Shown here piece after piece: positions 1-64,000 of a stretch of DNA of 64,000 nt. Position numbers and translations under genes: made by a program. Numbering within the stretch: the stretch's first letter is position 1; every line of letters starts with the position of its first letter. The notes under the pieces were generated by a model. The model did not search any database. It was not told where the DNA came from and was given only the letters and a program-made list of their open reading frames with translations. Source of the stretch: Lachnospiraceae bacterium 28-4 (GTDB taxonomy: Bacteria > Bacillota > Clostridia > Lachnospirales > Lachnospiraceae); assembly GCA_000403275.2 (NCBI GenBank), contig KE159599.1, positions 977,548 to 1,041,547 on the forward strand, given 5' to 3'.

Positions 1-74
1 GCTTCTTCAAAAATATATCTGTTCTTTCCTTTTACGCCTATTTCGGCATATTTTATCAAAAATGCTGTAAACAT
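1..74 (-). CDS. thiI: tRNA 4-thiouridine synthase ThiI, N-terminal fragment (cut by window edge)
   Basis: The minus strand opens with an ATG at 74-72 and reads MFTAFLIKYAEIGVKGKNRY before the edge. This matches the conserved ThiI start (K-Y-AEIGVKGKNR). ThiI adenylates U8 of tRNA and transfers sulfur to it, and in many bacteria also feeds thiamine thiazole synthesis. An AGAGG Shine-Dalgarno lies about 4 nt upstream. The sulfur donor would be the cysteine desulfurase encoded just upstream on the same strand, a common pairing in Clostridia. Only 24 codons are visible, so the identification rests on this signature and the neighbour. Confidence 0.8.
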   Translation of the reverse strand, partial: MFTAFLIKYAEIGVKGKNRYIFEE

Positions 75-81
75 TTTTCCT

Positions 82-165
82 CTCATTTCTGCGCAGCTTT
101 TGTCCTAACTTTGTTGAGACAGTGTACCGGCAAGTTTGTAGACGCCGCGCGGACACAAACTCGAG
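82..165 (-). repeat. Short start-codon-proximal repeat, copy A
   Basis: This roughly 84-bp sequence recurs at 47256-47337 (copy B) and, shortened, at 48741-48804 (copy C). On the minus strand each copy ends with GCGCAGAAATGAG, directly followed by the Shine-Dalgarno of a gene (thiI here). The first half of copies A and B carries a GCGCGGC- or GCGCGGCA-type block and a short hairpin around CAACAAAG. Copy A lies in the 358-bp gap between the desulfurase and thiI. Its function is unknown; it may be a 5'-UTR element. Confidence 0.5.
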
Positions 166-292
166 TCTTCTTTCCTTCTATCCAACAGGCAATTTTGCCG
201 CAGACAGTCCCGCCGCCGAAGGCGGAACTGCCCGTCGGCCTGATTTCGCAATCAACGCCGCGTAATTCGCTGCAGAACAAACCACCCATGAG

Positions 293-433
293 AAGAATGC
301 CCGTATCTTGGGCATTCTTCGGTGTGAAGAGCGGTTCGCGTCGCAAATTACGATGCGAACTTTAGAAGTTCTTGGCGAAGCACCCACTGGCGTGGGCTTA
401 AATTGCTAAAGCAATTCAAACTTCTCTTCACAC
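293..433 (-). other. Multi-hairpin intergenic region downstream of the cysteine desulfurase gene
   Basis: On the minus strand, GTGTGAAGAG (433-424, starting at the stop codon) pairs perfectly with CTCTTCACAC (331-322). Smaller hairpins are enclosed: GAATTGC/GCAATT, GCCCAC/GTGGG and GTTCGC/GCGAAC. A further 10-bp hairpin follows (AAGAATGCCC at 293-302 with GGGCATTCTT at 310-319). No U-run follows either stem, so a classical terminator is not obvious. The rest of the 75-432 gap holds only repeat copy A. It could be an RNA processing site, a structured leader of thiI or a REP-like remnant. Confidence 0.4.
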
Positions 434-1587
434 TAATGACGCGCATACTTACGCAGCATAGGTATTATATCATACATTGCCTGCAATGTATAATCTATTT
501 CTTCCTCTGTCGTAAAAATGGAAAAACTGAAACGGATGGTAGATTCCAGCAGTTCTTTTTCCACGCCGATCGCTTTCAGCGTAGCCGAAGGCTGCGGTTT
601 GCGGGCGGAGCATGCGCTTCCTGCCGATACGTAAATGCCTCTGTCCTCCAGGGCATGGAGCAGCACTTCGCTGCGGACTCCCCGGACGGATACGCTGACT
701 ACATGAGGGGCTGACTCTCTCCCGGTATAACCGTTGATTTTCACATGGTCTATTTTTGTCACGCCATCCACAAACCTTTGTTTCAGTCTGTAAAGTCTGT
801 CTACATCCATATCCAAGTCCGCATATACCATCTCCGCGGCCTTCGCCATCCCGGCGATGCCCGGTACATTTTCCGTTCCTGAGCGCAGGTTGTTCTGCTG
901 CCCCCCGCCATATATGATCGGCTTGATCTTCACCTTTTCGTTAATGTATAAAAATCCCACTCCCTTTGGCCCATGAATCTTATGGGCGCTGACAGAAAGC
1001 AGGTCGATATTCATTTTTCTCGGGTATATTCTGAATTTTCCAAACCCCTGCACGGCGTCCACATGGAACAGCGTACGGGAATTCATTTTTTTGATCAGCG
1101 CCCCCGCCTCCGCTATCGGCTGCAGGGAACCTATTTCGTTATTGGTATGCATGATGGACACCAGTATGGTATCCTTACTCATGGCTCTCGACAAATCCTC
1201 CAGGCGAATGCGCCCTTTATCATCCACAGGCAGGTAGGTAACGTGGAATCCCTGTTCCTCCAAATATTTCATTGTCTGCATAACCGCCGGATGCTCGATC
1301 ATGGTAGTGATCAAATGCCTTCCCGCCCGATGATTAGCAAGCACGCAGCCGATCAGCGCAATATTATCCGCTTCGGTACCTCCTGATGTAAAAAGAATTT
1401 CCTTTTCGTTTACTTTTAACAGTTTTGCTATCGTTTCTTTGGCATAACGGGTATAATTTTCTGCCTGGACACCTTTCAAATGCAGACTGGACGGGTTACC
1501 GTAATCGTTGCACATAATATGCGTCATGAAAGCCGCCACGTCCTCAAAACACCGTGTAGTAGCTGAATTATCCAAATATACTTCCAT
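433..1587 (-). CDS. Cysteine desulfurase (NifS/IscS-type, PLP-dependent)
   Basis: The 384-aa protein starts MEVYLDNSATT, the hallmark of class V aminotransferase-fold cysteine desulfurases. This start at 1587 has AGGAG 7 nt upstream; an ORF 18 codons longer has no such site. Visible landmarks are TSGGTEADN (PLP phosphate contact), the PLP lysine in SAHKIHGPKG near residue 205, and the persulfide cysteine in GSACSARKPQPS near residue 327. It converts cysteine to alanine and passes sulfur on as a persulfide. Because thiI follows on the same strand, tRNA thiolation and thiamine synthesis are the likely destinations. It could also serve the sufCB-like pair at 33-35 kb, but that is inference. Confidence 0.92.
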   Translation of the reverse strand: MEVYLDNSATTRCFEDVAAFMTHIMCNDYGNPSSLHLKGVQAENYTRYAKETIAKLLKVNEKEILFTSGGTEADNIALIGCVLANHRAGRHLITTMIEHPAVMQTMKYLEEQGFHVTYLPVDDKGRIRLEDLSRAMSKDTILVSIMHTNNEIGSLQPIAEAGALIKKMNSRTLFHVDAVQGFGKFRIYPRKMNIDLLSVSAHKIHGPKGVGFLYINEKVKIKPIIYGGGQQNNLRSGTENVPGIAGMAKAAEMVYADLDMDVDRLYRLKQRFVDGVTKIDHVKINGYTGRESAPHVVSVSVRGVRSEVLLHALEDRGIYVSAGSACSARKPQPSATLKAIGVEKELLESTIRFSFSIFTTEEEIDYTLQAMYDIIPMLRKYARH

Positions 1588-1703
1588 ATTTTGTCTCCTA
1601 ATGTCATTTGCTAAGCATCTGTCTGTTTCTGTCAGCCACACGCTATATACTATTATACTATATGCCCTTTTGATTCAGTTGGTAACGCCCTGGCTCATCC
1701 TAT

Positions 1704-2444
1704 CTATGTTTCCAGTTGATACATAATCCATGCCAGAATGGTAAAACCCGCCGTTTCCGTCCGCAGGATGCGTTTTCCCATGGTAATCGGGCTAATTCCC
1801 GCCTCCCTTGCCGCCTCAATCTCGCTTTCTTCAAATCCGCCTTCCGGGCCGATAAAAACCGCAATGCTCTGCCCGGGCCTTAATCCGCTTATCATCTTCT
1901 TCGTTCTGTCCATTCCTTCCGCCATCTCATAGGGAATCAGGCGGATATCCATTTCCGATGCGTAGGCAATCGCTTCCTTCATCGACATTACCGCATTTAC
2001 GGCCGGAACCGTCTTTCTCCTGCTCTGTTTTGCCGCTGCTTCGGCAATTCCCTGCCAGCGTTCCCTTTTATGTTTCGCTTTTTTTTCATCCAGCTTTACC
2101 ACCGCCCGTTTGGCCGCTACGGGAATAATCTCGTAAACCCCCAGTTCTACCGCCTTTTGGACGATCAGCTCCATCTTATCCCCTTTGGGCAGCCCTTGGA
2201 AAAGATATATTTTGGAAGGCAGCTCCACATCCGCCTCTTTTATAAAGCGAATCCGGCAGAGAACTTCTTCTTCCCCCAGCTCCGCGATGCCGCAGCGGTA
2301 TTCCTTCTGATCCACGCCGTTGCTTATGGACAGTTCTTCTCCCACTTTCATCCGAAGCACGCTTTTGATATGCTTCACATCGCTCCCCGTTATCCTTACT
2401 TCATTTTCATGTATTTGTGAAGGTTCTACAAAAAAATGGTGCAT
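1704..2444 (-). CDS. rsmE: 16S rRNA (uracil(1498)-N(3))-methyltransferase RsmE
   Basis: The 246-aa length is typical for the family. An N-terminal PUA-like region begins MHHFFVEPSQI. The C-terminal SPOUT knot is marked by FIGPEGGFEESEIEAA (about residues 195-210) and MGKRILRTETAG near the end, which bind S-adenosylmethionine. RsmE methylates U1498 of 16S rRNA in the assembled small subunit. It follows prmA by about 35 bp on the same strand, the usual Clostridia order, so the two are probably co-transcribed with the desulfurase downstream. Confidence 0.95.
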   Translation of the reverse strand: MHHFFVEPSQIHENEVRITGSDVKHIKSVLRMKVGEELSISNGVDQKEYRCGIAELGEEEVLCRIRFIKEADVELPSKIYLFQGLPKGDKMELIVQKAVELGVYEIIPVAAKRAVVKLDEKKAKHKRERWQGIAEAAAKQSRRKTVPAVNAVMSMKEAIAYASEMDIRLIPYEMAEGMDRTKKMISGLRPGQSIAVFIGPEGGFEESEIEAAREAGISPITMGKRILRTETAGFTILAWIMYQLET

Positions 2445-2480
2445 ACCCTGCCTTCCTTTTCTCCATGCCTTCCGGCCATT

Positions 2481-3467
2481 TTATGCCTTTCGCGCCGTTA
2501 TGGAAACCCACTCTCCCTGATAAGTCGTTTCAATCACTTCCATCCCCGCTTTGCGAACCGCCTCCGCCACTACGCTTTCTTTCTCATCGATAATTCCCGA
2601 AGTAATATAAATTCCTCCCGGCTTCAGGCAATCGACGACTACCGGGGTAAGCGCCACCAGTACATCTGCCAGAATATTTGCTACAACAATGTCATAGCAT
2701 TCATAACCAATCTGATCCTGTACTTCTTTTTCCGTAATCAGATTCCCGGTCAGCACCCGGAATTGGTCGTCGGGAATATGATTCGCTTTTTTATTCTCCG
2801 CCACCGCCTCCACGGCACAGGGATCCAGATCAGTTCCTGCCGCCTCTTTCGCGCCGAACATCAGCGACAGGATGGATAAAATACCGCTTCCCGTTCCAAC
2901 ATCCAGAAGCTTTGTATCCTCCGTTATATGCTTCCTGAGTTGGCGGATGCAGAGCTGGGTCGTCTCATGCATGCCCGTACCGAATGCCGTTCCCGGATCG
3001 ATATGAAGGATCATCTTATCCCTGTCCTCTTCCTTCACTTCTTCCCAGGAAGGAATCACCAATATGTCGTCAATATAAAATTGGTGGAAATATTCCTTCC
3101 AGTTATTGATCCAGTCGATATCCTCCGTCTCGTCCACCGATACCGTACCCTCGCCGATATCCATAAACGCGCGCAGGTCTTCCAGTTCCTTTTCCACCTG
3201 CCGGAGAATCTCTTCCGCCGTAACGCTTTCCCCGTTCACCTCCAGCATTCCGCCGTCTTTTTCTTCCACAAAAAAGCTAAGATACGCAACGCCGTCGTCT
3301 TCCTCCGTTTCCGGCAGAATGTCTACAAACATCTGCTCCTTTTCCGCCGCCGTCAGCGGAACCTTATCCTCGATCTGCGCGCCTTCCAGCCCGATATCAT
3401 ACAATGTGCTGATAATAATATCCTCCGCTTCCGTCAGCGTTTTGATTTTAAATTTTACCCATTTCAT
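2481..3467 (-). CDS. prmA: Ribosomal protein L11 methyltransferase PrmA
   Basis: PrmA trimethylates ribosomal protein L11. The start MKWVKFKIKTLTEAED at 3467 was chosen because homologues begin with this W-x-E/K-like segment, an AGGAGG lies about 12 nt upstream, and the 68 extra codons of the longer ORF overlap folT and look non-coding. The resulting 328 aa fits the family. The methyltransferase core shows LLDVGTGSGILSI (motif I), TDLDPCAVEA (acidic motif) and VVANILADVL (motif IV) in order across residues 180-270. It sits 23 bp after folT and 36 bp before rsmE on the same strand. Confidence 0.95.
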   Translation of the reverse strand: MKWVKFKIKTLTEAEDIIISTLYDIGLEGAQIEDKVPLTAAEKEQMFVDILPETEEDDGVAYLSFFVEEKDGGMLEVNGESVTAEEILRQVEKELEDLRAFMDIGEGTVSVDETEDIDWINNWKEYFHQFYIDDILVIPSWEEVKEEDRDKMILHIDPGTAFGTGMHETTQLCIRQLRKHITEDTKLLDVGTGSGILSILSLMFGAKEAAGTDLDPCAVEAVAENKKANHIPDDQFRVLTGNLITEKEVQDQIGYECYDIVVANILADVLVALTPVVVDCLKPGGIYITSGIIDEKESVVAEAVRKAGMEVIETTYQGEWVSITARKA

Positions 3468-3490
3468 GAAAGATCCTATTCCTCCTAATC

Positions 3491-4081
3491 CTAGATTCCC
3501 GGCCGGCTCCCGCTCTTCTCCGGAAAACAGCCGACCCTGTACAGCAGTCTCTTTGCATATGTAAAGGAAACATACAAAATCGCGCTGTCGATCGGCAGCA
3601 TGATCGCGTTTTTCAATAGTCTTGCCGGAAGCAGTACAAAAAACCCTTTTCCGTATAACATCGATATCCAAAGCGTATTAAAAAGACAGTTTACAATAAT
3701 CTTCACAAGCAGCTCCGCCACCGCAATTCTTTTTATGCTTATCGGCTTCTTATAAAAAGCAGAACCATATATAATTCCCGCCAGCATGGCATTAAAAGTA
3801 AATCCGAAAAAGAAAGGACCCGTAGGCTTCAGCATATATTTCATAATATCCAGCGCGCCGCCAAACAGGCAGCCCGTTACCGGGCCGAACAAAAATTCCA
3901 CGATGCGGTTTGGTATGCCGGAAAAACCGATTCTGATATAAGGCCCGACCTCTATGGAAGTCGTCATGCTTAACCCAACCGCCAATGCGGCCATAAATCC
4001 GCACAATACCATGTTTTTTGTAACGAACAGCTCCTGAAAAGAACTTCCGTACATTTCCTTGCATTCTCTTATTTTTTTCAT
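3491..4081 (-). CDS. folT: Folate-family ECF transporter S component FolT
   Basis: A 196-aa hydrophobic protein with about six membrane segments. It starts after a short polar N-terminus, with the first helix near NMVLCGFMAALAVGLSM. The run IRIGFSGIPNRIVEFLFGPV (about residues 50-70) and the short loop after it are typical of folate-type S components. S components bind the vitamin and work with a shared EcfAA'T energy module encoded elsewhere. The assignment is strengthened by the tetrahydrofolate riboswitch directly upstream. The Shine-Dalgarno AAGGAGG is buried in a hairpin (see 4090-4128). Confidence 0.9.
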   Translation of the reverse strand: MKKIRECKEMYGSSFQELFVTKNMVLCGFMAALAVGLSMTTSIEVGPYIRIGFSGIPNRIVEFLFGPVTGCLFGGALDIMKYMLKPTGPFFFGFTFNAMLAGIIYGSAFYKKPISIKRIAVAELLVKIIVNCLFNTLWISMLYGKGFFVLLPARLLKNAIMLPIDSAILYVSFTYAKRLLYRVGCFPEKSGSRPGI

Positions 4082-4089
4082 GAAAAATA

Positions 4090-4128
4090 CCTCCTTTATA
4101 GCAGTTTTCCTGGACTACATAAAGGAGG
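4090..4128 (-). promoter_or_regulatory. Shine-Dalgarno-sequestering hairpin of folT (riboswitch expression platform)
   Basis: On the minus strand CCTCCTTTAT (4128-4119) pairs perfectly over 10 bp with ATAAAGGAGG (4099-4090), the folT ribosome binding site, 8 nt before the ATG. It lies 18 nt downstream of the riboswitch aptamer. Such an anti-SD helix is the expected output stage for translational control by a riboswitch. Which ligand state favours it cannot be read from sequence alone. Confidence 0.75.
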
Positions 4129-4146
4129 AACATGCGCTCCATATGC

Positions 4147-4248
4147 AGCAGCGGGATGCGAATTCCGTACCGCAAGCCTTACCGGCTTTTCGTCCGCATG
4201 ACAACTCCCCGTTCATGCGGCACTTAACGCACAGATTTCTACTCTGCT
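4147..4248 (-). ncRNA. Tetrahydrofolate (THF) riboswitch aptamer
   Basis: Read on the minus strand, the folT 5' leader contains the consensus blocks of the THF riboswitch in order: AGAGTAGA, GTGCGTTAAGTG, a GGGGAGTTGT block, ACGAAAAGCC, GCGGTACGG and GCATCCCGC. The outer P1 stem pairs AGCAG (4248-4244) with CTGCT (4151-4147). The aptamer binds reduced folates and controls folate transport or synthesis genes, which fits folT downstream. The match was made by eye against the known motif; a covariance-model score was not computed. Confidence 0.88.
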
Positions 4249-4279
4249 AATGAATATAGTTGTTTTTTAGAATACATAT

Positions 4280-4307
4280 GTTATAACACAGAATCCTGAT
4301 CTTGTAA
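4280..4307 (-). promoter_or_regulatory. Likely sigma-A promoter of the folT leader
   Basis: On the minus strand TTACAA (4307-4302) and TATAAC (4285-4280) are separated by 16 bp, and transcription would begin about 25 bp before the THF aptamer. No better pair is visible between repeat R1 and the riboswitch. Confidence 0.45.
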
Positions 4308-4322
4308 ATAGGCTCCATCCTT

Positions 4323-4699
4323 CCCACAGAAATCCATTTTTATAAATGCCATGGTGGAGGGGCAGCCAACGGGGGCGAAGGGAAATGCCGCGGCCGGGAA
4401 AGGAGCTGGCAGGGGGCCGGTTTTCTGCTGGGGCTTCCAATCAGATTTCACTAATGAAATGGATATATGGTATCCAACCGGACGAGCCGGAAGCAACGGC
4501 ATCCATGCCTATGCTTCCTAAAACCGCCCTCCCTGGCGGTTTTGCTCTGGTTATTGGCCATTTCATAAGTGAAATAACTGATTGTACGCAACAGCAGAAA
4601 ACCGGCCCCCTGCCAGCTCCTTTCCCGGCCGCGGCATTTCCCTTCGCCCCCGTTGGCTGCCCCTCCACCATGGCATTTATAAAAATGGATTTCTGTGGG
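4323..4699 (+). repeat. Palindromic structured repeat R1 (377 bp, 108-bp perfect arms)
   Basis: Positions 4323-4430 are the exact reverse complement of 4592-4699. The 161-bp core holds further hairpins: TTTCACTAATGAAA, CCGG-ACGA-GCCGG, GGAAGC with GCTTCC around GGCAT-CC-ATGCC, AAAACCGCC-CTCCCT-GGCGGTTTT, and ATTTCATAAGTGAAAT. R2 and R3 share the core and the outermost GAAATCNATTTTTATAA-type ends, but their arm interiors are different sequences. It fills the gap between the folT promoter and the GT-C gene, starting 18 bp past that gene's stop. No gene is present; ORFs in it are by-products of the palindrome. Confidence 0.85.
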
Positions 4700-4717
4700 T
4701 TCCTCCATTCCTCTTTC

Positions 4718-6877
4718 TCACTTCAGTTTCCATATGATCGAGTCTTCCGAATTCCGCTCATAGCGCCCCTGGATCACCATGTCCAGCACCGGGCAAAAGC
4801 CTGTCTGGCCATATACTTCTGTCTCGGGTTTGTAAATCAGCACCCTCGGCTTCTTTTCCTCCAGGTCTTCCAGCGTATCATATTCAAACCAGTCCATATA
4901 CCACGGAAGAATATAACAGTTCCGATTCGCAGGATATCGCTCTTTATACAGCAGGTAAATAGAGTCATGGACAAACGCATCCATAAAGATTTCCTCTCCC
5001 GGTTCCGTTATGGCAACGATCTGTTCATCGATTCCTGACACCGGCTCCCGGTCGTATACGATATGATCCACCACCATTTTCGCGTAAGGCGCGATGAGAT
5101 AGCATCCGATCAAGCAAAACAGCGCTGCTTTTCCTTCTCCCAGTTTCTTTTCCCCGAATCCCCTTCCCATACCTATCAATACAATTAATGCAAGCGCCGC
5201 ATTCCATAAAGCTGCCGAGTGAAAATCGGTTCCGCTCCTCGTCCCGTTTCCGCTCATGCACAAAAGAAGGGCAAGGCTGGCAACGGCTCCCTCCCTTTTT
5301 CCTATATCCTTCCACCACAGCAGCAATGCAGCCGCAGCCCCTACGGCCAGCAAAAGCTGTATGACCGATGTGCTGCTCCCCGTCGCGGTCAGCATGGCGT
5401 TAAAGTTATCCCCTATGGCAAGGAAAAAATTTTTTAATCCAAGGAAAAAGGGCTTCCATTTTATCCTGCCGAATTGTTCCTGATAATTGTTGTAAACCAT
5501 AGTATTGAACCGGTATGCCATCAGGTACAGCTTTCCGGCCGCATGGTTGGCCGCAAAATAGACAAAAGAGACCACAAATGGAAGGCAGACTGCTGATGCC
5601 AGAAAACCATATCGCACCAGCATATTTTTACCGTCTATACGCCCCTTTTCTTTCCATAAAAGCACTTCCTTGAAAAGTACGCCGATTACAACCGGCGCAA
5701 TGGCAAATACGCTGACAAAAGTGGAAGCAATGCTGGCAAAAATGCAAGCCGCCACAATCGCGCACCGTCCTTTCCCCAATTCCCCGTCCTTCCAATAACG
5801 GATATATTCCATCATCAACACAACGATACAAAACCCCTGGATATTGTCCCCAAGAATCTTTGACGCCTGAAAAAACATCGGCAGAATAATAACGATCCTG
5901 ACGACAGGCAGCAAAAACATTTTTACTTTCCCGAAGAAACCGCAATGCCTGTAATAAAGCCCGCCCCACAATATGGCGGAAAAAAGATAATACAGCAGAC
6001 GGAACTGCTGGATGCTTTTAGCGCCCAGCCAGGCAAAAAATGCACACAAATAATAGCCGAAAGGGGTATGCTGGGTATAATAATCCCGGTAAAGCACTCT
6101 TCCTTTCGCGATCAGTATCCCTCCCCGTATATTATCGCATTCATCGGTAAAGGTTCCCATGTTCTCTCTCGTAAAAACATATGTTAAAACCATGCAGACA
6201 AATGCTGCCAAAAAAGCGCCAAGCAACTTGCCCGCCCGTTCCCCATCCTGCTTTTTATACATGCAAAAAAGGGCATACAGCAAAACTCCGGCACCGGAAC
6301 CTACCGTCAAACAATAGAAAAATCCCCAAAAAGGATCCCTCTCTCCTCCGTAAACCCCGATGCATAAGTCTCCTTCCACCTCTTCTCCGTTTACGAACAA
6401 CTTTCCGTCCTCGTATTCATCCCCTTCCGAGGCGTAAAAACTTAACGCCGAGTTGCCCGTTGCATCTTTCGAGCGGATCGAGACCGTGTATAGATTGCCT
6501 TTCTTTACTTTAACCGGAGTCTTTACACTGCGAAAATAATTTTCTCCATCAAACACCTGACTGGCATTGTATTCCCAATCATATATTTTCTTTCCGCTTT
6601 CCTTTTCACGTATGCAAATCTCCCAGAAAGAATTATTATTTCTTCCATAAGTACCCGTTTTTACATCAATGCCCCAAAATAATCCATACGGCATACGGAT
6701 TTCCTGTTCGATCACCGTATGCCCATCCATGACCGCTATATTCTGCCCTTCCTGACCGTTCAGAACCGTTCGTTCTATATACGTCAGCCTGTTGCTAATA
6801 AGAAAAAATCCCCATACAAGCAGAAGAAAAAATGACATTCCAATTATTCCAAATAAAACCTTTTTTCTAGCATTCAT
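4718..6877 (-). CDS. Multi-membrane GT-C-type glycosyltransferase-like protein
   Basis: About 719 aa. The start at 6877 has GAGG 6 nt upstream; an ATG 21 nt earlier lacks spacing. A first membrane helix (VLFGIIGMSFFLLLVWGFF) is followed by a roughly 150-aa outside domain, then about eleven helices. After the second helix comes FTDECDNIRGGILIAKGR and YRDYYTQHTPFGYY, the acidic first-loop motif of the PMT/ArnT (GT39/GT83-like) superfamily, which uses polyprenyl-phosphate sugars outside the membrane. The upstream GT2 gene, overlapping by 11 bp, could make such a lipid-linked donor. Substrate unknown. Confidence 0.7.
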   Translation of the reverse strand: MNARKKVLFGIIGMSFFLLLVWGFFLISNRLTYIERTVLNGQEGQNIAVMDGHTVIEQEIRMPYGLFWGIDVKTGTYGRNNNSFWEICIREKESGKKIYDWEYNASQVFDGENYFRSVKTPVKVKKGNLYTVSIRSKDATGNSALSFYASEGDEYEDGKLFVNGEEVEGDLCIGVYGGERDPFWGFFYCLTVGSGAGVLLYALFCMYKKQDGERAGKLLGAFLAAFVCMVLTYVFTRENMGTFTDECDNIRGGILIAKGRVLYRDYYTQHTPFGYYLCAFFAWLGAKSIQQFRLLYYLFSAILWGGLYYRHCGFFGKVKMFLLPVVRIVIILPMFFQASKILGDNIQGFCIVVLMMEYIRYWKDGELGKGRCAIVAACIFASIASTFVSVFAIAPVVIGVLFKEVLLWKEKGRIDGKNMLVRYGFLASAVCLPFVVSFVYFAANHAAGKLYLMAYRFNTMVYNNYQEQFGRIKWKPFFLGLKNFFLAIGDNFNAMLTATGSSTSVIQLLLAVGAAAALLLWWKDIGKREGAVASLALLLCMSGNGTRSGTDFHSAALWNAALALIVLIGMGRGFGEKKLGEGKAALFCLIGCYLIAPYAKMVVDHIVYDREPVSGIDEQIVAITEPGEEIFMDAFVHDSIYLLYKERYPANRNCYILPWYMDWFEYDTLEDLEEKKPRVLIYKPETEVYGQTGFCPVLDMVIQGRYERNSEDSIIWKLK

Positions 6878-7646
6878 TGCATTCCTCGTCCTTTGCATTT
6901 CCTATCACTCTGTTGATCACAATAAAATCCCGGAAGGCTTTCGCCCCGATTCCGCATATTTTTTTCAAATTGATCGAATTCACGCCTCCCTGACGCGCCC
7001 GGAACGTAATCGGTATATATTTTGTTTTCATTTTTTTCTTTTCATAAATCACGGCAATCAGCACGTTGGGAAGGTTAAATTCCTTTGGAATATATTTCAT
7101 CTGCTTTTTCAAAGCCTTTGCATCCATCAGCCGAAATGGCGTATTGGCATCCGTCACTTTCACGCCAAAGCAAACGCGGATCGCCAATTTCAATACCTTC
7201 GTTACGAATATACGCGTCCATCCGTCCTGCCTTTTGCTTCTGTTTCCAATTACCATATCGTAATTCGCCCTCAGCTTCCAAAATCCCCTGAATTCTTCCG
7301 GCCTTGTCTGTCCATCAGAATCCGTTTGAAAAATATAGTCTGCCCCTTCTTTCAGAGCATACCGATACCCGTAAAGCAAAGTCGCCCCGTGGCCGGAATT
7401 GGGCTTCGTCACTGCCAGCAGTTTCGGTCTGCCCTCTTTCATTCCGTTTAAAATTTGAAATGTTTCATCCTTGCTTCCATCATCGATCACCAGAAGTCTC
7501 GATCCTTCGCCAATATCTTCTTTTTCCAGAATCCGGTACCATTCATCCACCACGGTATATATATTTTCCGCCTCATTATACGCAGGAATCACCATATAAA
7601 CCTTATCCGTTTGTTTACCATCTTTTTTCTTCACTCGTTCGCCCAC
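6867..7646 (-). CDS. Glycosyltransferase family 2, polyprenyl-phosphate sugar synthase-like
   Basis: 259 aa with a GTG start and a GGAAAGAAG ribosome site. The GT-A fold is marked by YMVIPAYNEAENI (residues 17-29), LLVIDDGSKDE near 50 and the DXD-like metal motif FQTDSDGQTRPEEF near 106. There is no C-terminal membrane pair, so it resembles soluble DPM1-type enzymes that load a sugar from a nucleotide donor onto a polyprenyl phosphate. It lies between two multi-membrane proteins on the same strand, suggesting a three-gene surface glycosylation cassette. The acceptor and sugar cannot be named. Confidence 0.8.
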   Translation of the reverse strand: MGERVKKKDGKQTDKVYMVIPAYNEAENIYTVVDEWYRILEKEDIGEGSRLLVIDDGSKDETFQILNGMKEGRPKLLAVTKPNSGHGATLLYGYRYALKEGADYIFQTDSDGQTRPEEFRGFWKLRANYDMVIGNRSKRQDGWTRIFVTKVLKLAIRVCFGVKVTDANTPFRLMDAKALKKQMKYIPKEFNLPNVLIAVIYEKKKMKTKYIPITFRARQGGVNSINLKKICGIGAKAFRDFIVINRVIGNAKDEECNEC

Positions 7647-7681
7647 TTTTTTTCTTCTTTCCTTGTTATTTACATTCCGTA

Positions 7682-9175
7682 TTATTTCCGCCTTGCCAAA
7701 TATTTATAAAAAAAATCATTTTCCAGATCATATGTATAATAGTTATATTTCCAATCATCCTGTATATCTTCATTGGACGGATCTGCTAATTGTTCCAGCG
7801 TCCCATAACCGTCAGTCCGGTAAATCTCTCCAATCTCATTTTTCGTAATGCTTTCCCTCAAATTTAAAAAAGGATAAAACGCCCCAATTACCAAACCAGC
7901 CACCAGCAAAGTTTTTCTTATGGTCAGGCTCTTGTCCCTTTCTTCCTGCAATCCAAGAAAACGCAAAATAAGAATCATAAGAACGAACAAAGCAGGAATA
8001 CTCGTTCTCATCGTAAAGTCATTGTATAGCCCCATGGAAAACCTCGGATAAACAGAAAGCGCCGCTATGGTAATCCAGTACAGGTAATTCTTTCTGTTTT
8101 CTTTAAATAGGAGCAACGCATAAAATCCGAACATAAAAAAACAAAAGATAAAATAAAATTCCGGTTTCTTCCCATAGTCAAGCCAGTGAAAGCCTAAGTA
8201 TTCCGGTTTTGATCCTGAAATATTTCCCCAAAAATAAAATACTTGAACGCAGCCCGCAGCCGCCAAAAGAATATTTGATGCGCTAAATGCCTTTTTTGCC
8301 CGCTGCCATCCCCCCTGGACTATATCACACAAATAAACCGCCAACATCATTGCCGCAACTCCGACCATAGCAAACCCGCTATACAGGAGGACGGGCAGAC
8401 CAATCAAAACATAATTCTGCGTTTTATGAGGACGAAGCAGCAGCAAAACAGTCGCCAGCCAAGGCACGACCGCCTGTCCCGGCACCCATTTCAGCAGACT
8501 CCAATTCGATGTATATTGAATTCTTACGGTTTCCGGATTCATCCATTCATGGCTGCCAAATGGAAAATTATCAGGATACAAGCTTCCGCATACCGTCTGC
8601 CCCAAGGGCAGCATACCGCTGCTAAATACGAACAAAAGCCCCAGGCAAAGAATCTGCCCCTTCCGGCTCTTTATCTCCCCCGCTTTTATTACAAGAATCC
8701 ACAAAAGAAAAATGCCTGCCGCCGCCAACGCGTATTGAGCCAATTCCGCTGCCCGAAAAGAACCGAAAATTTTTCCTGCTATGGCCGGAAGCAAATAAAA
8801 CCCCGTATAATAGCACAGCATGGATTCGCCGTAATCTGTTTGATATATGACCGGCCATTCCTTTTCCGCCAAGTCATGCATGACCGCATTATGTTTCATC
8901 CAGTCGCCCGCCTGTCCGGTAAACGCCCCGATTCCGGTATGCCAGCAGAAAAAAAGAACAAGCAGCACGCCTATACACAGCGTTCTTTTTGATAGAAATA
9001 CCGTGTCTTCCATTTCATGGCACCACGACCGCATTCCAAGAATAAAACCAATTCCCAGAACAACACAAATTCCGATTGCCCATGCCGGCCTCAGCCAGCC
9101 CGCAAAAAAAACCGCCATTGCAGAATACATGTAAATAAATGCAGCAACCGCTATGCCTTTTATCTTAATTTCCAT
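7682..9175 (-). CDS. Polytopic membrane protein, GT-C-like, function unknown
   Basis: 497 aa with about 11-12 hydrophobic segments from residue 7 onward. The ATG has AAGGA 8 nt upstream. A periplasmic-facing loop after the third helix (GAFTGQAGDWMKHNAVMHDL) has the acidic and histidine residues seen in the first loop of lipid-linked sugar transferases. The C-terminus is soluble and charged. It is first in the cassette with the GT2 and the 719-aa GT-C protein, 35 bp upstream of the GT2. An alternative is an O-antigen ligase/flippase-type protein. I do not recognise a specific family. Confidence 0.55.
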   Translation of the reverse strand: MEIKIKGIAVAAFIYMYSAMAVFFAGWLRPAWAIGICVVLGIGFILGMRSWCHEMEDTVFLSKRTLCIGVLLVLFFCWHTGIGAFTGQAGDWMKHNAVMHDLAEKEWPVIYQTDYGESMLCYYTGFYLLPAIAGKIFGSFRAAELAQYALAAAGIFLLWILVIKAGEIKSRKGQILCLGLLFVFSSGMLPLGQTVCGSLYPDNFPFGSHEWMNPETVRIQYTSNWSLLKWVPGQAVVPWLATVLLLLRPHKTQNYVLIGLPVLLYSGFAMVGVAAMMLAVYLCDIVQGGWQRAKKAFSASNILLAAAGCVQVFYFWGNISGSKPEYLGFHWLDYGKKPEFYFIFCFFMFGFYALLLFKENRKNYLYWITIAALSVYPRFSMGLYNDFTMRTSIPALFVLMILILRFLGLQEERDKSLTIRKTLLVAGLVIGAFYPFLNLRESITKNEIGEIYRTDGYGTLEQLADPSNEDIQDDWKYNYYTYDLENDFFYKYLARRK

Positions 9176-9202
9176 ATCACAAATCCTTCACTTCTATTTT
9201 TT

Positions 9203-9247
9203 AAGATATAAAATATCTTATTTTTGTATTATACGATATTAAATATC
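9203..9247. promoter_or_regulatory. Paired palindromic operators in a divergent promoter region
   Basis: Two AT-rich palindromes sit between the divergent genes: AAGATAT-AAA-ATATCTT at 9203-9219 and GATATT-A-AATATC at 9235-9247. Both are followed by TTATTT. They are well placed to bind the HTH protein encoded at 9335 and control both directions. This is inference from symmetry and position. Confidence 0.5.
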
Positions 9248-9334
9248 TTATTTCAAGCATATATTGCATTAGAATCAATACAAATGCCTTTACCAGTTAT
9301 TAGATACATCATTTCAGAAAGGTACGGTTATTCT

Positions 9335-9652
9335 ATGTATGAAGAGGAATTATTTGCAAAAAGGCTGGAACAACTCCGGCTTGAAAAAAATGTTTCCGCC
9401 CGGGAAATGAGTCTTTCCCTCGGGCAGAATCCCAGCTATATCAACAGGATAGAAAGTGGAAAAGCTCTCCCTTCCCTTTCTTTATTTTTTTACATTTGTG
9501 ATTATTTTCAGATTTCACCCAAAGATTTTTTTGACGAAAGCCAAAATAATTTTTACAGCACCGGGGAATTGATCAAAGAGATACGGAAACTGACGGGCCC
9601 GCAGGTCCAACACCTCCTTGCGGTCATCAAAGATATCAATCATTCCCACTAG
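9335..9652 (+). CDS. Small XRE-family HTH transcriptional regulator
   Basis: 105 aa starting MYEEELFAKRLEQLRLEKN; AAAGG lies about 12 nt upstream, whereas the 37 codons further upstream run through the operator region. The HTH is residues 8-60, with VSAREMSLSLGQNPSYINRIESGKALPS as helices 2-3. The remaining 45 residues are a short acidic tail with no ligand domain. It is divergent from the membrane glycosylation cassette and follows two palindromes, so it probably regulates itself and that cassette. Confidence 0.8.
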   Translation: MYEEELFAKRLEQLRLEKNVSAREMSLSLGQNPSYINRIESGKALPSLSLFFYICDYFQISPKDFFDESQNNFYSTGELIKEIRKLTGPQVQHLLAVIKDINHSH

Positions 9653-9766
9653 CGCCACATTACGCCTGTTTTGGGAAATTTACAGCATGGACAGCCCTCA
9701 TGGTTCCATAGTATAATGTTCTCGCAACTTTCAGTTTCATTTACAAATAGAGTGAGGAATCAGCTT

Positions 9767-11014
9767 ATGAAAACTATGAAAAAGATACTTTCATCCGCAT
9801 CCCGGGCTGTTGGTATTTTATGCCTTTCGTTTCTCATATGCAGCTGCGGACAGGGAGCGGCGGAAGAACTTCCACTTGGAGAAGCCAATGAAAACCCGGC
9901 AGATTCCGTAGAAGATACTTCCACGGATATTTCCGCAGATACTACAGCAGAAACAGAAGAAGAAACTTCGGAGGAAGAAGCAGAAGAAGCCCCCGGCCTC
10001 CCTGTGATCGGAGAACGGGAGATCAAAAGCGGCAAGATGCAGAGTTACCTTACCGGGGAATGGATTGAAAAAGAAAAAGCAACCAGGCGGCCTATCGCCG
10101 TTATGATACCAAACAACAAACCGGCCATGCCTCAATACGGACTTTCCAAAGCTGCCATTATTTACGAAGCTCCCGTGGAAGGCCGGATTACCCGCCTTAT
10201 GGCAGTCTTTGAAGATTATGACGAACTGGACCATATCGGCCCTGTCAGAAGCAGCCGCGATTATTTTGTCTATGTCGCCATGGGGTATGAAGCCATTTAC
10301 TGCAACTGGGGATTGGCAAGGCCATATGTGGAAGAACTCCTCAGCCGGGACACCGTCCAGAACATCAGCGCAGCCGTGGAAGGTATCCACAATCCCTCCG
10401 ACGAAGCTTTCGGCAGGCTCAGCCGTCCGGGCTACGCCAAGGAATTTACCGGTTATCTCTTTATTGACGGCCTGGAAAAAGCGATCAAACGTCAGAAATA
10501 TGAAACGGAATACGATGACCTCTATGTTCCTCCCTTTACTTTTATTGCCGATAATTACAGGGCGGAATATGAGGAAAACGAGGATGCCGTTCTCATCTAT
10601 CCCGGTGGAAAAAAAGATAATTCCGGCGGTTACGGCGCATATCGCCCTTATTTTGAATACAATGCCCAGGATAAACTTTACTACCGTTACCAGGACGGAA
10701 AAAAGCAGATTGATGAATACGACGGCAGCCAGTTGGCCGTTTCCAATGTGATCCTTCAATATTGCCACGGAGAAGTAAGGGATAAAAAGGATTATCTCGC
10801 TTTTGGCGTTCACGGCGAAGGCGATGCCCTCGTTTTTACCAACGGCAAAGTGATAGAAGCCACATGGATGCGCTATGACGGCGATGCCACTCCCGCCAAA
10901 TTCTTCGATCAAGACGGAAATGAAATTATTTTTAATCAGGGAAAAACATGGATATGCAATATCTGGGATGAATATAGCGAATTTGTAGAATACGAGCAGG
11001 AGAAAGACTCCTGA
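9767..11014 (+). CDS. DUF3048 (YerB-like) lipoprotein
   Basis: 415 aa beginning MKTMKKILSSASRAVG, a signal peptide ending in the lipobox LICSC (Cys at about 24). GAGG lies 9 nt before the ATG. A Glu/Thr/Ser-rich linker (about residues 30-75) follows, then the DUF3048 domain with RPIAVMIPNNKPAMPQYGLS and GPVRSSRDYFV, and a second C-terminal domain ending in WICNIWDE. Members are extracytoplasmic and of unknown biochemical function. It stands alone between the HTH gene and a terminator shared with dnaJ. Confidence 0.88.
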   Translation: MKTMKKILSSASRAVGILCLSFLICSCGQGAAEELPLGEANENPADSVEDTSTDISADTTAETEEETSEEEAEEAPGLPVIGEREIKSGKMQSYLTGEWIEKEKATRRPIAVMIPNNKPAMPQYGLSKAAIIYEAPVEGRITRLMAVFEDYDELDHIGPVRSSRDYFVYVAMGYEAIYCNWGLARPYVEELLSRDTVQNISAAVEGIHNPSDEAFGRLSRPGYAKEFTGYLFIDGLEKAIKRQKYETEYDDLYVPPFTFIADNYRAEYEENEDAVLIYPGGKKDNSGGYGAYRPYFEYNAQDKLYYRYQDGKKQIDEYDGSQLAVSNVILQYCHGEVRDKKDYLAFGVHGEGDALVFTNGKVIEATWMRYDGDATPAKFFDQDGNEIIFNQGKTWICNIWDEYSEFVEYEQEKDS

Positions 11015-11028
11015 ATCTTATGCCAAAA

Positions 11029-11075
11029 AAGAACTTCTAAGCGCACACCGTTTGGTGTTTCGCTAAGAAGTTCTT
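11029..11075. terminator. Bidirectional terminator between the DUF3048 gene and dnaJ
   Basis: AAGAACTTCT (11029-11038) pairs with AGAAGTTCTT (11066-11075), extended inward by AGCG/CGCT. A-rich sequence on the left and TTCTTAT on the right suit termination of both convergent genes. Confidence 0.75.
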
Positions 11076-11095
11076 CTTATGTTTTGATTGGTTAT

Positions 11096-12256
11096 TTATT
11101 TCCAAAACTTCCTTTTTTTGTCTTTCACTTCTCCGGCATCCGCTGATGCTTCCTTCGCCGCATTCAGGGAATTTCCCGTTTCCGCATCAAACTGTTTCAG
11201 AAGTTCCTTCGCCTCATGGGAAAGCTTATCCGGCACGCGTACTACCAAAGTAACATAATGGTCACCCCGGTTATCTTTATTTCTCAGGGATGGTACGCCT
11301 TTTCCTTTTAAACGCACCCTTGTATCGGTCTGCGTCCCCGCTTTCACGTCATAAATCACCTTGCCGTCAACCGTATCGATCACAATCTCTCCGCCCAATG
11401 CCGCAACTGCAAAAGACACCGGCACGGTAGAATAAATATTGTAATCCTGCCTCTGGAATACGGGATGTCTGCCTACAATCACTTCTACAAGCAGATCCCC
11501 TCTCGGCCCGCCGTTACTTCCTGGCTCGCCTTTATCCCTGATACGCACGCTCTGCCCATTATCGATTCCCGCAGGGATGCTTACCTTTATCTTCTTCCTG
11601 TTGGCAATATATCCGCTTCCATGGCAGTCAGTACATTTATCTTTGATCACTTTGCCCGTTCCGTTACATTCCGGGCAGGTCTGTACATTCCTAACCGTGC
11701 CAAAAAAGGATTGCTGTGTAAATACGATCTGTCCCTTGCCGCCGCACTTCTGGCAGGTTTCGGGACTCGTTCCCGGTTTCGCGCCGCTCCCATGACAGGA
11801 AGCACATTCGTCTTTCAACGTAAGTTCCAACTCTTTCTCAATGCCGAATACGGCTTCCTCAAAGGTAATTCTTACGCTGGTACGAATATTGGCTCCTTTC
11901 ATTGGGCCGCTGCTTGCCCTTCCGCCTCTTCGGCCGCCCCCAAAGAAATCACCGAAAATATCGCCAAAGATATCGCTGAAATCCGCGCTGTTAAAGTCAA
12001 AACCGCCAAAGCCGCCCGAGCCGCCTTCAAATGCCGCATGGCCGAACTGATCATATTGACGTTTCTTCTCCGGATCGCTGAGTACGGCATATGCTTCCGA
12101 AGCCTCTTTAAACTTTTTTTCCGCCTCTTTATCACCCGGATTCATATCCGGGTGATATTTTTTGGCCAAAACACGGTATGCCTTTTTGATCGCCGCTTCA
12201 TCCGCATTTTTATCTACTCCGAGAACCTCGTAATAGTCTCGTTTTTGCTCTGCCAT
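11096..12256 (-). CDS. dnaJ: Chaperone DnaJ (Hsp40)
   Basis: 386 aa with the full class I architecture. The J domain is residues 1-70 with [12 protein letters not shown] (HPD triad that stimulates DnaK ATPase). A Gly/Phe-rich region follows (about 75-105). Four CxxCxGxG zinc repeats come next: [24 protein letters not shown] and CTDCHGSG (about 145-215). The C-terminal substrate domain is last. It lies 39 bp after dnaK in the heat-shock operon under HrcA/CIRCE control. Confidence 0.98.
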
Positions 12257-12295
12257 AACTAACTCCTCTTAAAACTTTTTTTAGAAGCCTTCTAT

Positions 12296-14179
<1,884 letters not shown>

Positions 14180-14313
14180 CTAAAAATTATAAAATTATGC
14201 TATAAAATTACCCTATTAGATAGTTACCAAAAATCTATATAACAGAAACCCATTATATACTTATTCTTTATGCGCGCCGGCCAACCTAGTTTTGTTCCCG
14301 GCCATCCGAACCG

Positions 14314-15006
14314 TCAGCTGACTACGGCCACCATGCTGTGCCTTACGACGGAATCCCTGTAAGTATATCCCTTTTGCAACTCCTGAGCCACGATGCCGGT
14401 CTCATATTCCTCGCTCTCCACCTGCATAACCGCGTTATGGTAATCGGGATCAAATTCCTGCCCAATGGCCTCTATCGGCTTTACTCCGATGTTTTCCAGC
14501 TCTGTCATAAGCTGTTTGTAAATCATCTGCATTCCATCCGCGAATCCGTTTCCTTTTTCCTCTTCGGGAACGCTTGCCAAGCCCCTTTCGAAATTATCCA
14601 CTACCGGAAGGATTTTTTCGATTACGCTCTTCGCCCCGATTTCATACATCGCTGTTTTTTCCTTATCGGTGCGCTTTCTGAAATTATCGAATTCTGCCAT
14701 CTGGCGCTTTACCCGATCCTCCAGTTCTTCGATCTTCTGCTTCAGCGCATCCTGCTTCTTATCCGCCTTATTTTTCTTTTTAAACAGCTTCTTTCCTGTC
14801 GTTTCTTCCGAACCGGCCTGGTCAGCAGCGCCATCTTCCGTATCCGCTTCCCCTGCCTCTTCCGTTTCAGGGCAGTCATTCCCTTCCTGATTTTCTTCTT
14901 CCAGCTCTTCGCCCTCCGCTTCTTCGATATCCATATCTTCGCGATTTATCTCATTGTCATTCATATCCTCGATATTCATATCTCTCTGCTCTGCCAATTT
15001 TCTCAT
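14314..15006 (-). CDS. grpE: Nucleotide exchange factor GrpE
   Basis: 230 aa. The first 75 residues are very acidic (Glu/Asp repeats), then a long coiled coil, then the head domain with ANFERGL-like NFERGLASV, IGVKPIEAIGQEFDPDYHNAV and the ending YTYRDSVVRHSMVAVV. GrpE releases ADP from DnaK. The start is uncertain: the ATG at 15006 is only 1 nt from AGGGAGG, while an in-frame TTG three codons later has 10-nt spacing. It follows hrcA by 8 bp. Confidence 0.95.
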   Translation of the reverse strand: MRKLAEQRDMNIEDMNDNEINREDMDIEEAEGEELEEENQEGNDCPETEEAGEADTEDGAADQAGSEETTGKKLFKKKNKADKKQDALKQKIEELEDRVKRQMAEFDNFRKRTDKEKTAMYEIGAKSVIEKILPVVDNFERGLASVPEEEKGNGFADGMQMIYKQLMTELENIGVKPIEAIGQEFDPDYHNAVMQVESEEYETGIVAQELQKGYTYRDSVVRHSMVAVVS

Positions 15007-15014
15007 TCCTCCCT

Positions 15015-16049
15015 TTATTCTTTTTTATTATACAGCTCATCCAACTGGTGCATCAGCGTCTTCAGCGTTCCAACCACTTTATCGTAGTCCATCCGCTTCG
15101 GCCCGATAATACCGATCGTGCCCTTCATTCCTTCCTCCAGCTCGTAAGTCGCCGTTACCACACTACAGTCTTTCATTGTCTTTACCGGAGTCTCATCCCC
15201 GATATAGATCTGAATACCCGTATTGTTCTCATCGGAAAGTCTATCCACTACCAATTCATTCAGCAGCTGTTTTTCTTCAAAAGTATTGATCAGCTCGCTT
15301 GCCTTCTGATTATCCGCCAGCTCCGGATATTTCAGAATATTGTTGGCACCGCTCGTATATATTTCCAGATCTTCATCCGCCTTAATAGCTTCCGCCACAG
15401 CATCGATCACATTCCCTACAATCGAACTGTGTATCCCCGCCTGTTGTTTCATTGCGGTTATCATGCTCAAATTGATTTCTTCCAGGGACAGCCCGTTCAG
15501 GTAAGTATTCAGCAATATATTTAGTTTGAGCAGCGTTTCATCATCCAGGGCATCCTCCACGCTCAGAATGTTATTCTTAATCACATTCCCCTCTATGACG
15601 ATTACTGCAAGAAGCTGATTGATATCCACCCTCGATAACTGGATAAATTTCACTTTGCTTCTATGGATCTGGGGTGCCGATATCATGGTGGCATAATTTG
15701 TATTCTGCGCGAGAACTTTTGCCACCTGTTTGAGAAGATGATCCATCTTATCTTCCCTTTCCAGAAGAAGCTCCCTCAATTCCTCCACTTCCCGCTCTTT
15801 CTCTTCCATCATATGATCCACATACAAGCGGTAGCCTTTATCCGATGGAATCCTCCCTGCGGAAGTATGAGGCTGGACAATATACCCTAATTCTTCCAGA
15901 TCCGCCATTTCATTTCTTATCGTTGCGGAACTCAGGTTCAAATCCGTATATTTCGAAATCGTCCTGCTCCCTACCGGTTCTCCCGTTTCAAGATAATTTC
16001 GGATAATGGCCTGCAATATTTTCATCTTTCTTTCATCTAATGTCTGCAT
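15015..16049 (-). CDS. hrcA: Heat-inducible transcription repressor HrcA
   Basis: 345 aa starting MQTLDERKMKILQAIIRNY with AGGAGG 8 nt upstream; the 12 extra codons of the longer ORF reach toward the CIRCE operator. The N-terminal winged helix contains YLETGEPVGSRTISK and LSSATIRNEMADLEELGY. The GAF-like middle and the C-terminal GTIGIIGPKRMDYDKV are family signatures. HrcA binds CIRCE to repress this operon and depends on GroEL for folding in related species. It is the first gene of hrcA-grpE-dnaK-dnaJ. Confidence 0.97.
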   Translation of the reverse strand: MQTLDERKMKILQAIIRNYLETGEPVGSRTISKYTDLNLSSATIRNEMADLEELGYIVQPHTSAGRIPSDKGYRLYVDHMMEEKEREVEELRELLLEREDKMDHLLKQVAKVLAQNTNYATMISAPQIHRSKVKFIQLSRVDINQLLAVIVIEGNVIKNNILSVEDALDDETLLKLNILLNTYLNGLSLEEINLSMITAMKQQAGIHSSIVGNVIDAVAEAIKADEDLEIYTSGANNILKYPELADNQKASELINTFEEKQLLNELVVDRLSDENNTGIQIYIGDETPVKTMKDCSVVTATYELEEGMKGTIGIIGPKRMDYDKVVGTLKTLMHQLDELYNKKE

Positions 16050-16078
16050 TCTACCATCCTCCTTCCTTATCTTATCTG

Positions 16079-16105
16079 TTAGCACTCAACCTTTTAGAGT
16101 GCTAA
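16079..16105. promoter_or_regulatory. CIRCE operator
   Basis: The canonical inverted repeat TTAGCACTC-N9-GAGTGCTAA is present without mismatch. It lies between the promoter and the hrcA start, where bound HrcA would block the whole operon. Confidence 0.97.
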
Positions 16106-16119
16106 CATCTTCTTACCAT

Positions 16120-16148
16120 AAAATATCACTTACCTACCGTAATGTCAA
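16120..16148 (-). promoter_or_regulatory. Sigma-A promoter of the hrcA-grpE-dnaK-dnaJ operon
   Basis: On the minus strand TTGACA (16148-16143) and TATTTT (16125-16120) are spaced by 17 bp. CIRCE begins 14 bp downstream of the -10, so it overlaps the transcribed leader. Confidence 0.8.
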
Positions 16149-16220
16149 CACATTACTTCAAAAATAATTATAAATAATTCTTAAAAATTTTATTGCCCTC
16201 TGTATAAGCCCGCACATAAA

Positions 16221-16263
16221 AATGACTTTGACATATATCATTTCCAAATATGTCAAAGTCATT
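16221..16263. terminator. Terminator of the DUF6465 gene
   Basis: AATGACTTTGACATAT (16221-16236) pairs with ATATGTCAAAGTCATT (16248-16263), a 16-bp perfect stem. T-runs follow on both strands, so it can stop the minus-strand DUF6465 transcript and any read-through from the other side. Confidence 0.85.
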
Positions 16264-16295
16264 ATATTTTTTGTCCATGCAGGCAAATATGAAAC

Positions 16296-16730
16296 TTAAA
16301 TAAAGAAGCTTCCCGTAATATCTCCGTTGAATACATAGTATACAATGCTTTCCTCCGGCTTTACATAGAGTTCCAGGCTGGCATACTCTTCCTCTTCTTT
16401 GTGAAGGTCATATTTCCACACATCCTTTGCGATCTTCTGAAGATCTTCTGTAGAATAGGATTTACCGGAAAACTGAAAGTGAACCGCCATATTCACTGCT
16501 GTATCTGCTTTTGCTGCCTTCGGCTCTGAGCTCTCTGCTTTCTTTGCCGTCGTTTTCTTTACTGCCGTCTTCTTTGCCGGTGCTTTTTTCGTCGCTGTTT
16601 TTGTCTCTTTCTTTACCGCTGTCTTTACTTCCTCTTTTGTCTCAACTGCATCCGCTTTTACTTCTGCGGGAGCTGCTGTTTCTGTCTTCACCGTCTTAGC
16701 GGCAACCGTCTTTTTCTTCGATTCTGCCAT
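16296..16730 (-). CDS. DUF6465 family protein with histone H1-like Lys/Ala tail
   Basis: 144 aa in two parts. Residues 1-78 are almost only K, A, T, E and V, with repeats such as KKAPAKKTAVKKTTAKK, like histone H1/HU-extension tails. Residues 79-144 form a compact domain (VHFQFSGKSYSTEDLQKI to VFNGDITGSFFI) found as DUF6465 in Clostridia. GGAGAG precedes the ATG. The tail suggests nucleic acid or polyanion binding, but no function is established. It has its own terminator. Confidence 0.75.
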   Translation of the reverse strand: MAESKKKTVAAKTVKTETAAPAEVKADAVETKEEVKTAVKKETKTATKKAPAKKTAVKKTTAKKAESSEPKAAKADTAVNMAVHFQFSGKSYSTEDLQKIAKDVWKYDLHKEEEEYASLELYVKPEESIVYYVFNGDITGSFFI

Positions 16731-16924
16731 ATGTTCTCTCCTTTCACTATCGAGACTCCCCTCGAGAGTATTACAAAATTTAACTTCTCATATCCTCCGG
16801 CAGCATGATTTTTCACCATCTGCGATGCAAACAGCCTTTTGGCTTCCGTTTACGATAAACAGTTTAGCTCAATTCTACTGCCTTGTCAACTTTTACGCGG
16901 CTTTTTCCCTGAAAAACGGCGTTT

Positions 16925-17746
16925 TTAAGCAAGAAACATAAAGTATCCCAACACGACGACGCCCAACACGATTCTATACCATCCGAAGACTTTAAAATCA
17001 TGCTTCTTAATATATCCCATCAGGAAACGGATCACGGCTACCGACACCCCAAATGCCACCGCCATGCCTACTAAGAGAATGGACCATTCGGTCGAGCTGA
17101 AGGCCAGTCCGAATTTTAACAGTTTCAGCAAACTGGCTCCAAACATAACCGGAATCGCCAGAAAGAAAGTAAATTCCGCTGCCGTCGTTCTGGATATCCC
17201 GAGCAGAAGCGCGCCTATTATCGTCGCTCCTGATCTGGATGTGCCCGGAAAAACTGCCGCCGCCAACTGCCATATTCCTATCACAAATGCCATTTTATAT
17301 GTCACTCCAGCAAGATCCGTTACTTTGGGCTTTACCCTTTTATTCCTGTTTTCCACCAAAAGAAATAAAACGCCGAACACAATTAACGCAACAGCGACAC
17401 ATACATAATTATAAAACAATTCGCTGAACAAATCATCAAAAGGCAGCCCGATCACAATAGCCGGAATACAGGCTACCGCTATTTTAAACCATAAAACAAA
17501 AGTATCCTTTTTGATCACCGGTTTTTTCTTAAAATCAAACGGGAAGATCTTATTCCAGAATAAAACGACTACCGCAAGTATGGAGCCAAACTGTATGACA
17601 ACAAGAAATGCATCCCAAAATTCAGGGGTAACATTCAACGTCACAAATTCGTTCACCAGGATCATATGTCCCGTACTGCTGACAGGCAGCCATTCTGTGA
17701 TACCCTGCACAATGCCGAACAATACCGCTTTTAATATTTCTATCAT
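16925..17746 (-). CDS. uppP: Undecaprenyl-diphosphatase UppP (BacA)
   Basis: 273 aa with about eight membrane helices. It recycles undecaprenyl pyrophosphate to the monophosphate carrier for cell wall synthesis and gives bacitracin tolerance. The two catalytic motifs are present: GIVQGITEWLPVSSTGHM (residues 12-29) and FPGTSRSGATIIGALL near residue 165. A ribosome site GGAGAAAGG precedes the ATG. It is on the same strand as the patatin-like gene, 54 bp downstream of it. Confidence 0.97.
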   Translation of the reverse strand: MIEILKAVLFGIVQGITEWLPVSSTGHMILVNEFVTLNVTPEFWDAFLVVIQFGSILAVVVLFWNKIFPFDFKKKPVIKKDTFVLWFKIAVACIPAIVIGLPFDDLFSELFYNYVCVAVALIVFGVLFLLVENRNKRVKPKVTDLAGVTYKMAFVIGIWQLAAAVFPGTSRSGATIIGALLLGISRTTAAEFTFFLAIPVMFGASLLKLLKFGLAFSSTEWSILLVGMAVAFGVSVAVIRFLMGYIKKHDFKVFGWYRIVLGVVVLGYFMFLA

Positions 17747-17800
17747 TGCCTTTCTCCTTTTTTAGTTCAGTATACGCCTTGCCCTCCCGATAAATGCTTA

Positions 17801-18652
17801 TCAGGATAAGTACTCTAAAAGTTCCAGGTAACACTCTTCCGCATCCCGGTAGCCTTCTTCATAAAGCGCATCCAATTTCCGCTTATCCTTTTCCACTCTT
17901 CCTACCGCGCTTTTTCTCTTCGGACGGATAATAAAAGCTTTTCCTTCCTTTTCCATTTCCTCCAGAAAATCCAGCGTTTCATTATATTGCTGATCCCTTG
18001 TTTTCATCAGCTCATATACTTTCGGATACCTGGCATAGCGGGCCTTGACCGCTGCCAGGGCGGACTCGGGTCCTCTTCGGAATCCGGTTTCCTTCGTCAT
18101 AATAACCACATTCTTTTCATTTCCGTCATCAATAGAACGGGCAATCGGAATAGAATCCGCCAGTCCTCCATCCAGATAATATTCTTCCCCTATTTTCACT
18201 TTTCTGGAAACCAAAGGCATAGAGCTGGAAGCACGAACCGCAAGAATATCCTCATGCATATCCTTAAGCTGCATATATTCCGCCTTCCCTGTCCTTATAT
18301 TTGTCACCACTGCATAAGCTTTTCCCTCATATTTCCCGAACGTTTCAAAATCATACGGATCGAGGTAATTTGGGATCAAATCATAACACATATCCGTCCC
18401 GAACAAATCCCCTGTCGTCAAAAGGCTGAACATGCCGCAATATCTTTTATTGTCCAGATAATTCACAGCCACCCTGTATGCCCGCTTTTTCTGTTTGGAC
18501 AAAAAACTGCACAAATGGCATACCCCTGCGGAAACCCCATAACAGGAAGCAAATTCTATTTCTTTATCCAGAAAAAATTCCAGCACGCCGGCAGTATATA
18601 TCCCTTTCATTCCTCCGCCTTCCAAAATAAGGCCCGCTTTATACATACTCAT
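17801..18652 (-). CDS. Patatin-like phospholipase family protein
   Basis: 283 aa starting MSMYKAGLILEGGGMKG; AGAGG lies 6 nt before this ATG. The Ser-Asp dyad of patatin-type lipid hydrolases is visible: the oxyanion loop GGGMKG (residues 11-16), the nucleophile elbow GVSAG near 40 and the aspartate in DGG near 160. It resembles RssA/YjjU-type bacterial members that are cytosolic or membrane-associated acyl hydrolases of unknown substrate. Its stop is followed after 54 bp by uppP. Confidence 0.88.
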   Translation of the reverse strand: MSMYKAGLILEGGGMKGIYTAGVLEFFLDKEIEFASCYGVSAGVCHLCSFLSKQKKRAYRVAVNYLDNKRYCGMFSLLTTGDLFGTDMCYDLIPNYLDPYDFETFGKYEGKAYAVVTNIRTGKAEYMQLKDMHEDILAVRASSSMPLVSRKVKIGEEYYLDGGLADSIPIARSIDDGNEKNVVIMTKETGFRRGPESALAAVKARYARYPKVYELMKTRDQQYNETLDFLEEMEKEGKAFIIRPKRKSAVGRVEKDKRKLDALYEEGYRDAEECYLELLEYLS

Positions 18653-18680
18653 ATTTAACCTCTTTTCTATATTACTTCTT

Positions 18681-19874
18681 CTATTTGTCACCATATTCCG
18701 TTTTTACAAATTTTCTCAGCGCCGGAAGCGACCGCTCCACTTTCTCCGTATCGATACAATAAGCCATACGGAAATACCCCGGACACCCAAAAGTATCCCC
18801 CGGCACAAGGATCAAATCGTACTTTTTCGCTTTCTCGCAAAAAATTTTCGCATCTTCCTCCAAAGCTTTCGGGAAAATATAAAAAGTCCCCCCCGGTTTC
18901 ACACAGGTGAAGCCAAGTTTCGTCAACTCCTCATAAAGAATATTCATGTTCTTTTCATATACGGAAAGATCCGATGTCTCATCCACTGTCTCCGCCGCCG
19001 CCAGCTGAATGATCGAAGAGGGACAGTTATGTCCGATTCCTCTCGAAATCTGCCCGCACATGTTTACGATCAGCTCCGCGTCCTTGCAGGAAGGGTTCAC
19101 CGCGATATACCCTATCCTTTCCCCCGGAACGGACAGCGATTTTGAATAAGAATAGCAGCTTATTGTGTTCTCATACAGTTTCGATACATAAACCTCCTCC
19201 ACTCCTTCAAAAAGGATTTCCCGATAAGGTTCATCGGAAATCAGATAAATATCATGCCCATATTCTTCCGCTTTCCGCCGCATCATATCCGCCAGTTTTT
19301 CCAATGTATTCTTTGTATAAACAACCCCCGACGGGTTATTCGGCGTATTGATCAGCACTGCCGCCACTTTATCCGTCAGCATTTCGGCAAAACGCCCGAA
19401 GTCCACCTGGAAATTCTCCGTATCCGCCGGAACTACCTTAAGCCTCGCCCCGCTCAAATTGATATACGGATTATACTCCGGAAAGAAGGGTGCAAAAGTC
19501 AGCACTTCGTCCCCCGGAACCGTCACAGCGCGAACCGCATGGGCGATCGCTCCCGCCGCTCCCGCCGTCATAAAAATATGTTTCCCGCTATAATCCATCC
19601 CAAACCTTCTATTTAAAGAGGCTGCCACCTTCTCTTTCACGGAAGCGATCCCCAGGCTCGGGCTGTACCCATGCACCTCCATGGAATCCGCCTCTGTCAG
19701 AAGCCTTATCATCGCCTCTTTAAATGCCTCCGGCGCAGGTACGGAGGGGTTGCCCAGACTGTAATCAAAGACATTCCCGTAACCGATTTCCTTCCCTCTG
19801 GCCGTGGCATATTCCGAAAGCTCCCTTATTACCGATTTCCCATTTAACATTTCTTTATATTGAGCCGCAATCAT
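18681..19874 (-). CDS. PLP-dependent aminotransferase (class I/II, fold type I)
   Basis: 397 aa. The landmarks of aspartate-aminotransferase-like enzymes are in order: FDYSLGNPSVPAP near residue 40, TAGAAGAIAHAVRA (PLP phosphate) near 105, NTPNNPSGVVY near 175, SDEPYREI near 215 and the PLP lysine in SYSKSLSVPGERIGYI near 243. The conserved C-terminal arginine is in YFRMAYC. The amino-acid substrate cannot be read from sequence. It is adjacent to the patatin gene (28 bp), probably co-transcribed. Confidence 0.85.
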   Translation of the reverse strand: MIAAQYKEMLNGKSVIRELSEYATARGKEIGYGNVFDYSLGNPSVPAPEAFKEAMIRLLTEADSMEVHGYSPSLGIASVKEKVAASLNRRFGMDYSGKHIFMTAGAAGAIAHAVRAVTVPGDEVLTFAPFFPEYNPYINLSGARLKVVPADTENFQVDFGRFAEMLTDKVAAVLINTPNNPSGVVYTKNTLEKLADMMRRKAEEYGHDIYLISDEPYREILFEGVEEVYVSKLYENTISCYSYSKSLSVPGERIGYIAVNPSCKDAELIVNMCGQISRGIGHNCPSSIIQLAAAETVDETSDLSVYEKNMNILYEELTKLGFTCVKPGGTFYIFPKALEEDAKIFCEKAKKYDLILVPGDTFGCPGYFRMAYCIDTEKVERSLPALRKFVKTEYGDK

Positions 19875-20003
19875 CTTTTTTCCTCCGTCCGCTCCGGCAT
19901 AACCTATTCCTGCCTGAAATTTAATGACTACATTCTATCACAGTTGTATAGATTATGGAATACTGGATTGAGGGATATGCAATGAGAACGTAGTGAGAAT
20001 AAA

Positions 20004-21395
20004 TCATCGCCAGCCAGTTTTTTCATCGTCAGCGGGTACTTGGCCGATGGCGCGTTGGGAGCTTCCGTCTGTGTTCATGCGGTAAAAGGGGTGGGGGGCG
20101 TCTCCATTGTATACTTCCACTATGATTTCTTCGTTGTTGATTTCAAAGATGAGGGATAAATATGGCGGGTATTTTTCTTTGATTTCCTGATCCGCTTCCG
20201 GATAGCGGTATTCAAATAATGTTTCTATCCCGCTGCCGTCTATACCGACTCTGCACAGCCGCACTCCAACGGTATCGTTTTCTTCTTCAATATGTTCCGT
20301 TCCGTCTTCCGTCGTTTTATATTTGATATCTTCGTTTATTTCTGTGATGTAATATATGTAATCTCCGTAGCGTTGCAGACCGCCTATGGACATTTCCGCT
20401 TCCGTTTCCGCCATGGCAAATAAAGATTTATCCTGCCATCGGTACATGCCGATATAATCATTCCCGCCATGCCGGAATGTGTATAGCGCGCATTCTTCAT
20501 CGCAATCATAAAACCATGTGCTTTTTCCCGGCAGTTCTTCCGACAGTTCCCAAGGGGCTATTCCTTCCGCAAACTCCACCTTCTTTACTTCCCAGTCCCT
20601 TACCCTGTCCGTAGCAGTCCACCACCGGCTGGCCGCCTGTTGGAGAGTCATTGGTTGATCCAGTCTTACCTCATAGACAATGTCGTACGCAGGATCCTCT
20701 TCCTCCCAATGCTTCTCCATCTCCGCAAATTCGGAGCTGCGTTTCTTCCGTATCCCGATTCCGCTTTCCCAATCGTTCTTTTTATAATCCGTTTCATACC
20801 ATCCATATCCGTAAGTCTCCTCCGATGACGTCAGATACCAGGCTCCTTCTTTGTATGTATATGTATAATCCTCCGACCATCTCCACGCGCTCCCTCCATA
20901 AGTATGCGTCGTAAAAGAACATCCTTCTGCTGTCAGAGGCAGATAGGGATCTCCATATACACCTCCTTCGCCCCTCGTGCGAATAAGTTTCTCGTCCTGA
21001 AAATCCAAGCGATACTGCCCCTCCCCTTCACTTGCTATGGCAAACAAAATACGCGGAGGCCAGCCCAGCTCTCCTCCGCTTCCCATCGAACTCTCCGGAT
21101 CAAGCACTCCTATATGATCCACGATCCCATCCCCGTTAAAATCGATCCCGACATCGTCCATGAGTTCCCATCCATCCGGCACAAAATCAGCAATTTCCTT
21201 TCCATTCCCAGGCAATTCCGGCGCGGAAACCGCTCGCTTTTCCAGCGGTTCCACCCTCTCCCGGAATTTCCTTTCCATCACCGTTCCGGTACTATCCTCT
21301 ATCTGCGCGGAAGCCGTCATTCCGTCTCCTGCTATCAATACCGCGCCCAGGATTCCCGCCATAATGAAGCCCGCCTTTTTTCCTCTCCGCATCAT
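20004..21395 (-). CDS. Secreted protein with DUF5050-like C-terminal repeats, function unknown
   Basis: About 463 aa. The start is one of two adjacent ATGs after GGGGAGG (spacing 3 or 6). MRRGKKAGFIMAGILGAVLIAG is a signal peptide or anchor. A calcium-loop-like motif, DFNGDGIVDHIG, lies near residue 80. The last 150 residues (MYRWQDKSLFAMAE, LQRYGDYIYYIT, PFYRMNTDGSSQRAIG) resemble the short propeller-like repeats of DUF5050 proteins. It lies 60 bp downstream of the chemoreceptor on the same strand. I do not recognise a function. Confidence 0.6.
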   Translation of the reverse strand: MMRRGKKAGFIMAGILGAVLIAGDGMTASAQIEDSTGTVMERKFRERVEPLEKRAVSAPELPGNGKEIADFVPDGWELMDDVGIDFNGDGIVDHIGVLDPESSMGSGGELGWPPRILFAIASEGEGQYRLDFQDEKLIRTRGEGGVYGDPYLPLTAEGCSFTTHTYGGSAWRWSEDYTYTYKEGAWYLTSSEETYGYGWYETDYKKNDWESGIGIRKKRSSEFAEMEKHWEEEDPAYDIVYEVRLDQPMTLQQAASRWWTATDRVRDWEVKKVEFAEGIAPWELSEELPGKSTWFYDCDEECALYTFRHGGNDYIGMYRWQDKSLFAMAETEAEMSIGGLQRYGDYIYYITEINEDIKYKTTEDGTEHIEEENDTVGVRLCRVGIDGSGIETLFEYRYPEADQEIKEKYPPYLSLIFEINNEEIIVEVYNGDAPHPFYRMNTDGSSQRAIGQVPADDEKTGWR

Positions 21396-21455
21396 AAACC
21401 TCCCCCAGCGCTCTTTGGTAAGCGTTACACAGCTATCCATTATCCATCCAAATCC

Positions 21456-23768
21456 TTACACCACAAACCTGCTGATCGACTGATCCAGCGCATCCGCCTC
21501 CTGTTTCAGCAATTCTACATTTTTTGCCAGATCGGAAACGATCTTCACCTGCTTATCCAGCGTGGATGTGATCTCTTCCGTAACCACCGCCGCCTGTTCG
21601 GTCACGATGGAAATATGGCTTATGGAATCCTGTACCTGCTCTTTTTCTCCGCTCATCAGCTGCATATTATCCGCAATATCTTTCAATCCGTTGACAAGAG
21701 TCTCCACGCACTCGTTAATCTCCCCGAATACTTCTATCGTCTCCTGCAAAGCACCTGCCTGCTCGAATACGATCGTCTCCGCTTCCCTTGCGGACTCCGT
21801 CGTCTTCTCCGTTGTTGCCAGAATGCTTTCCACAATTTTCTTTATATTTCTGCCCGCCTGCATGGACTCATCCGCCAGCTTCCGGATCTGTTCCGCCACC
21901 ACCATAAACCCTCTGCCGTTTTCCCCGGCTCTTGCCGCCTCTATGGAAGCGTTTAAGGATAAAAGATTGGTCTGTTTTGCAATGCTGTTTATTGTATCGA
22001 TAAATCCTTCGATCGCCGAAGAACGTTCTTGTACGTTGTTGATATTCTCTACTAAGGTTTTTGTAATGGATACGGTCGTTTCCGATTTTCTGTTCAGTTC
22101 ATCCACAATGATCCGCCCTTGTTCCACTGCTGTCGTAGCTTTATCGATCGTATTGCCCATATCATCTGTTCCGGCGCATATCCCATCCACCTTTTCAGCG
22201 AATCCGGTCATCATATGATTGCTTACATCCGCCTCCTTCGCCTGTCTTTGCGCCCCTGCCGCTACATCATCCACCGCAGTGGAGATCTCACGGATGGAAG
22301 TATTGATAATATCCGACTTTTCTGCCACTCCGTCAGCCATTTCCTTTACTTTATTTCCAAACTTCTGCATATCGGCCATAAGAACGCGCATGCTGGAAAG
22401 CATATCGTTCATCCCTCTCGCCAAAAGGCTGAATTCATCCTTGCGTTTAATACGGAATTCCTGTGTCAGATCCCCTTCCGCAACTTTATCCATACCGCTC
22501 GTCATGAGTTTTACCGTACCGCTTATTCCCATCGCAATCCTGCTGCCAATGACGAAAGCAATAACCGAAGCAAAAATGATCATAATAATGCTTAAATTCC
22601 TGATCGACCGCACCTCTTTGACAATATTATCCTGTGGAATCAAGCCGCAAAGCATCATTCCCGTCTTCCCCATAGGCGCGTATACATACAAATATTTTTC
22701 TCCTTCATACTCCACATACTCGCTTCCGGCCTCCGTCTGCCCCCTGCTGGTTATGTAAAATTCTTTATCGGTAAAAACCGGTCCGCCATCGCCGTTTTCC
22801 ATCTTCACGTCCGCGTCGCCGCTCTGTCTGCGGATGATTTCACGTCCATCCTGCGAAATCAACGCCTTAATGCTGTTTTCGCCGAAGTCCATTTCTTTCA
22901 GCATTTCTTCCACTGCTTCGGTTGTGAGATCCAGCACCAGATACGCGTTCGTCTTCGGAAACTTCTGGTAGAAAACAGCTGCATATCTGTCCTGGGAAAT
23001 GGAAAGCTGCTTATCCAGATAGCTGTGATAACCCAGCCATGCCGTACTCTGCATGGAATTGTCCTGAAGATATTTCCCCTCTTCCGAATCCATAAAACCC
23101 TGCCACGGATTATCCCCCATGCTTGCCGACAAAGAAGTCAGGTAAGTACCCTTCTCCGGTATTATATGGTAGCTATAAATATATCGTACACTCGCTTTCA
23201 TTTGCAGCAGGTCTTTTTTAGCATCGCGCCAATACTGCATCGCCTGGGCATCCTCTATCTTATAATATATTTCGTAATATGCGGAAAGATTGCCCCCTAT
23301 CACCTCTTCCAACGCTTTTGAGGATACGTTGCCTGCCAAAAGCTCCCCGTACATTCCTACGGCGGATATGGTATTTCTGGACGATTCCTCCACTTTATCT
23401 TTAATCGTATTGGAAGCCGTTATATAGGAAATGCTTCCTAAAATGATAATCAGTATAATGGGAACGAGAAAAGCTTTCAGCAAAGTCCCCATAATACTAG
23501 CCTTTCCCAGCATATTCCAAGCAGAACCCTCCCTCCTGCTTCCTTCTCTGGCCGGCCTGATTCGTTCCGGTTTTATTTTACCCGGTTTGATATCCTTAAT
23601 CTTAATCTTAGGCACTCTCACCTTTTCCGGTTTCGCTTTCCCCCACGTCCCCTTTTCTCTCTCCCCAAACGTAAATCCTTTTCTCGTCCCCATAGCAGCA
23701 ACCATACCTTTCTCTTTATCCGCAGATGCACCTGTCATTAAAGTATTATTTTCTTCCGTTTGCCCCAT
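21456..23768 (-). CDS. Methyl-accepting chemotaxis protein with unusual basic N-terminal extension
   Basis: 770 aa. An unusual cytoplasmic N-terminus of about 90 residues is rich in K, P, I and R ([20 protein letters not shown]). A membrane helix follows ([20 protein letters not shown]), then a roughly 270-aa extracellular dCache-like sensor, a second helix ([18 protein letters not shown]), a HAMP domain with [14 protein letters not shown], and the signalling coiled coil with the hairpin tip [24 protein letters not shown]. It would signal to CheA/CheW. The ligand is unknown. It may form a unit with the secreted protein downstream. Confidence 0.92.
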
Positions 23769-24061
23769 AATCGGACATAACCCCTTACCCCTGATTCTTT
23801 TTATTATTTTACCATTTACAGGTTATAAATTACAAGTATTTTTTCGTTTTTTTTCGTAATTTTTTCGTTTTTTTTCGCATTCCGGTATTTTGTTTTACTA
23901 CTTTAGATTATAACAGTTATTCACATATAATTTAAGCATTAAGTTACAATTTCCCTATACAAAATGATACGAAAAAGTTACAATATAAACAGATATCAAA
24001 TATTTCTGCCGGCATCAGAAGAATCTGCCGGCTCCAAATGAAAAAAACGGGAGAAAATCAA
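23769..24061. other. Divergent intergenic region between the chemoreceptor and mgtC-like genes
   Basis: 293 bp without a gene. Around 23836-23880 the sequence has three imperfect T-rich repeats of TTTTTTCG type. The rest is AT-rich and must hold both divergent promoters, but no convincing -35/-10 pair was fixed. Confidence 0.4.
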
Positions 24062-24754
24062 ATGATCCATGAAGTGAAAATTATGGGAAGCGTGGAATAT
24101 TTATCTATTATCATTCGCCTTATGATGGCTATGATCATGGGCGCCGTAATCGGATATGAACGGGCCTCTAAAAAAAGTACGGCAGGACTCCGCACATTTT
24201 CCATCGTCTGCGTAGCCTCTGCCTTCACAATGATTATTAACGAATATCTGGTTGGAAATTACGGAACCGGCGACAGCGCGCGCCTCGCCGCCCAGGTCAT
24301 CAGCGGCGTCGGCTTCCTTGGCATGGGCAGCATTATTATGACCGCCAGAAACCGAGTCCGCGGACTCACCACGGCGGCAACCTTATGGGCAACCGCCATC
24401 CTCGGCCTTTCCGCCGGAGCCGGCATGATCGTTTCCAGCCTTATCGCGTTCACCATCATGATGTTTATTATTATCGTAATGTCGCCCATCAGCAGACATA
24501 TTGAGAAATATAACCCCAAAATCACTATTTATATAGAAATAGACAAACACGCCGGGCTGCAGCAGATCACGGAATTTTTTGCGGAAAAAAATTACGAGAT
24601 ATTACAGTTGGAAAAACATATGACTTCCCCGGAAGGGGACCTCATGATCCAGCTGGAACTTAACTTAAACGGTAAATATCTCCATTCCGATATTATCCGC
24701 CAGCTCAGCCATTGGGAAACCATACATTACATTGAGGAAGTAAGGAAATTATAA
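24062..24754 (+). CDS. MgtC/SapB family membrane protein
   Basis: 230 aa from the ATG at 24062, which has GGGAG 8 nt upstream; an ATG eight codons earlier has none. The N-terminal membrane domain carries the family signature: RLMMAMIMGAVIGYERASKKSTAGLRT, ISGVGFLGMGSII and RVRGLTTAATLWATAILGLSAGAG, over four to five helices to about residue 145. An ACT-like cytoplasmic tail follows. The family is linked to magnesium homeostasis and virulence regulation; the biochemical role is not settled. It is a single gene facing glpK convergently. Confidence 0.9.
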   Translation: MIHEVKIMGSVEYLSIIIRLMMAMIMGAVIGYERASKKSTAGLRTFSIVCVASAFTMIINEYLVGNYGTGDSARLAAQVISGVGFLGMGSIIMTARNRVRGLTTAATLWATAILGLSAGAGMIVSSLIAFTIMMFIIIVMSPISRHIEKYNPKITIYIEIDKHAGLQQITEFFAEKNYEILQLEKHMTSPEGDLMIQLELNLNGKYLHSDIIRQLSHWETIHYIEEVRKL

Positions 24755-24767
24755 GCGTTTTCCGTTC

Positions 24768-26270
<1,503 letters not shown>

Positions 26271-26293
26271 TTACCCCTTGCCCTTCTCTTCTT

Positions 26294-26701
26294 TTAATCC
26301 GTTTTTTCTTTACCAATACTTTTCGTGGCCACAATATCCACCCCGGTTCCCGCCACATTCTTTAGCAAAATATCCCCAATCCGCACCGGAGCTTCCGCTT
26401 CGGCCCTTTTTAATGCTTCCATGCAGTCTGCGATCTTTCCTTTCGGTATATCCCCCTTTGTTTTTACCGGTACTACCGGCCGGGTTCCGTTTTTTACCTT
26501 CATCGTTGAAGTCACGGTACGTGTGGGATCTTTCGTTTCTTTCTTCCCGTATTCCTCTCCCCTGCTGCAGGTATTTCCCGTTACGCCGATCGTACCGTCC
26601 TGATTTTCCGTTACCGTCAGCATGCAGCCGATCGGGCAGCGGATACAGGTCAGTTCCGTTTTCTTTGGCCAGCCTCCTGGCAATTTTTCCTTTTCCTGCA
26701 C
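26294..26701 (-). CDS. DUF1667 domain-containing protein of the glycerol operon
   Basis: 135 aa with a GTG start preceded by GGGAG. Residues 15-50 contain four conserved cysteines, CIRCPIGCML and NTCSRGEEYG, typical of DUF1667 and suggesting an Fe-S or metal site. RTVTSTMKVKNGTRPVVPVKT follows. The family is nearly always encoded beside GlpA-like and HcnB-like flavoproteins, as here. A role as the small electron-transfer subunit of an anaerobic glycerol-3-phosphate dehydrogenase is likely but inferred. Confidence 0.85.
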   Translation of the reverse strand: MQEKEKLPGGWPKKTELTCIRCPIGCMLTVTENQDGTIGVTGNTCSRGEEYGKKETKDPTRTVTSTMKVKNGTRPVVPVKTKGDIPKGKIADCMEALKRAEAEAPVRIGDILLKNVAGTGVDIVATKSIGKEKTD

Positions 26702-26744
26702 TTTTCTCTCCCTTTCTCTTTCTATCTTTTACGTCAATCTATTC

Positions 26745-28037
26745 TCAGGAATCTTCTTCTTGTACAGACAGGGTAATCTCACGAAGCCCCTCAAATTCCT
26801 CCAGCCTGTTCTTTTTCAGCTTAATCTGTTCCATCTCCCCCGGCGCCATCACCCTTTTATTCATCTTCATCACTACCTTATCGTTAAACCGAACTGTAAG
26901 GCATGCATTTTTATAAACATTTCCTACCCGGAAACGAATTACCTGTTCCTCCGGCATATAAGCGATGTGTATTATGGAGGGAACCGTATAGCGTACCCCT
27001 CCGCCGCACCTGACTGCAACAGATTCTTCTCCCGTTTTATTTTTCCCTCCCTGCACATAAACCGCCGCATTTTTTCCTGCGTTTTCCGCTTCCTCCGATA
27101 CATAATCCACCAAATCGTGGACATGCAGCACATTGCCACAGGCAAATACTCCCGGAATATTCGTTTCCAGGCTTTCATTGACCACCGGCCCCGACGTTGC
27201 CGGATTCAACGCAACCCCCATGTCCAGCGATAGTTCGTTCTCCGGTATCAACCCGCAGGAAAGCAGCAGAGTATCGCAGCTGATATATTCTTCCGTTCCC
27301 GGAACCGGTCTGCGGTTTTTGTCTACTTCCGCCACCGTTACTCCTTTCACCCTTTCCTTTCCATCGATATCGACAACGGTATGGCTTAACTTTAAAGGAA
27401 TTCCGTAATCATCCAGGCATTGTACGATATTTCTTTTCAGTCCTCCTGAGTAGGGCATCAATTCCGCCACCAGCTTTACCTTCGCCCCCTCCAGAGTCAT
27501 TCGCCTTGCCATAATCAGCCCGATATCGCCGGAGCCTAAAATAACGGCCTCTTTCCCCGGCATCCGCCCCTCTATATTCACATAATGCTGTGCCGTTCCG
27601 GCAGAATAAATGCCAGCCGGACGATAGCCCGGGATGTTCAACGCCCCTCTCGGGCGCTCCCTGCATCCCATCGCCAGTATAACGGCCCCCGCCTCTATCT
27701 CAAACATCCCATCGGAGCGGTTCATTACCGTAACTTTTTTTCTGCCGTCCGCCTCCATGCGGATATCCACCACGATCGTGTGTAACAGGCAGGGAATCCC
27801 CATTTCTTCCACCTGTCCAATATACCTGGCCGCATATTCCGGCCCGGTCAGCTCTTCTTTAAACGTATGCAGTCCAAAGCCGTTATGAATGCATTGGTTC
27901 AAAATACCTCCTAATTCCCCGTCGCGTTCTACAATGCATATCCTGTCGGCCTTTACGCCTTCTTTACATGCCCCGGCCGCTGCCGCCAGCCCCGCCGGTC
28001 CGCCTCCCACAATCACAATATCTGCTTTTTTGTCCAT
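26745..28037 (-). CDS. NAD(P)/FAD-dependent oxidoreductase of the glycerol-3-phosphate operon
   Basis: 430 aa from the ATG at 28037 (AGAGG upstream). Two nucleotide folds are visible: FAD at DIVIVGGGPAGLAAAAGA (residues 4-21) and NAD(P) at EAVILGSGDIGLIMARRMTLEGAKV near 170. The FAD-contact motif GVFACGNVLHVHDLVDYV is near 300. The C-terminal 90 residues are a separate beta-rich domain. It lies between the GlpA-like protein and DUF1667. The likely role is shuttling electrons from glycerol-3-phosphate oxidation to NAD or another carrier. Confidence 0.85.
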   Translation of the reverse strand: MDKKADIVIVGGGPAGLAAAAGACKEGVKADRICIVERDGELGGILNQCIHNGFGLHTFKEELTGPEYAARYIGQVEEMGIPCLLHTIVVDIRMEADGRKKVTVMNRSDGMFEIEAGAVILAMGCRERPRGALNIPGYRPAGIYSAGTAQHYVNIEGRMPGKEAVILGSGDIGLIMARRMTLEGAKVKLVAELMPYSGGLKRNIVQCLDDYGIPLKLSHTVVDIDGKERVKGVTVAEVDKNRRPVPGTEEYISCDTLLLSCGLIPENELSLDMGVALNPATSGPVVNESLETNIPGVFACGNVLHVHDLVDYVSEEAENAGKNAAVYVQGGKNKTGEESVAVRCGGGVRYTVPSIIHIAYMPEEQVIRFRVGNVYKNACLTVRFNDKVVMKMNKRVMAPGEMEQIKLKKNRLEEFEGLREITLSVQEEDS

Positions 28038-28072
28038 ATATCCTCTCATTCTGCCATCCGTGGCACAATTTC

Positions 28073-29491
28073 TTATCTTGTTAAAAACCCGGAATTTCCT
28101 CCTGCTTTTGTAATCTCTCCGATATCCCTGCCAAGTTCCCTCGCCAGAATCTCCACTACCTTAGGAGCGCAGAATCCCGACTGGCATCTTCCCATTCCGG
28201 CTCTTGTACGGCGTTTTACCCCGTCCACCGTCGTCGCACCAAGGGGTCTGTGGATCGCATCCATAATTTCCCCCTCTGTCACCAGCTCACAGCGGCAGAT
28301 CACATTGGCATAAGCCGGATTTTCATGAATCATTTTCTTCCTTTCCTCATGCCCGGCTTCCCACATTCCAAAAATTCCCTTTCTTTCCCCGATAAAATCT
28401 TCTTTTCTCTCCGCAGGAAGAATGTCCTGGATGATTCCGGCCACATATTCCCCTATCGCCGGCGCACAGGTCAGCCCCGGCGATTCTATCCCCGCCACAT
28501 CGATAAATCCCTTGGCATCCTCCGCTTCCCCTATGACAAAATCGTTCCCTTCCTCATGCGCCCGCAAACCGGCAAACGAAGTAATTATTTTTCCTGCCGG
28601 CAAATGCCCGACGCTCATTTCTCCTCTTTCCAACACAGTTTCCAATCCTGAAGCTGTCGTATTCACGCCCTCCTTATCCGCAATATCCTCCGCCGTAGGG
28701 CCAACCAAAAGATTTCCGTGAACCGTAGGGCTTACCAGTATCCCTTTTCCATATTTTGTCGGAAGCTGGAAAACGGTATGGGAAACGTACCCTCCCATCG
28801 TTTTATCAAACAGGCAGTACTCCCCCTTTCTCGGGGTAATATGCAGCTTGTGACCGCTTATCATATTATGAAAAACATCCGCATACACTCCCGCCGCATT
28901 CACGACAACCTTTGTACGGAATACTCCTTTTGATGTCTCCAGACGATACCCTTCTTCTATTTTAACAATCTTATTTACTTCCGTATCCAGATGAAATTCC
29001 ACACCATTGACGGATGCATTCTCCGCCAAAGCGATCGTCAGGCCAAAGGGGCATACAATTCCTCCTGTGGGCGCATATAACGCCGCAATTACCCTGTCGG
29101 ACAAATTCGGTTCCAACACGGCCAGTTCTTCCCTTTCCACGATCCGCAATCCCTCTACGCCGTTTTCTTTTCCTCGTTCCAGCAATTCCTCCAGTTTTCC
29201 CCTGCCTGCTTCCTCAAAACAAAGTACCAGGGAGCCATTCCTTTGAAATGGAAAATCCAGCTGCTTAGAAAGGCTCTCCATTAAAATATTCCCCCTCAGA
29301 TTCAGGGCTGCTTTCCTCGTTCCGGGCTTCGCATCATATCCGGCATGGACGATACCGCTATTCGCCTTGGAGGTTCCCTCGCAAACATCAGAAGATCTTT
29401 CCAATACCGCCGTTTTTCTTTTATAAGCGGATAACTCACGGGCAACCGCACAGCCGCTTACTCCCGCTCCAATAATGATTACATCATACAT
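28073..29491 (-). CDS. GlpA-like glycerol-3-phosphate dehydrogenase with BFD-type [2Fe-2S] domain
   Basis: 472 aa from MYDVIIIGAGVSGCAVARELS; AGGAAAG precedes this ATG. The DAO-type FAD fold is residues 1-370, with SKANSGIVHAGYDAKPGT and TPRKGEYCLFDK. The C-terminus is a BFD-like domain with cysteines CRCELVTEGEI and GRCQSGFCAPKV. This arrangement is typical of anaerobic GlpA proteins, which oxidise glycerol-3-phosphate to dihydroxyacetone phosphate. The neighbours glpK and DUF1667 support that. A general 2-hydroxyacid (LhgO-like) activity is the alternative. Confidence 0.85.
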   Translation of the reverse strand: MYDVIIIGAGVSGCAVARELSAYKRKTAVLERSSDVCEGTSKANSGIVHAGYDAKPGTRKAALNLRGNILMESLSKQLDFPFQRNGSLVLCFEEAGRGKLEELLERGKENGVEGLRIVEREELAVLEPNLSDRVIAALYAPTGGIVCPFGLTIALAENASVNGVEFHLDTEVNKIVKIEEGYRLETSKGVFRTKVVVNAAGVYADVFHNMISGHKLHITPRKGEYCLFDKTMGGYVSHTVFQLPTKYGKGILVSPTVHGNLLVGPTAEDIADKEGVNTTASGLETVLERGEMSVGHLPAGKIITSFAGLRAHEEGNDFVIGEAEDAKGFIDVAGIESPGLTCAPAIGEYVAGIIQDILPAERKEDFIGERKGIFGMWEAGHEERKKMIHENPAYANVICRCELVTEGEIMDAIHRPLGATTVDGVKRRTRAGMGRCQSGFCAPKVVEILARELGRDIGEITKAGGNSGFLTR

Positions 29492-29526
29492 ATCTTTCCT
29501 TTTCTCCTTGCCTTGCCGATAACATC

Positions 29527-30282
29527 TCATCTATTTTTCTTTTTCCCGCTGACCACGAACAAAGCAATGCCCGCTGCCACCGTAAAAATAGAAATGAACT
29601 GGGACGTAGACAAATAGCCCACGCTTCCTCTTATCAAGTCGCCTCTGTAAAATTCCAATATAAATCTTCCAACGCTATATAAAATCAAATACAAACCGCC
29701 GATCTGGCCGTCCCCTTTCTTCCTTTTCGCATACCAGATCAAAGCGAAGAAAAGCAAAAAATCAAGGCCACTGGAAATCAACTGGGTCGGCAAAAGCCGG
29801 ATGCCATTCGGCGCATACTTCGACTCGTGAAATACAATACCCAAAAAACCGTCTGTCTCCTTTCCATAACAGCATCCCGCCAAAAAACAGCCAATCCGTC
29901 CAAATCCCTGCGCCAATGCCACGGAAGGAATCAGCATATCAAAATAAGCGAGGAACTTTAATCCTTTTATTCTGGAATAGAGCATAGCGGACAAAATGCC
30001 TCCTATAATTCCCCCGTAAACAACCCATCCATCCGCTAAATGGCTCATAATATCCGGGTTTTCCACTATATTTTTTATATTTGTAATAAAATACAGCAGT
30101 TTCGAACCGGAAAATCCGCCCACTACGCACCAAATGACATAATTAAATACATGATCCGCTTCCAGCCCATATTTTTTTGCCCGGTATTCCCCTGCCAAAT
30201 ATGCCGCAATAATGCCAATCGCAATCATCAGCCCATATCCGTATACGGTAAAGGGACCGATGGAAAATAACTCATTTTTCAT
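29527..30282 (-). CDS. lgt: Prolipoprotein diacylglyceryl transferase Lgt
   Basis: 251 aa with seven membrane helices. Lgt attaches diacylglycerol to the lipobox cysteine of prelipoproteins. The signature GFGRIGCFLAGCCYGKETD is near residue 125, with GRFILEFYRGD near 205. It is 35 bp upstream of the GlpA-like gene on the same strand, an odd partner unless the link is lipid metabolism. Lipoproteins in this window (the DUF3048 and RbsB-like proteins) are potential substrates. Confidence 0.97.
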   Translation of the reverse strand: MKNELFSIGPFTVYGYGLMIAIGIIAAYLAGEYRAKKYGLEADHVFNYVIWCVVGGFSGSKLLYFITNIKNIVENPDIMSHLADGWVVYGGIIGGILSAMLYSRIKGLKFLAYFDMLIPSVALAQGFGRIGCFLAGCCYGKETDGFLGIVFHESKYAPNGIRLLPTQLISSGLDFLLFFALIWYAKRKKGDGQIGGLYLILYSVGRFILEFYRGDLIRGSVGYLSTSQFISIFTVAAGIALFVVSGKKKNR

Positions 30283-30392
30283 CTATATCCTCCATTCTTT
30301 TTGTTTCCTGTCTCCCGATTTATTCTCTTCCGATACAACACAAACAGTGTAGCACAATATGATAGATGTTTCAATGATTCCCCTCTTGACGC

Positions 30393-30740
30393 CACAGAAA
30401 TCAATTTTTATAAGCGCCCTGACAGATGGAGCAAAACGGAGCCGGGGCTGCCGGGAAGGGGACTGGCAGGGGACGGTTTTCTGCTGGAGCTTCCAATCAG
30501 ATTTCACTAATGAAATGGATTATGATATCTAACCGGACAAGCCGGAAGCGACGGCATCCATGCCTATGCTTCCTGAACCCGCCCTCCCTGGCGGGTTCGC
30601 TCTGGTTATTGAGCATTTCATAAGTGAAATAGCTGATTGTACGCAACAGCAGAAAACCGTCCCCCGCCAGCCCCCTTCCCGGCAGCCCCGGCTCCGTTTT
30701 GCTCCATCTGTCAGGGCACTTATAAAAATTAATTTCTGTG
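30393..30740 (+). repeat. Palindromic structured repeat R2 (348 bp)
   Basis: Arms 30393-30486 and 30647-30740 are complementary over 94 positions with four mismatches. All four are C/A or A/C on the plus strand, so they become G-U pairs in a minus-strand RNA. The 160-bp core matches R1 in order: TTTCACTAATGAAA, a GGAAGC/GCTTCC hairpin around GGCATCCATGCC, and a hairpin whose stem is AACCCGCC/GGCGGGTT around the same CTCCCT loop. The arm interior differs from R1 and R3. It ends 2 bp before the -35 box of the GntR promoter. Confidence 0.85.
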
Positions 30741-30742
30741 TC

Positions 30743-30793
30743 TTGACACCTATGTACTTATTGATTATAATGTACTTTATCAACAAGTACATT
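30743..30793 (+). promoter_or_regulatory. Consensus promoter with palindromic operator for the GntR/ABC operon
   Basis: TTGACA (30743-30748) and TATAAT (30766-30771) are spaced exactly 17 bp. The perfect inverted repeat AATGTACTT-N7-AAGTACATT (30769-30793) overlaps the -10 and start site, and a third half-site ATGTACTT lies in the spacer. This is the expected arrangement for autorepression by the YtrA-type regulator encoded next. Confidence 0.85.
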
Positions 30794-30814
30794 AACACAC
30801 AAAGGAGTACACAT

Positions 30815-31192
30815 GTGGAAATTATAATCAGCAGCAACACGAATAAGCCCATTTATGAGCAGATCACCTCGCAGATCAAAGCAATGGTGATTAGCGGGGA
30901 ACTGCAAACCGGAGATCCGATTCCTTCGATGCGTTCGCTGGCAAAATCAATCCATGTGAGCGTCATCACCGTACAAAAGGCTTACGAAGACTTGCAACGG
31001 GACGGCTTTATAGAAACTACCGTTGGCCGGGGCAGCTTCATATCCGCTCAGAACAAAGACTTTTTTCAGGAAGAACAGCAGCGGCAGGCAGAAGAACACT
31101 TGCAGACAGCTGTCGATATCGCACGCACCTGCGGTATTCCCCTTGACAAGATGATAGAGCTTCTTACTATCTTCTATCAAGAAGAAGAATAA
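30815..31192 (+). CDS. GntR-family (YtrA-type) transcriptional regulator
   Basis: 125 aa with a GTG start; AGGAG lies 7 nt upstream, just after the operator. The winged helix is residues 5-75: NKPIYEQITSQIKAMVISGE, IPSMRSLAKSIHVSVITVQKAYEDL and FIETTVGRGSF. A short C-terminal helical segment follows, as in the YtrA subfamily that dimerises without a ligand domain. These regulators usually control an adjacent ABC exporter, which follows 25 bp downstream. Confidence 0.92.
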   Translation: MEIIISSNTNKPIYEQITSQIKAMVISGELQTGDPIPSMRSLAKSIHVSVITVQKAYEDLQRDGFIETTVGRGSFISAQNKDFFQEEQQRQAEEHLQTAVDIARTCGIPLDKMIELLTIFYQEEE

Positions 31193-31217
31193 AAAAGGCG
31201 CAGAAACGGAGGCAAAA

Positions 31218-32081
31218 ATGACAGATGCAATTCTACAGATCGAAAATTTAACCAGGCAATATCCCGGCTTCCTGCTGGATCACATTTCTTTTTCCATACC
31301 CAAAGGCTCCATCATGGGATTGATCGGTGAAAACGGGGCTGGCAAGAGTACGACCATTAAGGCCGCGCTCAATTTAATAAAAAGGGATGAAGGAAAAGTA
31401 ACATTTTGGGGGCAGGATCTGTCCCTGTCCGAAGGTTTAAAGGAAGATATCGGCGTTGTGTTTGACGGTATCAATTTTTATGAAACTCTGACACCGGCCA
31501 AAGTCGGCAATATTTCCGGCGCTGCCTATAAGCAATGGGACAGCAGTCTCTATCATAATTATCTCCAACGTTTTCAGCTTCCCGCCGACAAAGAAATCAA
31601 AAACTTTTCCAAAGGGATGAAAACAAAACTATGTATTGCTGCCGCCCTCTCCCACGATCCTAAGCTGCTTATCCTGGATGAAGCCACAAGCGGCCTGGAT
31701 CCTGTAATACGGGATGATATTCTGGATGTCTTCCTGGAGTTCGTCCAGGACGAGAACCATTCTATCCTGATGTCCTCCCATATCTCCAGCGATCTTGAGA
31801 AAATAGCGGATTACATTACGTTCATTCACCAAGGCAAGGTTCTCTTTTGCAAATCAAAAGATGAACTTCGTTACCGTTATGGAATTATCCACTGCAAAAC
31901 GGAGGTCTTCCATACGATCGATCCATCGGAAATCCTCGCCTTCCGAAAAGACGATTATCAGTGGAATGTATTGACCAGCGACAAGGAAAGGGCGCGCCGC
32001 AAATATAAAAACGCAGTAATCGACGACGCATCGATCGACGATATCCTCTTATTATACGTGAAAGGAGTACAGCAAAAATGA
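31218..32081 (+). CDS. ABC transporter ATP-binding protein (YtrB/BcrA-type)
   Basis: 287 aa. Walker A is GLIGENGAGKSTTIKAALN (about residues 35-53). The signature is a variant, NFSKGMKTKLCIAAALS. Walker B is LLILDEATSGLDP and the switch histidine is in LMSSHISSDLEKIAD. The last 80 residues form the extra C-terminal region seen in antibiotic/lantibiotic-type exporters. GGAGG precedes the ATG. It overlaps the permease gene by 4 bp (ATGA), implying translational coupling. Substrate unknown. Confidence 0.9.
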   Translation: MTDAILQIENLTRQYPGFLLDHISFSIPKGSIMGLIGENGAGKSTTIKAALNLIKRDEGKVTFWGQDLSLSEGLKEDIGVVFDGINFYETLTPAKVGNISGAAYKQWDSSLYHNYLQRFQLPADKEIKNFSKGMKTKLCIAAALSHDPKLLILDEATSGLDPVIRDDILDVFLEFVQDENHSILMSSHISSDLEKIADYITFIHQGKVLFCKSKDELRYRYGIIHCKTEVFHTIDPSEILAFRKDDYQWNVLTSDKERARRKYKNAVIDDASIDDILLLYVKGVQQK

Positions 32082-32731
32082 AAAGCCTTATTTTAAAAGA
32101 TCTATACAATATTATCCACAACAGTAAATCCATGTTGTTTATCCTGCTTTTTTTCGCAGTCGTATTTCTTCCCTCTTCCGGCATACAGGGCTATATTTAT
32201 ACGTGCGCAATCCTGTGCAGCATGATGATCGTCACCACCCTATCTTTCGATGAGCGTTCTGACTGGATGTCCTATGCATTGGTTATGCCCGTGTCAAGAA
32301 GGGATCTGGCCGCCGGCAAATATATTGTCCTGTTCCTTTTTTCCTCCATCGGGGTCCTGTTCGGCCTTATCGTCGGAATTATCGGAAGTTTTATTCATAA
32401 ATCCGTGGGGCTGTTACCGGAAAACCTTTCCGAAATACCGCTTCCCATGGCAGCCCTTACGGCTCTGGCATTTTCCACCGTCTTTGGCAGCATATCCATT
32501 CCTCTCACGCTGAAATTCGGCGCTGAAAAAGGCCGCATTCTTGTATTTGCTTCCTTTTTCATCCCTGTTGCTATCTGCTATATAATATACCGTCTGCTGG
32601 CCGCTTTGGGCATTGCTATAACCGGTTCCTCCCTGGCCATCCTCCTTTATTGCTCACCGGCAGCCGCAATCGTCTGGAATTATTTTATGTTTCAAATCAG
32701 CTGCTTTATTCTTTCCAAAAAAGAATTTTAA
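32078..32731 (+). CDS. ABC-2 family transporter permease
   Basis: 217 aa with six hydrophobic segments starting at about residues 15, 40, 80, 120, 150 and 185. It begins MKSLILKDLYNIIHNSKSML, the usual amphipathic start of ABC-2 membrane subunits, and contains DERSDWMSYALVMPVSRRDLAAGKYI, a conserved cytoplasmic segment of this group. It pairs with the overlapping ATPase. The operon gntR-ATPase-permease resembles ytrAB-like stress-induced exporters. Confidence 0.88.
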   Translation: MKSLILKDLYNIIHNSKSMLFILLFFAVVFLPSSGIQGYIYTCAILCSMMIVTTLSFDERSDWMSYALVMPVSRRDLAAGKYIVLFLFSSIGVLFGLIVGIIGSFIHKSVGLLPENLSEIPLPMAALTALAFSTVFGSISIPLTLKFGAEKGRILVFASFFIPVAICYIIYRLLAALGIAITGSSLAILLYCSPAAAIVWNYFMFQISCFILSKKEF

Positions 32732-32843
32732 AGCTTGTTCCAAACTGTATAGATACCATATCACCGATTGATTTTTTATGTCTGCGGTGGTAAGATAGCT
32801 TTGTAGTTGCAATGGTATTAAATCTAATCAAGGAGATGTTATT

Positions 32844-33239
32844 ATGTACACAATGAAACCAGAGTATTACACCGGAATCGAATTTATTGACAAAGAGCAT
32901 ACGCGTCTGTTTGAATTGGCACAGGAAACCCATGATCTGCTTTATAATGATCTGCTGCAGGACAAATCCGACCGTATCGTGCATTTGGTATCCGAACTTA
33001 TTGACTATACCAAGGTACACTTTGCCCACGAAGAAGCTTACCAGAAGAGCATCAATTATGCTTACATAAAAGAGCACGCTTTGCAGCACCGCCAGTTTGA
33101 AGACAGTCTTTTAGAAATCGATCTGGATGAAATAGAACACGATTTCGAAACCCAGAACGACACTGTGGAACAACTTCTGGAATTCCTTATCAACTGGCTA
33201 ATTAATCATATACAGAAAGTAGATATGTTTATCAAATAA
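32844..33239 (+). CDS. Bacteriohemerythrin
   Basis: 131 aa, a single-domain four-helix protein. The diiron ligands are all present: H19, H59 with E63 (HFAHE), H78 and H82 (HALQH), and H122 with D127 (HIQKVD). It reversibly binds O2 and in anaerobes is thought to buffer or sense oxygen. AGGAG lies upstream of the ATG. It stands alone between the ABC operon and a bidirectional terminator. Confidence 0.95.
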   Translation: MYTMKPEYYTGIEFIDKEHTRLFELAQETHDLLYNDLLQDKSDRIVHLVSELIDYTKVHFAHEEAYQKSINYAYIKEHALQHRQFEDSLLEIDLDEIEHDFETQNDTVEQLLEFLINWLINHIQKVDMFIK

Positions 33240-33251
33240 TAAAACAATATA

Positions 33252-33294
33252 AATGATCGGGCAGGAAAAAAATATTCTTCCTGCCCGATCGTTT
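33252..33294. terminator. Bidirectional terminator between hemerythrin and sufB-like genes
   Basis: GATCGGGCAGGAA (33255-33267) pairs with TTCCTGCCCGATC (33278-33290), flanked by A-rich and T-rich runs on both sides. It serves both convergent genes. Confidence 0.88.
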
Positions 33295-33314
33295 ATATTA
33301 TTTCATTATGGCAC

Positions 33315-34238
33315 TTACCGGAGAAAATTTTCTATAATGACAGCCTCCGCTTCCTCTTCCGTCATTCCAAAGGAACGCAGCTTTAAAAGCTGCTCCGTAT
33401 TGATCCTTCCGATGGCCGCTTCATGAACGATCTGGGCGTCCACATTTCTTGCATCGATCTCCGGTATGGAGCATACCTGGGCTTCGTCCATAATAATAGA
33501 ATCGCATTGGATATGAGCTTTGCACAGGGCATTCCCCACCGCATTCGGATGAAAGATCTGGCGCGAAGTTCCCTTTGCCACGGAACGGGATACGATCTGG
33601 GCGGAACTGCCGCCGCCATTCATTCTTACCTCCATATTGGAAACCGCCGACTGGCTGCCATGTGTCATTAATTTTTCCATAACTACCAGTCTGCTCCCCG
33701 GCCCCATATCCACGTCCGTTTTTCTTTCCGTAGAATCTACTCCCCGGATCTGGACCGTATCCAGAGTAAACATTGCACCTTCCTCCAAATAAATCTGTGT
33801 CACAGGATTCAGAATATTTTCGCCGGTTCCTTCCCCTTCTCCATAATGCTTTTCCTCATAAACCACTTTTGCATTTTTTCCTACATGAAAAGCGTGTATC
33901 CCGTCATGCCGCGTCTCATTGCAGCCGCTGTTATGAATACCGCATCCCGCCACAATAACCACGTCGGCGCCTTCCTCAATATAAAAATCATTATATACGA
34001 TATCCATCATGCCCGATTTTGAAATCACCACAGGAATATGCACCTGCTCTCCTTTCGCCTCGCTGCTGATATATACGTCGATTCCCTGTTTATCTTCTTT
34101 TCTTCTTATTTTAATATGCTCGCTGTCGCCGTGGCAAAGAGCCTGTCCGTTGTATCTGAGATTGTATGCCCCTTCCTGGCGGAAGCCGTTCGTATCTATT
34201 GCATTTAAAACGCTATTTGTTACCGCATCCAATTCCAT
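33315..34238 (-). CDS. SufB/SufD-family Fe-S assembly protein (SmsB-like)
   Basis: 307 aa, clearly shorter than canonical SufB (about 470 aa), with mainly the beta-helix core left. The C-terminal part has QCDSIIMDEAQVCSIPEI and VHEAAIGRINTEQLLKLRSFGMTEEEA, aligning with the SufB region that holds the catalytic Cys and the His-Glu pair. GGAGG lies 8 nt before the ATG. It overlaps the SufC-like gene by 26 bp. With no sufS, sufU or sufD beside it, it fits the minimal two-gene SMS (SmsC-SmsB) type of Fe-S scaffold. The subfamily assignment is inferred. Confidence 0.85.
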   Translation of the reverse strand: MELDAVTNSVLNAIDTNGFRQEGAYNLRYNGQALCHGDSEHIKIRRKEDKQGIDVYISSEAKGEQVHIPVVISKSGMMDIVYNDFYIEEGADVVIVAGCGIHNSGCNETRHDGIHAFHVGKNAKVVYEEKHYGEGEGTGENILNPVTQIYLEEGAMFTLDTVQIRGVDSTERKTDVDMGPGSRLVVMEKLMTHGSQSAVSNMEVRMNGGGSSAQIVSRSVAKGTSRQIFHPNAVGNALCKAHIQCDSIIMDEAQVCSIPEIDARNVDAQIVHEAAIGRINTEQLLKLRSFGMTEEEAEAVIIENFLR

Positions 34239-34971
34239 ATCCGCCGCCTCCTTTCCGATTCATGCACGCGCATTCCTGTCCCTCTCCAAACAATCCTGGA
34301 AGGATATCCTCCGCGCTGCCGCACGCATCTACCTTTCCTTCCCTGATGACCAATATCCGGTCTGCCATGCGGATAATCTTTTCCTGATGGGAAATCAGCA
34401 GCAAGGTTTCTTTCTTTTCCCTGTGAATCCTTTCAAACTCATCAACAAGCATGGAAAAACTCCACAGGTCTATGCCCGCCTCAGGCTCGTCAAAAATGCA
34501 TAGCTTATGGTTTTTTGCCAAAACCGTTGCGATCTCTACCCGCTTTCTTTCCCCTCCTGATAAAGTGGCATCTACTTCCCTGTCCAAATACTCTCCCGCG
34601 CACATGCCCACGCTGCTGAGAAGGCCGCAGCATACATGCTCCGGCAAATCTTCCCCAGCCGCCAGATTCAGCAGCCGCCGGATCGTCATTCCCTTAAAGG
34701 CCGGTGGCTGCTGAAATGCATAACCGATCCCCGCATTCGCCCTTTCATCCAGGCTCATCCCGGTAATATCCTTTCCATCCAGCAATATCTCCCCGTTGGA
34801 AGTGGCAAGAACCCCCATGAGGAGCTTGGCCACCGTAGATTTACCGCCTCCGTTCGGTCCGGTAATCACCAGCATTTCCCCGTCCCCGACCGTAAAATTA
34901 ATATCTTTCACTATTGTAATTTTTTCACCATTTTCTATGACCTCATAAGTCAAATTGCGCACATCCAGCAT
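34213..34971 (-). CDS. SufC-like ABC ATPase of Fe-S cluster assembly (SmsC-like)
   Basis: 252 aa without membrane segments. Walker A is TGPNGGGKSTVAKLLMG (about residues 37-53). The Q-loop is YAFQQPPAFKG, as in SufC (FQxPxxxxG). The signature is LSGGERKRVEIATVLA. Walker B is CIFDEPEAGIDLWSF, close to the SufC D-E-P-x-x-G-x-D form. The next gene is the SufB-like partner, overlapping. It powers scaffold rearrangement during cluster assembly. It could be mistaken for a transporter ATPase, but the Q-loop and the partner argue against that. Confidence 0.88.
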   Translation of the reverse strand: MLDVRNLTYEVIENGEKITIVKDINFTVGDGEMLVITGPNGGGKSTVAKLLMGVLATSNGEILLDGKDITGMSLDERANAGIGYAFQQPPAFKGMTIRRLLNLAAGEDLPEHVCCGLLSSVGMCAGEYLDREVDATLSGGERKRVEIATVLAKNHKLCIFDEPEAGIDLWSFSMLVDEFERIHREKKETLLLISHQEKIIRMADRILVIREGKVDACGSAEDILPGLFGEGQECACMNRKGGGGYGIGCGNK

Positions 34972-35204
34972 TCTTCATCCTCTTTTCTATTGATACAATG
35001 ACTTCCTGCTTCCGATCCTGTTTATTATACCTTTTCTTTTTTCTTCATGCAAGATGTTGAATGCGATCAGCAATTTCAGCAATTTCATTTCCACGGCCTA
35101 TACTGCAGGAAAAAGGGAAAAAATTGTATACAGATTATTTCGAAAGTGATATGATAGATTTAATCAATCTACATACTTCATCAATCAGACTTGGAGGTAG
35201 GGGC

Positions 35205-37265
35205 TTGGACGGACAGATCAATCAATGGGACTACTTGGCGACTAATATACAGGCGGCCGACTATGTGAGAAAACTTGCCAATAGGATGCCTGGTGGTTTT
35301 TTTATTTATCGTGCCACCGGGAATGAAGATATCCTGTATGCCAATAAATCCATGTTAAAAATTTTTAACTGCCAGACAATGGAAGAATTTCGGGAGATTA
35401 CCGGCAATTCCTTTCGCGGGCTTGTTCATCCCGAAGATATAGAGGGAGTGGAACGCAGTATCCGCGAACAGATCGCCGGCAACGATGACGATATGGATTA
35501 CGTGGAGTACCGGATCATTCAAAAAGGCGGCGAAATACGCTGGCTCGAAGATTATGGCCACTTTACCCAGCACGATAATGAAGGCGATATTTTTTACGTA
35601 TTCGTGGTAGACGCCACCGAGCGAAAAAAACGCCAGCTTCAGGAAAAAGAAGAGCAGCTCCAGGAGCAGCTCCGGCGTCTTAGCATGATTGCGGGCCTCA
35701 GCATTGATTATGAATCCATTTTTTATGCTGATCTGGATCTGAACAGAATCCAGGCATACCAAATCAGCCACCGCTTTCGGCACAAATTCCAAGATATTAA
35801 TACCGTCTGTCCGTTTATCGGATTTGACAGTGAATATATACAAATGTGGGTACACCCTTCTGACCGGAATATTCTTTTGAAGGCTACCGATGCCGCATAT
35901 ATCCGCCGGAAATTATCCAAAAATAAGACTTTTCATACCAATTACCGGATTATTCAGAATGGAAAAGAAGAATACCTCCAGCTCCGCGTCGTAAACATAG
36001 GAAACGATAATCACGTTTCCCAGATTGTCATGGGATATCGAAGCGTAGACGATGAGATCAAGTATGAACTGGAACAGAAAAAAATGTTGAAAGACGCTCT
36101 TGAACAGGCAAAATCTTCCAATATTGCCAAAAATACATTTCTTTCCAATATGTCCCATGATATACGAACTCCTATGAACGCCATCGTAGGATTTGCGGCT
36201 CTGGCCAAAAAACATATTGATGAAAAAGGCAAAGTACAGGAATACCTGAATATGATCGAAACGTCCAGCGACCAGCTTCTCCGGCTGATCAACGATGTCC
36301 TGGAAATATCCAGCATCGAAGCCGACAGAATCCAAATAGAAGAAAGCGAATGCAGCCTTCTCGATATCATTCAGGAAATACAATCCGCCATTATGCCGAG
36401 GGTATCCGCCAAGAATATCGACCTCTCGCTGAATATTTCAGGTCTGAAACATTATATCGTATTCAGCGACCGGCAAAAGCTTTTCCAGATCCTTTTGCGA
36501 CTTACGCGCAATGCGGTAAAATATACGGAATTCAAAGGCCAGGTTTCCATTACCGTCAAAGAAACGGAATCTACGGACAGGGAGTATGCTTCCTATCAAT
36601 TTATCGTTCAGGACAACGGCATAGGAATCAGCGAATCTTTTATACAACATATTTTTGAACCTTTTGAACGCCAGCAGAATACAACTTTAAGCGGTATTTA
36701 CGGTACGGGGCTCGGGCTTACCATTACGAAAAATATTGTAGACATGATGGGCGGAACCATTGAAGTCGTCAGCGCTTCCGGCCAGGGGAGTACTTTCACT
36801 ATTTCCCTCAGTCTCCGTATACAAAACAGACAGTTCCAGCCTTTCAGCCCTAAAAATCAGAAACAGAAGCCCGCATCGGAACACCGCAGGATTCTTTTGG
36901 TAGAGGACAACGAAATTAACCTTGAAATCGAAGTGGAACTTCTGCAGGATGCAGGTTTTCTTGTGGAGACAGCTACGGATGGCAGCATAGCCATTGAAAA
37001 AATTACTCATTCGGAACCCGGATATTATAACCTGGTACTTATGGATATCCAAATGCCAGTCATGGACGGCTATCACGCCACCTCCGCTATCCGCCGCCTC
37101 GAAAACCCTCTGTTGGCCAATATCCCCATTGTAGCGCTATCGGCTAACACGTTGGACGAAGACCGCAGAAAGGCCATGGAATGCGGCATGAACGCCCATC
37201 TTCCCAAGCCTGTTAATATGCCCCAGCTCATGGAGCTCGTCGAAAAAATATTAGCTGCCTTTTAA
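35205..37265 (+). CDS. Hybrid sensor histidine kinase/response regulator
   Basis: About 686 aa from a TTG at 35205 with GGAGG 7 nt upstream; a longer frame opens at 35061 without a clear ribosome site. No membrane segments. Order: PAS domain (about 25-145; EDILYANKSMLKIFNC), a second PAS-like region (about 165-290), HisKA with the phospho-histidine in FLSNMSHDIRTPMNAI, HATPase with DNGIGI and GTGLGLTI, and a C-terminal receiver with LVEDN and the Asp in LVLMDIQMPVMDGY. The start codon is less certain than the product. Output partner and signal are unknown. Confidence 0.88.
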   Translation: MDGQINQWDYLATNIQAADYVRKLANRMPGGFFIYRATGNEDILYANKSMLKIFNCQTMEEFREITGNSFRGLVHPEDIEGVERSIREQIAGNDDDMDYVEYRIIQKGGEIRWLEDYGHFTQHDNEGDIFYVFVVDATERKKRQLQEKEEQLQEQLRRLSMIAGLSIDYESIFYADLDLNRIQAYQISHRFRHKFQDINTVCPFIGFDSEYIQMWVHPSDRNILLKATDAAYIRRKLSKNKTFHTNYRIIQNGKEEYLQLRVVNIGNDNHVSQIVMGYRSVDDEIKYELEQKKMLKDALEQAKSSNIAKNTFLSNMSHDIRTPMNAIVGFAALAKKHIDEKGKVQEYLNMIETSSDQLLRLINDVLEISSIEADRIQIEESECSLLDIIQEIQSAIMPRVSAKNIDLSLNISGLKHYIVFSDRQKLFQILLRLTRNAVKYTEFKGQVSITVKETESTDREYASYQFIVQDNGIGISESFIQHIFEPFERQQNTTLSGIYGTGLGLTITKNIVDMMGGTIEVVSASGQGSTFTISLSLRIQNRQFQPFSPKNQKQKPASEHRRILLVEDNEINLEIEVELLQDAGFLVETATDGSIAIEKITHSEPGYYNLVLMDIQMPVMDGYHATSAIRRLENPLLANIPIVALSANTLDEDRRKAMECGMNAHLPKPVNMPQLMELVEKILAAF

Positions 37266-37294
37266 CCTCATCACCCAAAAGGAGAACATAAAAT

Positions 37295-38275
37295 ATGTAC
37301 GGCCATCGTTATGATCAGATGCAATACCGCCGCAGTGGAAAAAGCGGCTTAAAGCTCCCGGTACTTTCCCTCGGCTTATGGCATAATTTCGGGGATACCG
37401 GAAATTATGAAAATATGAAGCAGATGTGTTTTACCGCTTTCAGCAACGGCATCACGCATTTTGACCTGGCAAACAATTACGGGCCGGAGCCGGGCAGCGC
37501 GGAGAAAAATTTCGGAAGGATTTACAAAGAAATCCTGAAGCCCTACCGGGATGAACTTCTCATCAGCACCAAAGCAGGTTATCTCATGTGGGAAGGCCCT
37601 TACGGCGACTGGGGCAGCAGGAAATACCTGATCGCCAGCCTGGATCAGAGTCTGCAGCGCATGGGTCTCGATTATGTGGACATTTTTTACCACCACCGTC
37701 CCGATCCGGAAACGCCTCTGGAAGAAACTATGGGCGCTCTGGACAGCGTTGTAAAAAGCGGCAAAGCATTGTACGTCGGCCTTTCCAATTACAATGGCCC
37801 TCAAATGGAAAAAGCTGCCGCTCTCCTGGACGATTTAAAATGCCCCTTTGTCATTAATCAGAACCGTTACTCCATCTTCGACCGAACCATAGAGCAAAAC
37901 GGATTAAAAGATTCGGCAGCCGCAGCGGGGAAAGGCGTCATTACCTTCAGCCCTCTTGCGCAGGGACTGCTCACCAACCGTTATCTGCATGGCGTTCCGG
38001 AGGACAGCCGCATCCGTACGGACGGGCGTTTCTTAAAAGAGCAAAACCTTACGGAAGAAAAGCTGGCCCGGATCAAAGCCCTGAATGAAATCGCCATGGC
38101 CCGCGGGGAATCTTTGGCGCAAATGGCATTAAAATGGATACTGAAAGACGACGTAATCACCAGCGTGCTGATTGGCGCTTCCAAACCTTCCCAAATATTG
38201 GAAAACCTTAAGGTACTGGACAGCCAGCCGTTTACCGGGGAAGAACTGGCAAAAATAGACGAATATTCTCTCTGA
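37295..38275 (+). CDS. Aldo/keto reductase (YghZ/Kv-beta-like)
   Basis: 326 aa, an (alpha/beta)8 NADPH-dependent carbonyl reductase. The catalytic tetrad region is seen: Asp and Tyr in THFDLANNYGPEPG (about residues 52-65), Lys in LISTKAGY and His in DIFYHHRPD. The NADPH phosphate motif SVLIGASKPSQI is near 290. The N-terminal MQYRRSGKSGLKLPVLSLGLW is typical of the L-glyceraldehyde-3-phosphate reductase group. It is 29 bp after the hybrid kinase with GGAG upstream, possibly one transcript. Confidence 0.9.
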   Translation: MYGHRYDQMQYRRSGKSGLKLPVLSLGLWHNFGDTGNYENMKQMCFTAFSNGITHFDLANNYGPEPGSAEKNFGRIYKEILKPYRDELLISTKAGYLMWEGPYGDWGSRKYLIASLDQSLQRMGLDYVDIFYHHRPDPETPLEETMGALDSVVKSGKALYVGLSNYNGPQMEKAAALLDDLKCPFVINQNRYSIFDRTIEQNGLKDSAAAAGKGVITFSPLAQGLLTNRYLHGVPEDSRIRTDGRFLKEQNLTEEKLARIKALNEIAMARGESLAQMALKWILKDDVITSVLIGASKPSQILENLKVLDSQPFTGEELAKIDEYSL

Positions 38276-38281
38276 ATCTCA

Positions 38282-38312
38282 AAAGGCAGCCAAGAGTCAC
38301 ATGGCTGCCTTT
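38282..38312. terminator. Terminator after the aldo/keto reductase gene
   Basis: AAAGGCAGCC pairs with GGCTGCCTTT, followed by TTTT on the plus strand. It overlaps the last codons of the convergent DUF362 gene, so the plus strand is the likely user. Confidence 0.85.
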
Positions 38313-39424
38313 TTCAATAAATATTTTTTTAAAAACTCATACATTTCCTGTTCCGTAGGCGGACAGCCCGGCAGACTGCATTGAAAATCCTTCGTACAGT
38401 TTCCTATGCCAAGTTTTCCGCTTTTTCCGCGGAACCCCTGGCCGATGCAAATCTTTTCAGGGAACTCCCGAAGCAGCCCTTCTTTTTCCAGCATATCCAG
38501 AGCCGGCAGAAGATACCCGTAACATGCGCTGCAGGAATCCACTTCCTCCGTCACTTCCCTAAGTTTCATGATCCTCTCTTTATCCGGTACCGCCACGGAA
38601 CCGTCGGAAGCGTTCAATTCCCTGACCAACGCCCCCTGCACGTCCGCTTTTCCGGCCCCCAGTTTTTCCGCCAGCCCGATATAAGGCACTTCTTCCGCCT
38701 TATATCCCATAAGTTTACATACATAAGCATCGCACAACACAGGATCTGCTGCCGCAAAGATTCTGTTCATCACCGTAGGATTCCCCCCATCCTCAAAATT
38801 CAAATCACCGCATATACTGTCCACAAGAATAAAATCCTGGCGGATTCCCACGGCCAGATGCGCAATAGGCTTATGCAGACCCATCGAATGAAACCTTCTT
38901 TTTTCCCCGTTAGGAATAAGCCCCTTCATATTTTTCAGCGCGCACGTGATCCTTGTCTGGCAATGTCCTTTCATTACCGGCACATTGATCATATAATCCA
39001 CATCAAAAGCGCACTGGCAAATATGAAGTTCCATTCCCGCGCAATCCACCGCTTTTGCCTTTTCCTTCTGTGTATCAATCAACTCTGCCCCATAGCGGGC
39101 GGCCAATCCCCTGTATCCGCACTCCAGAAAGGCATGTTCCGTTTTTTCCCCTACCCAGGAACCCTCCATAATTGCGATATTATGAAATCCATTCTCTCCC
39201 AGATATTGAAGCAGCCCTTCCACCACTGCGGGATGCGTCGTCGCCCCCTCTTCGGCCCGAACAGGAGAGACCAGATTGGGCTTGATCCCGATCCTTTTCC
39301 CTCTGTCGCCGATCCTGCCGGCCAGATCCGCCGCTTCCAGCAGTTCCCTTGTCATTTTTTCATATTCATTTCCATATATAACCAAAATCTCATTATTTTC
39401 CAAACGATATTTCTCCTCACTCAC
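38297..39424 (-). CDS. DUF362 domain-containing protein
   Basis: 375 aa. The DUF362 core shows IGIKPNLVSPVRAEEGATTHPAVVEGLL near residues 45-75, INVPVMKGHCQTRITCALKNMKGLIP near 140-165 and ILVDSICGDLNFEDGG near 195. The C-terminal quarter has cysteines SCSACYGYLLP, IGNCTKDFQCSLPGCPP, which could hold a metal or Fe-S cluster. It starts with a GTG overlapping the DUF2804 stop (GTGA), so it is translationally coupled. The family has no settled reaction. Confidence 0.85.
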   Translation of the reverse strand: MSEEKYRLENNEILVIYGNEYEKMTRELLEAADLAGRIGDRGKRIGIKPNLVSPVRAEEGATTHPAVVEGLLQYLGENGFHNIAIMEGSWVGEKTEHAFLECGYRGLAARYGAELIDTQKEKAKAVDCAGMELHICQCAFDVDYMINVPVMKGHCQTRITCALKNMKGLIPNGEKRRFHSMGLHKPIAHLAVGIRQDFILVDSICGDLNFEDGGNPTVMNRIFAAADPVLCDAYVCKLMGYKAEEVPYIGLAEKLGAGKADVQGALVRELNASDGSVAVPDKERIMKLREVTEEVDSCSACYGYLLPALDMLEKEGLLREFPEKICIGQGFRGKSGKLGIGNCTKDFQCSLPGCPPTEQEMYEFLKKYLLKKAAM

Positions 39425-40458
39425 CAGTTATTTACCGCATGTTCCGCGAAAGAAACCAGATCTTTTACTTCCAGTTCCGTTCCATCGTCCAGCACTGCCC
39501 GGCCGCAGAATGTCCCGAACATTTGATGGCAGCAGTTGTCCACCCACAATAGTCTGACAGCCGTCGTCCGGTCGTAAACCGGCGTCATCGTCAAATCCAG
39601 CCGCCCTTCCCTGTCTCTTAGCCGCCATGGCTGCATGTAATCCCTTCCCAATATAAAATCCACCTTTCCGATCTTATGGCTCTTCCCTTTATAAAAAAGC
39701 ATATTCTCACTGGCCGTATCGGTATTGCCAAAGCCGCACCCCAGATTAAAACCGAACATTTCCCCGTCCAAATATCCGGTTCCGTTGCTCCAGTACCACT
39801 CATTATGAAACGGCCATACGCCGCGCCCCCAATCCAGAAGGCCGAAGGACTTTTCTTTTTTGAACTTCCATTCCTTTTTACCCGAACGTATATACCCCTC
39901 CGCCGTCATGCAGTTTATTTTATGATTATAATAAAAAGCCCGGGGCGACTCGTCAAACGGAAGGTTGACCACAAGGGAGTCCGGGTTGCACCGCTTCAGG
40001 CAGACTTCCGCATCCACATTCCCCCACCGGCAGCTCAATATGCGGATGTCCCCATCCACTTCGAATCTCATCGACACGCCGTTTTTCTCATACGCCAGGA
40101 CATGACTGCGTTCCGTGTCGGAAGGCATATGCAGCGCCCCAAAAGGAAGCGCCAATATTTTATTCAAATCCAGCAGTTTCCTTCCCTCACGGAAGTCAAA
40201 CAACATCAAACTCACCTGCCCCGCATAAGAAGCATGCCCGATGGTAAACTGGAGGCACAATCTGTCGTCGGACACCTGATAAAAGTCCCACTCCTTGATC
40301 CTCCATGGCGGAGCCTTAATCGCCTTCCTGTCATAAACCAACACACTTTTCCTGGAAAATCCGGGATTCGGCCGCCCTTTCCGATCCAGCACCGGCCCCC
40401 TTTCCAGCAGTTCCCTTTCCACAGCCGCATCTTTCTTTACCGTAATATATCTTGCCAT
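39421..40458 (-). CDS. DUF2804 domain-containing protein
   Basis: 345 aa. Family landmarks are W-rich: PPWRIKEWDFYQVSDD near 50, LPFDESPRAFYYNHKINCMTAEGY near 165, LLDWGRGVWPFHNEWYWSNGTGY near 205 and FGFNLGCGFGNT near 235. No signal peptide is seen. It resembles the lipocalin-like AttH/DUF2804 fold, of unknown function. GGAGG precedes the ATG. It overlaps the GNAT gene upstream by 22 bp and the DUF362 gene downstream by 4 bp, so the three are one operon. Confidence 0.85.
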   Translation of the reverse strand: MARYITVKKDAAVERELLERGPVLDRKGRPNPGFSRKSVLVYDRKAIKAPPWRIKEWDFYQVSDDRLCLQFTIGHASYAGQVSLMLFDFREGRKLLDLNKILALPFGALHMPSDTERSHVLAYEKNGVSMRFEVDGDIRILSCRWGNVDAEVCLKRCNPDSLVVNLPFDESPRAFYYNHKINCMTAEGYIRSGKKEWKFKKEKSFGLLDWGRGVWPFHNEWYWSNGTGYLDGEMFGFNLGCGFGNTDTASENMLFYKGKSHKIGKVDFILGRDYMQPWRLRDREGRLDLTMTPVYDRTTAVRLLWVDNCCHQMFGTFCGRAVLDDGTELEVKDLVSFAEHAVNNW

Positions 40459-41336
40459 GGCAATACCTCCTTCCCTTCCCCATCCATATACTTCCTTTTC
40501 TTTACAAACCGTTCATACCCGATTCCCCTATCCACCGCTTCGCTCTCCCACCGAAACCCCAGTTTCCTGCACAGACAAACCGAAGCCTCGTTCTCCTTTC
40601 GAACCAACGCCTGTATTTCCTGAAATCCGAGTTCATTCTCTCCATATTCCACGATGGCTTTGCATACTTCATATGCATATCCCTTTCGCTGGTGGGAAAC
40701 GGCGGTCAAAAATCCAAGCTCCGGTACATCGAACCCTTCTCTCCAGCTAAGGCCGGCCCGGCCGATTATCTGATTGCTTTCCCTGTCCAGAATCGTCCAC
40801 ATCCCATAACCGTAAAAGCCATAAATTTCCCTTATATAATTTTTGACATATTCCCTCTCGTCTTCCGGATCGGGAAATAAATCTTCCATATAATAAGTAA
40901 TGGAAGGTTCTGCATAAATACGGTAAAACTCTTCCACATCCTCTACCATCGTCTCCCGGACAAGGCACCGTCCCGTCTCCAAAATTGTCCATGGTTTCCC
41001 CGCCTGGCGCAAATACGCTTTTTCCAAAGACCCCCATTCCAAATCCTCAATATCCGTTACCGCATAAGAAGCACCAGAAAAATCCTCCTGCCGATTATGA
41101 TCATGCAAAAAAGCAATCCCATAATTCCCCCTTTGCCTCAGTTCGGAAAGCATAATGGAAGAATCCGTCACAAAAAGGATATCCTCCTTTGAACATTCCT
41201 CCATATCTTCCTTTTCCCAATCATCCGCACTTCCATAAAAAACGTGTTCCCCCTCAGCGCCCATATTTTTTTTCATCTTCTCTATCGCGCTGCCCTGTCT
41301 CTCATCCGCCACAAGAAAAACTACCTTCTTTAACAT
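40437..41336 (-). CDS. Two-domain GNAT family N-acetyltransferase
   Basis: 299 aa. Residues 1-125 form an N-terminal alpha/beta domain (MLKKVVFLVADERQGSAIEK; ILFVTDSSIMLSELRQRG) resembling a phosphatase/HAD-like fold for which I see no catalytic set. Residues 130-290 are a RimJ-type acetyltransferase: CLVRETMVEDVEEFYRIYAEP, the acetyl-CoA loop AVSHQRKGYAYEVCKAIVEYG and ENEASVCLCRKLGFRWE. A close paralogue, broken by IS110, lies at 53112-55564. First gene of the GNAT-DUF2804-DUF362 operon. Confidence 0.88.
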   Translation of the reverse strand: MLKKVVFLVADERQGSAIEKMKKNMGAEGEHVFYGSADDWEKEDMEECSKEDILFVTDSSIMLSELRQRGNYGIAFLHDHNRQEDFSGASYAVTDIEDLEWGSLEKAYLRQAGKPWTILETGRCLVRETMVEDVEEFYRIYAEPSITYYMEDLFPDPEDEREYVKNYIREIYGFYGYGMWTILDRESNQIIGRAGLSWREGFDVPELGFLTAVSHQRKGYAYEVCKAIVEYGENELGFQEIQALVRKENEASVCLCRKLGFRWESEAVDRGIGYERFVKKRKYMDGEGKEVLPWQDILR

Positions 41337-41471
41337 TTCACTCCCTCATACCGCCACTACTTTTGGAAATCCCATTCTTCCTATTTGACCCCCGTCCGAT
41401 TTATCTATAATATAAATTACAATATAAAATATACCATTAAACCCCCACTTTGTGAATGGGATATAGTAGCG

Positions 41472-41819
41472 CGGAAATGAATTTTTATAAGCGCCCTGGC
41501 GGAGAAAGCAAAACGGGGCGGGGACGGACGGGAAAGGGGCGGGTGGGGGAGGCAGTTTTCTGCCGTTGCGTACAATCAGTTATTTCACTTATGAAATGGT
41601 CAATAACCAGAAGAAAATTGCCACGGAGGGCAATTTTAGGAAGCATAGGCATGGATGCCGTTGCTTCCGGCTCGTCCGGTTCCATTATTTTACCCATTTC
41701 ATTAGTGAAATCTGATTGGAAGCTCCGGCAGAAAACTGCCTCCCCCGCCCGCCCCTTTCCCGTCCGTCCCCGCCCCGTTTTGCTTTCTCCGCCAGGGCGC
41801 TTATAAAAATTCATTTCCG
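41472..41819 (-). repeat. Palindromic structured repeat R3 (348 bp, reverse orientation)
   Basis: Arms 41472-41565 and 41726-41819 are complementary over 94 positions with one mismatch (T/G on the plus strand, a wobble pair there). The core is the reverse complement of the R1/R2 core. Its terminator-like hairpin has changed to AAAATTGCC/GGCAATTTT while keeping the loop, a compensatory change of several pairs. Positions 41337-41912 hold only this element and a terminator. The ORFs read on both strands are mirror images caused by the palindrome. Confidence 0.85.
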
Positions 41820-41869
41820 TGAGACAACACTTCTATAGTTTTTGAAAAAAGGCATTTTGCTTTGCTATA

Positions 41870-41910
41870 AAAAATGCCATACAGATGAATACAGTCCGCA
41901 TGGCATTTTT
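41870..41910 (-). terminator. Terminator of the MBL-fold gene / sugar ABC cluster
   Basis: On the minus strand AAAAATGCCAT (41910-41900) pairs with ATGGCATTTTT (41880-41870), and a U-run follows. It starts 3 bp past the MBL gene stop. Confidence 0.88.
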
Positions 41911-41912
41911 CA

Positions 41913-42779
41913 TTATATGTTACCGCCCTTTTCGTTTTTGGGACAATCAGCATTGCCCAGGTTTGAGATCTGTACGCTTCCATATTCGGCTACGGTCTTC
42001 ATGGAGCCTTCTGCAGCCAGGGTATCCGGTACTTTTTTATATGCCGCTGTATGATTTTGAATGGCTTTCAGGCATGCCACGGCATCCGGTAGAACTGTGT
42101 CTCCCAGAGGAGAACCGAAACCTCTGAAATCATGATGGCTGTTGTATACCAGATCGTACTCGGTTCCCTTTAAGGCGAGAAGGCGCTCCAGTCCCTTTCC
42201 GGCCTCCTCCACCATGTCATCGGGGATCAGCAGATTTCTGTTACAGGCATCTCCGGCCAGCAATATCCTGCTTTTATCATCAATTACGGCGCATTCCCCC
42301 GCTGTGTGGCCGGGGCAGTGATAGATCGTCACTTTTCTTCCGCCCAGGTCAAAGACCTGCATATCCTGAAGAATATGCTTTACAGGCTCTTTCGGCCATT
42401 CGACAATATCCCTCTCTCTATCATAAGCATAATTTTTGTTCTCCCTGTCCGCAATCAATTTCGCATAAAATTTACGTCCTGCCAATGTAGGCGGTACCGG
42501 CAGATTGCTCCAGTCGGCATCTGCCCCATGAATCCATACTTCGTCAAAAAATCCCGCACCGCCGATATGATCCGCATGGTTGTGGGTAAGTACCACATCG
42601 TAAGGCTTGTCGGTAATTTTATGTTCGATCACCCAGCGCAGATCCCCGATGCCCGTTCCTGTGTCCAAAACAAGCGCCCGCTCCTCTCCAACGATCACGA
42701 ACACGGAGGCACAGTCAAATTCATCTATTTCAAATAACCCTTCTGAAAATTCATAATACGGTAATGCGCGTGTCCTCAT
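41913..42779 (-). CDS. MBL-fold metallo-hydrolase
   Basis: 288 aa. The metal-binding set of the metallo-beta-lactamase fold is complete: HNHADH (about residues 65-70), the later His in YHCPGHTAGECAVI near 160, Asp in LLAGDACN near 180 and His in NSHHDF near 225. The glyoxalase-II-like motif suggests a thioester or lactone hydrolase, but the substrate is unknown. It is the last gene of the sugar-transporter cluster, 12 bp after the permease, so it may act on an imported compound. Confidence 0.88.
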   Translation of the reverse strand: MRTRALPYYEFSEGLFEIDEFDCASVFVIVGEERALVLDTGTGIGDLRWVIEHKITDKPYDVVLTHNHADHIGGAGFFDEVWIHGADADWSNLPVPPTLAGRKFYAKLIADRENKNYAYDRERDIVEWPKEPVKHILQDMQVFDLGGRKVTIYHCPGHTAGECAVIDDKSRILLAGDACNRNLLIPDDMVEEAGKGLERLLALKGTEYDLVYNSHHDFRGFGSPLGDTVLPDAVACLKAIQNHTAAYKKVPDTLAAEGSMKTVAEYGSVQISNLGNADCPKNEKGGNI

Positions 42780-42791
42780 ATTTTTCTCCCC

Positions 42792-43754
42792 TTATTTTAT
42801 TTTTTTCTTTTTGCCTCCCTGATAGCAGTCAATAGCTACTGCAACCAGGAGAATCAGGCCCTTTACTACGCTCTGGAAGTTGGAATTTACTCCCATGAGT
42901 ACCAGGCCGTTGTCCAGAATCCCCAGAATAATAACGCCCACTACAACGCCGCTGATCTTTCCTTCTCCGCCGCTGATACTGATTCCGCCCAGGCAGGCCG
43001 CCGTCATGCAGTCGAAAGGATAACTGCTTCCCGCTCCCGGCTGGGAAGCATTCGTTCTGCCCACCATAATAACCGCTGCAATGCTGGCTGCAAAACCTGT
43101 AAATGCATAAATAAAGATCGTCAGTCTGTCCACGTTAATACCTGCAAGCCTTGCCGCTTCTTTATTTCCGCCAAGCGCATAGATTTGTCTCCCAAGATAA
43201 GTTTTATTCATAACAACCCATCCAAAGACTACAAACAACACGAAAATAATAACGGGAACCGGGATGATGCCGATATACCCCTGTCCTATCCTGGTAAAGC
43301 CTTCCGGCATTCCTGTGATGGGATAACCGCCGGTAATCAAATAGGCAACGCCTTGCAGCACTAACATCATGGACAGCGTTACGATGATAGGAGCCATATG
43401 AAGTTTGATCGCCAGAATACCATTTAAGCTTCCAAAGATACAGCCTGTCAGAATGCCGATCAATATAGCGGGAACGATCCCCAGATTCAGGTTTACCATC
43501 AGATAACCCAGTATCATGCCGACCACCGCCATTTGCCCGCCCACCGACAAATCCATGCCGCCGCCTATCATTACTGCGGATACGCCGACTACTACGATAC
43601 CGAACATGGACACCTGGCGTAAAATATTTATGACATTATTCGATGACAGAAAGTTCGGCGCAAAAATTGCAAAAAAGACGAAAACAACCGCAAGAAAAAT
43701 ATAAATACCAAATTTCTTATAATAATCAACCCATGTTTTTTTAGTCTGTTCCAT
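42792..43754 (-). CDS. Sugar ABC transporter permease (RbsC-type)
   Basis: 320 aa from MEQTKKTWVDYY, with GGAGG 8 nt upstream; the longer frame begins inside the ATPase gene. About eight to ten membrane segments. Family motifs: VVGVSAVMIGGGMDLSVGGQMA (near 60), NGILAIKLHMAPIIVTLSMM (near 120) and YALGGNKEAARLAGINVDR (near 205), the last being the cytoplasmic coupling loop. It overlaps the ATPase gene by 14 bp. With the RbsA- and RbsB-like proteins it forms a CUT2 importer; the sugar cannot be named. Confidence 0.93.
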   Translation of the reverse strand: MEQTKKTWVDYYKKFGIYIFLAVVFVFFAIFAPNFLSSNNVINILRQVSMFGIVVVGVSAVMIGGGMDLSVGGQMAVVGMILGYLMVNLNLGIVPAILIGILTGCIFGSLNGILAIKLHMAPIIVTLSMMLVLQGVAYLITGGYPITGMPEGFTRIGQGYIGIIPVPVIIFVLFVVFGWVVMNKTYLGRQIYALGGNKEAARLAGINVDRLTIFIYAFTGFAASIAAVIMVGRTNASQPGAGSSYPFDCMTAACLGGISISGGEGKISGVVVGVIILGILDNGLVLMGVNSNFQSVVKGLILLVAVAIDCYQGGKKKKIK

Positions 43755-45240
43755 TTTCTTTTCCTCCAGATGCCAAATCCAGAATATAATTCTGATTAAA
43801 TTCCTCTTTGGACACTTCTCCTGTTTTTTCCCCTTCATAAATGACGATTACCCTGTCTGACATTCCCAAAAGCTCGGGCATATCCGATGATACCATGAGA
43901 ATAGATTTGCCGCTCTCTACCAGCTCATTCATCAGCTTATAAATTTCCTGTTTTGCCCCTACATCAATTCCCCTGGTAGGCTCATCAAAAATTACGATTT
44001 CGCTGTTTGCTGCCAGCGTTTTTGCAAGCACCACCTTCTGCTGGTTGCCGCCGCTTAAATTCCGCACCCGCTGCTCTAAACTCGGTGTTTTTATGCGGAA
44101 TTTTTCCCGATACTCTTCCGCGGCCCGGTTTTCCTTCTTTGTATCCACAAACAATCCGCTGGAGAACGCTTTCAGATTATTGATCACCGTATTCCATTTA
44201 ATCGTCATCGGCAAAAAAACGCCGTGGGCTTTGCGGTCCTCGGGAATATAACCGATTCCTGCCTGAATGGCGTCGCCGCAGCATTTAATATGTACCTCTT
44301 TTCCATGGATATATACTTTCCCTGATTCCATCGGATCGGCTCCGTAGATCACCCGCATCAGTTCTGTGCGCCCCGCTCCCACCAGTCCGGCAAATCCAAG
44401 GATTTCTCCCCGGTGCAGGGCAAACGATATATTCCTGTCTCCGTTTCCATAAAGGTTTTCCACCCGCAATACCTCTTCGCCCACATCTACTTTCCTGGAT
44501 GGATAACTCTCCTTCAGCTCTCTCCCGGCCATCATGGCGATCAGTTTCCTGCGGTCGATATCCGCCATCTTTTCCGTTCCTACATAAGCGCCGTCCCGCA
44601 TAACTGTCACCCGGTCCGCTATTTCGAACAGTTCTTCCAGGCGATGGGAAATATAAATGATCGTCACGCCCTTTTTTTTCAGATCCCGCACGACGCGGAA
44701 GAGCGTGTCCACCTCGCTGACCGTCAAAGGTGCCGTAGGTTCATCCATAATCAATATCTTTACTTCTTTACTGACTGCTTTTGCGATCTCTACGATCTGC
44801 TGGCAGGCCGGGGATAAATCCCTGACCGGTTTAGACACATCGATTTCCACCTGCATCTCATCAAACAGCTCTTTTGCCCGGCGTTCACGCTCCTTAATAT
44901 TTACGAAAATTCCTTTGGAAGTTTTTTCACCCAAAAAAACATTTTCCGCCGCGCTGATCCCGGGTACCAATGTAAATTCCTGGTAAATGACGCCGATTCC
45001 CTGCTCTTTTGCCAGTTTAGGAGTCATTTCGGAGAATTCTTTTCCATTTACGACAATCGTACCCGCAGTCGGTGTGATCGCACCGGATAAAGTCTTGATC
45101 AGCGTCGATTTTCCCGCTCCGTTTTCTCCGATCAGAGCATGAACCTCCCCTTCCTCCACATCAAAGGAGAGATGATCAATGGCGCGCACTCCCGGATAAT
45201 CTTTCGTGATCTCCCTCACACTTAATATTGTATTCGCCAT
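43741..45240 (-). CDS. Sugar ABC transporter ATP-binding protein (RbsA/MglA-type, two NBDs)
   Basis: 499 aa with two ATPase domains. NBD1 has Walker A IGENGAGKSTLIKTLSG, Q-loop IYQEFTL, a divergent signature LSPACQQIVEIAKAV and Walker B ILIMDEPTAPL. NBD2 has the usual degenerate P-loop AGLVGAGRTELMR, signature NLSGGNQQKVVLAK and Walker B IVIFDEPTRGIDV. This is the catalytically competent ATPase of the cluster, in contrast to the homologue at 47345. It lies behind an intergenic hairpin that probably lowers its expression relative to the binding protein. Confidence 0.95.
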   Translation of the reverse strand: MANTILSVREITKDYPGVRAIDHLSFDVEEGEVHALIGENGAGKSTLIKTLSGAITPTAGTIVVNGKEFSEMTPKLAKEQGIGVIYQEFTLVPGISAAENVFLGEKTSKGIFVNIKERERRAKELFDEMQVEIDVSKPVRDLSPACQQIVEIAKAVSKEVKILIMDEPTAPLTVSEVDTLFRVVRDLKKKGVTIIYISHRLEELFEIADRVTVMRDGAYVGTEKMADIDRRKLIAMMAGRELKESYPSRKVDVGEEVLRVENLYGNGDRNISFALHRGEILGFAGLVGAGRTELMRVIYGADPMESGKVYIHGKEVHIKCCGDAIQAGIGYIPEDRKAHGVFLPMTIKWNTVINNLKAFSSGLFVDTKKENRAAEEYREKFRIKTPSLEQRVRNLSGGNQQKVVLAKTLAANSEIVIFDEPTRGIDVGAKQEIYKLMNELVESGKSILMVSSDMPELLGMSDRVIVIYEGEKTGEVSKEEFNQNYILDLASGGKENGTD

Positions 45241-45254
45241 ACTCGTTTCCTTTC

Positions 45255-45284
45255 AAAAAAATGCCCGTTTCCCGGGCATTTTTT
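45255..45284 (-). terminator. Attenuating hairpin between binding protein and ATPase genes
   Basis: On the minus strand AAAAAATGCCCG pairs with CGGGCATTTTTT around a GGAAA loop, giving a stem with its own U-run. Such a partial terminator after the binding-protein gene commonly keeps binding protein in excess of the transporter. Confidence 0.8.
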
Positions 45285-45300
45285 GTTGCTCTTGTCCTGT

Positions 45301-46332
45301 TTATTCTGTATAGTACTCATCGATATTAGCAGCGGTAACGCTGACTGTCTCTGATGTTACAACATCATCAAATGTCTCGCCATTTAAAACACGTTCCGCA
45401 TATTCCGCCATCATAGGCGCAAGAGGAGTAAACATTACCGTACCCTTCTGTGGGTCTCCCGCTTTAATTCCTGCCATCGCCTGTGCCGTACCGTCACAGG
45501 AAAAAATACCAAAGTTTTCCGTATCAACACCTGCTGCTTTCGCCGCTTCCATAGATTCTACTGCCGCAGCATCGCCGTAGCAGACAATACAGTTCAAATC
45601 CGGGTATTTCTGCAGCATATTTTCCGTAGTGGAAGTACCCGCGCCGACCACATCTTTTCCGATATCCACAACTTCCAGTATTTCCGCATCCTTTGCCTTC
45701 TCCGCGATCGCATCCTGGATGCCCTGTCCGCGGTTCTGCATATCCTGGTTCTGCACCGTCGTATAAACTACCACTTTTCCCGCGCCGCCAAGCTGGGAAT
45801 TGATCCACTCGGATGCCATCTCGCCGATCTGCACGCCAACCGCATATTGGTCAGTGTTTATACACACATCATAAACTTCCGTCTGTACGCCGCACTCCAT
45901 AATCTTTACGCCCGCCGCCTGTGCATCTGCCAAAGCGGAATCGCAGGAGCTGTCGGATACCATGGCAATAATTACATTACAGTTCCCCGTCACCATATTT
46001 TCAATGCTGGTCACTGCCTTTGCAGAATCATTGTCAAAGCTCACGGATACATATTCCCATCCTCTGTTCGCACATTCCGTTTTTAATCCATCGTCAATCG
46101 AAATAAAAAATTCTGTCTGCAAAGTCGGCGCTAAAAATCCGATTTTATAACTCTTGCTTCCCTCTGCCGCCTCTTCGCTTTGTGCCGTTTCTTCGCTTTC
46201 CGAAGCTTCCTCTGTTCCTGCTTCCGCCGCGGGTTCTTCTGCCTTTCCGGCTTCCGGTGCGGAACCGCACCCTGTCAATACAGTTACTGCCAGCGTCAGG
46301 CCAAGCAGCATGCTCAATAATTTCTTAGTCAT
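45301..46332 (-). CDS. Sugar ABC transporter substrate-binding lipoprotein (RbsB-type)
   Basis: 343 aa. The signal peptide MTKKLLSMLLGLTLAVTVLTGCGS has a lipobox with Cys at 22. A Glu/Ala/Ser-rich linker runs to about residue 58. The periplasmic-binding fold type I follows: YKIGFLAPTLQTEFFISIDDGLK, NVIIAMVSDSSCDSALADAQAAGV, INTDQYAVGVQIGEMASEWI and DLNCIVCYGDAAAVESMEAAKAAG. GAGG precedes the ATG. It is the most upstream gene of the working importer. Confidence 0.94.
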   Translation of the reverse strand: MTKKLLSMLLGLTLAVTVLTGCGSAPEAGKAEEPAAEAGTEEASESEETAQSEEAAEGSKSYKIGFLAPTLQTEFFISIDDGLKTECANRGWEYVSVSFDNDSAKAVTSIENMVTGNCNVIIAMVSDSSCDSALADAQAAGVKIMECGVQTEVYDVCINTDQYAVGVQIGEMASEWINSQLGGAGKVVVYTTVQNQDMQNRGQGIQDAIAEKAKDAEILEVVDIGKDVVGAGTSTTENMLQKYPDLNCIVCYGDAAAVESMEAAKAAGVDTENFGIFSCDGTAQAMAGIKAGDPQKGTVMFTPLAPMMAEYAERVLNGETFDDVVTSETVSVTAANIDEYYTE

Positions 46333-46411
46333 ATGATACCTCCCATTGATTGAATTGATAATTTTACTTTACCTTTTCAAGACGTTTCTTTCAATGAGGG
46401 GATTTTTGGAA

Positions 46412-47248
46412 TTAGGGGGACGATTCTCGGTTCTTTTTTCTGACGCCGAGCGCCAGCGCCACAAGGATAATGCTTCCCTCCAGTATATTTTCAAAACGGT
46501 ACAGGTAGCCGCTCCCTGTCAGGAACGTAACCGCCAACGTCACCGCCAAAGCGCCGGACAGCATTCCGAATATACGTCCTTTTCCTGTATTTGGAAGAAC
46601 GCCGCCCAAAAAAACCGCCGTGAGGATTTGATAGAGATAGGTCGCGCCCAATGCGCTGTTGCTGCTCCCTGTGCGGAACATAAGAAATGCGGCAGATATG
46701 GAAAAAAATAACGAAGCAAATAAATGGACCGCTACGGAAATGCCAAAACATTTCACGCCGCTTTCCCGGGCCAGCGGCAGATTTTCCCCTAACATCCTGC
46801 AATACTTTCCATAATAGGTCTTTTCCAGAAAAAAAAATGCCCCTGCCACACAGAGAACAGTTACCGCCAGTTCCATCCCTATATAAATATTACCCCGGTA
46901 GCTTTCCCGCAGTTCGGGTATGACTATGCCTGTATAATCTACCGTTGCCAAAAGGAAGTTAGACAGGATAACCTGCATGGCCAATGTAAAAATAATAGAA
47001 GGAACACGCAGCTTCACGAGAAAAACTGCCTTCAGAAACCCGAGAAAAAAATTAAAGAAAAGAATGCCGATGCATCCCACCCAGACGGGACAGCCTCCGG
47101 CAATCAGAAAAATTCCAATCAGGGCGGATGCGGAAAGCTGTGCCGCAAAAGCAAGATCGATCACTCCGCCGATCATCTCCAGCGACACGCCCACCGTCAA
47201 AAGTGTAATCAGTGATATCTGTCTGATGAGAAAAGAAAGATTTATCAT
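46412..47248 (-). CDS. Second, orphan RbsC-like permease
   Basis: 278 aa from MINLSFLIRQIS, with GAGG 6 nt upstream inside repeat copy B; upstream ATGs lack spacing. The RbsC fold is recognisable: LTVGVSLEMIGGVIDLAFAAQLS (compare GGMDLSVG), FLKAVFLVKLRVPSIIFTLAMQV and RMLGENLPLARESGVKCFG (coupling-loop equivalent). However, the GGxDLSxG motif and the coupling loop have drifted. It follows a catalytically dead ATPase homologue, so it may not transport. Possible roles are sensing or regulating the two-component system upstream. Confidence 0.8.
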   Translation of the reverse strand: MINLSFLIRQISLITLLTVGVSLEMIGGVIDLAFAAQLSASALIGIFLIAGGCPVWVGCIGILFFNFFLGFLKAVFLVKLRVPSIIFTLAMQVILSNFLLATVDYTGIVIPELRESYRGNIYIGMELAVTVLCVAGAFFFLEKTYYGKYCRMLGENLPLARESGVKCFGISVAVHLFASLFFSISAAFLMFRTGSSNSALGATYLYQILTAVFLGGVLPNTGKGRIFGMLSGALAVTLAVTFLTGSGYLYRFENILEGSIILVALALGVRKKNRESSP

Positions 47249-47255
47249 TTTTTGC

Positions 47256-47337
47256 CTCATTTCTGCGCGGTTTTTGTCCCCGCTTTGTTGGGACGGCACA
47301 TGAACAAGTTCGTGAATGCCGCGCAGATCCGAACCTG
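47256..47337 (-). repeat. Short start-codon-proximal repeat, copy B
   Basis: About 82 bp, aligned along its whole length with copy A at 82-165 (GCGCGGCATTC block, CAACAAAG loop, GCGCAGAAATGAGG end). It fills the gap between the dead ATPase gene and the orphan permease and supplies that permease's Shine-Dalgarno GAGG. Confidence 0.55.
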
Positions 47338-47344
47338 TTCCATG

Positions 47345-48733
47345 CTATTTTATATGGATCACTCGATCCGCGATGCTTCTGGCCGCTTCATCAGCAGTCT
47401 CCAGAAGAACAAATGCAGTCCCGCGCCCGGCCATCTGCAAAAGCTGCCCGGCCATCCACCGCTTCATCTCTGGGTCAAAACGGGACAACACATTATAAGC
47501 AATTAACATTCTGGGGTGATATAGTTTCCATCGATAGCACAGCAGTTTCCACACGCCTTCGTCCGTAAGGCTTCCTGTCTCCCTGCCTTCCTCCAAAATC
47601 TCCGAAAAGTCCATATCCTGCAAGATAAACCGCTCCCCGGCCCGGTAAAATCCCATACGGCTGATCCGCTTCATGGACGGCATCAGAATATTATCCGTCA
47701 CACTCATATTCGGAAACAACTCATCCTCTATCCTCTCTTCGCCCCAGAAAAAAATGTTATGTTTTTGTAAAACCTCCGGTTTTTTACAGACGGTCCTCCG
47801 TCCTTTTGCCTCCAGCACCACTCCGCCTTCGCCGAGCCCCATCATCCCGCGGCAAAGCGCTTGCTGATGCTCCCAGCCGTCCGATGGAAAATATAGGATT
47901 TCCCCGGGATGTATCTCAAAGCTGCGCAGTTCTCCATTTGGAGAATGCCAGGAAAAGCGAAAATATTCTTTGCCCTCCGCTCCTGCCGGCTCCTTTTTGG
48001 CCACTCTTTCCGATATTGATCTCGAGGAATGTTCCCAGTAAATTTCAAAAGCCTCCCGGTCATAAAATTTTTTTACGACCTGTCCCTTCTTTACCAATAA
48101 AATATGATCTGCCAGAGATACGAAGCAATTCGGATTGCTGTCATAAACCAACATGGAAATACCTGCTTCCCGTATTTTTCCCAATATTTTCAAAAGCCGT
48201 TCCAAGTCTTCCTTATTGCAAATAAAGGACAGGTTATTGATCACCAGCATCTTAGGCTGCAGATCCGCTAATCTTACTAATTGCAAAAGCACTTTATCAA
48301 TCGCCCGCAGCGATTTCACTTTTTGTTCCGGTTGGAACGGCAGCCCGTAGCGCCGGAACAACTCCTCTGTCCGCAAAAGAACCGCCTTCCGGTTCAGCTT
48401 TACTTTTTTCAGGCTGTTCGGCCGGAGCAGAAAAATGTTTTCTGCCAGATTCAGGGAATTCATAAATCGGACATGGCTGTCCACATAGTAAATTTTTTCC
48501 CTTTGAAAAAAAATTTCCGTACAGTCGCCCGGCATTCCTTCCGCATCAAAGATCCTGCCGCCCACAATGCGGCTGTCCCCGTTGAAGATTTCAGCCAGGC
48601 TCCTTCCTGTATGATCCAGGCTGCAGAGCAGATAACTTTCTTTTTCAAAAAATACCATATTCAGCCCCGTCATTTGCTCCTGATATTTATTTCTGACAGA
48701 AAGCTCATGGAATCGCAAAAAATCCTGTTTCAT
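47345..48733 (-). CDS. Catalytically degenerate RbsA-like double ABC ATPase homologue
   Basis: 462 aa from MKQDFLRFHELSVRN (GAGG 6 nt upstream). It has the length and two-domain layout of RbsA but has lost every ATPase motif. Walker A is SLDHTGRS (expected GENGAGKS), the signature region is LRAIDKVLLQLV, Walker B is MLVINNLS (Asp and Glu both Asn) and the switch region is VYDSNPN. NBD2 has PSDGWEHQQ and MLIAYNVLSRFDP. The frame is open throughout, so it is conserved rather than decayed. It sits between a YesM-type kinase and the orphan permease; a signalling role is inferred. Confidence 0.8.
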   Translation of the reverse strand: MKQDFLRFHELSVRNKYQEQMTGLNMVFFEKESYLLCSLDHTGRSLAEIFNGDSRIVGGRIFDAEGMPGDCTEIFFQREKIYYVDSHVRFMNSLNLAENIFLLRPNSLKKVKLNRKAVLLRTEELFRRYGLPFQPEQKVKSLRAIDKVLLQLVRLADLQPKMLVINNLSFICNKEDLERLLKILGKIREAGISMLVYDSNPNCFVSLADHILLVKKGQVVKKFYDREAFEIYWEHSSRSISERVAKKEPAGAEGKEYFRFSWHSPNGELRSFEIHPGEILYFPSDGWEHQQALCRGMMGLGEGGVVLEAKGRRTVCKKPEVLQKHNIFFWGEERIEDELFPNMSVTDNILMPSMKRISRMGFYRAGERFILQDMDFSEILEEGRETGSLTDEGVWKLLCYRWKLYHPRMLIAYNVLSRFDPEMKRWMAGQLLQMAGRGTAFVLLETADEAARSIADRVIHIK

Positions 48734-48740
48734 ATTTTTC

Positions 48741-48804
48741 CTCATTTCTGCGCGCCTGTATTGCATAGTTCAGGCTTGTGAATGCCGGGCAGACGCAAAT
48801 CCCG
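48741..48804 (-). repeat. Short start-codon-proximal repeat, copy C (short form)
   Basis: About 64 bp. Both ends match copies A and B (GCGTCTGCCCGGCATTCACA and GCGCAGAAATGAGG), but the middle is replaced by a different hairpin, GCCTG/CAGGC. It provides the GAGG ribosome site of the degenerate ATPase gene. Confidence 0.5.
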
Positions 48805-48823
48805 AATTAAAAATTTTTAGCTT

Positions 48824-49807
48824 TTAATCTTTCCTTCCGGTGCGTACAGGCATCTGGATTTCCACATCGGTTCCCTCTCCCTCCATGCTGTAGATATGCA
48901 GACCGTAGTTTTCTCCGAATAAGAGCTTCAGCCTCTGGTTCACATTATAAAGAGCGATGCCATTTCCATGATCGGCAATATCCCCTCCTTTTTCCCTTTC
49001 CCGCTCCGTCCCTTCACGAAGTTTTTTAAGCTGTTCCTCATTCATGCCTATGCCATTATCGGACACCACAATCAGAATCAAATGCTCTGTCAGACGAATG
49101 CGGATGATCACGTGACATTCTCCCTGCTTTGTTTCCAAGCCATGAAAAATAGCATTTTCCACAATCGGCTGCAAGGTCATTTTAGGGATCTGACAAGCAT
49201 ATGCCAGTTTATCCTCCGGCTCCACTTCCACTTTAAACTGAAATTTATCTTCAAACCGATAGTTTTGAATCATAATATAATGTTGGATATTATTCAATTC
49301 GTCCTGCACTGTCACCACATTTTCATTTCTGCTAATGCTATAGCGAAAGAAAGAGGCCAATGCTTTCGCCATTTTTGCAATGCTGCCGCATCCCTGGCAG
49401 ACGGCCTCGCTGCGGATGCATTCCAGCGTATTATAAAGAAAATGCGGATTAATCTGGCTCTGCAAAGAATTTATTTTGCTCTGTCTGTCCTCCACCTTTG
49501 CACTGTATCTGCTCTCCAGATCGCGGGCATAGTCCAGCAGCGTCTGCCCCATCAAATGCAGCACCGGATTAGAGGAACTTTGGAAATATTCTTTCGTCTC
49601 CGATGATTCTATCGGCAGCTCCTCTACCCGTTCCAGTTCCCGCCAGAACACTCCTGCCCTCAGACAGCCGTATGCCGCCAAAAGCAGCGTAAGGATACCG
49701 GACAATATCCGAATATTCCCATGGCCTATCCAGCTCATCAGGATAACTGCGACCAGAAGCACAAAATAGGCATATATTTTAACAGAGGTTTTCATATCGA
49801 TAACCAT
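48824..49807 (-). CDS. YesM-type sensor histidine kinase
   Basis: 327 aa. Two short membrane helices occupy residues 8-50 and there is no large extracellular sensor, unlike classical YesM. A coiled-coil linker follows, then the His_kinase domain with the phospho-histidine in INPHFLYNTLECIRSEAV. The HATPase domain has LQPIVENAIFHGLE, VSDNGIGM and GNGIALYNVNQRLKLLFGE. The near absence of a sensor suggests that signal input comes from another membrane protein, possibly the permease/ATPase pair downstream. It pairs with the AraC-type regulator 8 bp upstream. Confidence 0.9.
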   Translation of the reverse strand: MVIDMKTSVKIYAYFVLLVAVILMSWIGHGNIRILSGILTLLLAAYGCLRAGVFWRELERVEELPIESSETKEYFQSSSNPVLHLMGQTLLDYARDLESRYSAKVEDRQSKINSLQSQINPHFLYNTLECIRSEAVCQGCGSIAKMAKALASFFRYSISRNENVVTVQDELNNIQHYIMIQNYRFEDKFQFKVEVEPEDKLAYACQIPKMTLQPIVENAIFHGLETKQGECHVIIRIRLTEHLILIVVSDNGIGMNEEQLKKLREGTEREREKGGDIADHGNGIALYNVNQRLKLLFGENYGLHIYSMEGEGTDVEIQMPVRTGRKD

Positions 49808-49815
49808 GCCTTTCT

Positions 49816-51435
49816 CTAATAGTAAAGACGTCTATATTCCTTTGGTTTGATCCCCACCATTTTCGTAAACTGCTGGCTGAAAAATTTTGCATCTTTATAT
49901 CCTACGTCAGCCGCTATCTCATAAATGGTTTTTGTTGTATCCCTTAGCATAGTTTTGGATTCTTCTATCCGCACCTCCAGCAAAAAGGTGGTAAAATTTT
50001 TCCCGGTCTCTTTTTTAAAGATTTCAGAAAAATAGCTGGCATTGAACCCGACCATTTCCGCAACGTCTTCCAGCAGTATCTTCTGTCCATAGTTCTCCTG
50101 CACATAACGAATTGCATTCAGAACCGGCTTGCGCTCCAGATCCTCCCTGCGTTTCCTGATCGTTTCCAGATCTTCCTTCAAAGCATCCTTTATATATTTC
50201 TGCAACGAACTGACCGTTCTGCAGTGGCCGACCGCCTCCTGCCACTGTGCTGCCTTTTCCGGCTCTGTCTGGAATAATTCCAGTACAACCGCGGCATATT
50301 CCGCTATCAGGCCATTGCCCAAGCCATAGTATTCGCTGGCCATCAGCTGCATCCGTTCCGCTTCCTCAAAACATTCCTTTATGGTTCGTCCCAGTTCCCC
50401 CGTCCGGAAAATAGAGATATCTCCCTTTATCTGCTCCCTGCGGCCGGAAAGAATATCCGTCCAGCTTTTTGATGCGGTTTCACCGCCCGAAGAATCCCCA
50501 TAATTTTCTATGCGCTTGCCGCATCCCTCAAAAATCCTGCGTTCCGCCGCTTCGCGGGATATTTCCAGAATCAGGTTTATTTTGGAAAACTCCGTTATCC
50601 CCGGACTACAGCCCATCGTAACCGCACATCCTTCAAATCCGCTGATATAATTCCGCATTTTATAAAACATGGCATCCAGCGCTTCCTGAATGCGTTCATT
50701 ATCATCCTCCCTGAAATTTAAAAGCAGCATCAGCCACATGCCGCCTTTCACGGAGACTACCAAATCTATCGTCAATGCCTGTAAACTCTCCTCTGCCTTT
50801 TCCGCAAGTTTCTGCATAATCAGCCGCTCTTTTGGCACGTCTCTTTCCCCGGTAATATCCCTGTCCACTTTCAGCGATACGGCCTGGAAATAGCCTCTTC
50901 CCACAAGTTTCTCCTCAGCCGGAAGAACAAGGCTCTTTTCTTCTCCCCCATGTTCATTTTTTTCTGAAAAAGCACGCTCCATCAGCTCCTTATGGAGCAT
51001 ATGCCTGCTGTGAAACAGATCCTTTTCCAGCGTTTCCACTTTATTTTCCAGATTCTGCTTCTGCATTTCTTCCGCATATACCTTCTCCAGAATTTTATTT
51101 AATTCCGTTTCATCAATCGGTTTTAACAGATAATCTTTTACCCCGTATTTCAAAGCTCTCTGCGCATATTCAAAATACCGGTACCCGCTGACCACAATAA
51201 AGTGTACCTTAATTCCACTCATCGACACTTTTTCAATCATTTCCAGCCCCGTGAGTTTCGGCATACGGATATCCGTAATCACAATGTCAGGATGTTCCCG
51301 CAAAATAATATCATAGGCACTTTGTCCATCCTGTACCAGTCCCAGAAAATTAAGCCCCAGTCTCTCCCACTCAATCAAGTTTTTTATCAAAAGTCCAACT
51401 TTTTTTTCGTCATCCGCGATCAGTACACTAAGCAT
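49816..51435 (-). CDS. YesN-type response regulator with AraC HTH output
   Basis: 539 aa. The receiver domain (1-120) has VLIADDEKKVG, the phospho-Asp in DIVITDIRMPKLTG and the Lys in DYLLKPIDETE. A long middle region (about 130-430) is typical of YesN-like regulators. The C-terminal 100 residues are an AraC domain with two HTHs: KILLEDVAEMVGFNASYFSEIFKKETG and KTIYEIAADVGYKDAKFFSQQF. It is first in the cluster and most likely activates the sugar transporter genes downstream. Confidence 0.92.
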   Translation of the reverse strand: MLSVLIADDEKKVGLLIKNLIEWERLGLNFLGLVQDGQSAYDIILREHPDIVITDIRMPKLTGLEMIEKVSMSGIKVHFIVVSGYRYFEYAQRALKYGVKDYLLKPIDETELNKILEKVYAEEMQKQNLENKVETLEKDLFHSRHMLHKELMERAFSEKNEHGGEEKSLVLPAEEKLVGRGYFQAVSLKVDRDITGERDVPKERLIMQKLAEKAEESLQALTIDLVVSVKGGMWLMLLLNFREDDNERIQEALDAMFYKMRNYISGFEGCAVTMGCSPGITEFSKINLILEISREAAERRIFEGCGKRIENYGDSSGGETASKSWTDILSGRREQIKGDISIFRTGELGRTIKECFEEAERMQLMASEYYGLGNGLIAEYAAVVLELFQTEPEKAAQWQEAVGHCRTVSSLQKYIKDALKEDLETIRKRREDLERKPVLNAIRYVQENYGQKILLEDVAEMVGFNASYFSEIFKKETGKNFTTFLLEVRIEESKTMLRDTTKTIYEIAADVGYKDAKFFSQQFTKMVGIKPKEYRRLYY

Positions 51436-51572
51436 CTTTACCTAAGCATTCCTTTCAGCATCCCGTAAACAGGTATTCATCCCCTTTTCATAACAGTCAA
51501 TTTTTGTTTCCGATTCTTTTTTATTATAAATTCTATGGAAGAAACGGTCAAATGTAATTTGGAAAAGCTGGG

Positions 51573-51885
51573 GAAATCAATTTTTATGGGGGCGGGGAAG
51601 GCATGGCTGGGCAGGAGGGGCGGGAGGGATAGAGAAAAGAGGGGGCGCTGGCGGAGGGGCGGCAAAGAAGGGCGGGACAAGTTGGAAATGGTTTTCCGTG
51701 CTGGTTGCGGAAAATGGATTTTCTAAATATTCCGGTAAAATAGCAGCAAACGGACGCAACCGCCCGCTATTCGCCATCCAGGCTCATTGCGGGCTTTTGG
51801 TGACATCCATGTCACCAAATTGCTGTTTTCGGACGGAATATTAAGAAAATCTCATTTTCCTTCACAAAGCAGCGGTAAAACTGAC
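51573..51885 (+). repeat. Palindromic structured repeat R4 (right arm truncated)
   Basis: It begins GAAATCAATTTTTATG, the same end as R2. A G-rich arm of about 110 bp follows, then nested inverted repeats: GGAAAATG/CATTTTCC, GATTTTCT/AGAAAATC, AATATTCCG/CGGAATATT, CAGCAA/TTGCTG, GCCCGC/GCGGGC and a hub GGTGACAT-CC-ATGTCACC (51799-51816). The hub keeps the CATCCATG loop of R1/R2 with a different stem. The partner of the G-rich arm is missing; the sequence runs into the truncated IS4-type transposase near 51885. No gene lies in 51436-51861. Confidence 0.6.
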
Positions 51886-52743
51886 CACCCTCATGGGCTG
51901 GAAGTGGTAAGTGGGGGAGTCCTTGGAAACATAGGAAAAGCAGCGGTTGCCAGGCCGGTATCCCTCCCCCAGCATTCTGGCGCGGCTCTTGTTTCCCTTG
52001 AAGGAATTGGCATGGGCTATTTTGCAGGTGAATGGAAGGTCAAACTCCTTTTGCTCCGGGAAGTCTGCCTTTGCAAGGAACCCCCAGTTGCTGGAAGGCT
52101 TTTTGACCCGGATGACAAACGGGATGCCGCGGGCCTCGAGGTCGGCAACCATCTGGAAGGATTCATAGCCGCGGTCCCCGATGATGATGGAATGCCCCGG
52201 GTCGCTGAGCCGGTCCAGCATAGGCTTCAGCGCCGCCTGCTCCCCCGGCTTCTTCCCGGGATGGACGGCCGCGTCCACATACAGGCCGTCCATAAGGTCA
52301 TAAAGGGCATTCATATGTACGCAGTTCCATCCCTTCTTTCCGGCGCCGTTAAAGAGATAAGAGGAAGCATCCTTTTCGTTCCTGGGGGTATAAATCGTGG
52401 ACCCATCCACAGCCAGCAGGCGGTATCCCTTCCAGCGGGTCCCTTTATACTGGGCGGTAAAAGTACGGAAAAGCATATAGAGCGCATCGGGCTTTATCTT
52501 TAAGCGCTGCTGGTAGAAGGCAGAAGGGGAAGGGCAGTCCGGGCTGTCATGAAAATAATCGGTGAGTTCGTTGCGGATGGTGCTGCCTTCCATCTGGAGA
52601 AGGAAGCGCAGCATGGTAGGGAAGTCGAGTTTTTTTCTGCGGGTAAAATCGGTTTTGCTGTTCCAGACGAATTGTTCTTTCTGGTCGGATATGTGCCTGA
52701 TGGCCTTCCTAAGGCTGGCCTTAATATGTGTGATATGTTTCAT
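51862..52743 (-). pseudogene. IS4-family DDE transposase, C-terminally truncated
   Basis: 293 aa from MKHITHIKASLRKAIRHIS. Two of the three catalytic acids are visible: the Asp in LLAVDGSTIYTP near residue 110 and the Asp in SIIIGDRGYESFQMV near 190. The Y-R-E-K region with the catalytic Glu is missing: after FQPMRVV the frame runs 8 codons into the R4 arm and stops. Family members are over 400 aa, so the enzyme should be inactive. AAGGAGG lies upstream of the ATG. Confidence 0.85.
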
Positions 52744-52895
52744 GGAGTCCTCCTTGGTATGTTTTCATCAAGGGCTCCGCCACACATTTTTGATGATTTG
52801 TCAATACCTTTTTCAAAAAAAGCAAAATAATACCGAAGCAATCGCTGTGATCACTTCGGTATTACAAAGCCTAACTTAATGACATTACCCTGGAT
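52744..52895 (-). mobile_element. Left-end remnant of the IS4-family element
   Basis: Upstream region of the truncated transposase. It holds TTGACA at about 52807-52802 on the minus strand and a hairpin ACCGAAG/CTTCGGT (52832-52861). The boundary with R5 falls near 52895, inside what is the hairpin loop in intact repeats. The opposite IS end was not found. Confidence 0.5.
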
Positions 52896-53097
52896 GGCAA
52901 TTTTAGGAAACGCAGGACAAGGATGTCCTTCGTTTCCGTCCCGTCCGGCTTGAAGTTCTTACTCCATTTCATTAGTGAAATCTGATTGAAAGTTCCAGCA
53001 GAAAATTCCCGCCCCTGGCAGCCCCGTTCCACCCCCAAGCTTTCCACCGCCCATCCTCCGGCGGCTATGGCTCTTGCAAGTCTTGAAAAAATGGATT
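52896..53097 (-). repeat. Palindromic structured repeat R5 (half copy)
   Basis: It corresponds to the right half of R3 in the same orientation: GGCAATTTTAGG, the hub hairpin, CCATTTCATTAGTGAAAT, CTGATT and an outer arm ending AAAAATGGATT. The hub stem is GGAAAC/GTTTCC instead of GGAAGC/GCTTCC, and the inner stem AGGACA/TGTCCT instead of GGCAT/ATGCC. These are pair-preserving changes. The left half is replaced by the IS4 remnant. R4's arm does not match R5's, so they are different copies. Confidence 0.7.
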
Positions 53098-53111
53098 ACC
53101 ACGACCTCCTC

Positions 53112-53610
53112 TCAGATGCGGCTCCGCCTTACCAGCCGTTCATACCGTATCCCCTTATCCGCCGCTTCATTCTCCCATATAAATCCCAGCTTCCTGCAAA
53201 GGCAGACCGAAGCCTCGTTCTCCTTTCGAACCAGCGCCTGTATTTCCTGAAATCCCAGCTCCCTCTCGCCATATTCTATAATCGCTTTACACACTTCATA
53301 GGCATATCCCTTCCCCTGGTAAGGAACGCCGATCACAAATCCCAGCTCCGGCGCATCAAATCCCTGCCTCCAGTTAAGCCCCGCACGGCCTATCACCTCA
53401 TCATTTTCTTTGCGCAGAACCGTCCACAACCCATAGCCGTAAAAACCATAGATTTCTCTAATATAATTTCTAATATACTCCCTTTCGTCTGCCGGATCGG
53501 GAAATAAGTTTTCCATATAATAAGTAATAGAAGGTTCTGCATAAATACGGTAAAATTCTTGTACATCCTCCACAGTCGTCTCCCTGACAAGGCACCGGTC
53601 CGTTTCTAAA
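53112..53610 (-). pseudogene. GNAT acetyltransferase paralogue, C-terminal part (split by IS110)
   Basis: It encodes ETDRCLVRETTVEDVQEFYRI through GFVIGVPYQGKGYAYEVCKA and the end. It closely matches residues from about 131 to the end of the intact protein at 40437-41336. Removing the 1,601-bp IS110 element joins it in frame to 55208-55564 (TWTIL-type junction, GKPWTIL then ETDRC), restoring a protein of about 283 aa. Confidence 0.9.
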
Positions 53611-53680
53611 CCTCCATGCCCGCACACTTGGCACCACCATAAATGAAACTGTGCAGACGATAGGTTCTTGATTTTGTTTG

Positions 53681-53859
53681 TGCCGTTATTTATACTTATG
53701 GCAACGGCAAAAATCGTGTTTATTTTGGGCTGGAAGCCCGTTTTCTAAACTGATTTCAGGTACTCTCATTTGCACCACCACCTGTCCAGCCATTTAAGAA
53801 CCCCGGTTCACGGCAAAAGGACGTATAGTAAAATGATAAGAGACAGAGTACCGTGCCGT
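53681..53859 (+). ncRNA. Candidate bridge RNA of IS110 copy 1
   Basis: The left end folds into three hairpins: TGCCGTT/AACGGCA (53681-53709); GGCTGGA/TCCAGCC (53728-53791); ACGGCA/TGCCGT (53810-53859). The second encloses TTTCTAAA (53742-53749), identical to the target core. The third encloses ATAGTAAA (53825-53832), identical to the element's right end. This order, target loop then donor loop, is that known for IS110 bridge RNAs encoded upstream of the recombinase. Exact RNA ends are not known. Confidence 0.7.
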
Positions 53860-53882
53860 AAATTCCACCAGGAGGTGCCAGT

Positions 53883-55118
53883 ATGGATAGAATTTACGAC
53901 AATTGTTGTGGTATTGATGTTCACAAAAAACTTATCGTTGCCTGCTTCCGATGCGGCAAAAAGCAGGACGTGCGTGAGTTTGGCGCAACAACCAGAGAAC
54001 TCCTCTCATTGGCTGACTGGCTCAAAGAAGGCGGCTGTGAAATGGTCGCTATGGAGAGTACAGCCTCTTATTGGAAGCCTCTGTACAACATCCTTGAATC
54101 TTCTGACTTGAATGCCATGGTGGTCAATGCCCGCCATATGAAAGCTGTTCCAGGTCGAAAAACAGACGTAAAAGATGCGGAATGGATCGCTGACCTTTTA
54201 CAGCACGGTCTGCTTCAGCCCAGTTACATTCCCGACAAAGACCAGCGGGAACTGAGGGAATTAGTCCGTTATCGCAAAAGCCTTGTAGGTGAACGTACCA
54301 GAGAATTGAACAGGCTCCAGAAGATGCTGGAAGGAGCCAACATCAAGTTGTCCGGGACCGTATCTGACATCAATGGCAAAAGCGCCCGCAGCATCCTGGA
54401 GTATCTCCTTACCGGGGAGCCCATCGATGAGGCAAAATACGATGAGATGTATAATCAGAAGGTCATTGCCCATAATCTCAAAGCCACCAGGGAGCAGATC
54501 ATTGATGATCTCAATGGTGTCATGTCATCTCTCCAGCGCCGGATGATGAAGGAACTTCTCATCCATTTGGACGAACTGAATATTCACATCAGAAATCTGG
54601 ATGATGAGATTGACAACTTCATGAAACCGGAGGAAAAGCAAGCTTCCCAGGCAATCCAGGACGTGACTGGCATAGGCAATACCAGTGCCCAGGCCATCAT
54701 TTCTGTCATTGGTACGGATATGGAGCGTTTTCCAACGGATAAACACATTTCATCCTGGGCAGGGTTGTGTCCTGGAGACAATGAAAGCGCCAAAAAGAGA
54801 AAATCTGGAAAGACCAGAAAAGGGAACTCTCTACTACGGACAACATTGATCACCTGTGCGCATGCAGCTGTAAAAAACAAGAAGTCTTACTTCCATGCTC
54901 AGTTTATGCGGATAAGTGCCCACCGAGGGACAAGGCGTGCCTATGTGGCCGTTGCCCATTCCATGCTCATTGCGATATACCACATCCTCAAGGATGGTGT
55001 TGTTTTCAAGGATCTGGGAGCTGATTATTACAACCAGTTCAACAAGGAACGCAAGATCAATGCATACCTTAAAAAGTTAAAAGCGCTTGGTTGGGAAGCT
55101 CCAGTAGTTGCCGCATAA
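53883..55118 (+). CDS. IS110-family transposase/recombinase
   Basis: 411 aa. The DEDD RuvC-like domain has CGIDVHKKLIVAC (Asp near 11), AMESTASYWKPLYN (Glu near 59) and GRKTDVKDAEWIADLLQHG (two Asp near 95-102). A coiled linker follows. The C-terminal Tnp domain has VTGIGNTSAQAIISVIG and the serine region WAGLCPGDNESAKKRKSGKTRKG. GGAGG precedes the ATG. The enzyme recombines donor and target DNA guided by a bridge RNA. Identical to the copy at 58244. Confidence 0.97.
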   Translation: MDRIYDNCCGIDVHKKLIVACFRCGKKQDVREFGATTRELLSLADWLKEGGCEMVAMESTASYWKPLYNILESSDLNAMVVNARHMKAVPGRKTDVKDAEWIADLLQHGLLQPSYIPDKDQRELRELVRYRKSLVGERTRELNRLQKMLEGANIKLSGTVSDINGKSARSILEYLLTGEPIDEAKYDEMYNQKVIAHNLKATREQIIDDLNGVMSSLQRRMMKELLIHLDELNIHIRNLDDEIDNFMKPEEKQASQAIQDVTGIGNTSAQAIISVIGTDMERFPTDKHISSWAGLCPGDNESAKKRKSGKTRKGNSLLRTTLITCAHAAVKNKKSYFHAQFMRISAHRGTRRAYVAVAHSMLIAIYHILKDGVVFKDLGADYYNQFNKERKINAYLKKLKALGWEAPVVAA

Positions 55119-55207
55119 ACCTGTCAGTTAAGTTTAAAATCAGCTTTTTTGAGTTTGACAGGGGCAGTCTGCGCTTTTTGGGCTACCCGGAAGGTTGTGT
55201 TTCATAG

Positions 55208-55564
55208 TAAAATCGTCCACGGTTTTCCCGCCAGACGCAGATATGCTTTTTCAAGGGACTCCCATTCCAAATCCTCAATATCCGTAACCGCATAAGCAGC
55301 ACCGGAAAAATTCTCCTGCCGGTTATGATCATGCAAAAAAGCAATCCCGTAATCTCCTCTTTGCCGCAGTTCGGAAAGCATAACCGAAGAATCCGTCACA
55401 AAAAGGATATCCTCCTTCGCGCATCCTTCCATGCCATCTTCCCTCCAGTCGTCCGCATCCTCGTAAAAAACGCGCTCTGCTTCCATGCCCATATTTTTCT
55501 TCATCTTTTCTAATACTGCGCCTTGTTCCCTGTCCACTATAAGAAAAATCACTTTTTTTAACAT
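55208..55564 (-). pseudogene. GNAT acetyltransferase paralogue, N-terminal part (split by IS110)
   Basis: It encodes MLKKVIFLIVDREQGAVLEK through KAYLRLAGKPWTIL, about 119 residues matching the N-terminal domain of the intact paralogue at 40437-41336. The IS110 right end adds a Leu and a stop. The start codon and upstream region are intact, so a truncated N-terminal domain could still be made. Confidence 0.9.
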
Positions 55565-55715
55565 GCCGATCCCCTCAGAAATCTCCGTTCTTCCTATTTA
55601 CTAATCTGTCCGTATCATCTAAAATATATGTTATCGCAGATAATACATTATTGCAAATAATACATTATTGAAAATAATGTGATCAAGCAAAACAGAAAAG
55701 AAGGGAAGCAAAACA

Positions 55716-56237
55716 ATGGCACAAAATCCAATCGTTACATTCACAATGGAAAACGGAGATATCATCAAGGCGGAATTATATCCCGAAATCGCACCCAATA
55801 CCGTCAACAATTTTATCTCTCTGATCAACCAAAACTTTTATGACGGCCTTATCTTCCACAGGGTCATCCGAGGCTTTATGATACAGGGTGGGGATCCGGA
55901 AGGTTCCGGCATGGGCGGCCCCGGATACAGCATCAAAGGAGAATTCTCCCAGAACGGCGTGGAAAATAATCTGAAGCATGAAGAAGGCGTTCTCTCCATG
56001 GCAAGAAGCATGCATCCCGATTCCGCCGGATCGCAATTTTTCATCATGCACAAGAACTCCCCCCATCTGAACGGCGCTTATGCGGCTTTTGGCAAAGTCA
56101 TTGAGGGTATGGAAGCAGTGAACCACATTGCTGAAACAGCTACCGATTATTCCGACAGACCCCTTGAAAATCAAGTAATGCAGAGTGTTACCGTCGATAC
56201 TTTCGGTGTAGAATATCCGGAACCGGAGAAGCTCTAA
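55716..56237 (+). CDS. Cyclophilin-type peptidyl-prolyl cis-trans isomerase
   Basis: 173 aa, cytosolic (no signal peptide). It has the cyclophilin core: NFISLINQNFYDGLIFHRVIRGFMIQGGDPEGSGMGGPGY (catalytic Arg in FHRVI near 51, QGGDP), SMARSMHPDSAGSQFFIM (the usual A-x-x-N-S-GSQFF motif) and LNGAYAAFGKVIEGMEAV. GGAAG lies upstream of the ATG. It catalyses proline isomerisation during folding. Its 3' end marks the chromosomal side of the Tn916-like remnant. Confidence 0.95.
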   Translation: MAQNPIVTFTMENGDIIKAELYPEIAPNTVNNFISLINQNFYDGLIFHRVIRGFMIQGGDPEGSGMGGPGYSIKGEFSQNGVENNLKHEEGVLSMARSMHPDSAGSQFFIMHKNSPHLNGAYAAFGKVIEGMEAVNHIAETATDYSDRPLENQVMQSVTVDTFGVEYPEPEKL

Positions 56238-56290
56238 AGAGTTTTTCAAAAAAGTATTATTCGGTACTATTAGTACGGTTTTTATAAAAT

Positions 56291-56312
56291 TTGTTGTCAA
56301 AATTGTTGTCAA
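56291..56312 (-). other. Tandem TTGTTGTCAA repeats at the integrase end (possible arm-type sites)
   Basis: TTGTTGTCAA occurs twice with a 2-bp gap, about 55 bp beyond the integrase stop. Tn916-type integrases bind short direct repeats near the element end with their N-terminal domain. The exact attachment site was not resolved. Confidence 0.4.
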
Positions 56313-56367
56313 TTTTTATCTTGAAGAACAGCGTCAGACACTCCCTTGAAGATATTAAATTGCAATG

Positions 56368-57598
56368 TTAAAAGATTTTCATGTTTTTGGACAGTTCGTC
56401 CAATACTTGTTTTTTCTTTTCCTCCGTAGTTTTGGCATATATATCCATCGTTATGGAGATGTTCGCATGGCCCATTATCTCCTGAATTACCTTGATATTC
56501 GTTTCATTTTCGCAAAATCGTGTGCAAAACGTATGGCGAAAAACGTGGCAACTGAAATGAGGGATGATAATGGGTTCTCTGTTTTCTTCCTGAGCTTTTT
56601 GCTCTTCCTCTTTGTTGCACCATCTTGTTATTGTGTCGATTGCTCTGTTAATTGCCTCCGGGGAGCGCAGTCTACCTTCCTCATTCACAAATATGAATCC
56701 AGTCATTCCGCTTATTGTAGGAGTGGGGAAACCTCTTTCCTGCTGTACCTTATATTCCGCTTTTAAAGCATCATATACCTGATCAATCATAGGAATATCC
56801 CTAATACCTGCCTTTGTTTTTGGCTCCGTAATCATCCATTGTACTTTATCGTCTGTTCCCGGACGGTACTTAGCAGCGTTGGTAATATGAATAATGCGAT
56901 TTTCAAAATCGACATCATCCCACCGCAGTCCTAACGCTTCCCCCATACGGCAGCCTGTACCAAGATAAAAAGTAAACAATGGTACATATTTCACATGAGC
57001 AGGATCATTGGCAGTAAAATTCATAAATCTTTGCTGGTGCCATTGTCAAAGGATCTTTCGTTTCTCGTGAATACCCCGTTTTTTTCTTTATTTGCGCCAT
57101 AATCCCATGTGTCGGGTTCTGCCGGATAATTTCATCTTTAATCGCCATCTCAAATACAGAATGAAGAACAATATGGATATACTCAACAGTACGGACTTTA
57201 AGCTGTTTTTCCTCAATCAGATAAAAATAAAAGTGAACCATATCCGCATATCTAAGTTCTATCAGCTTTTTCTTACCCAGCATTTCTCCCACATAATGCC
57301 AATAAAGATATTTGTATGTATGAAATGTATTAGGACGCAAATCATATTTCGTAGCAATGTAGCGCTCAAACATCTTATTCAGTGTAATATTACGGGCTTT
57401 TGCCGAATCAATTCCGTCAAACTGATCTTTCATTAACCCCTGTTCTTTCTTTCGGAGTTCAGCTAAATCGTTTGCATAAACGCTTCTACGTTTCCCATAC
57501 GCATCTGTATACGTATAAACATATCTTTTATCAGATGCACGTTGACATTCCCCTTTCCAAAGCGCTCTCCCTTTAAGGTCTTTTCTTGCTTTTGCCAT
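56368..57598 (-). pseudogene. int: Tyrosine integrase of a Tn916-like element, frameshifted
   Basis: Two frames together make one integrase of about 410 aa. The N-terminal part (57005-57598) has the arm-binding domain (ALWKGECQRASDKRYVYTYTD) and the SAM-like core domain. The C-terminal part (56368-57024) has the catalytic Arg in TGCRMGEALGLRWDDV, HVFRHTF, GH in IMGHANI and the Tyr in MDIYAKTTEEKK. The frame breaks near 57036: one extra C in the coding strand turns the expected MAQQRFMNFTAND into MAPAKIYEF. The enzyme should be inactive unless this is a sequencing error. Confidence 0.88.
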
Positions 57599-57637
57599 GC
57601 TTCTCCTTCCTATTCTTCAAGAAAGAGAGTTTGCAAG

Positions 57638-57820
57638 TCAGTGTTCGGCTTTCTGATATTGTTGGTATAACAAATCTAAGCCTTTCTCAATAGCTTCTGT
57701 TTGGGTCAAATTGTGTTCAGAGGCAAATCGTTTCAGTTTCTCATAATCTTCTTCTTTCATTCGGAAGCCTGCCGAAACTTTTCTTGGGGATGCAACTTTT
57801 GGTCTCCCCATTTTTGACAT
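57638..57820 (-). CDS. Small ribbon-helix-helix DNA-binding protein
   Basis: 60 aa: MSKMGRPKVASPRKVSAGFR then MKEEDYEKLKRFASEHNLTQTEAIEKGLDLLYQQ. The layout (beta strand SAGFRM, two helices, GLDLLY end) fits the Arc/CopG fold of small repressors. AAGGAGG lies 9 nt before the ATG. It is 39 bp upstream of the integrase gene on the same strand and has a promoter overlapped by a perfect palindrome, so it probably represses itself and int. Confidence 0.75.
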   Translation of the reverse strand: MSKMGRPKVASPRKVSAGFRMKEEDYEKLKRFASEHNLTQTEAIEKGLDLLYQQYQKAEH

Positions 57821-57849
57821 TACATTTTACCTCCTTCCTCTTTTTCCCA

Positions 57850-57898
57850 ATTATACTAATTGCAGAACGCAAAGTCAACATTTATGTTCTGCAATTAG
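57850..57898 (-). promoter_or_regulatory. Promoter with overlapping operator of the RHH gene
   Basis: On the minus strand TTGACT (57878-57873) and TATAAT (57855-57850) are 17 bp apart. A 13-bp perfect inverted repeat, CTAATTGCAGAAC (57856-57868) and GTTCTGCAATTAG (57886-57898), spans the spacer and the upstream side. This geometry suits autorepression by the RHH protein. Confidence 0.8.
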
Positions 57899-58041
57899 TA
57901 ATTTGTAATTCTATTCTTGCAAACTCACTTTCCATACTTACTCTCTATTGCTCATACGAAAAGTTTCTAAACCTCCATGCCCGCACACTTGGCACCACCA
58001 TAAATGAAACTGTGCAGACGATAGGTTCTTGATTTTGTTTG

Positions 58042-58220
58042 TGCCGTTATTTATACTTATGGCAACGGCAAAAATCGTGTTTATTTTGGGCTGGAAGCCC
58101 GTTTTCTAAACTGATTTCAGGTACTCTCATTTGCACCACCACCTGTCCAGCCATTTAAGAACCCCGGTTCACGGCAAAAGGACGTATAGTAAAATGATAA
58201 GAGACAGAGTACCGTGCCGT
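58042..58220 (+). ncRNA. Candidate bridge RNA of IS110 copy 2
   Basis: Identical to the region at 53681-53859: three hairpins, with TTTCTAAA in the second loop and ATAGTAAA in the third. The same guides explain why both copies sit at the same core sequence. Confidence 0.7.
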
Positions 58221-58243
58221 AAATTCCACCAGGAGGTGCCAGT

Positions 58244-59479
58244 ATGGATAGAATTTACGACAATTGTTGTGGTATTGATGTTCACAAAAAACTTATCGTT
58301 GCCTGCTTCCGATGCGGCAAAAAGCAGGACGTGCGTGAGTTTGGCGCAACAACCAGAGAACTCCTCTCATTGGCTGACTGGCTCAAAGAAGGCGGCTGTG
58401 AAATGGTCGCTATGGAGAGTACAGCCTCTTATTGGAAGCCTCTGTACAACATCCTTGAATCTTCTGACTTGAATGCCATGGTGGTCAATGCCCGCCATAT
58501 GAAAGCTGTTCCAGGTCGAAAAACAGACGTAAAAGATGCGGAATGGATCGCTGACCTTTTACAGCACGGTCTGCTTCAGCCCAGTTACATTCCCGACAAA
58601 GACCAGCGGGAACTGAGGGAATTAGTCCGTTATCGCAAAAGCCTTGTAGGTGAACGTACCAGAGAATTGAACAGGCTCCAGAAGATGCTGGAAGGAGCCA
58701 ACATCAAGTTGTCCGGGACCGTATCTGACATCAATGGCAAAAGCGCCCGCAGCATCCTGGAGTATCTCCTTACCGGGGAGCCCATCGATGAGGCAAAATA
58801 CGATGAGATGTATAATCAGAAGGTCATTGCCCATAATCTCAAAGCCACCAGGGAGCAGATCATTGATGATCTCAATGGTGTCATGTCATCTCTCCAGCGC
58901 CGGATGATGAAGGAACTTCTCATCCATTTGGACGAACTGAATATTCACATCAGAAATCTGGATGATGAGATTGACAACTTCATGAAACCGGAGGAAAAGC
59001 AAGCTTCCCAGGCAATCCAGGACGTGACTGGCATAGGCAATACCAGTGCCCAGGCCATCATTTCTGTCATTGGTACGGATATGGAGCGTTTTCCAACGGA
59101 TAAACACATTTCATCCTGGGCAGGGTTGTGTCCTGGAGACAATGAAAGCGCCAAAAAGAGAAAATCTGGAAAGACCAGAAAAGGGAACTCTCTACTACGG
59201 ACAACATTGATCACCTGTGCGCATGCAGCTGTAAAAAACAAGAAGTCTTACTTCCATGCTCAGTTTATGCGGATAAGTGCCCACCGAGGGACAAGGCGTG
59301 CCTATGTGGCCGTTGCCCATTCCATGCTCATTGCGATATACCACATCCTCAAGGATGGTGTTGTTTTCAAGGATCTGGGAGCTGATTATTACAACCAGTT
59401 CAACAAGGAACGCAAGATCAATGCATACCTTAAAAAGTTAAAAGCGCTTGGTTGGGAAGCTCCAGTAGTTGCCGCATAA
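58244..59479 (+). CDS. IS110-family transposase/recombinase (second copy)
   Basis: 411 aa, identical to the protein at 53883-55118: DEDD RuvC-like domain (CGIDVHKK, AMEST, KTDVKDAEW), coiled linker and C-terminal serine-containing Tnp domain (WAGLCPGDNES). It has its own GGAGG. Being intact in both copies, it may still be active. Confidence 0.97.
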   Translation: MDRIYDNCCGIDVHKKLIVACFRCGKKQDVREFGATTRELLSLADWLKEGGCEMVAMESTASYWKPLYNILESSDLNAMVVNARHMKAVPGRKTDVKDAEWIADLLQHGLLQPSYIPDKDQRELRELVRYRKSLVGERTRELNRLQKMLEGANIKLSGTVSDINGKSARSILEYLLTGEPIDEAKYDEMYNQKVIAHNLKATREQIIDDLNGVMSSLQRRMMKELLIHLDELNIHIRNLDDEIDNFMKPEEKQASQAIQDVTGIGNTSAQAIISVIGTDMERFPTDKHISSWAGLCPGDNESAKKRKSGKTRKGNSLLRTTLITCAHAAVKNKKSYFHAQFMRISAHRGTRRAYVAVAHSMLIAIYHILKDGVVFKDLGADYYNQFNKERKINAYLKKLKALGWEAPVVAA

Positions 59480-59562
59480 ACCTGTCAGTTAAGTTTAAAA
59501 TCAGCTTTTTTGAGTTTGACAGGGGCAGTCTGCGCTTTTTGGGCTACCCGGAAGGTTGTGTT

Positions 59563-59778
59563 TCATAGTAAATATTCCTCGAATATATCACAGTTCACTA
59601 ATACCATTTTACCTATCTTATATTTTGCACCCGCTTTCTCTGCCAAGTCTTCAAAACTACTCTGGCTCATATCATAAAGTGCTGCACCAGTTTTATATCT
59701 TACAAATCGTTTTCTTCCATATTTTTCTTTAACTACACTTATCACTTCGATTTTTTTCAAATTACCTGCGTTTTTCAT
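59563..59778 (-). CDS. DUF6462 family (excisionase-like) protein, 3' end replaced by IS110
   Basis: 71 aa. MKNAGNLKKIEVISVVKEKYG then KRFVRYKTGAALYDMSQSSFEDLAEKAGAKYKI. The helix-turn and following strand resemble MerR/Xis-type winged helices; DUF6462 proteins are found in Firmicute integrative elements at the place of xis. The natural last nine residues (ETFRMSNRE) lie beyond the IS at 57938-57967 and are replaced by one Leu. The DNA-binding part is intact, so it may still function. Confidence 0.8.
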   Translation of the reverse strand: MKNAGNLKKIEVISVVKEKYGRKRFVRYKTGAALYDMSQSSFEDLAEKAGAKYKIGKMVLVNCDIFEEYLL

Positions 59779-59967
59779 GTTCCTCCTTCCTCGATATTAT
59801 CTACTAATAAAAAGATAGGCAGGAAAAGTCCTACCCTTTTATCAGCAGATAATAGCCACTCAAAAAAATACATACAGGTGACAGGTCATTACTCTGCCCA
59901 CATCGGTCTTGCACCGTCATTTAATTGACCGGATTACAAATCTCTTTGCAACCCGGAAGTATCATTA

Positions 59968-60114
59968 TCACAGATATGTTTCATCGCCCCATGTAACTGC
60001 TACATATTTTGCCCGATCTAATTCGCTTCTTACCTTTGCTTCAATGTCATTTTCAACATTTCTTCACGTTCACCCTGCCATAAGGCAGAACAGGTACATC
60101 GTTGCGCATCTGCT
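59968..60114 (-). pseudogene. Decayed small gene of the Tn916-like element
   Basis: Two overlapping frames give ADAQRCTCSALWQGEREEMLK and, one base shifted, NDIEAKVRSELDRAKYVAV and GDETYL before a stop. Adding one A in the GAAAATGAC run would join them. There is no start codon in frame. It looks like a broken small gene. The rest of 59779-60224 shows no other coding signal. Confidence 0.35.
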
Positions 60115-60224
60115 TAGTGGCTCTACATATCCTCATGTCCTGTATGCAATACAATATTTAGTTGTCATGGTACATATGCATACACTCTAGTCAGCCAACG
60201 GAAAGGGACACCGCTGACCTGCTG

Positions 60225-60464
60225 TTATGCAACTTCAAAAGTCAATATCTTAGTAATCAGCTTTGTTTCTAATCTGCGACGTAAAGTTTCATCAACACAG
60301 TAATGCAGATTACCGCATTCGTCATAGAGCTTTCTCGTAGCCAGAGCTGCAATATAACCTTTATAATGTTTCAGAACCTTATTGATTGCTTCCACATCGC
60401 CGGAAGCCGCTGCCGCTATGATATGGTAGGGCAGCAATTTTGAACACTTACTTGATTTCTCCAT
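60225..60464 (-). CDS. Tn916 ORF8-like helix-turn-helix protein
   Basis: 79 aa. LLPYHIIAAAASGDVEAINKVLKHYKGYIAALATRKLY is the N-terminal motif of the HTH_16-type proteins encoded beside the sigma-like ORF7 in Tn916 relatives. DETLRRRLETKLITKILTFEV closes the protein. It overlaps the sigma-like gene by 17 bp, so the two are translationally coupled. In Tn916 these genes drive expression of xis and int. Confidence 0.85.
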   Translation of the reverse strand: MEKSSKCSKLLPYHIIAAAASGDVEAINKVLKHYKGYIAALATRKLYDECGNLHYCVDETLRRRLETKLITKILTFEVA

Positions 60465-60888
60465 TTCTGATTCCTTCCATAATCTTTTTTAATGCCTGAA
60501 GTGAGCTGACACGATGATGATGGATGGTACTCCTGACCAAATCCATGTGCTTTGCAATTTCCGTATCTGTCATATCCATGAAAAAGGATAGCAGAATAAC
60601 ATTCCGCTTTTTCTCCGGCAGATACTTCAATGCTTCGCCAATAAGCTCGTCCTTTACCTTGATGTCATAATCAAGGACACGAAACATTTCTGATTCCACT
60701 ATGTACTCATCATCAGTTTTCAACTGTTCCAGCTCCCCTTCTGTTAATTCCGAGAAAGAAATTTCATGCTTTAACCTATAGCTTCTTGCACGTTCATAGT
60801 CAATCATTTCATTCTTCAGTACGGTCTTGTAAAAGCTGTCAAACTGTTTCTTAATTCTTAACTGCTTTTCGGAAGAAGATTCCTCCAT
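60448..60888 (-). CDS. Tn916 ORF7-like sigma-70 family factor
   Basis: 146 aa. The N-terminal part is short; the C-terminal sigma region 4 is clear: LIGEALKYLPEKKRNVILLSFFMDMTDTEIAKHMDLVRSTIHHHRVSSLQALKKIM. In Tn916-type elements the equivalent protein activates the xis-int operon. It is preceded by a long leader with a terminator-like hairpin (61013-61051), as expected for attenuation control. Confidence 0.88.
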   Translation of the reverse strand: MEESSSEKQLRIKKQFDSFYKTVLKNEMIDYERARSYRLKHEISFSELTEGELEQLKTDDEYIVESEMFRVLDYDIKVKDELIGEALKYLPEKKRNVILLSFFMDMTDTEIAKHMDLVRSTIHHHRVSSLQALKKIMEGIRNGEIK

Positions 60889-61012
60889 AAGAGTTCACCT
60901 CCTTCCGTACCCACCTGAACAGAGTGAAATATCTCCCTTTCACTCCATAGCACGAATGGAAATTGTCAGAGCGTTCATGGAATGCCGATTTTCTAAAAAA
61001 TTTTAGAAATAT

Positions 61013-61051
61013 ATAAAAAACGCCCTGGCAGGCTGGTGTCCGTTGGACGTT
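61013..61051 (-). terminator. Leader attenuator upstream of the ORF7-like gene
   Basis: On the minus strand AACGTCC (61051-61045) pairs with GGGCGTT (61025-61019), followed by TTTTTTAT. It lies about 130 bp upstream of the sigma-like gene and downstream of the divergent promoter region, so read-through would be required for expression. No gene is evident in 60889-61351. Confidence 0.55.
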
Positions 61052-61265
61052 ATTCATATCTGATATTCTAATTTTTCCACATGCTATAAGTGTGCATAGT
61101 TCACTTTTTAGGTTATAGCTTGCTATATTGCCATCAAAACAAACTATAAAAGTTCCTTTCCACGTCAAAAGCAGAATATACTCCAAATGTCATAAAAATA
61201 TCCTTTAAACTGTTCATAACACATAAACTCCCCTAAACGTACCCAAAGTCTTTCTGTTCTGCCAT

Positions 61266-61349
61266 GTGCATTATACCCCTTTGGTAAAGTGAATTATTAG
61301 TGCATTTTTAAAGCAAAATGGGAAATATACACTATACATGGAAGTGCAT
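61266..61349. promoter_or_regulatory. Three GTGCAT sites in the divergent promoter region
   Basis: GTGCAT occurs at 61266-61271, 61300-61305 and 61344-61349, the last just before the HTH start codon. Spacings of 34 and 44 bp and their position suggest binding sites for the ORF9-like repressor. Confidence 0.4.
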
Positions 61350-61351
61350 AT

Positions 61352-61579
61352 ATGGCAAGGACTAAGAAAATTGACAAGGAAATGGGATTCCGTCTGAAGA
61401 AGGCTAGCACCGGCCAGAAGCTGACCTATGAAGAATCGGTTGAAAAATCCGGTGTTTCATCACACTATATCAAAGAATTTGAGAATCATGGAAATGTACC
61501 ATGCCTTGAAATGTTAAGGAAAAAGCAGCAATTCCGAATTAAACACCTCGATCATTGCTGCTTTGTTCAAATTCTATAA
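61352..61579 (+). CDS. Tn916 ORF9-like XRE regulator, C-terminally truncated
   Basis: 75 aa. MARTKKIDKEMGFRLKKAST then LTYEESVEKSGVSSHYIKEFENHGNVPCLEML is a complete helix-turn-helix. Family members continue with a K-I-A-x-AL-type helix and an end of 40 or more residues; here the frame instead turns into RKKQQFRIKHLDHCCFVQIL, which lies in the terminator of the convergent glucosidase operon. The gene therefore ends at an element/chromosome junction near 61515. Divergent from the ORF7-like gene, as in Tn916. Confidence 0.75.
   Translation: MARTKKIDKEMGFRLKKASTGQKLTYEESVEKSGVSSHYIKEFENHGNVPCLEMLRKKQQFRIKHLDHCCFVQIL
61522..61564 (-). terminator. Terminator of the beta-glucoside PTS operon
   Basis: AAAGCAGCAAT (61522-61532) pairs with ATTGCTGCTTT (61554-61564). 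On the minus strand a T-run follows (TTTTTCC). It is 20 bp past the stop of the glucosidase gene. Confidence 0.85.
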
Positions 61580-61583
61580 CTGA

Positions 61584-63372
<1,789 letters not shown>

Positions 63373-63428
63373 TATTATTCTTTATTCTCCTTTACTCTAA
63401 AAATATTATATTTAAAAGTTTTTATCAC

Positions 63429-64000
63429 TTATGCCTCTTCCTGCGCTTCTTCCTGCTCTCGCTCAATTTCCTGCTTTTCGTAAGCTTTAAAGAAAGGAAG
63501 GTAAACAAAATATGCCAGTACGAACAGCAATGCCCAAAGAATAATACCCTTAAAATCACTATTTACCATAAAGGTTGAAATAGGCTGTGGCAGGAAGTTC
63601 ATCATCATGGCAACTGCAGGAATCGCAACCAACCCAAGCTTAAATACAATGTAAGTCACTGTCGGGATGATAAAGGATACAACCATAAATCCTAACATCA
63701 TAACCGGATTCAAAACAACTGGCAAGCCATACATAACCGGTTCATTAATGTTAAAAATCGAAGAAGCAATTGCCGCCTTTCCAATAGTATTAATTTTTTT
63801 TGACTTGGAACGAAGCATTAAAATATTAAGCGGCAGCGTACACCCCATACCTCCAAGACAACACCACCCCATAAATACAACCTCATCCGTTGCAATATAA
63901 ATCGGTGGCTGGCCTGCTGCAACAGCCGCTGCGTTTGCAGCAATATTAGTCAGATACAGCGCACATGCAATTGGCCAGACTGCCCATGCAGAAAGACCAC
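63429..64000 (-). CDS. PTS lactose/cellobiose-family EIIC component, C-terminal part
   Basis: 190 codons are visible and the frame stays open to the edge. Sequence reads LSAWAVWPIACALYLTNIAAN, then DEVVFMGWCCLGGMGCTLPLNILML, SIFNINEPVMYGLPVVLNPVMMLGF and a charged tail ending EEAQEEA. The INEP motif with the surrounding helices is the substrate-binding signature of the cellobiose/lactose EIIC family. It transports and, with EIIB, phosphorylates beta-glucosides. The N-terminal half is outside the window. Confidence 0.9.
   Translation of the reverse strand, partial: GLSAWAVWPIACALYLTNIAANAAAVAAGQPPIYIATDEVVFMGWCCLGGMGCTLPLNILMLRSKSKKINTIGKAAIASSIFNINEPVMYGLPVVLNPVMMLGFMVVSFIIPTVTYIVFKLGLVAIPAVAMMMNFLPQPISTFMVNSDFKGIILWALLFVLAYFVYLPFFKAYEKQEIEREQEEAQEEA

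Follow-up and report, generated by a model that had tools for sequence, protein, structure and literature searches.

Copy-specific palindromes carrying the TwoAYGGAY RNA in Lachnospiraceae bacterium 28-4: probable MITE-like elements with arms probably matched by fold-back copying

Introduction

How do the two arms of a long palindrome stay complementary to each other while the arms of related copies differ widely? The question is raised by three palindromes, R1 to R3, in a 64-kb stretch of the genome of Lachnospiraceae bacterium 28-4, referred to here as the window (the whole 64,000 nucleotides analysed). An earlier note, made from the letters of this DNA, held that such arms need either selection for a stem or fold-back copying, and knew of no named bacterial element with this design. 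Here these alternatives are weighed against the copies found in the host genome and in its relatives.

Results

Palindromes of the window and their RNA core

R1 (4325–4697, minus strand; first noted as 4323–4699), R2 (30393–30740, minus strand) and R3 (41472–41819, plus strand) are complete elements of one subtype, B. The ends of R1 were taken from the sequence and its strand from the RNA match described below; R2 and R3 were delimited by repeat search and arm pairing. Outside the core, 108 of 108 arm positions pair in R1, 90 of 94 in R2 and 93 of 94 in R3, in full agreement with the earlier description of perfect 108-bp arms in the first and of 94-bp arms with four and one mismatches in the other two. 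Folding of R1 as RNA gave −319.9 kcal/mol, compared to a mean of −135.3 for 100 shuffled versions (z −30). The cores of R1 (4431–4591, minus strand, 88.8 bits), R2 (30487–30646, minus strand, 80.7 bits) and R3 (41566–41725, plus strand, 87.5 bits) matched the covariance model of a named RNA family, Rfam RF01731 (TwoAYGGAY). The view that no named bacterial element has this design was therefore half right: the core has a name.

In addition to R1–R3, the window contains a rearranged copy at about 51570–53103 that had been overlooked. There, a B-type half-element with one arm and a partial core (52888–53103, minus strand; found through repeats, ends from the sequence) is cut by a truncated insertion sequence (IS) of the IS4 family (51881–52887, minus strand; delimited by copy comparison), which has the end TAATGTCATTAAG.. 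and has landed within the AYGGAY hairpin of this B-type copy. Its truncated transposase ORF (51862–52743, minus strand) encodes 293 aa, intact copies having 440 aa counted from the ATG. The third part is an A-type half-element (51570–51867, minus strand), formed by a core at 51702–51867 (117.8 bits) and a right arm extending to about 51570.

Other features of the window include a THF riboswitch (RF01831, 95.9 bits; 4147–4248, minus strand) that adjoins R1, and a pemK RNA motif (RF02913; 59900–59968, minus strand) whose 36.5 bits lie barely above the cut-off of 34.8. Two copies of an IS110-family IS (53602–55118 and 57963–59479) are identical over 300 nt that begin upstream of the transposase ORF and extend into it, and their 411-aa ORFs have the same Pfam assignments at equal scores. 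A 38-nt repeat ending in CTCATTTCTGCGC(G/A) occurs at three sites (58–95, 47232–47269 and 48717–48754).

Census of TwoAYGGAY cores

Among 79 loci, those whose lgt is closest to that of the window (80–93% identity) come from six records named Lachnospiraceae, which places the host in this family. A search of the host genome (4.28 Mb, 7 contigs) revealed at least 62 RF01731 matches, all 62 listed above the gathering score of 43 bits, a lower bound since 150 of 166 candidates were scored. By score they were divided into 22 A-type (107–121 bits) and 40 B-type copies (59–96 bits, R1–R3 included). A DNA search with R2 hit 17 more places outside the 62-core list. Five pairs of elements adjoin each other, with core starts 332–434 bp apart (C2:131313/131680, C1:1031191/1031554, C3:653045/653430, C1:1195130/1195564 and C3:333495/333827), which suggests a tendency of new copies to insert next to existing ones. 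The host genome and its relatives also contain long palindromes that have no TwoAYGGAY match or are of other sequence (L302, 1366–1589; gaps of L256 and L258), and more than one palindrome family may be present here.

Neither viral contigs (exact search with two sequence patterns) nor plasmids and phages (blastn) gave a match. In the literature on MITEs with structured RNA, and in that on the concerted evolution of such arms, this element appeared in no title or abstract among the matches listed, and the words "transposon", "insertion sequence" and "inverted repeat" are absent from the main text of PMC2864571.

Arms are copy-specific in the host and its sister species

In the host genome, the best match of a left arm among the 62 right arms was that of its own copy in 59 of 62 cases, confirming that the arms are self-matching yet copy-specific. 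The three exceptions were the half-element of the window (51702–51867), C1:525046, and C1:1549697, a sibling of R2. The median arm alignment score was 79.5 within copies vs 11.5 for 2022 same-type pairs between copies. G and A prevail in the 5' arm interiors of 100 copies from two genomes (G 47%, A 25%, C 19%, T 10%). The second genome is that of a sister species, G004, for which 49 of 53 matches were used, the other four being partial at contig ends; the arm-identity comparison drops five of the resulting 111 copies because of missing DNA, and that of arm interiors six further copies with short interiors. Interiors at least 85% alike were found in only one pair of copies in the host genome, and ten pairs in G004, some of them at shared sites, had interiors 85–90% alike.

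In four further relatives (G001, G002, G003 and G005), the arms of 33 fetched copies paired over 30–106 positions at 95%, and alignments of at least 40 positions were obtained for 25 of the 33 copies vs 56 of 300 control pairs from different copies. The arms of 22 copies from G009, G012, G015, G019 and G023 aligned over 29–91 positions, with the own right arm as best match in 13; some of the nine misses were G009 and G015 copies that strongly matched each other's arms. As the more distant species carry TwoAYGGAY mostly with shorter arms, and as the own arm was the best match in only 13 of these 22 copies, long copy-specific arms are not a trait of the whole TwoAYGGAY family, but are strongest in the host genome and in G004.

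The palindromes have the features of a mobile element

The copies share the ends CACGGAAATC…GATTTCCGTG, with a terminal inverted repeat consensus of CACGGAAATC[AC]ATTTT, so that the outer ends are indeed conserved between copies, as had been noticed at the outset; the host DNA outside them has no clear motif. Of the 111 copies (62 from the host and 49 from G004), 53 allowed the two end motifs to be located, and sites with one or both ends unplaced were left out of claims about exact sites. For these 53 copies a target duplication of 9 bp was the best of 104 end and length settings, with a z of 14.7 relative to shuffled partners that is somewhat too high because copies at shared sites are not independent. 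The duplication matched at 8–9 of nine positions in 14 of the 53 copies, compared to 0.26 expected. That of R2, GTGTCAAGA/GCGTCAAGA read on the minus strand, is identical at 8 of 9. Site C1:921605, occupied in the host and in G004, lacks the element in G001, G002, G003 and G013 (read by eye), and site C2:659519, also occupied in both, lacks it in G001 and G003.

MITEs are non-autonomous derivatives of IS elements. The palindromes are short and multi-copy, with inverted ends and a duplication of fixed length, and were judged to be non-coding from their size and sequence. With their scattered location, shared terminal inverted repeats, 9-bp duplication and absence at the same sites in some relatives, they are probably non-autonomous MITE-like transposable elements of about 350 bp carrying a TwoAYGGAY RNA core; we favour this reading with moderate confidence, jointly with the upkeep of the arms by fold-back copying discussed below. 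The earlier note would have given up its view for an IS-derived MITE whose terminal repeats are ordinary and conserved. In their ends and 9-bp duplication the palindromes do resemble MITEs, but their arms are unusual, and a parent IS did not emerge from the searches described next.

No autonomous copy with the same ends was detected in 15 stretches of the host genome, 13 of them around lone end motifs, which held broken elements, no element or, at C2:505783, an already known copy. Ends paired 650–4500 bp apart in the fetched loci provided four candidates, of which the one convincing case (L062) was rejected as an IS nested in a palindrome; no mobilising transposase was found in the loci and stretches searched. 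We would guess that the mover is a DDE transposase making 8–10-bp duplications, for example an IS4Sa-like one. In the REP/RAYT system a Y1 (RAYT) transposase adjoins the repeats and target duplication is absent. A mobiliser of this kind was also discarded, as none of four Y1_Tnp matches had an RF01731 match within 1.5 kb and the 9-bp duplication is present.

An IS4-family IS invades the palindromes

The IS of the window has seven intact copies in addition to its own truncated one. An intact copy matches NF033592, IS4 family transposase, with 175 bits, and the window transposase is identical to all seven up to residue 287. As TwoAYGGAY parts lie on both sides of it, this IS was considered as the autonomous parent and rejected: six of the eight copies are inserted inside palindromes, in the AYGGAY hairpin of a TwoAYGGAY core, and the IS is an invader of these elements. 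Its duplications are of about 10 bp (e.g., CCATGGATGG) where both sides are present, and a tblastn search of the fetched loci with the window transposase returned copies of that IS alone. The converse proposal, that the palindromes are cut-down relics of this IS, could draw on its position within such an element (51881–52887); given its hairpin location in six of eight copies, its duplications of about 10 bp and its own ends, TAATGTCATTAAGTTAGG, which differ from those of the palindromes, this proposal is refuted for practical purposes.

At locus L315 of G001, a TwoAYGGAY core is interrupted at an AYGGAY hairpin by a few hundred bases with the ends TAATGTCATT..AATGACATT. These ends resemble those of the IS4-family IS, and the insert is too short for a transposase gene.

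Arms turn over at sites shared with the sister species

Flank matching placed ten G004 copies at a host copy with both flanks, and others with one flank. In seven shared pairs of the same subfamily (one with a single flank), the arms differ at 37–53% of ungapped positions, and differences present in both arms (concerted) vs in one arm (single) numbered 28/11, 19/7, 27/9, 26/5, 46/1, 42/4 and 18/4, with 7 to 73 gap columns per pair set aside. Two shared sites were omitted: C93:38268, where an old copy has a new neighbour, and C28:42117, where one copy is matched by two. At C1:921605, 37% of arm positions differ between the two species, with 26 columns concerted, 5 single and 3 complex, whereas the right flank is identical at 241 of 251 positions (96%), a stretch that reaches a gene start and may be constrained; longer flanks are 93.5% and 88.8% identical. 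The core at this site is inverted relative to the flanks between host and G004.

Unrelated copies have arm identities of 0.61 ± 0.08 (A) and 0.57 ± 0.09 (B), and the values at shared sites, 0.48–0.61 in nine of ten same-subfamily comparisons, were no higher. The remaining one, 0.68 at C1:921605, slightly exceeds the 95th percentile of unrelated pairs (0.665) without reaching their maximum (0.724). At sites common with the sister species the arms are far more different than the flanks. At C2:128811 and C2:659519 the right duplication copies have the same base in host and G004 where the left copies have another (one base each), suggesting that these insertions predate the species split. C2:659519 and C2:229286 have both flanks matched, yet hold different subfamilies in host and G004. 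Evidence against such early insertion comes from C2:556300, where a new copy adjoins the terminus of an earlier one, and from R2, near which G004 has its copy at another position. The G004 copies at the shared sites C79:9037 and C93:38268 belong to the G004 family with similar arms. We infer turnover both of the arms and of entire elements at old sites, through within-copy correction and between-copy replacement.

Selection on an RNA stem and simple decay as rival explanations

If the arms were kept paired by selection on an RNA stem, with TwoAYGGAY and its arms acting, for example, as a CsrA-binding sponge or a stable sRNA, G·U pairs should be favoured among the mismatches. Sixty of the 62 host copies (without the window half-element and C3:333827) gave 5770 arm pairs, of which 5492 were Watson-Crick, 106 G·T-type, 110 A·C-type (14 of these from C1:525046 alone) and 62 other. 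This absence of a G·U excess speaks against selection on the arms. Core hairpins of host and G004 copies, used as a control, did show 36 G·U vs 14 A·C, with 170 other non-pairs among 1580 cells, in favour of an RNA role; as two positions in the A-type copies of G004 account for 20 of the 36 (the remainder being 16 vs 14), this control is weak. The core being a conserved RNA family, the great stability of the long stem in the folding of R1, the CsrA binding proposed for TwoAYGGAY (PMC4333381) and the presence of CsrA in the host genome would all suit a selected stem. However, the RNA strand does not follow the direction of nearby genes (tandem sites: 24 in the same and 26 in the opposite direction; 34 sites between divergent and 11 between convergent ORFs; crude ORF calls), and G003, a 97% complete genome, has TwoAYGGAY with no CsrA detected. 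In a set of 41 genomes, CsrA was found in 11 of the 14 that have a TwoAYGGAY match and in 17 of the 27 that lack one (in one of these 17 with a score under the family cut-off), at most 51 TwoAYGGAY candidates having been scored per genome, so that some zero counts may be misses. A CsrA link by co-occurrence was set aside as not discriminating. Selection on the stem is thus a rather unlikely explanation, and the evidence against it bears on selection on the arms, not on a function of the core. Nearly as unlikely, in our view, is that the arms were perfect at insertion, with a transposase needing long matched ends, and have only decayed since. Most mismatches (216 of 278) are transitions, in line with plain mutation, and the ten similar G004 pairs could be a recent family. 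Arm mismatch, however, does not track the decay of the duplication, being 0.051 where the duplication is clear (at least 6 of 9, n = 24) vs 0.054 elsewhere (n = 29; Spearman p 0.16). Moreover, the duplications of those 24 copies differ at 0.176, compared to 0.051 for their arms (Fisher 4e-10), an excess that shrinks at thresholds 7 and 8 (p 0.013 and 0.057; duplication 0.087 vs arm 0.047 at the strictest) because such selection favours intact duplications. Mismatch is also uneven along the arm: about 3% at 10–60 nt from the core side and 7–8% further out, with 23–43% over the last four bases. The innermost 10 nt reach 8%, the core being asymmetric there, and outer positions 6–12 have just 3%, a stretch in which matches are favoured by the search motif.

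Fold-back template switching as the probable cause

In eight close sibling pairs, chosen for similarity, arm columns were identical in 628 cases, concerted in 81, single in 75 and complex in 35, with 13 symmetric vs 18 asymmetric gap patterns. In the cleanest pair, C2:240761/C2:470641, 11 columns were concerted, none was single and 3 were complex, with two symmetric indels; the pattern is not uniform, as R2/C1:1549697 had 3 concerted and 19 single. Arms agree within copies, and many differences between siblings are present in both arms. In four of 53 copies the palindrome runs at least 4 nt into the host flank (12, 6, 6 and 4 nt), about 0.4 being expected; at one of them, C1:1511898, G004 has a different insertion, and neither version is seen in other relatives. 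The absence of a G·U excess, the concerted sibling changes, the one core inversion and these flank extensions lean to DNA-level fold-back copying, the second of the two causes proposed in the earlier note, and away from stem selection, the first. Upkeep at the DNA level is also favoured by the arm mismatch that fails to follow duplication decay and by its uneven course along the arm.

The best explanation, though not one for all observations, is probably that arm agreement is kept at the DNA level by fold-back template switching, a reading to which, together with the MITE-like one, we attach the moderate confidence given above. The arms would form a hairpin during replication, and the nascent strand would copy one arm from the other, removing mismatches; such fold-back copying may sometimes invert the core and sometimes run beyond the element end. 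Template switching between inverted repeats is described as producing arm homogenisation and spacer inversion (PMC8604942), and as able to create and maintain stems (PMC8794818). Arm homogenisation and core inversion, both expected of this process, are seen in these palindromes. Old copies would also be replaced or overwritten by others, as some shared sites changed subfamily; at C2:659519 and C2:229286 this change goes beyond template switching, so that replacement by another copy is needed, and the concerted differences at shared sites could be due to replacement too. In the intrastrand-switching model an excess of G-C and U-A is predicted (PMC8794818), which the A excess of the 5' arm does not fit.

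The nearest rival of template switching is RecA-type gene conversion, between the arms of one copy and between copies, which would likewise homogenise arms and invert the core. Conversion between copies fits the subfamily change at shared sites, the membership of the G004 copies at C79:9037 and C93:38268 in a similar-arm family, and perhaps the ten G004 pairs that are 85–90% alike. From a homology-driven process, however, extension of the palindrome into unrelated host flank (4 of 53 copies) is unexpected, and the host genome has only one pair with interiors at least 85% alike; we consider conversion in place of template switching unlikely, although less so than a selected stem or simple decay. 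Counted against template switching itself were the divergence of arms at shared sites, the uneven sibling pattern, the weak G·U control and the shorter arms of distant copies, as well as the new insertion at C2:556300, the shifted G004 copy near R2 and the failure to find an autonomous partner. More speculative, and in our judgement improbable, is that the element multiplies via a self-folded single strand, one arm being rebuilt from the other by error-prone fold-back synthesis in each round. Each copy would then receive new, perfectly matched arms, and the replication cycle of a transposon would itself make long inverted repeats.

Discussion

If, as we favour, the palindromes are MITE-like elements with arms maintained by fold-back template switching, an orphan RNA family gains context, since in this clade TwoAYGGAY would ride a mobile element, and its copy number and scatter would need no regulatory explanation. 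Fold-back repair could be measured on the dozens of natural palindromes that each genome offers, whose arms reach and even exceed 100 bp. There is also a warning here, that paired changes in a long stem may arise without RNA selection, which matters for covariation tests of RNA structure.

The cores match the full 168-position model of RF01731 with 59–121 bits at 62 places in the host; what differs from the Rfam family as described is that the RNA motif is carried here by a mobile palindrome, between copy-specific arms that the model does not cover. With bacterial MITEs the elements share a size of about 350 bp, inverted ends, a 9-bp duplication, dozens of copies and empty sites, but their terminal repeat is conserved over the outer 10–17 bp only, the remaining arm being copy-specific.

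The IS4Sa subgroup has the end pattern CA------T and 8–10-bp duplications (PMC2266710), which the CACGGAAAT end and the 9-bp duplication of the palindromes fit. These are two short features, and a transposase with palindrome ends was not found in the loci examined, so the likeness may serve as a lead, not as a test. IS elements of five families, IS4 among them, were reported in REP sequences, including ISRm22 of the IS4 family (PMC1525189), so that the habit of landing in repeated palindromes was already known; the preferred target here is the AYGGAY hairpin of TwoAYGGAY instead of REP, a target not described in the available part of that report.

Finally, template-switch (quasipalindrome) mutation shares with our palindromes both arm homogenisation and spacer inversion (PMC8794818, PMC8604942). 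The reports, in the parts available, concern RNA genes and yeast coding genes, whereas here the arms reach about 100 bp and belong to dozens of mobile copies.
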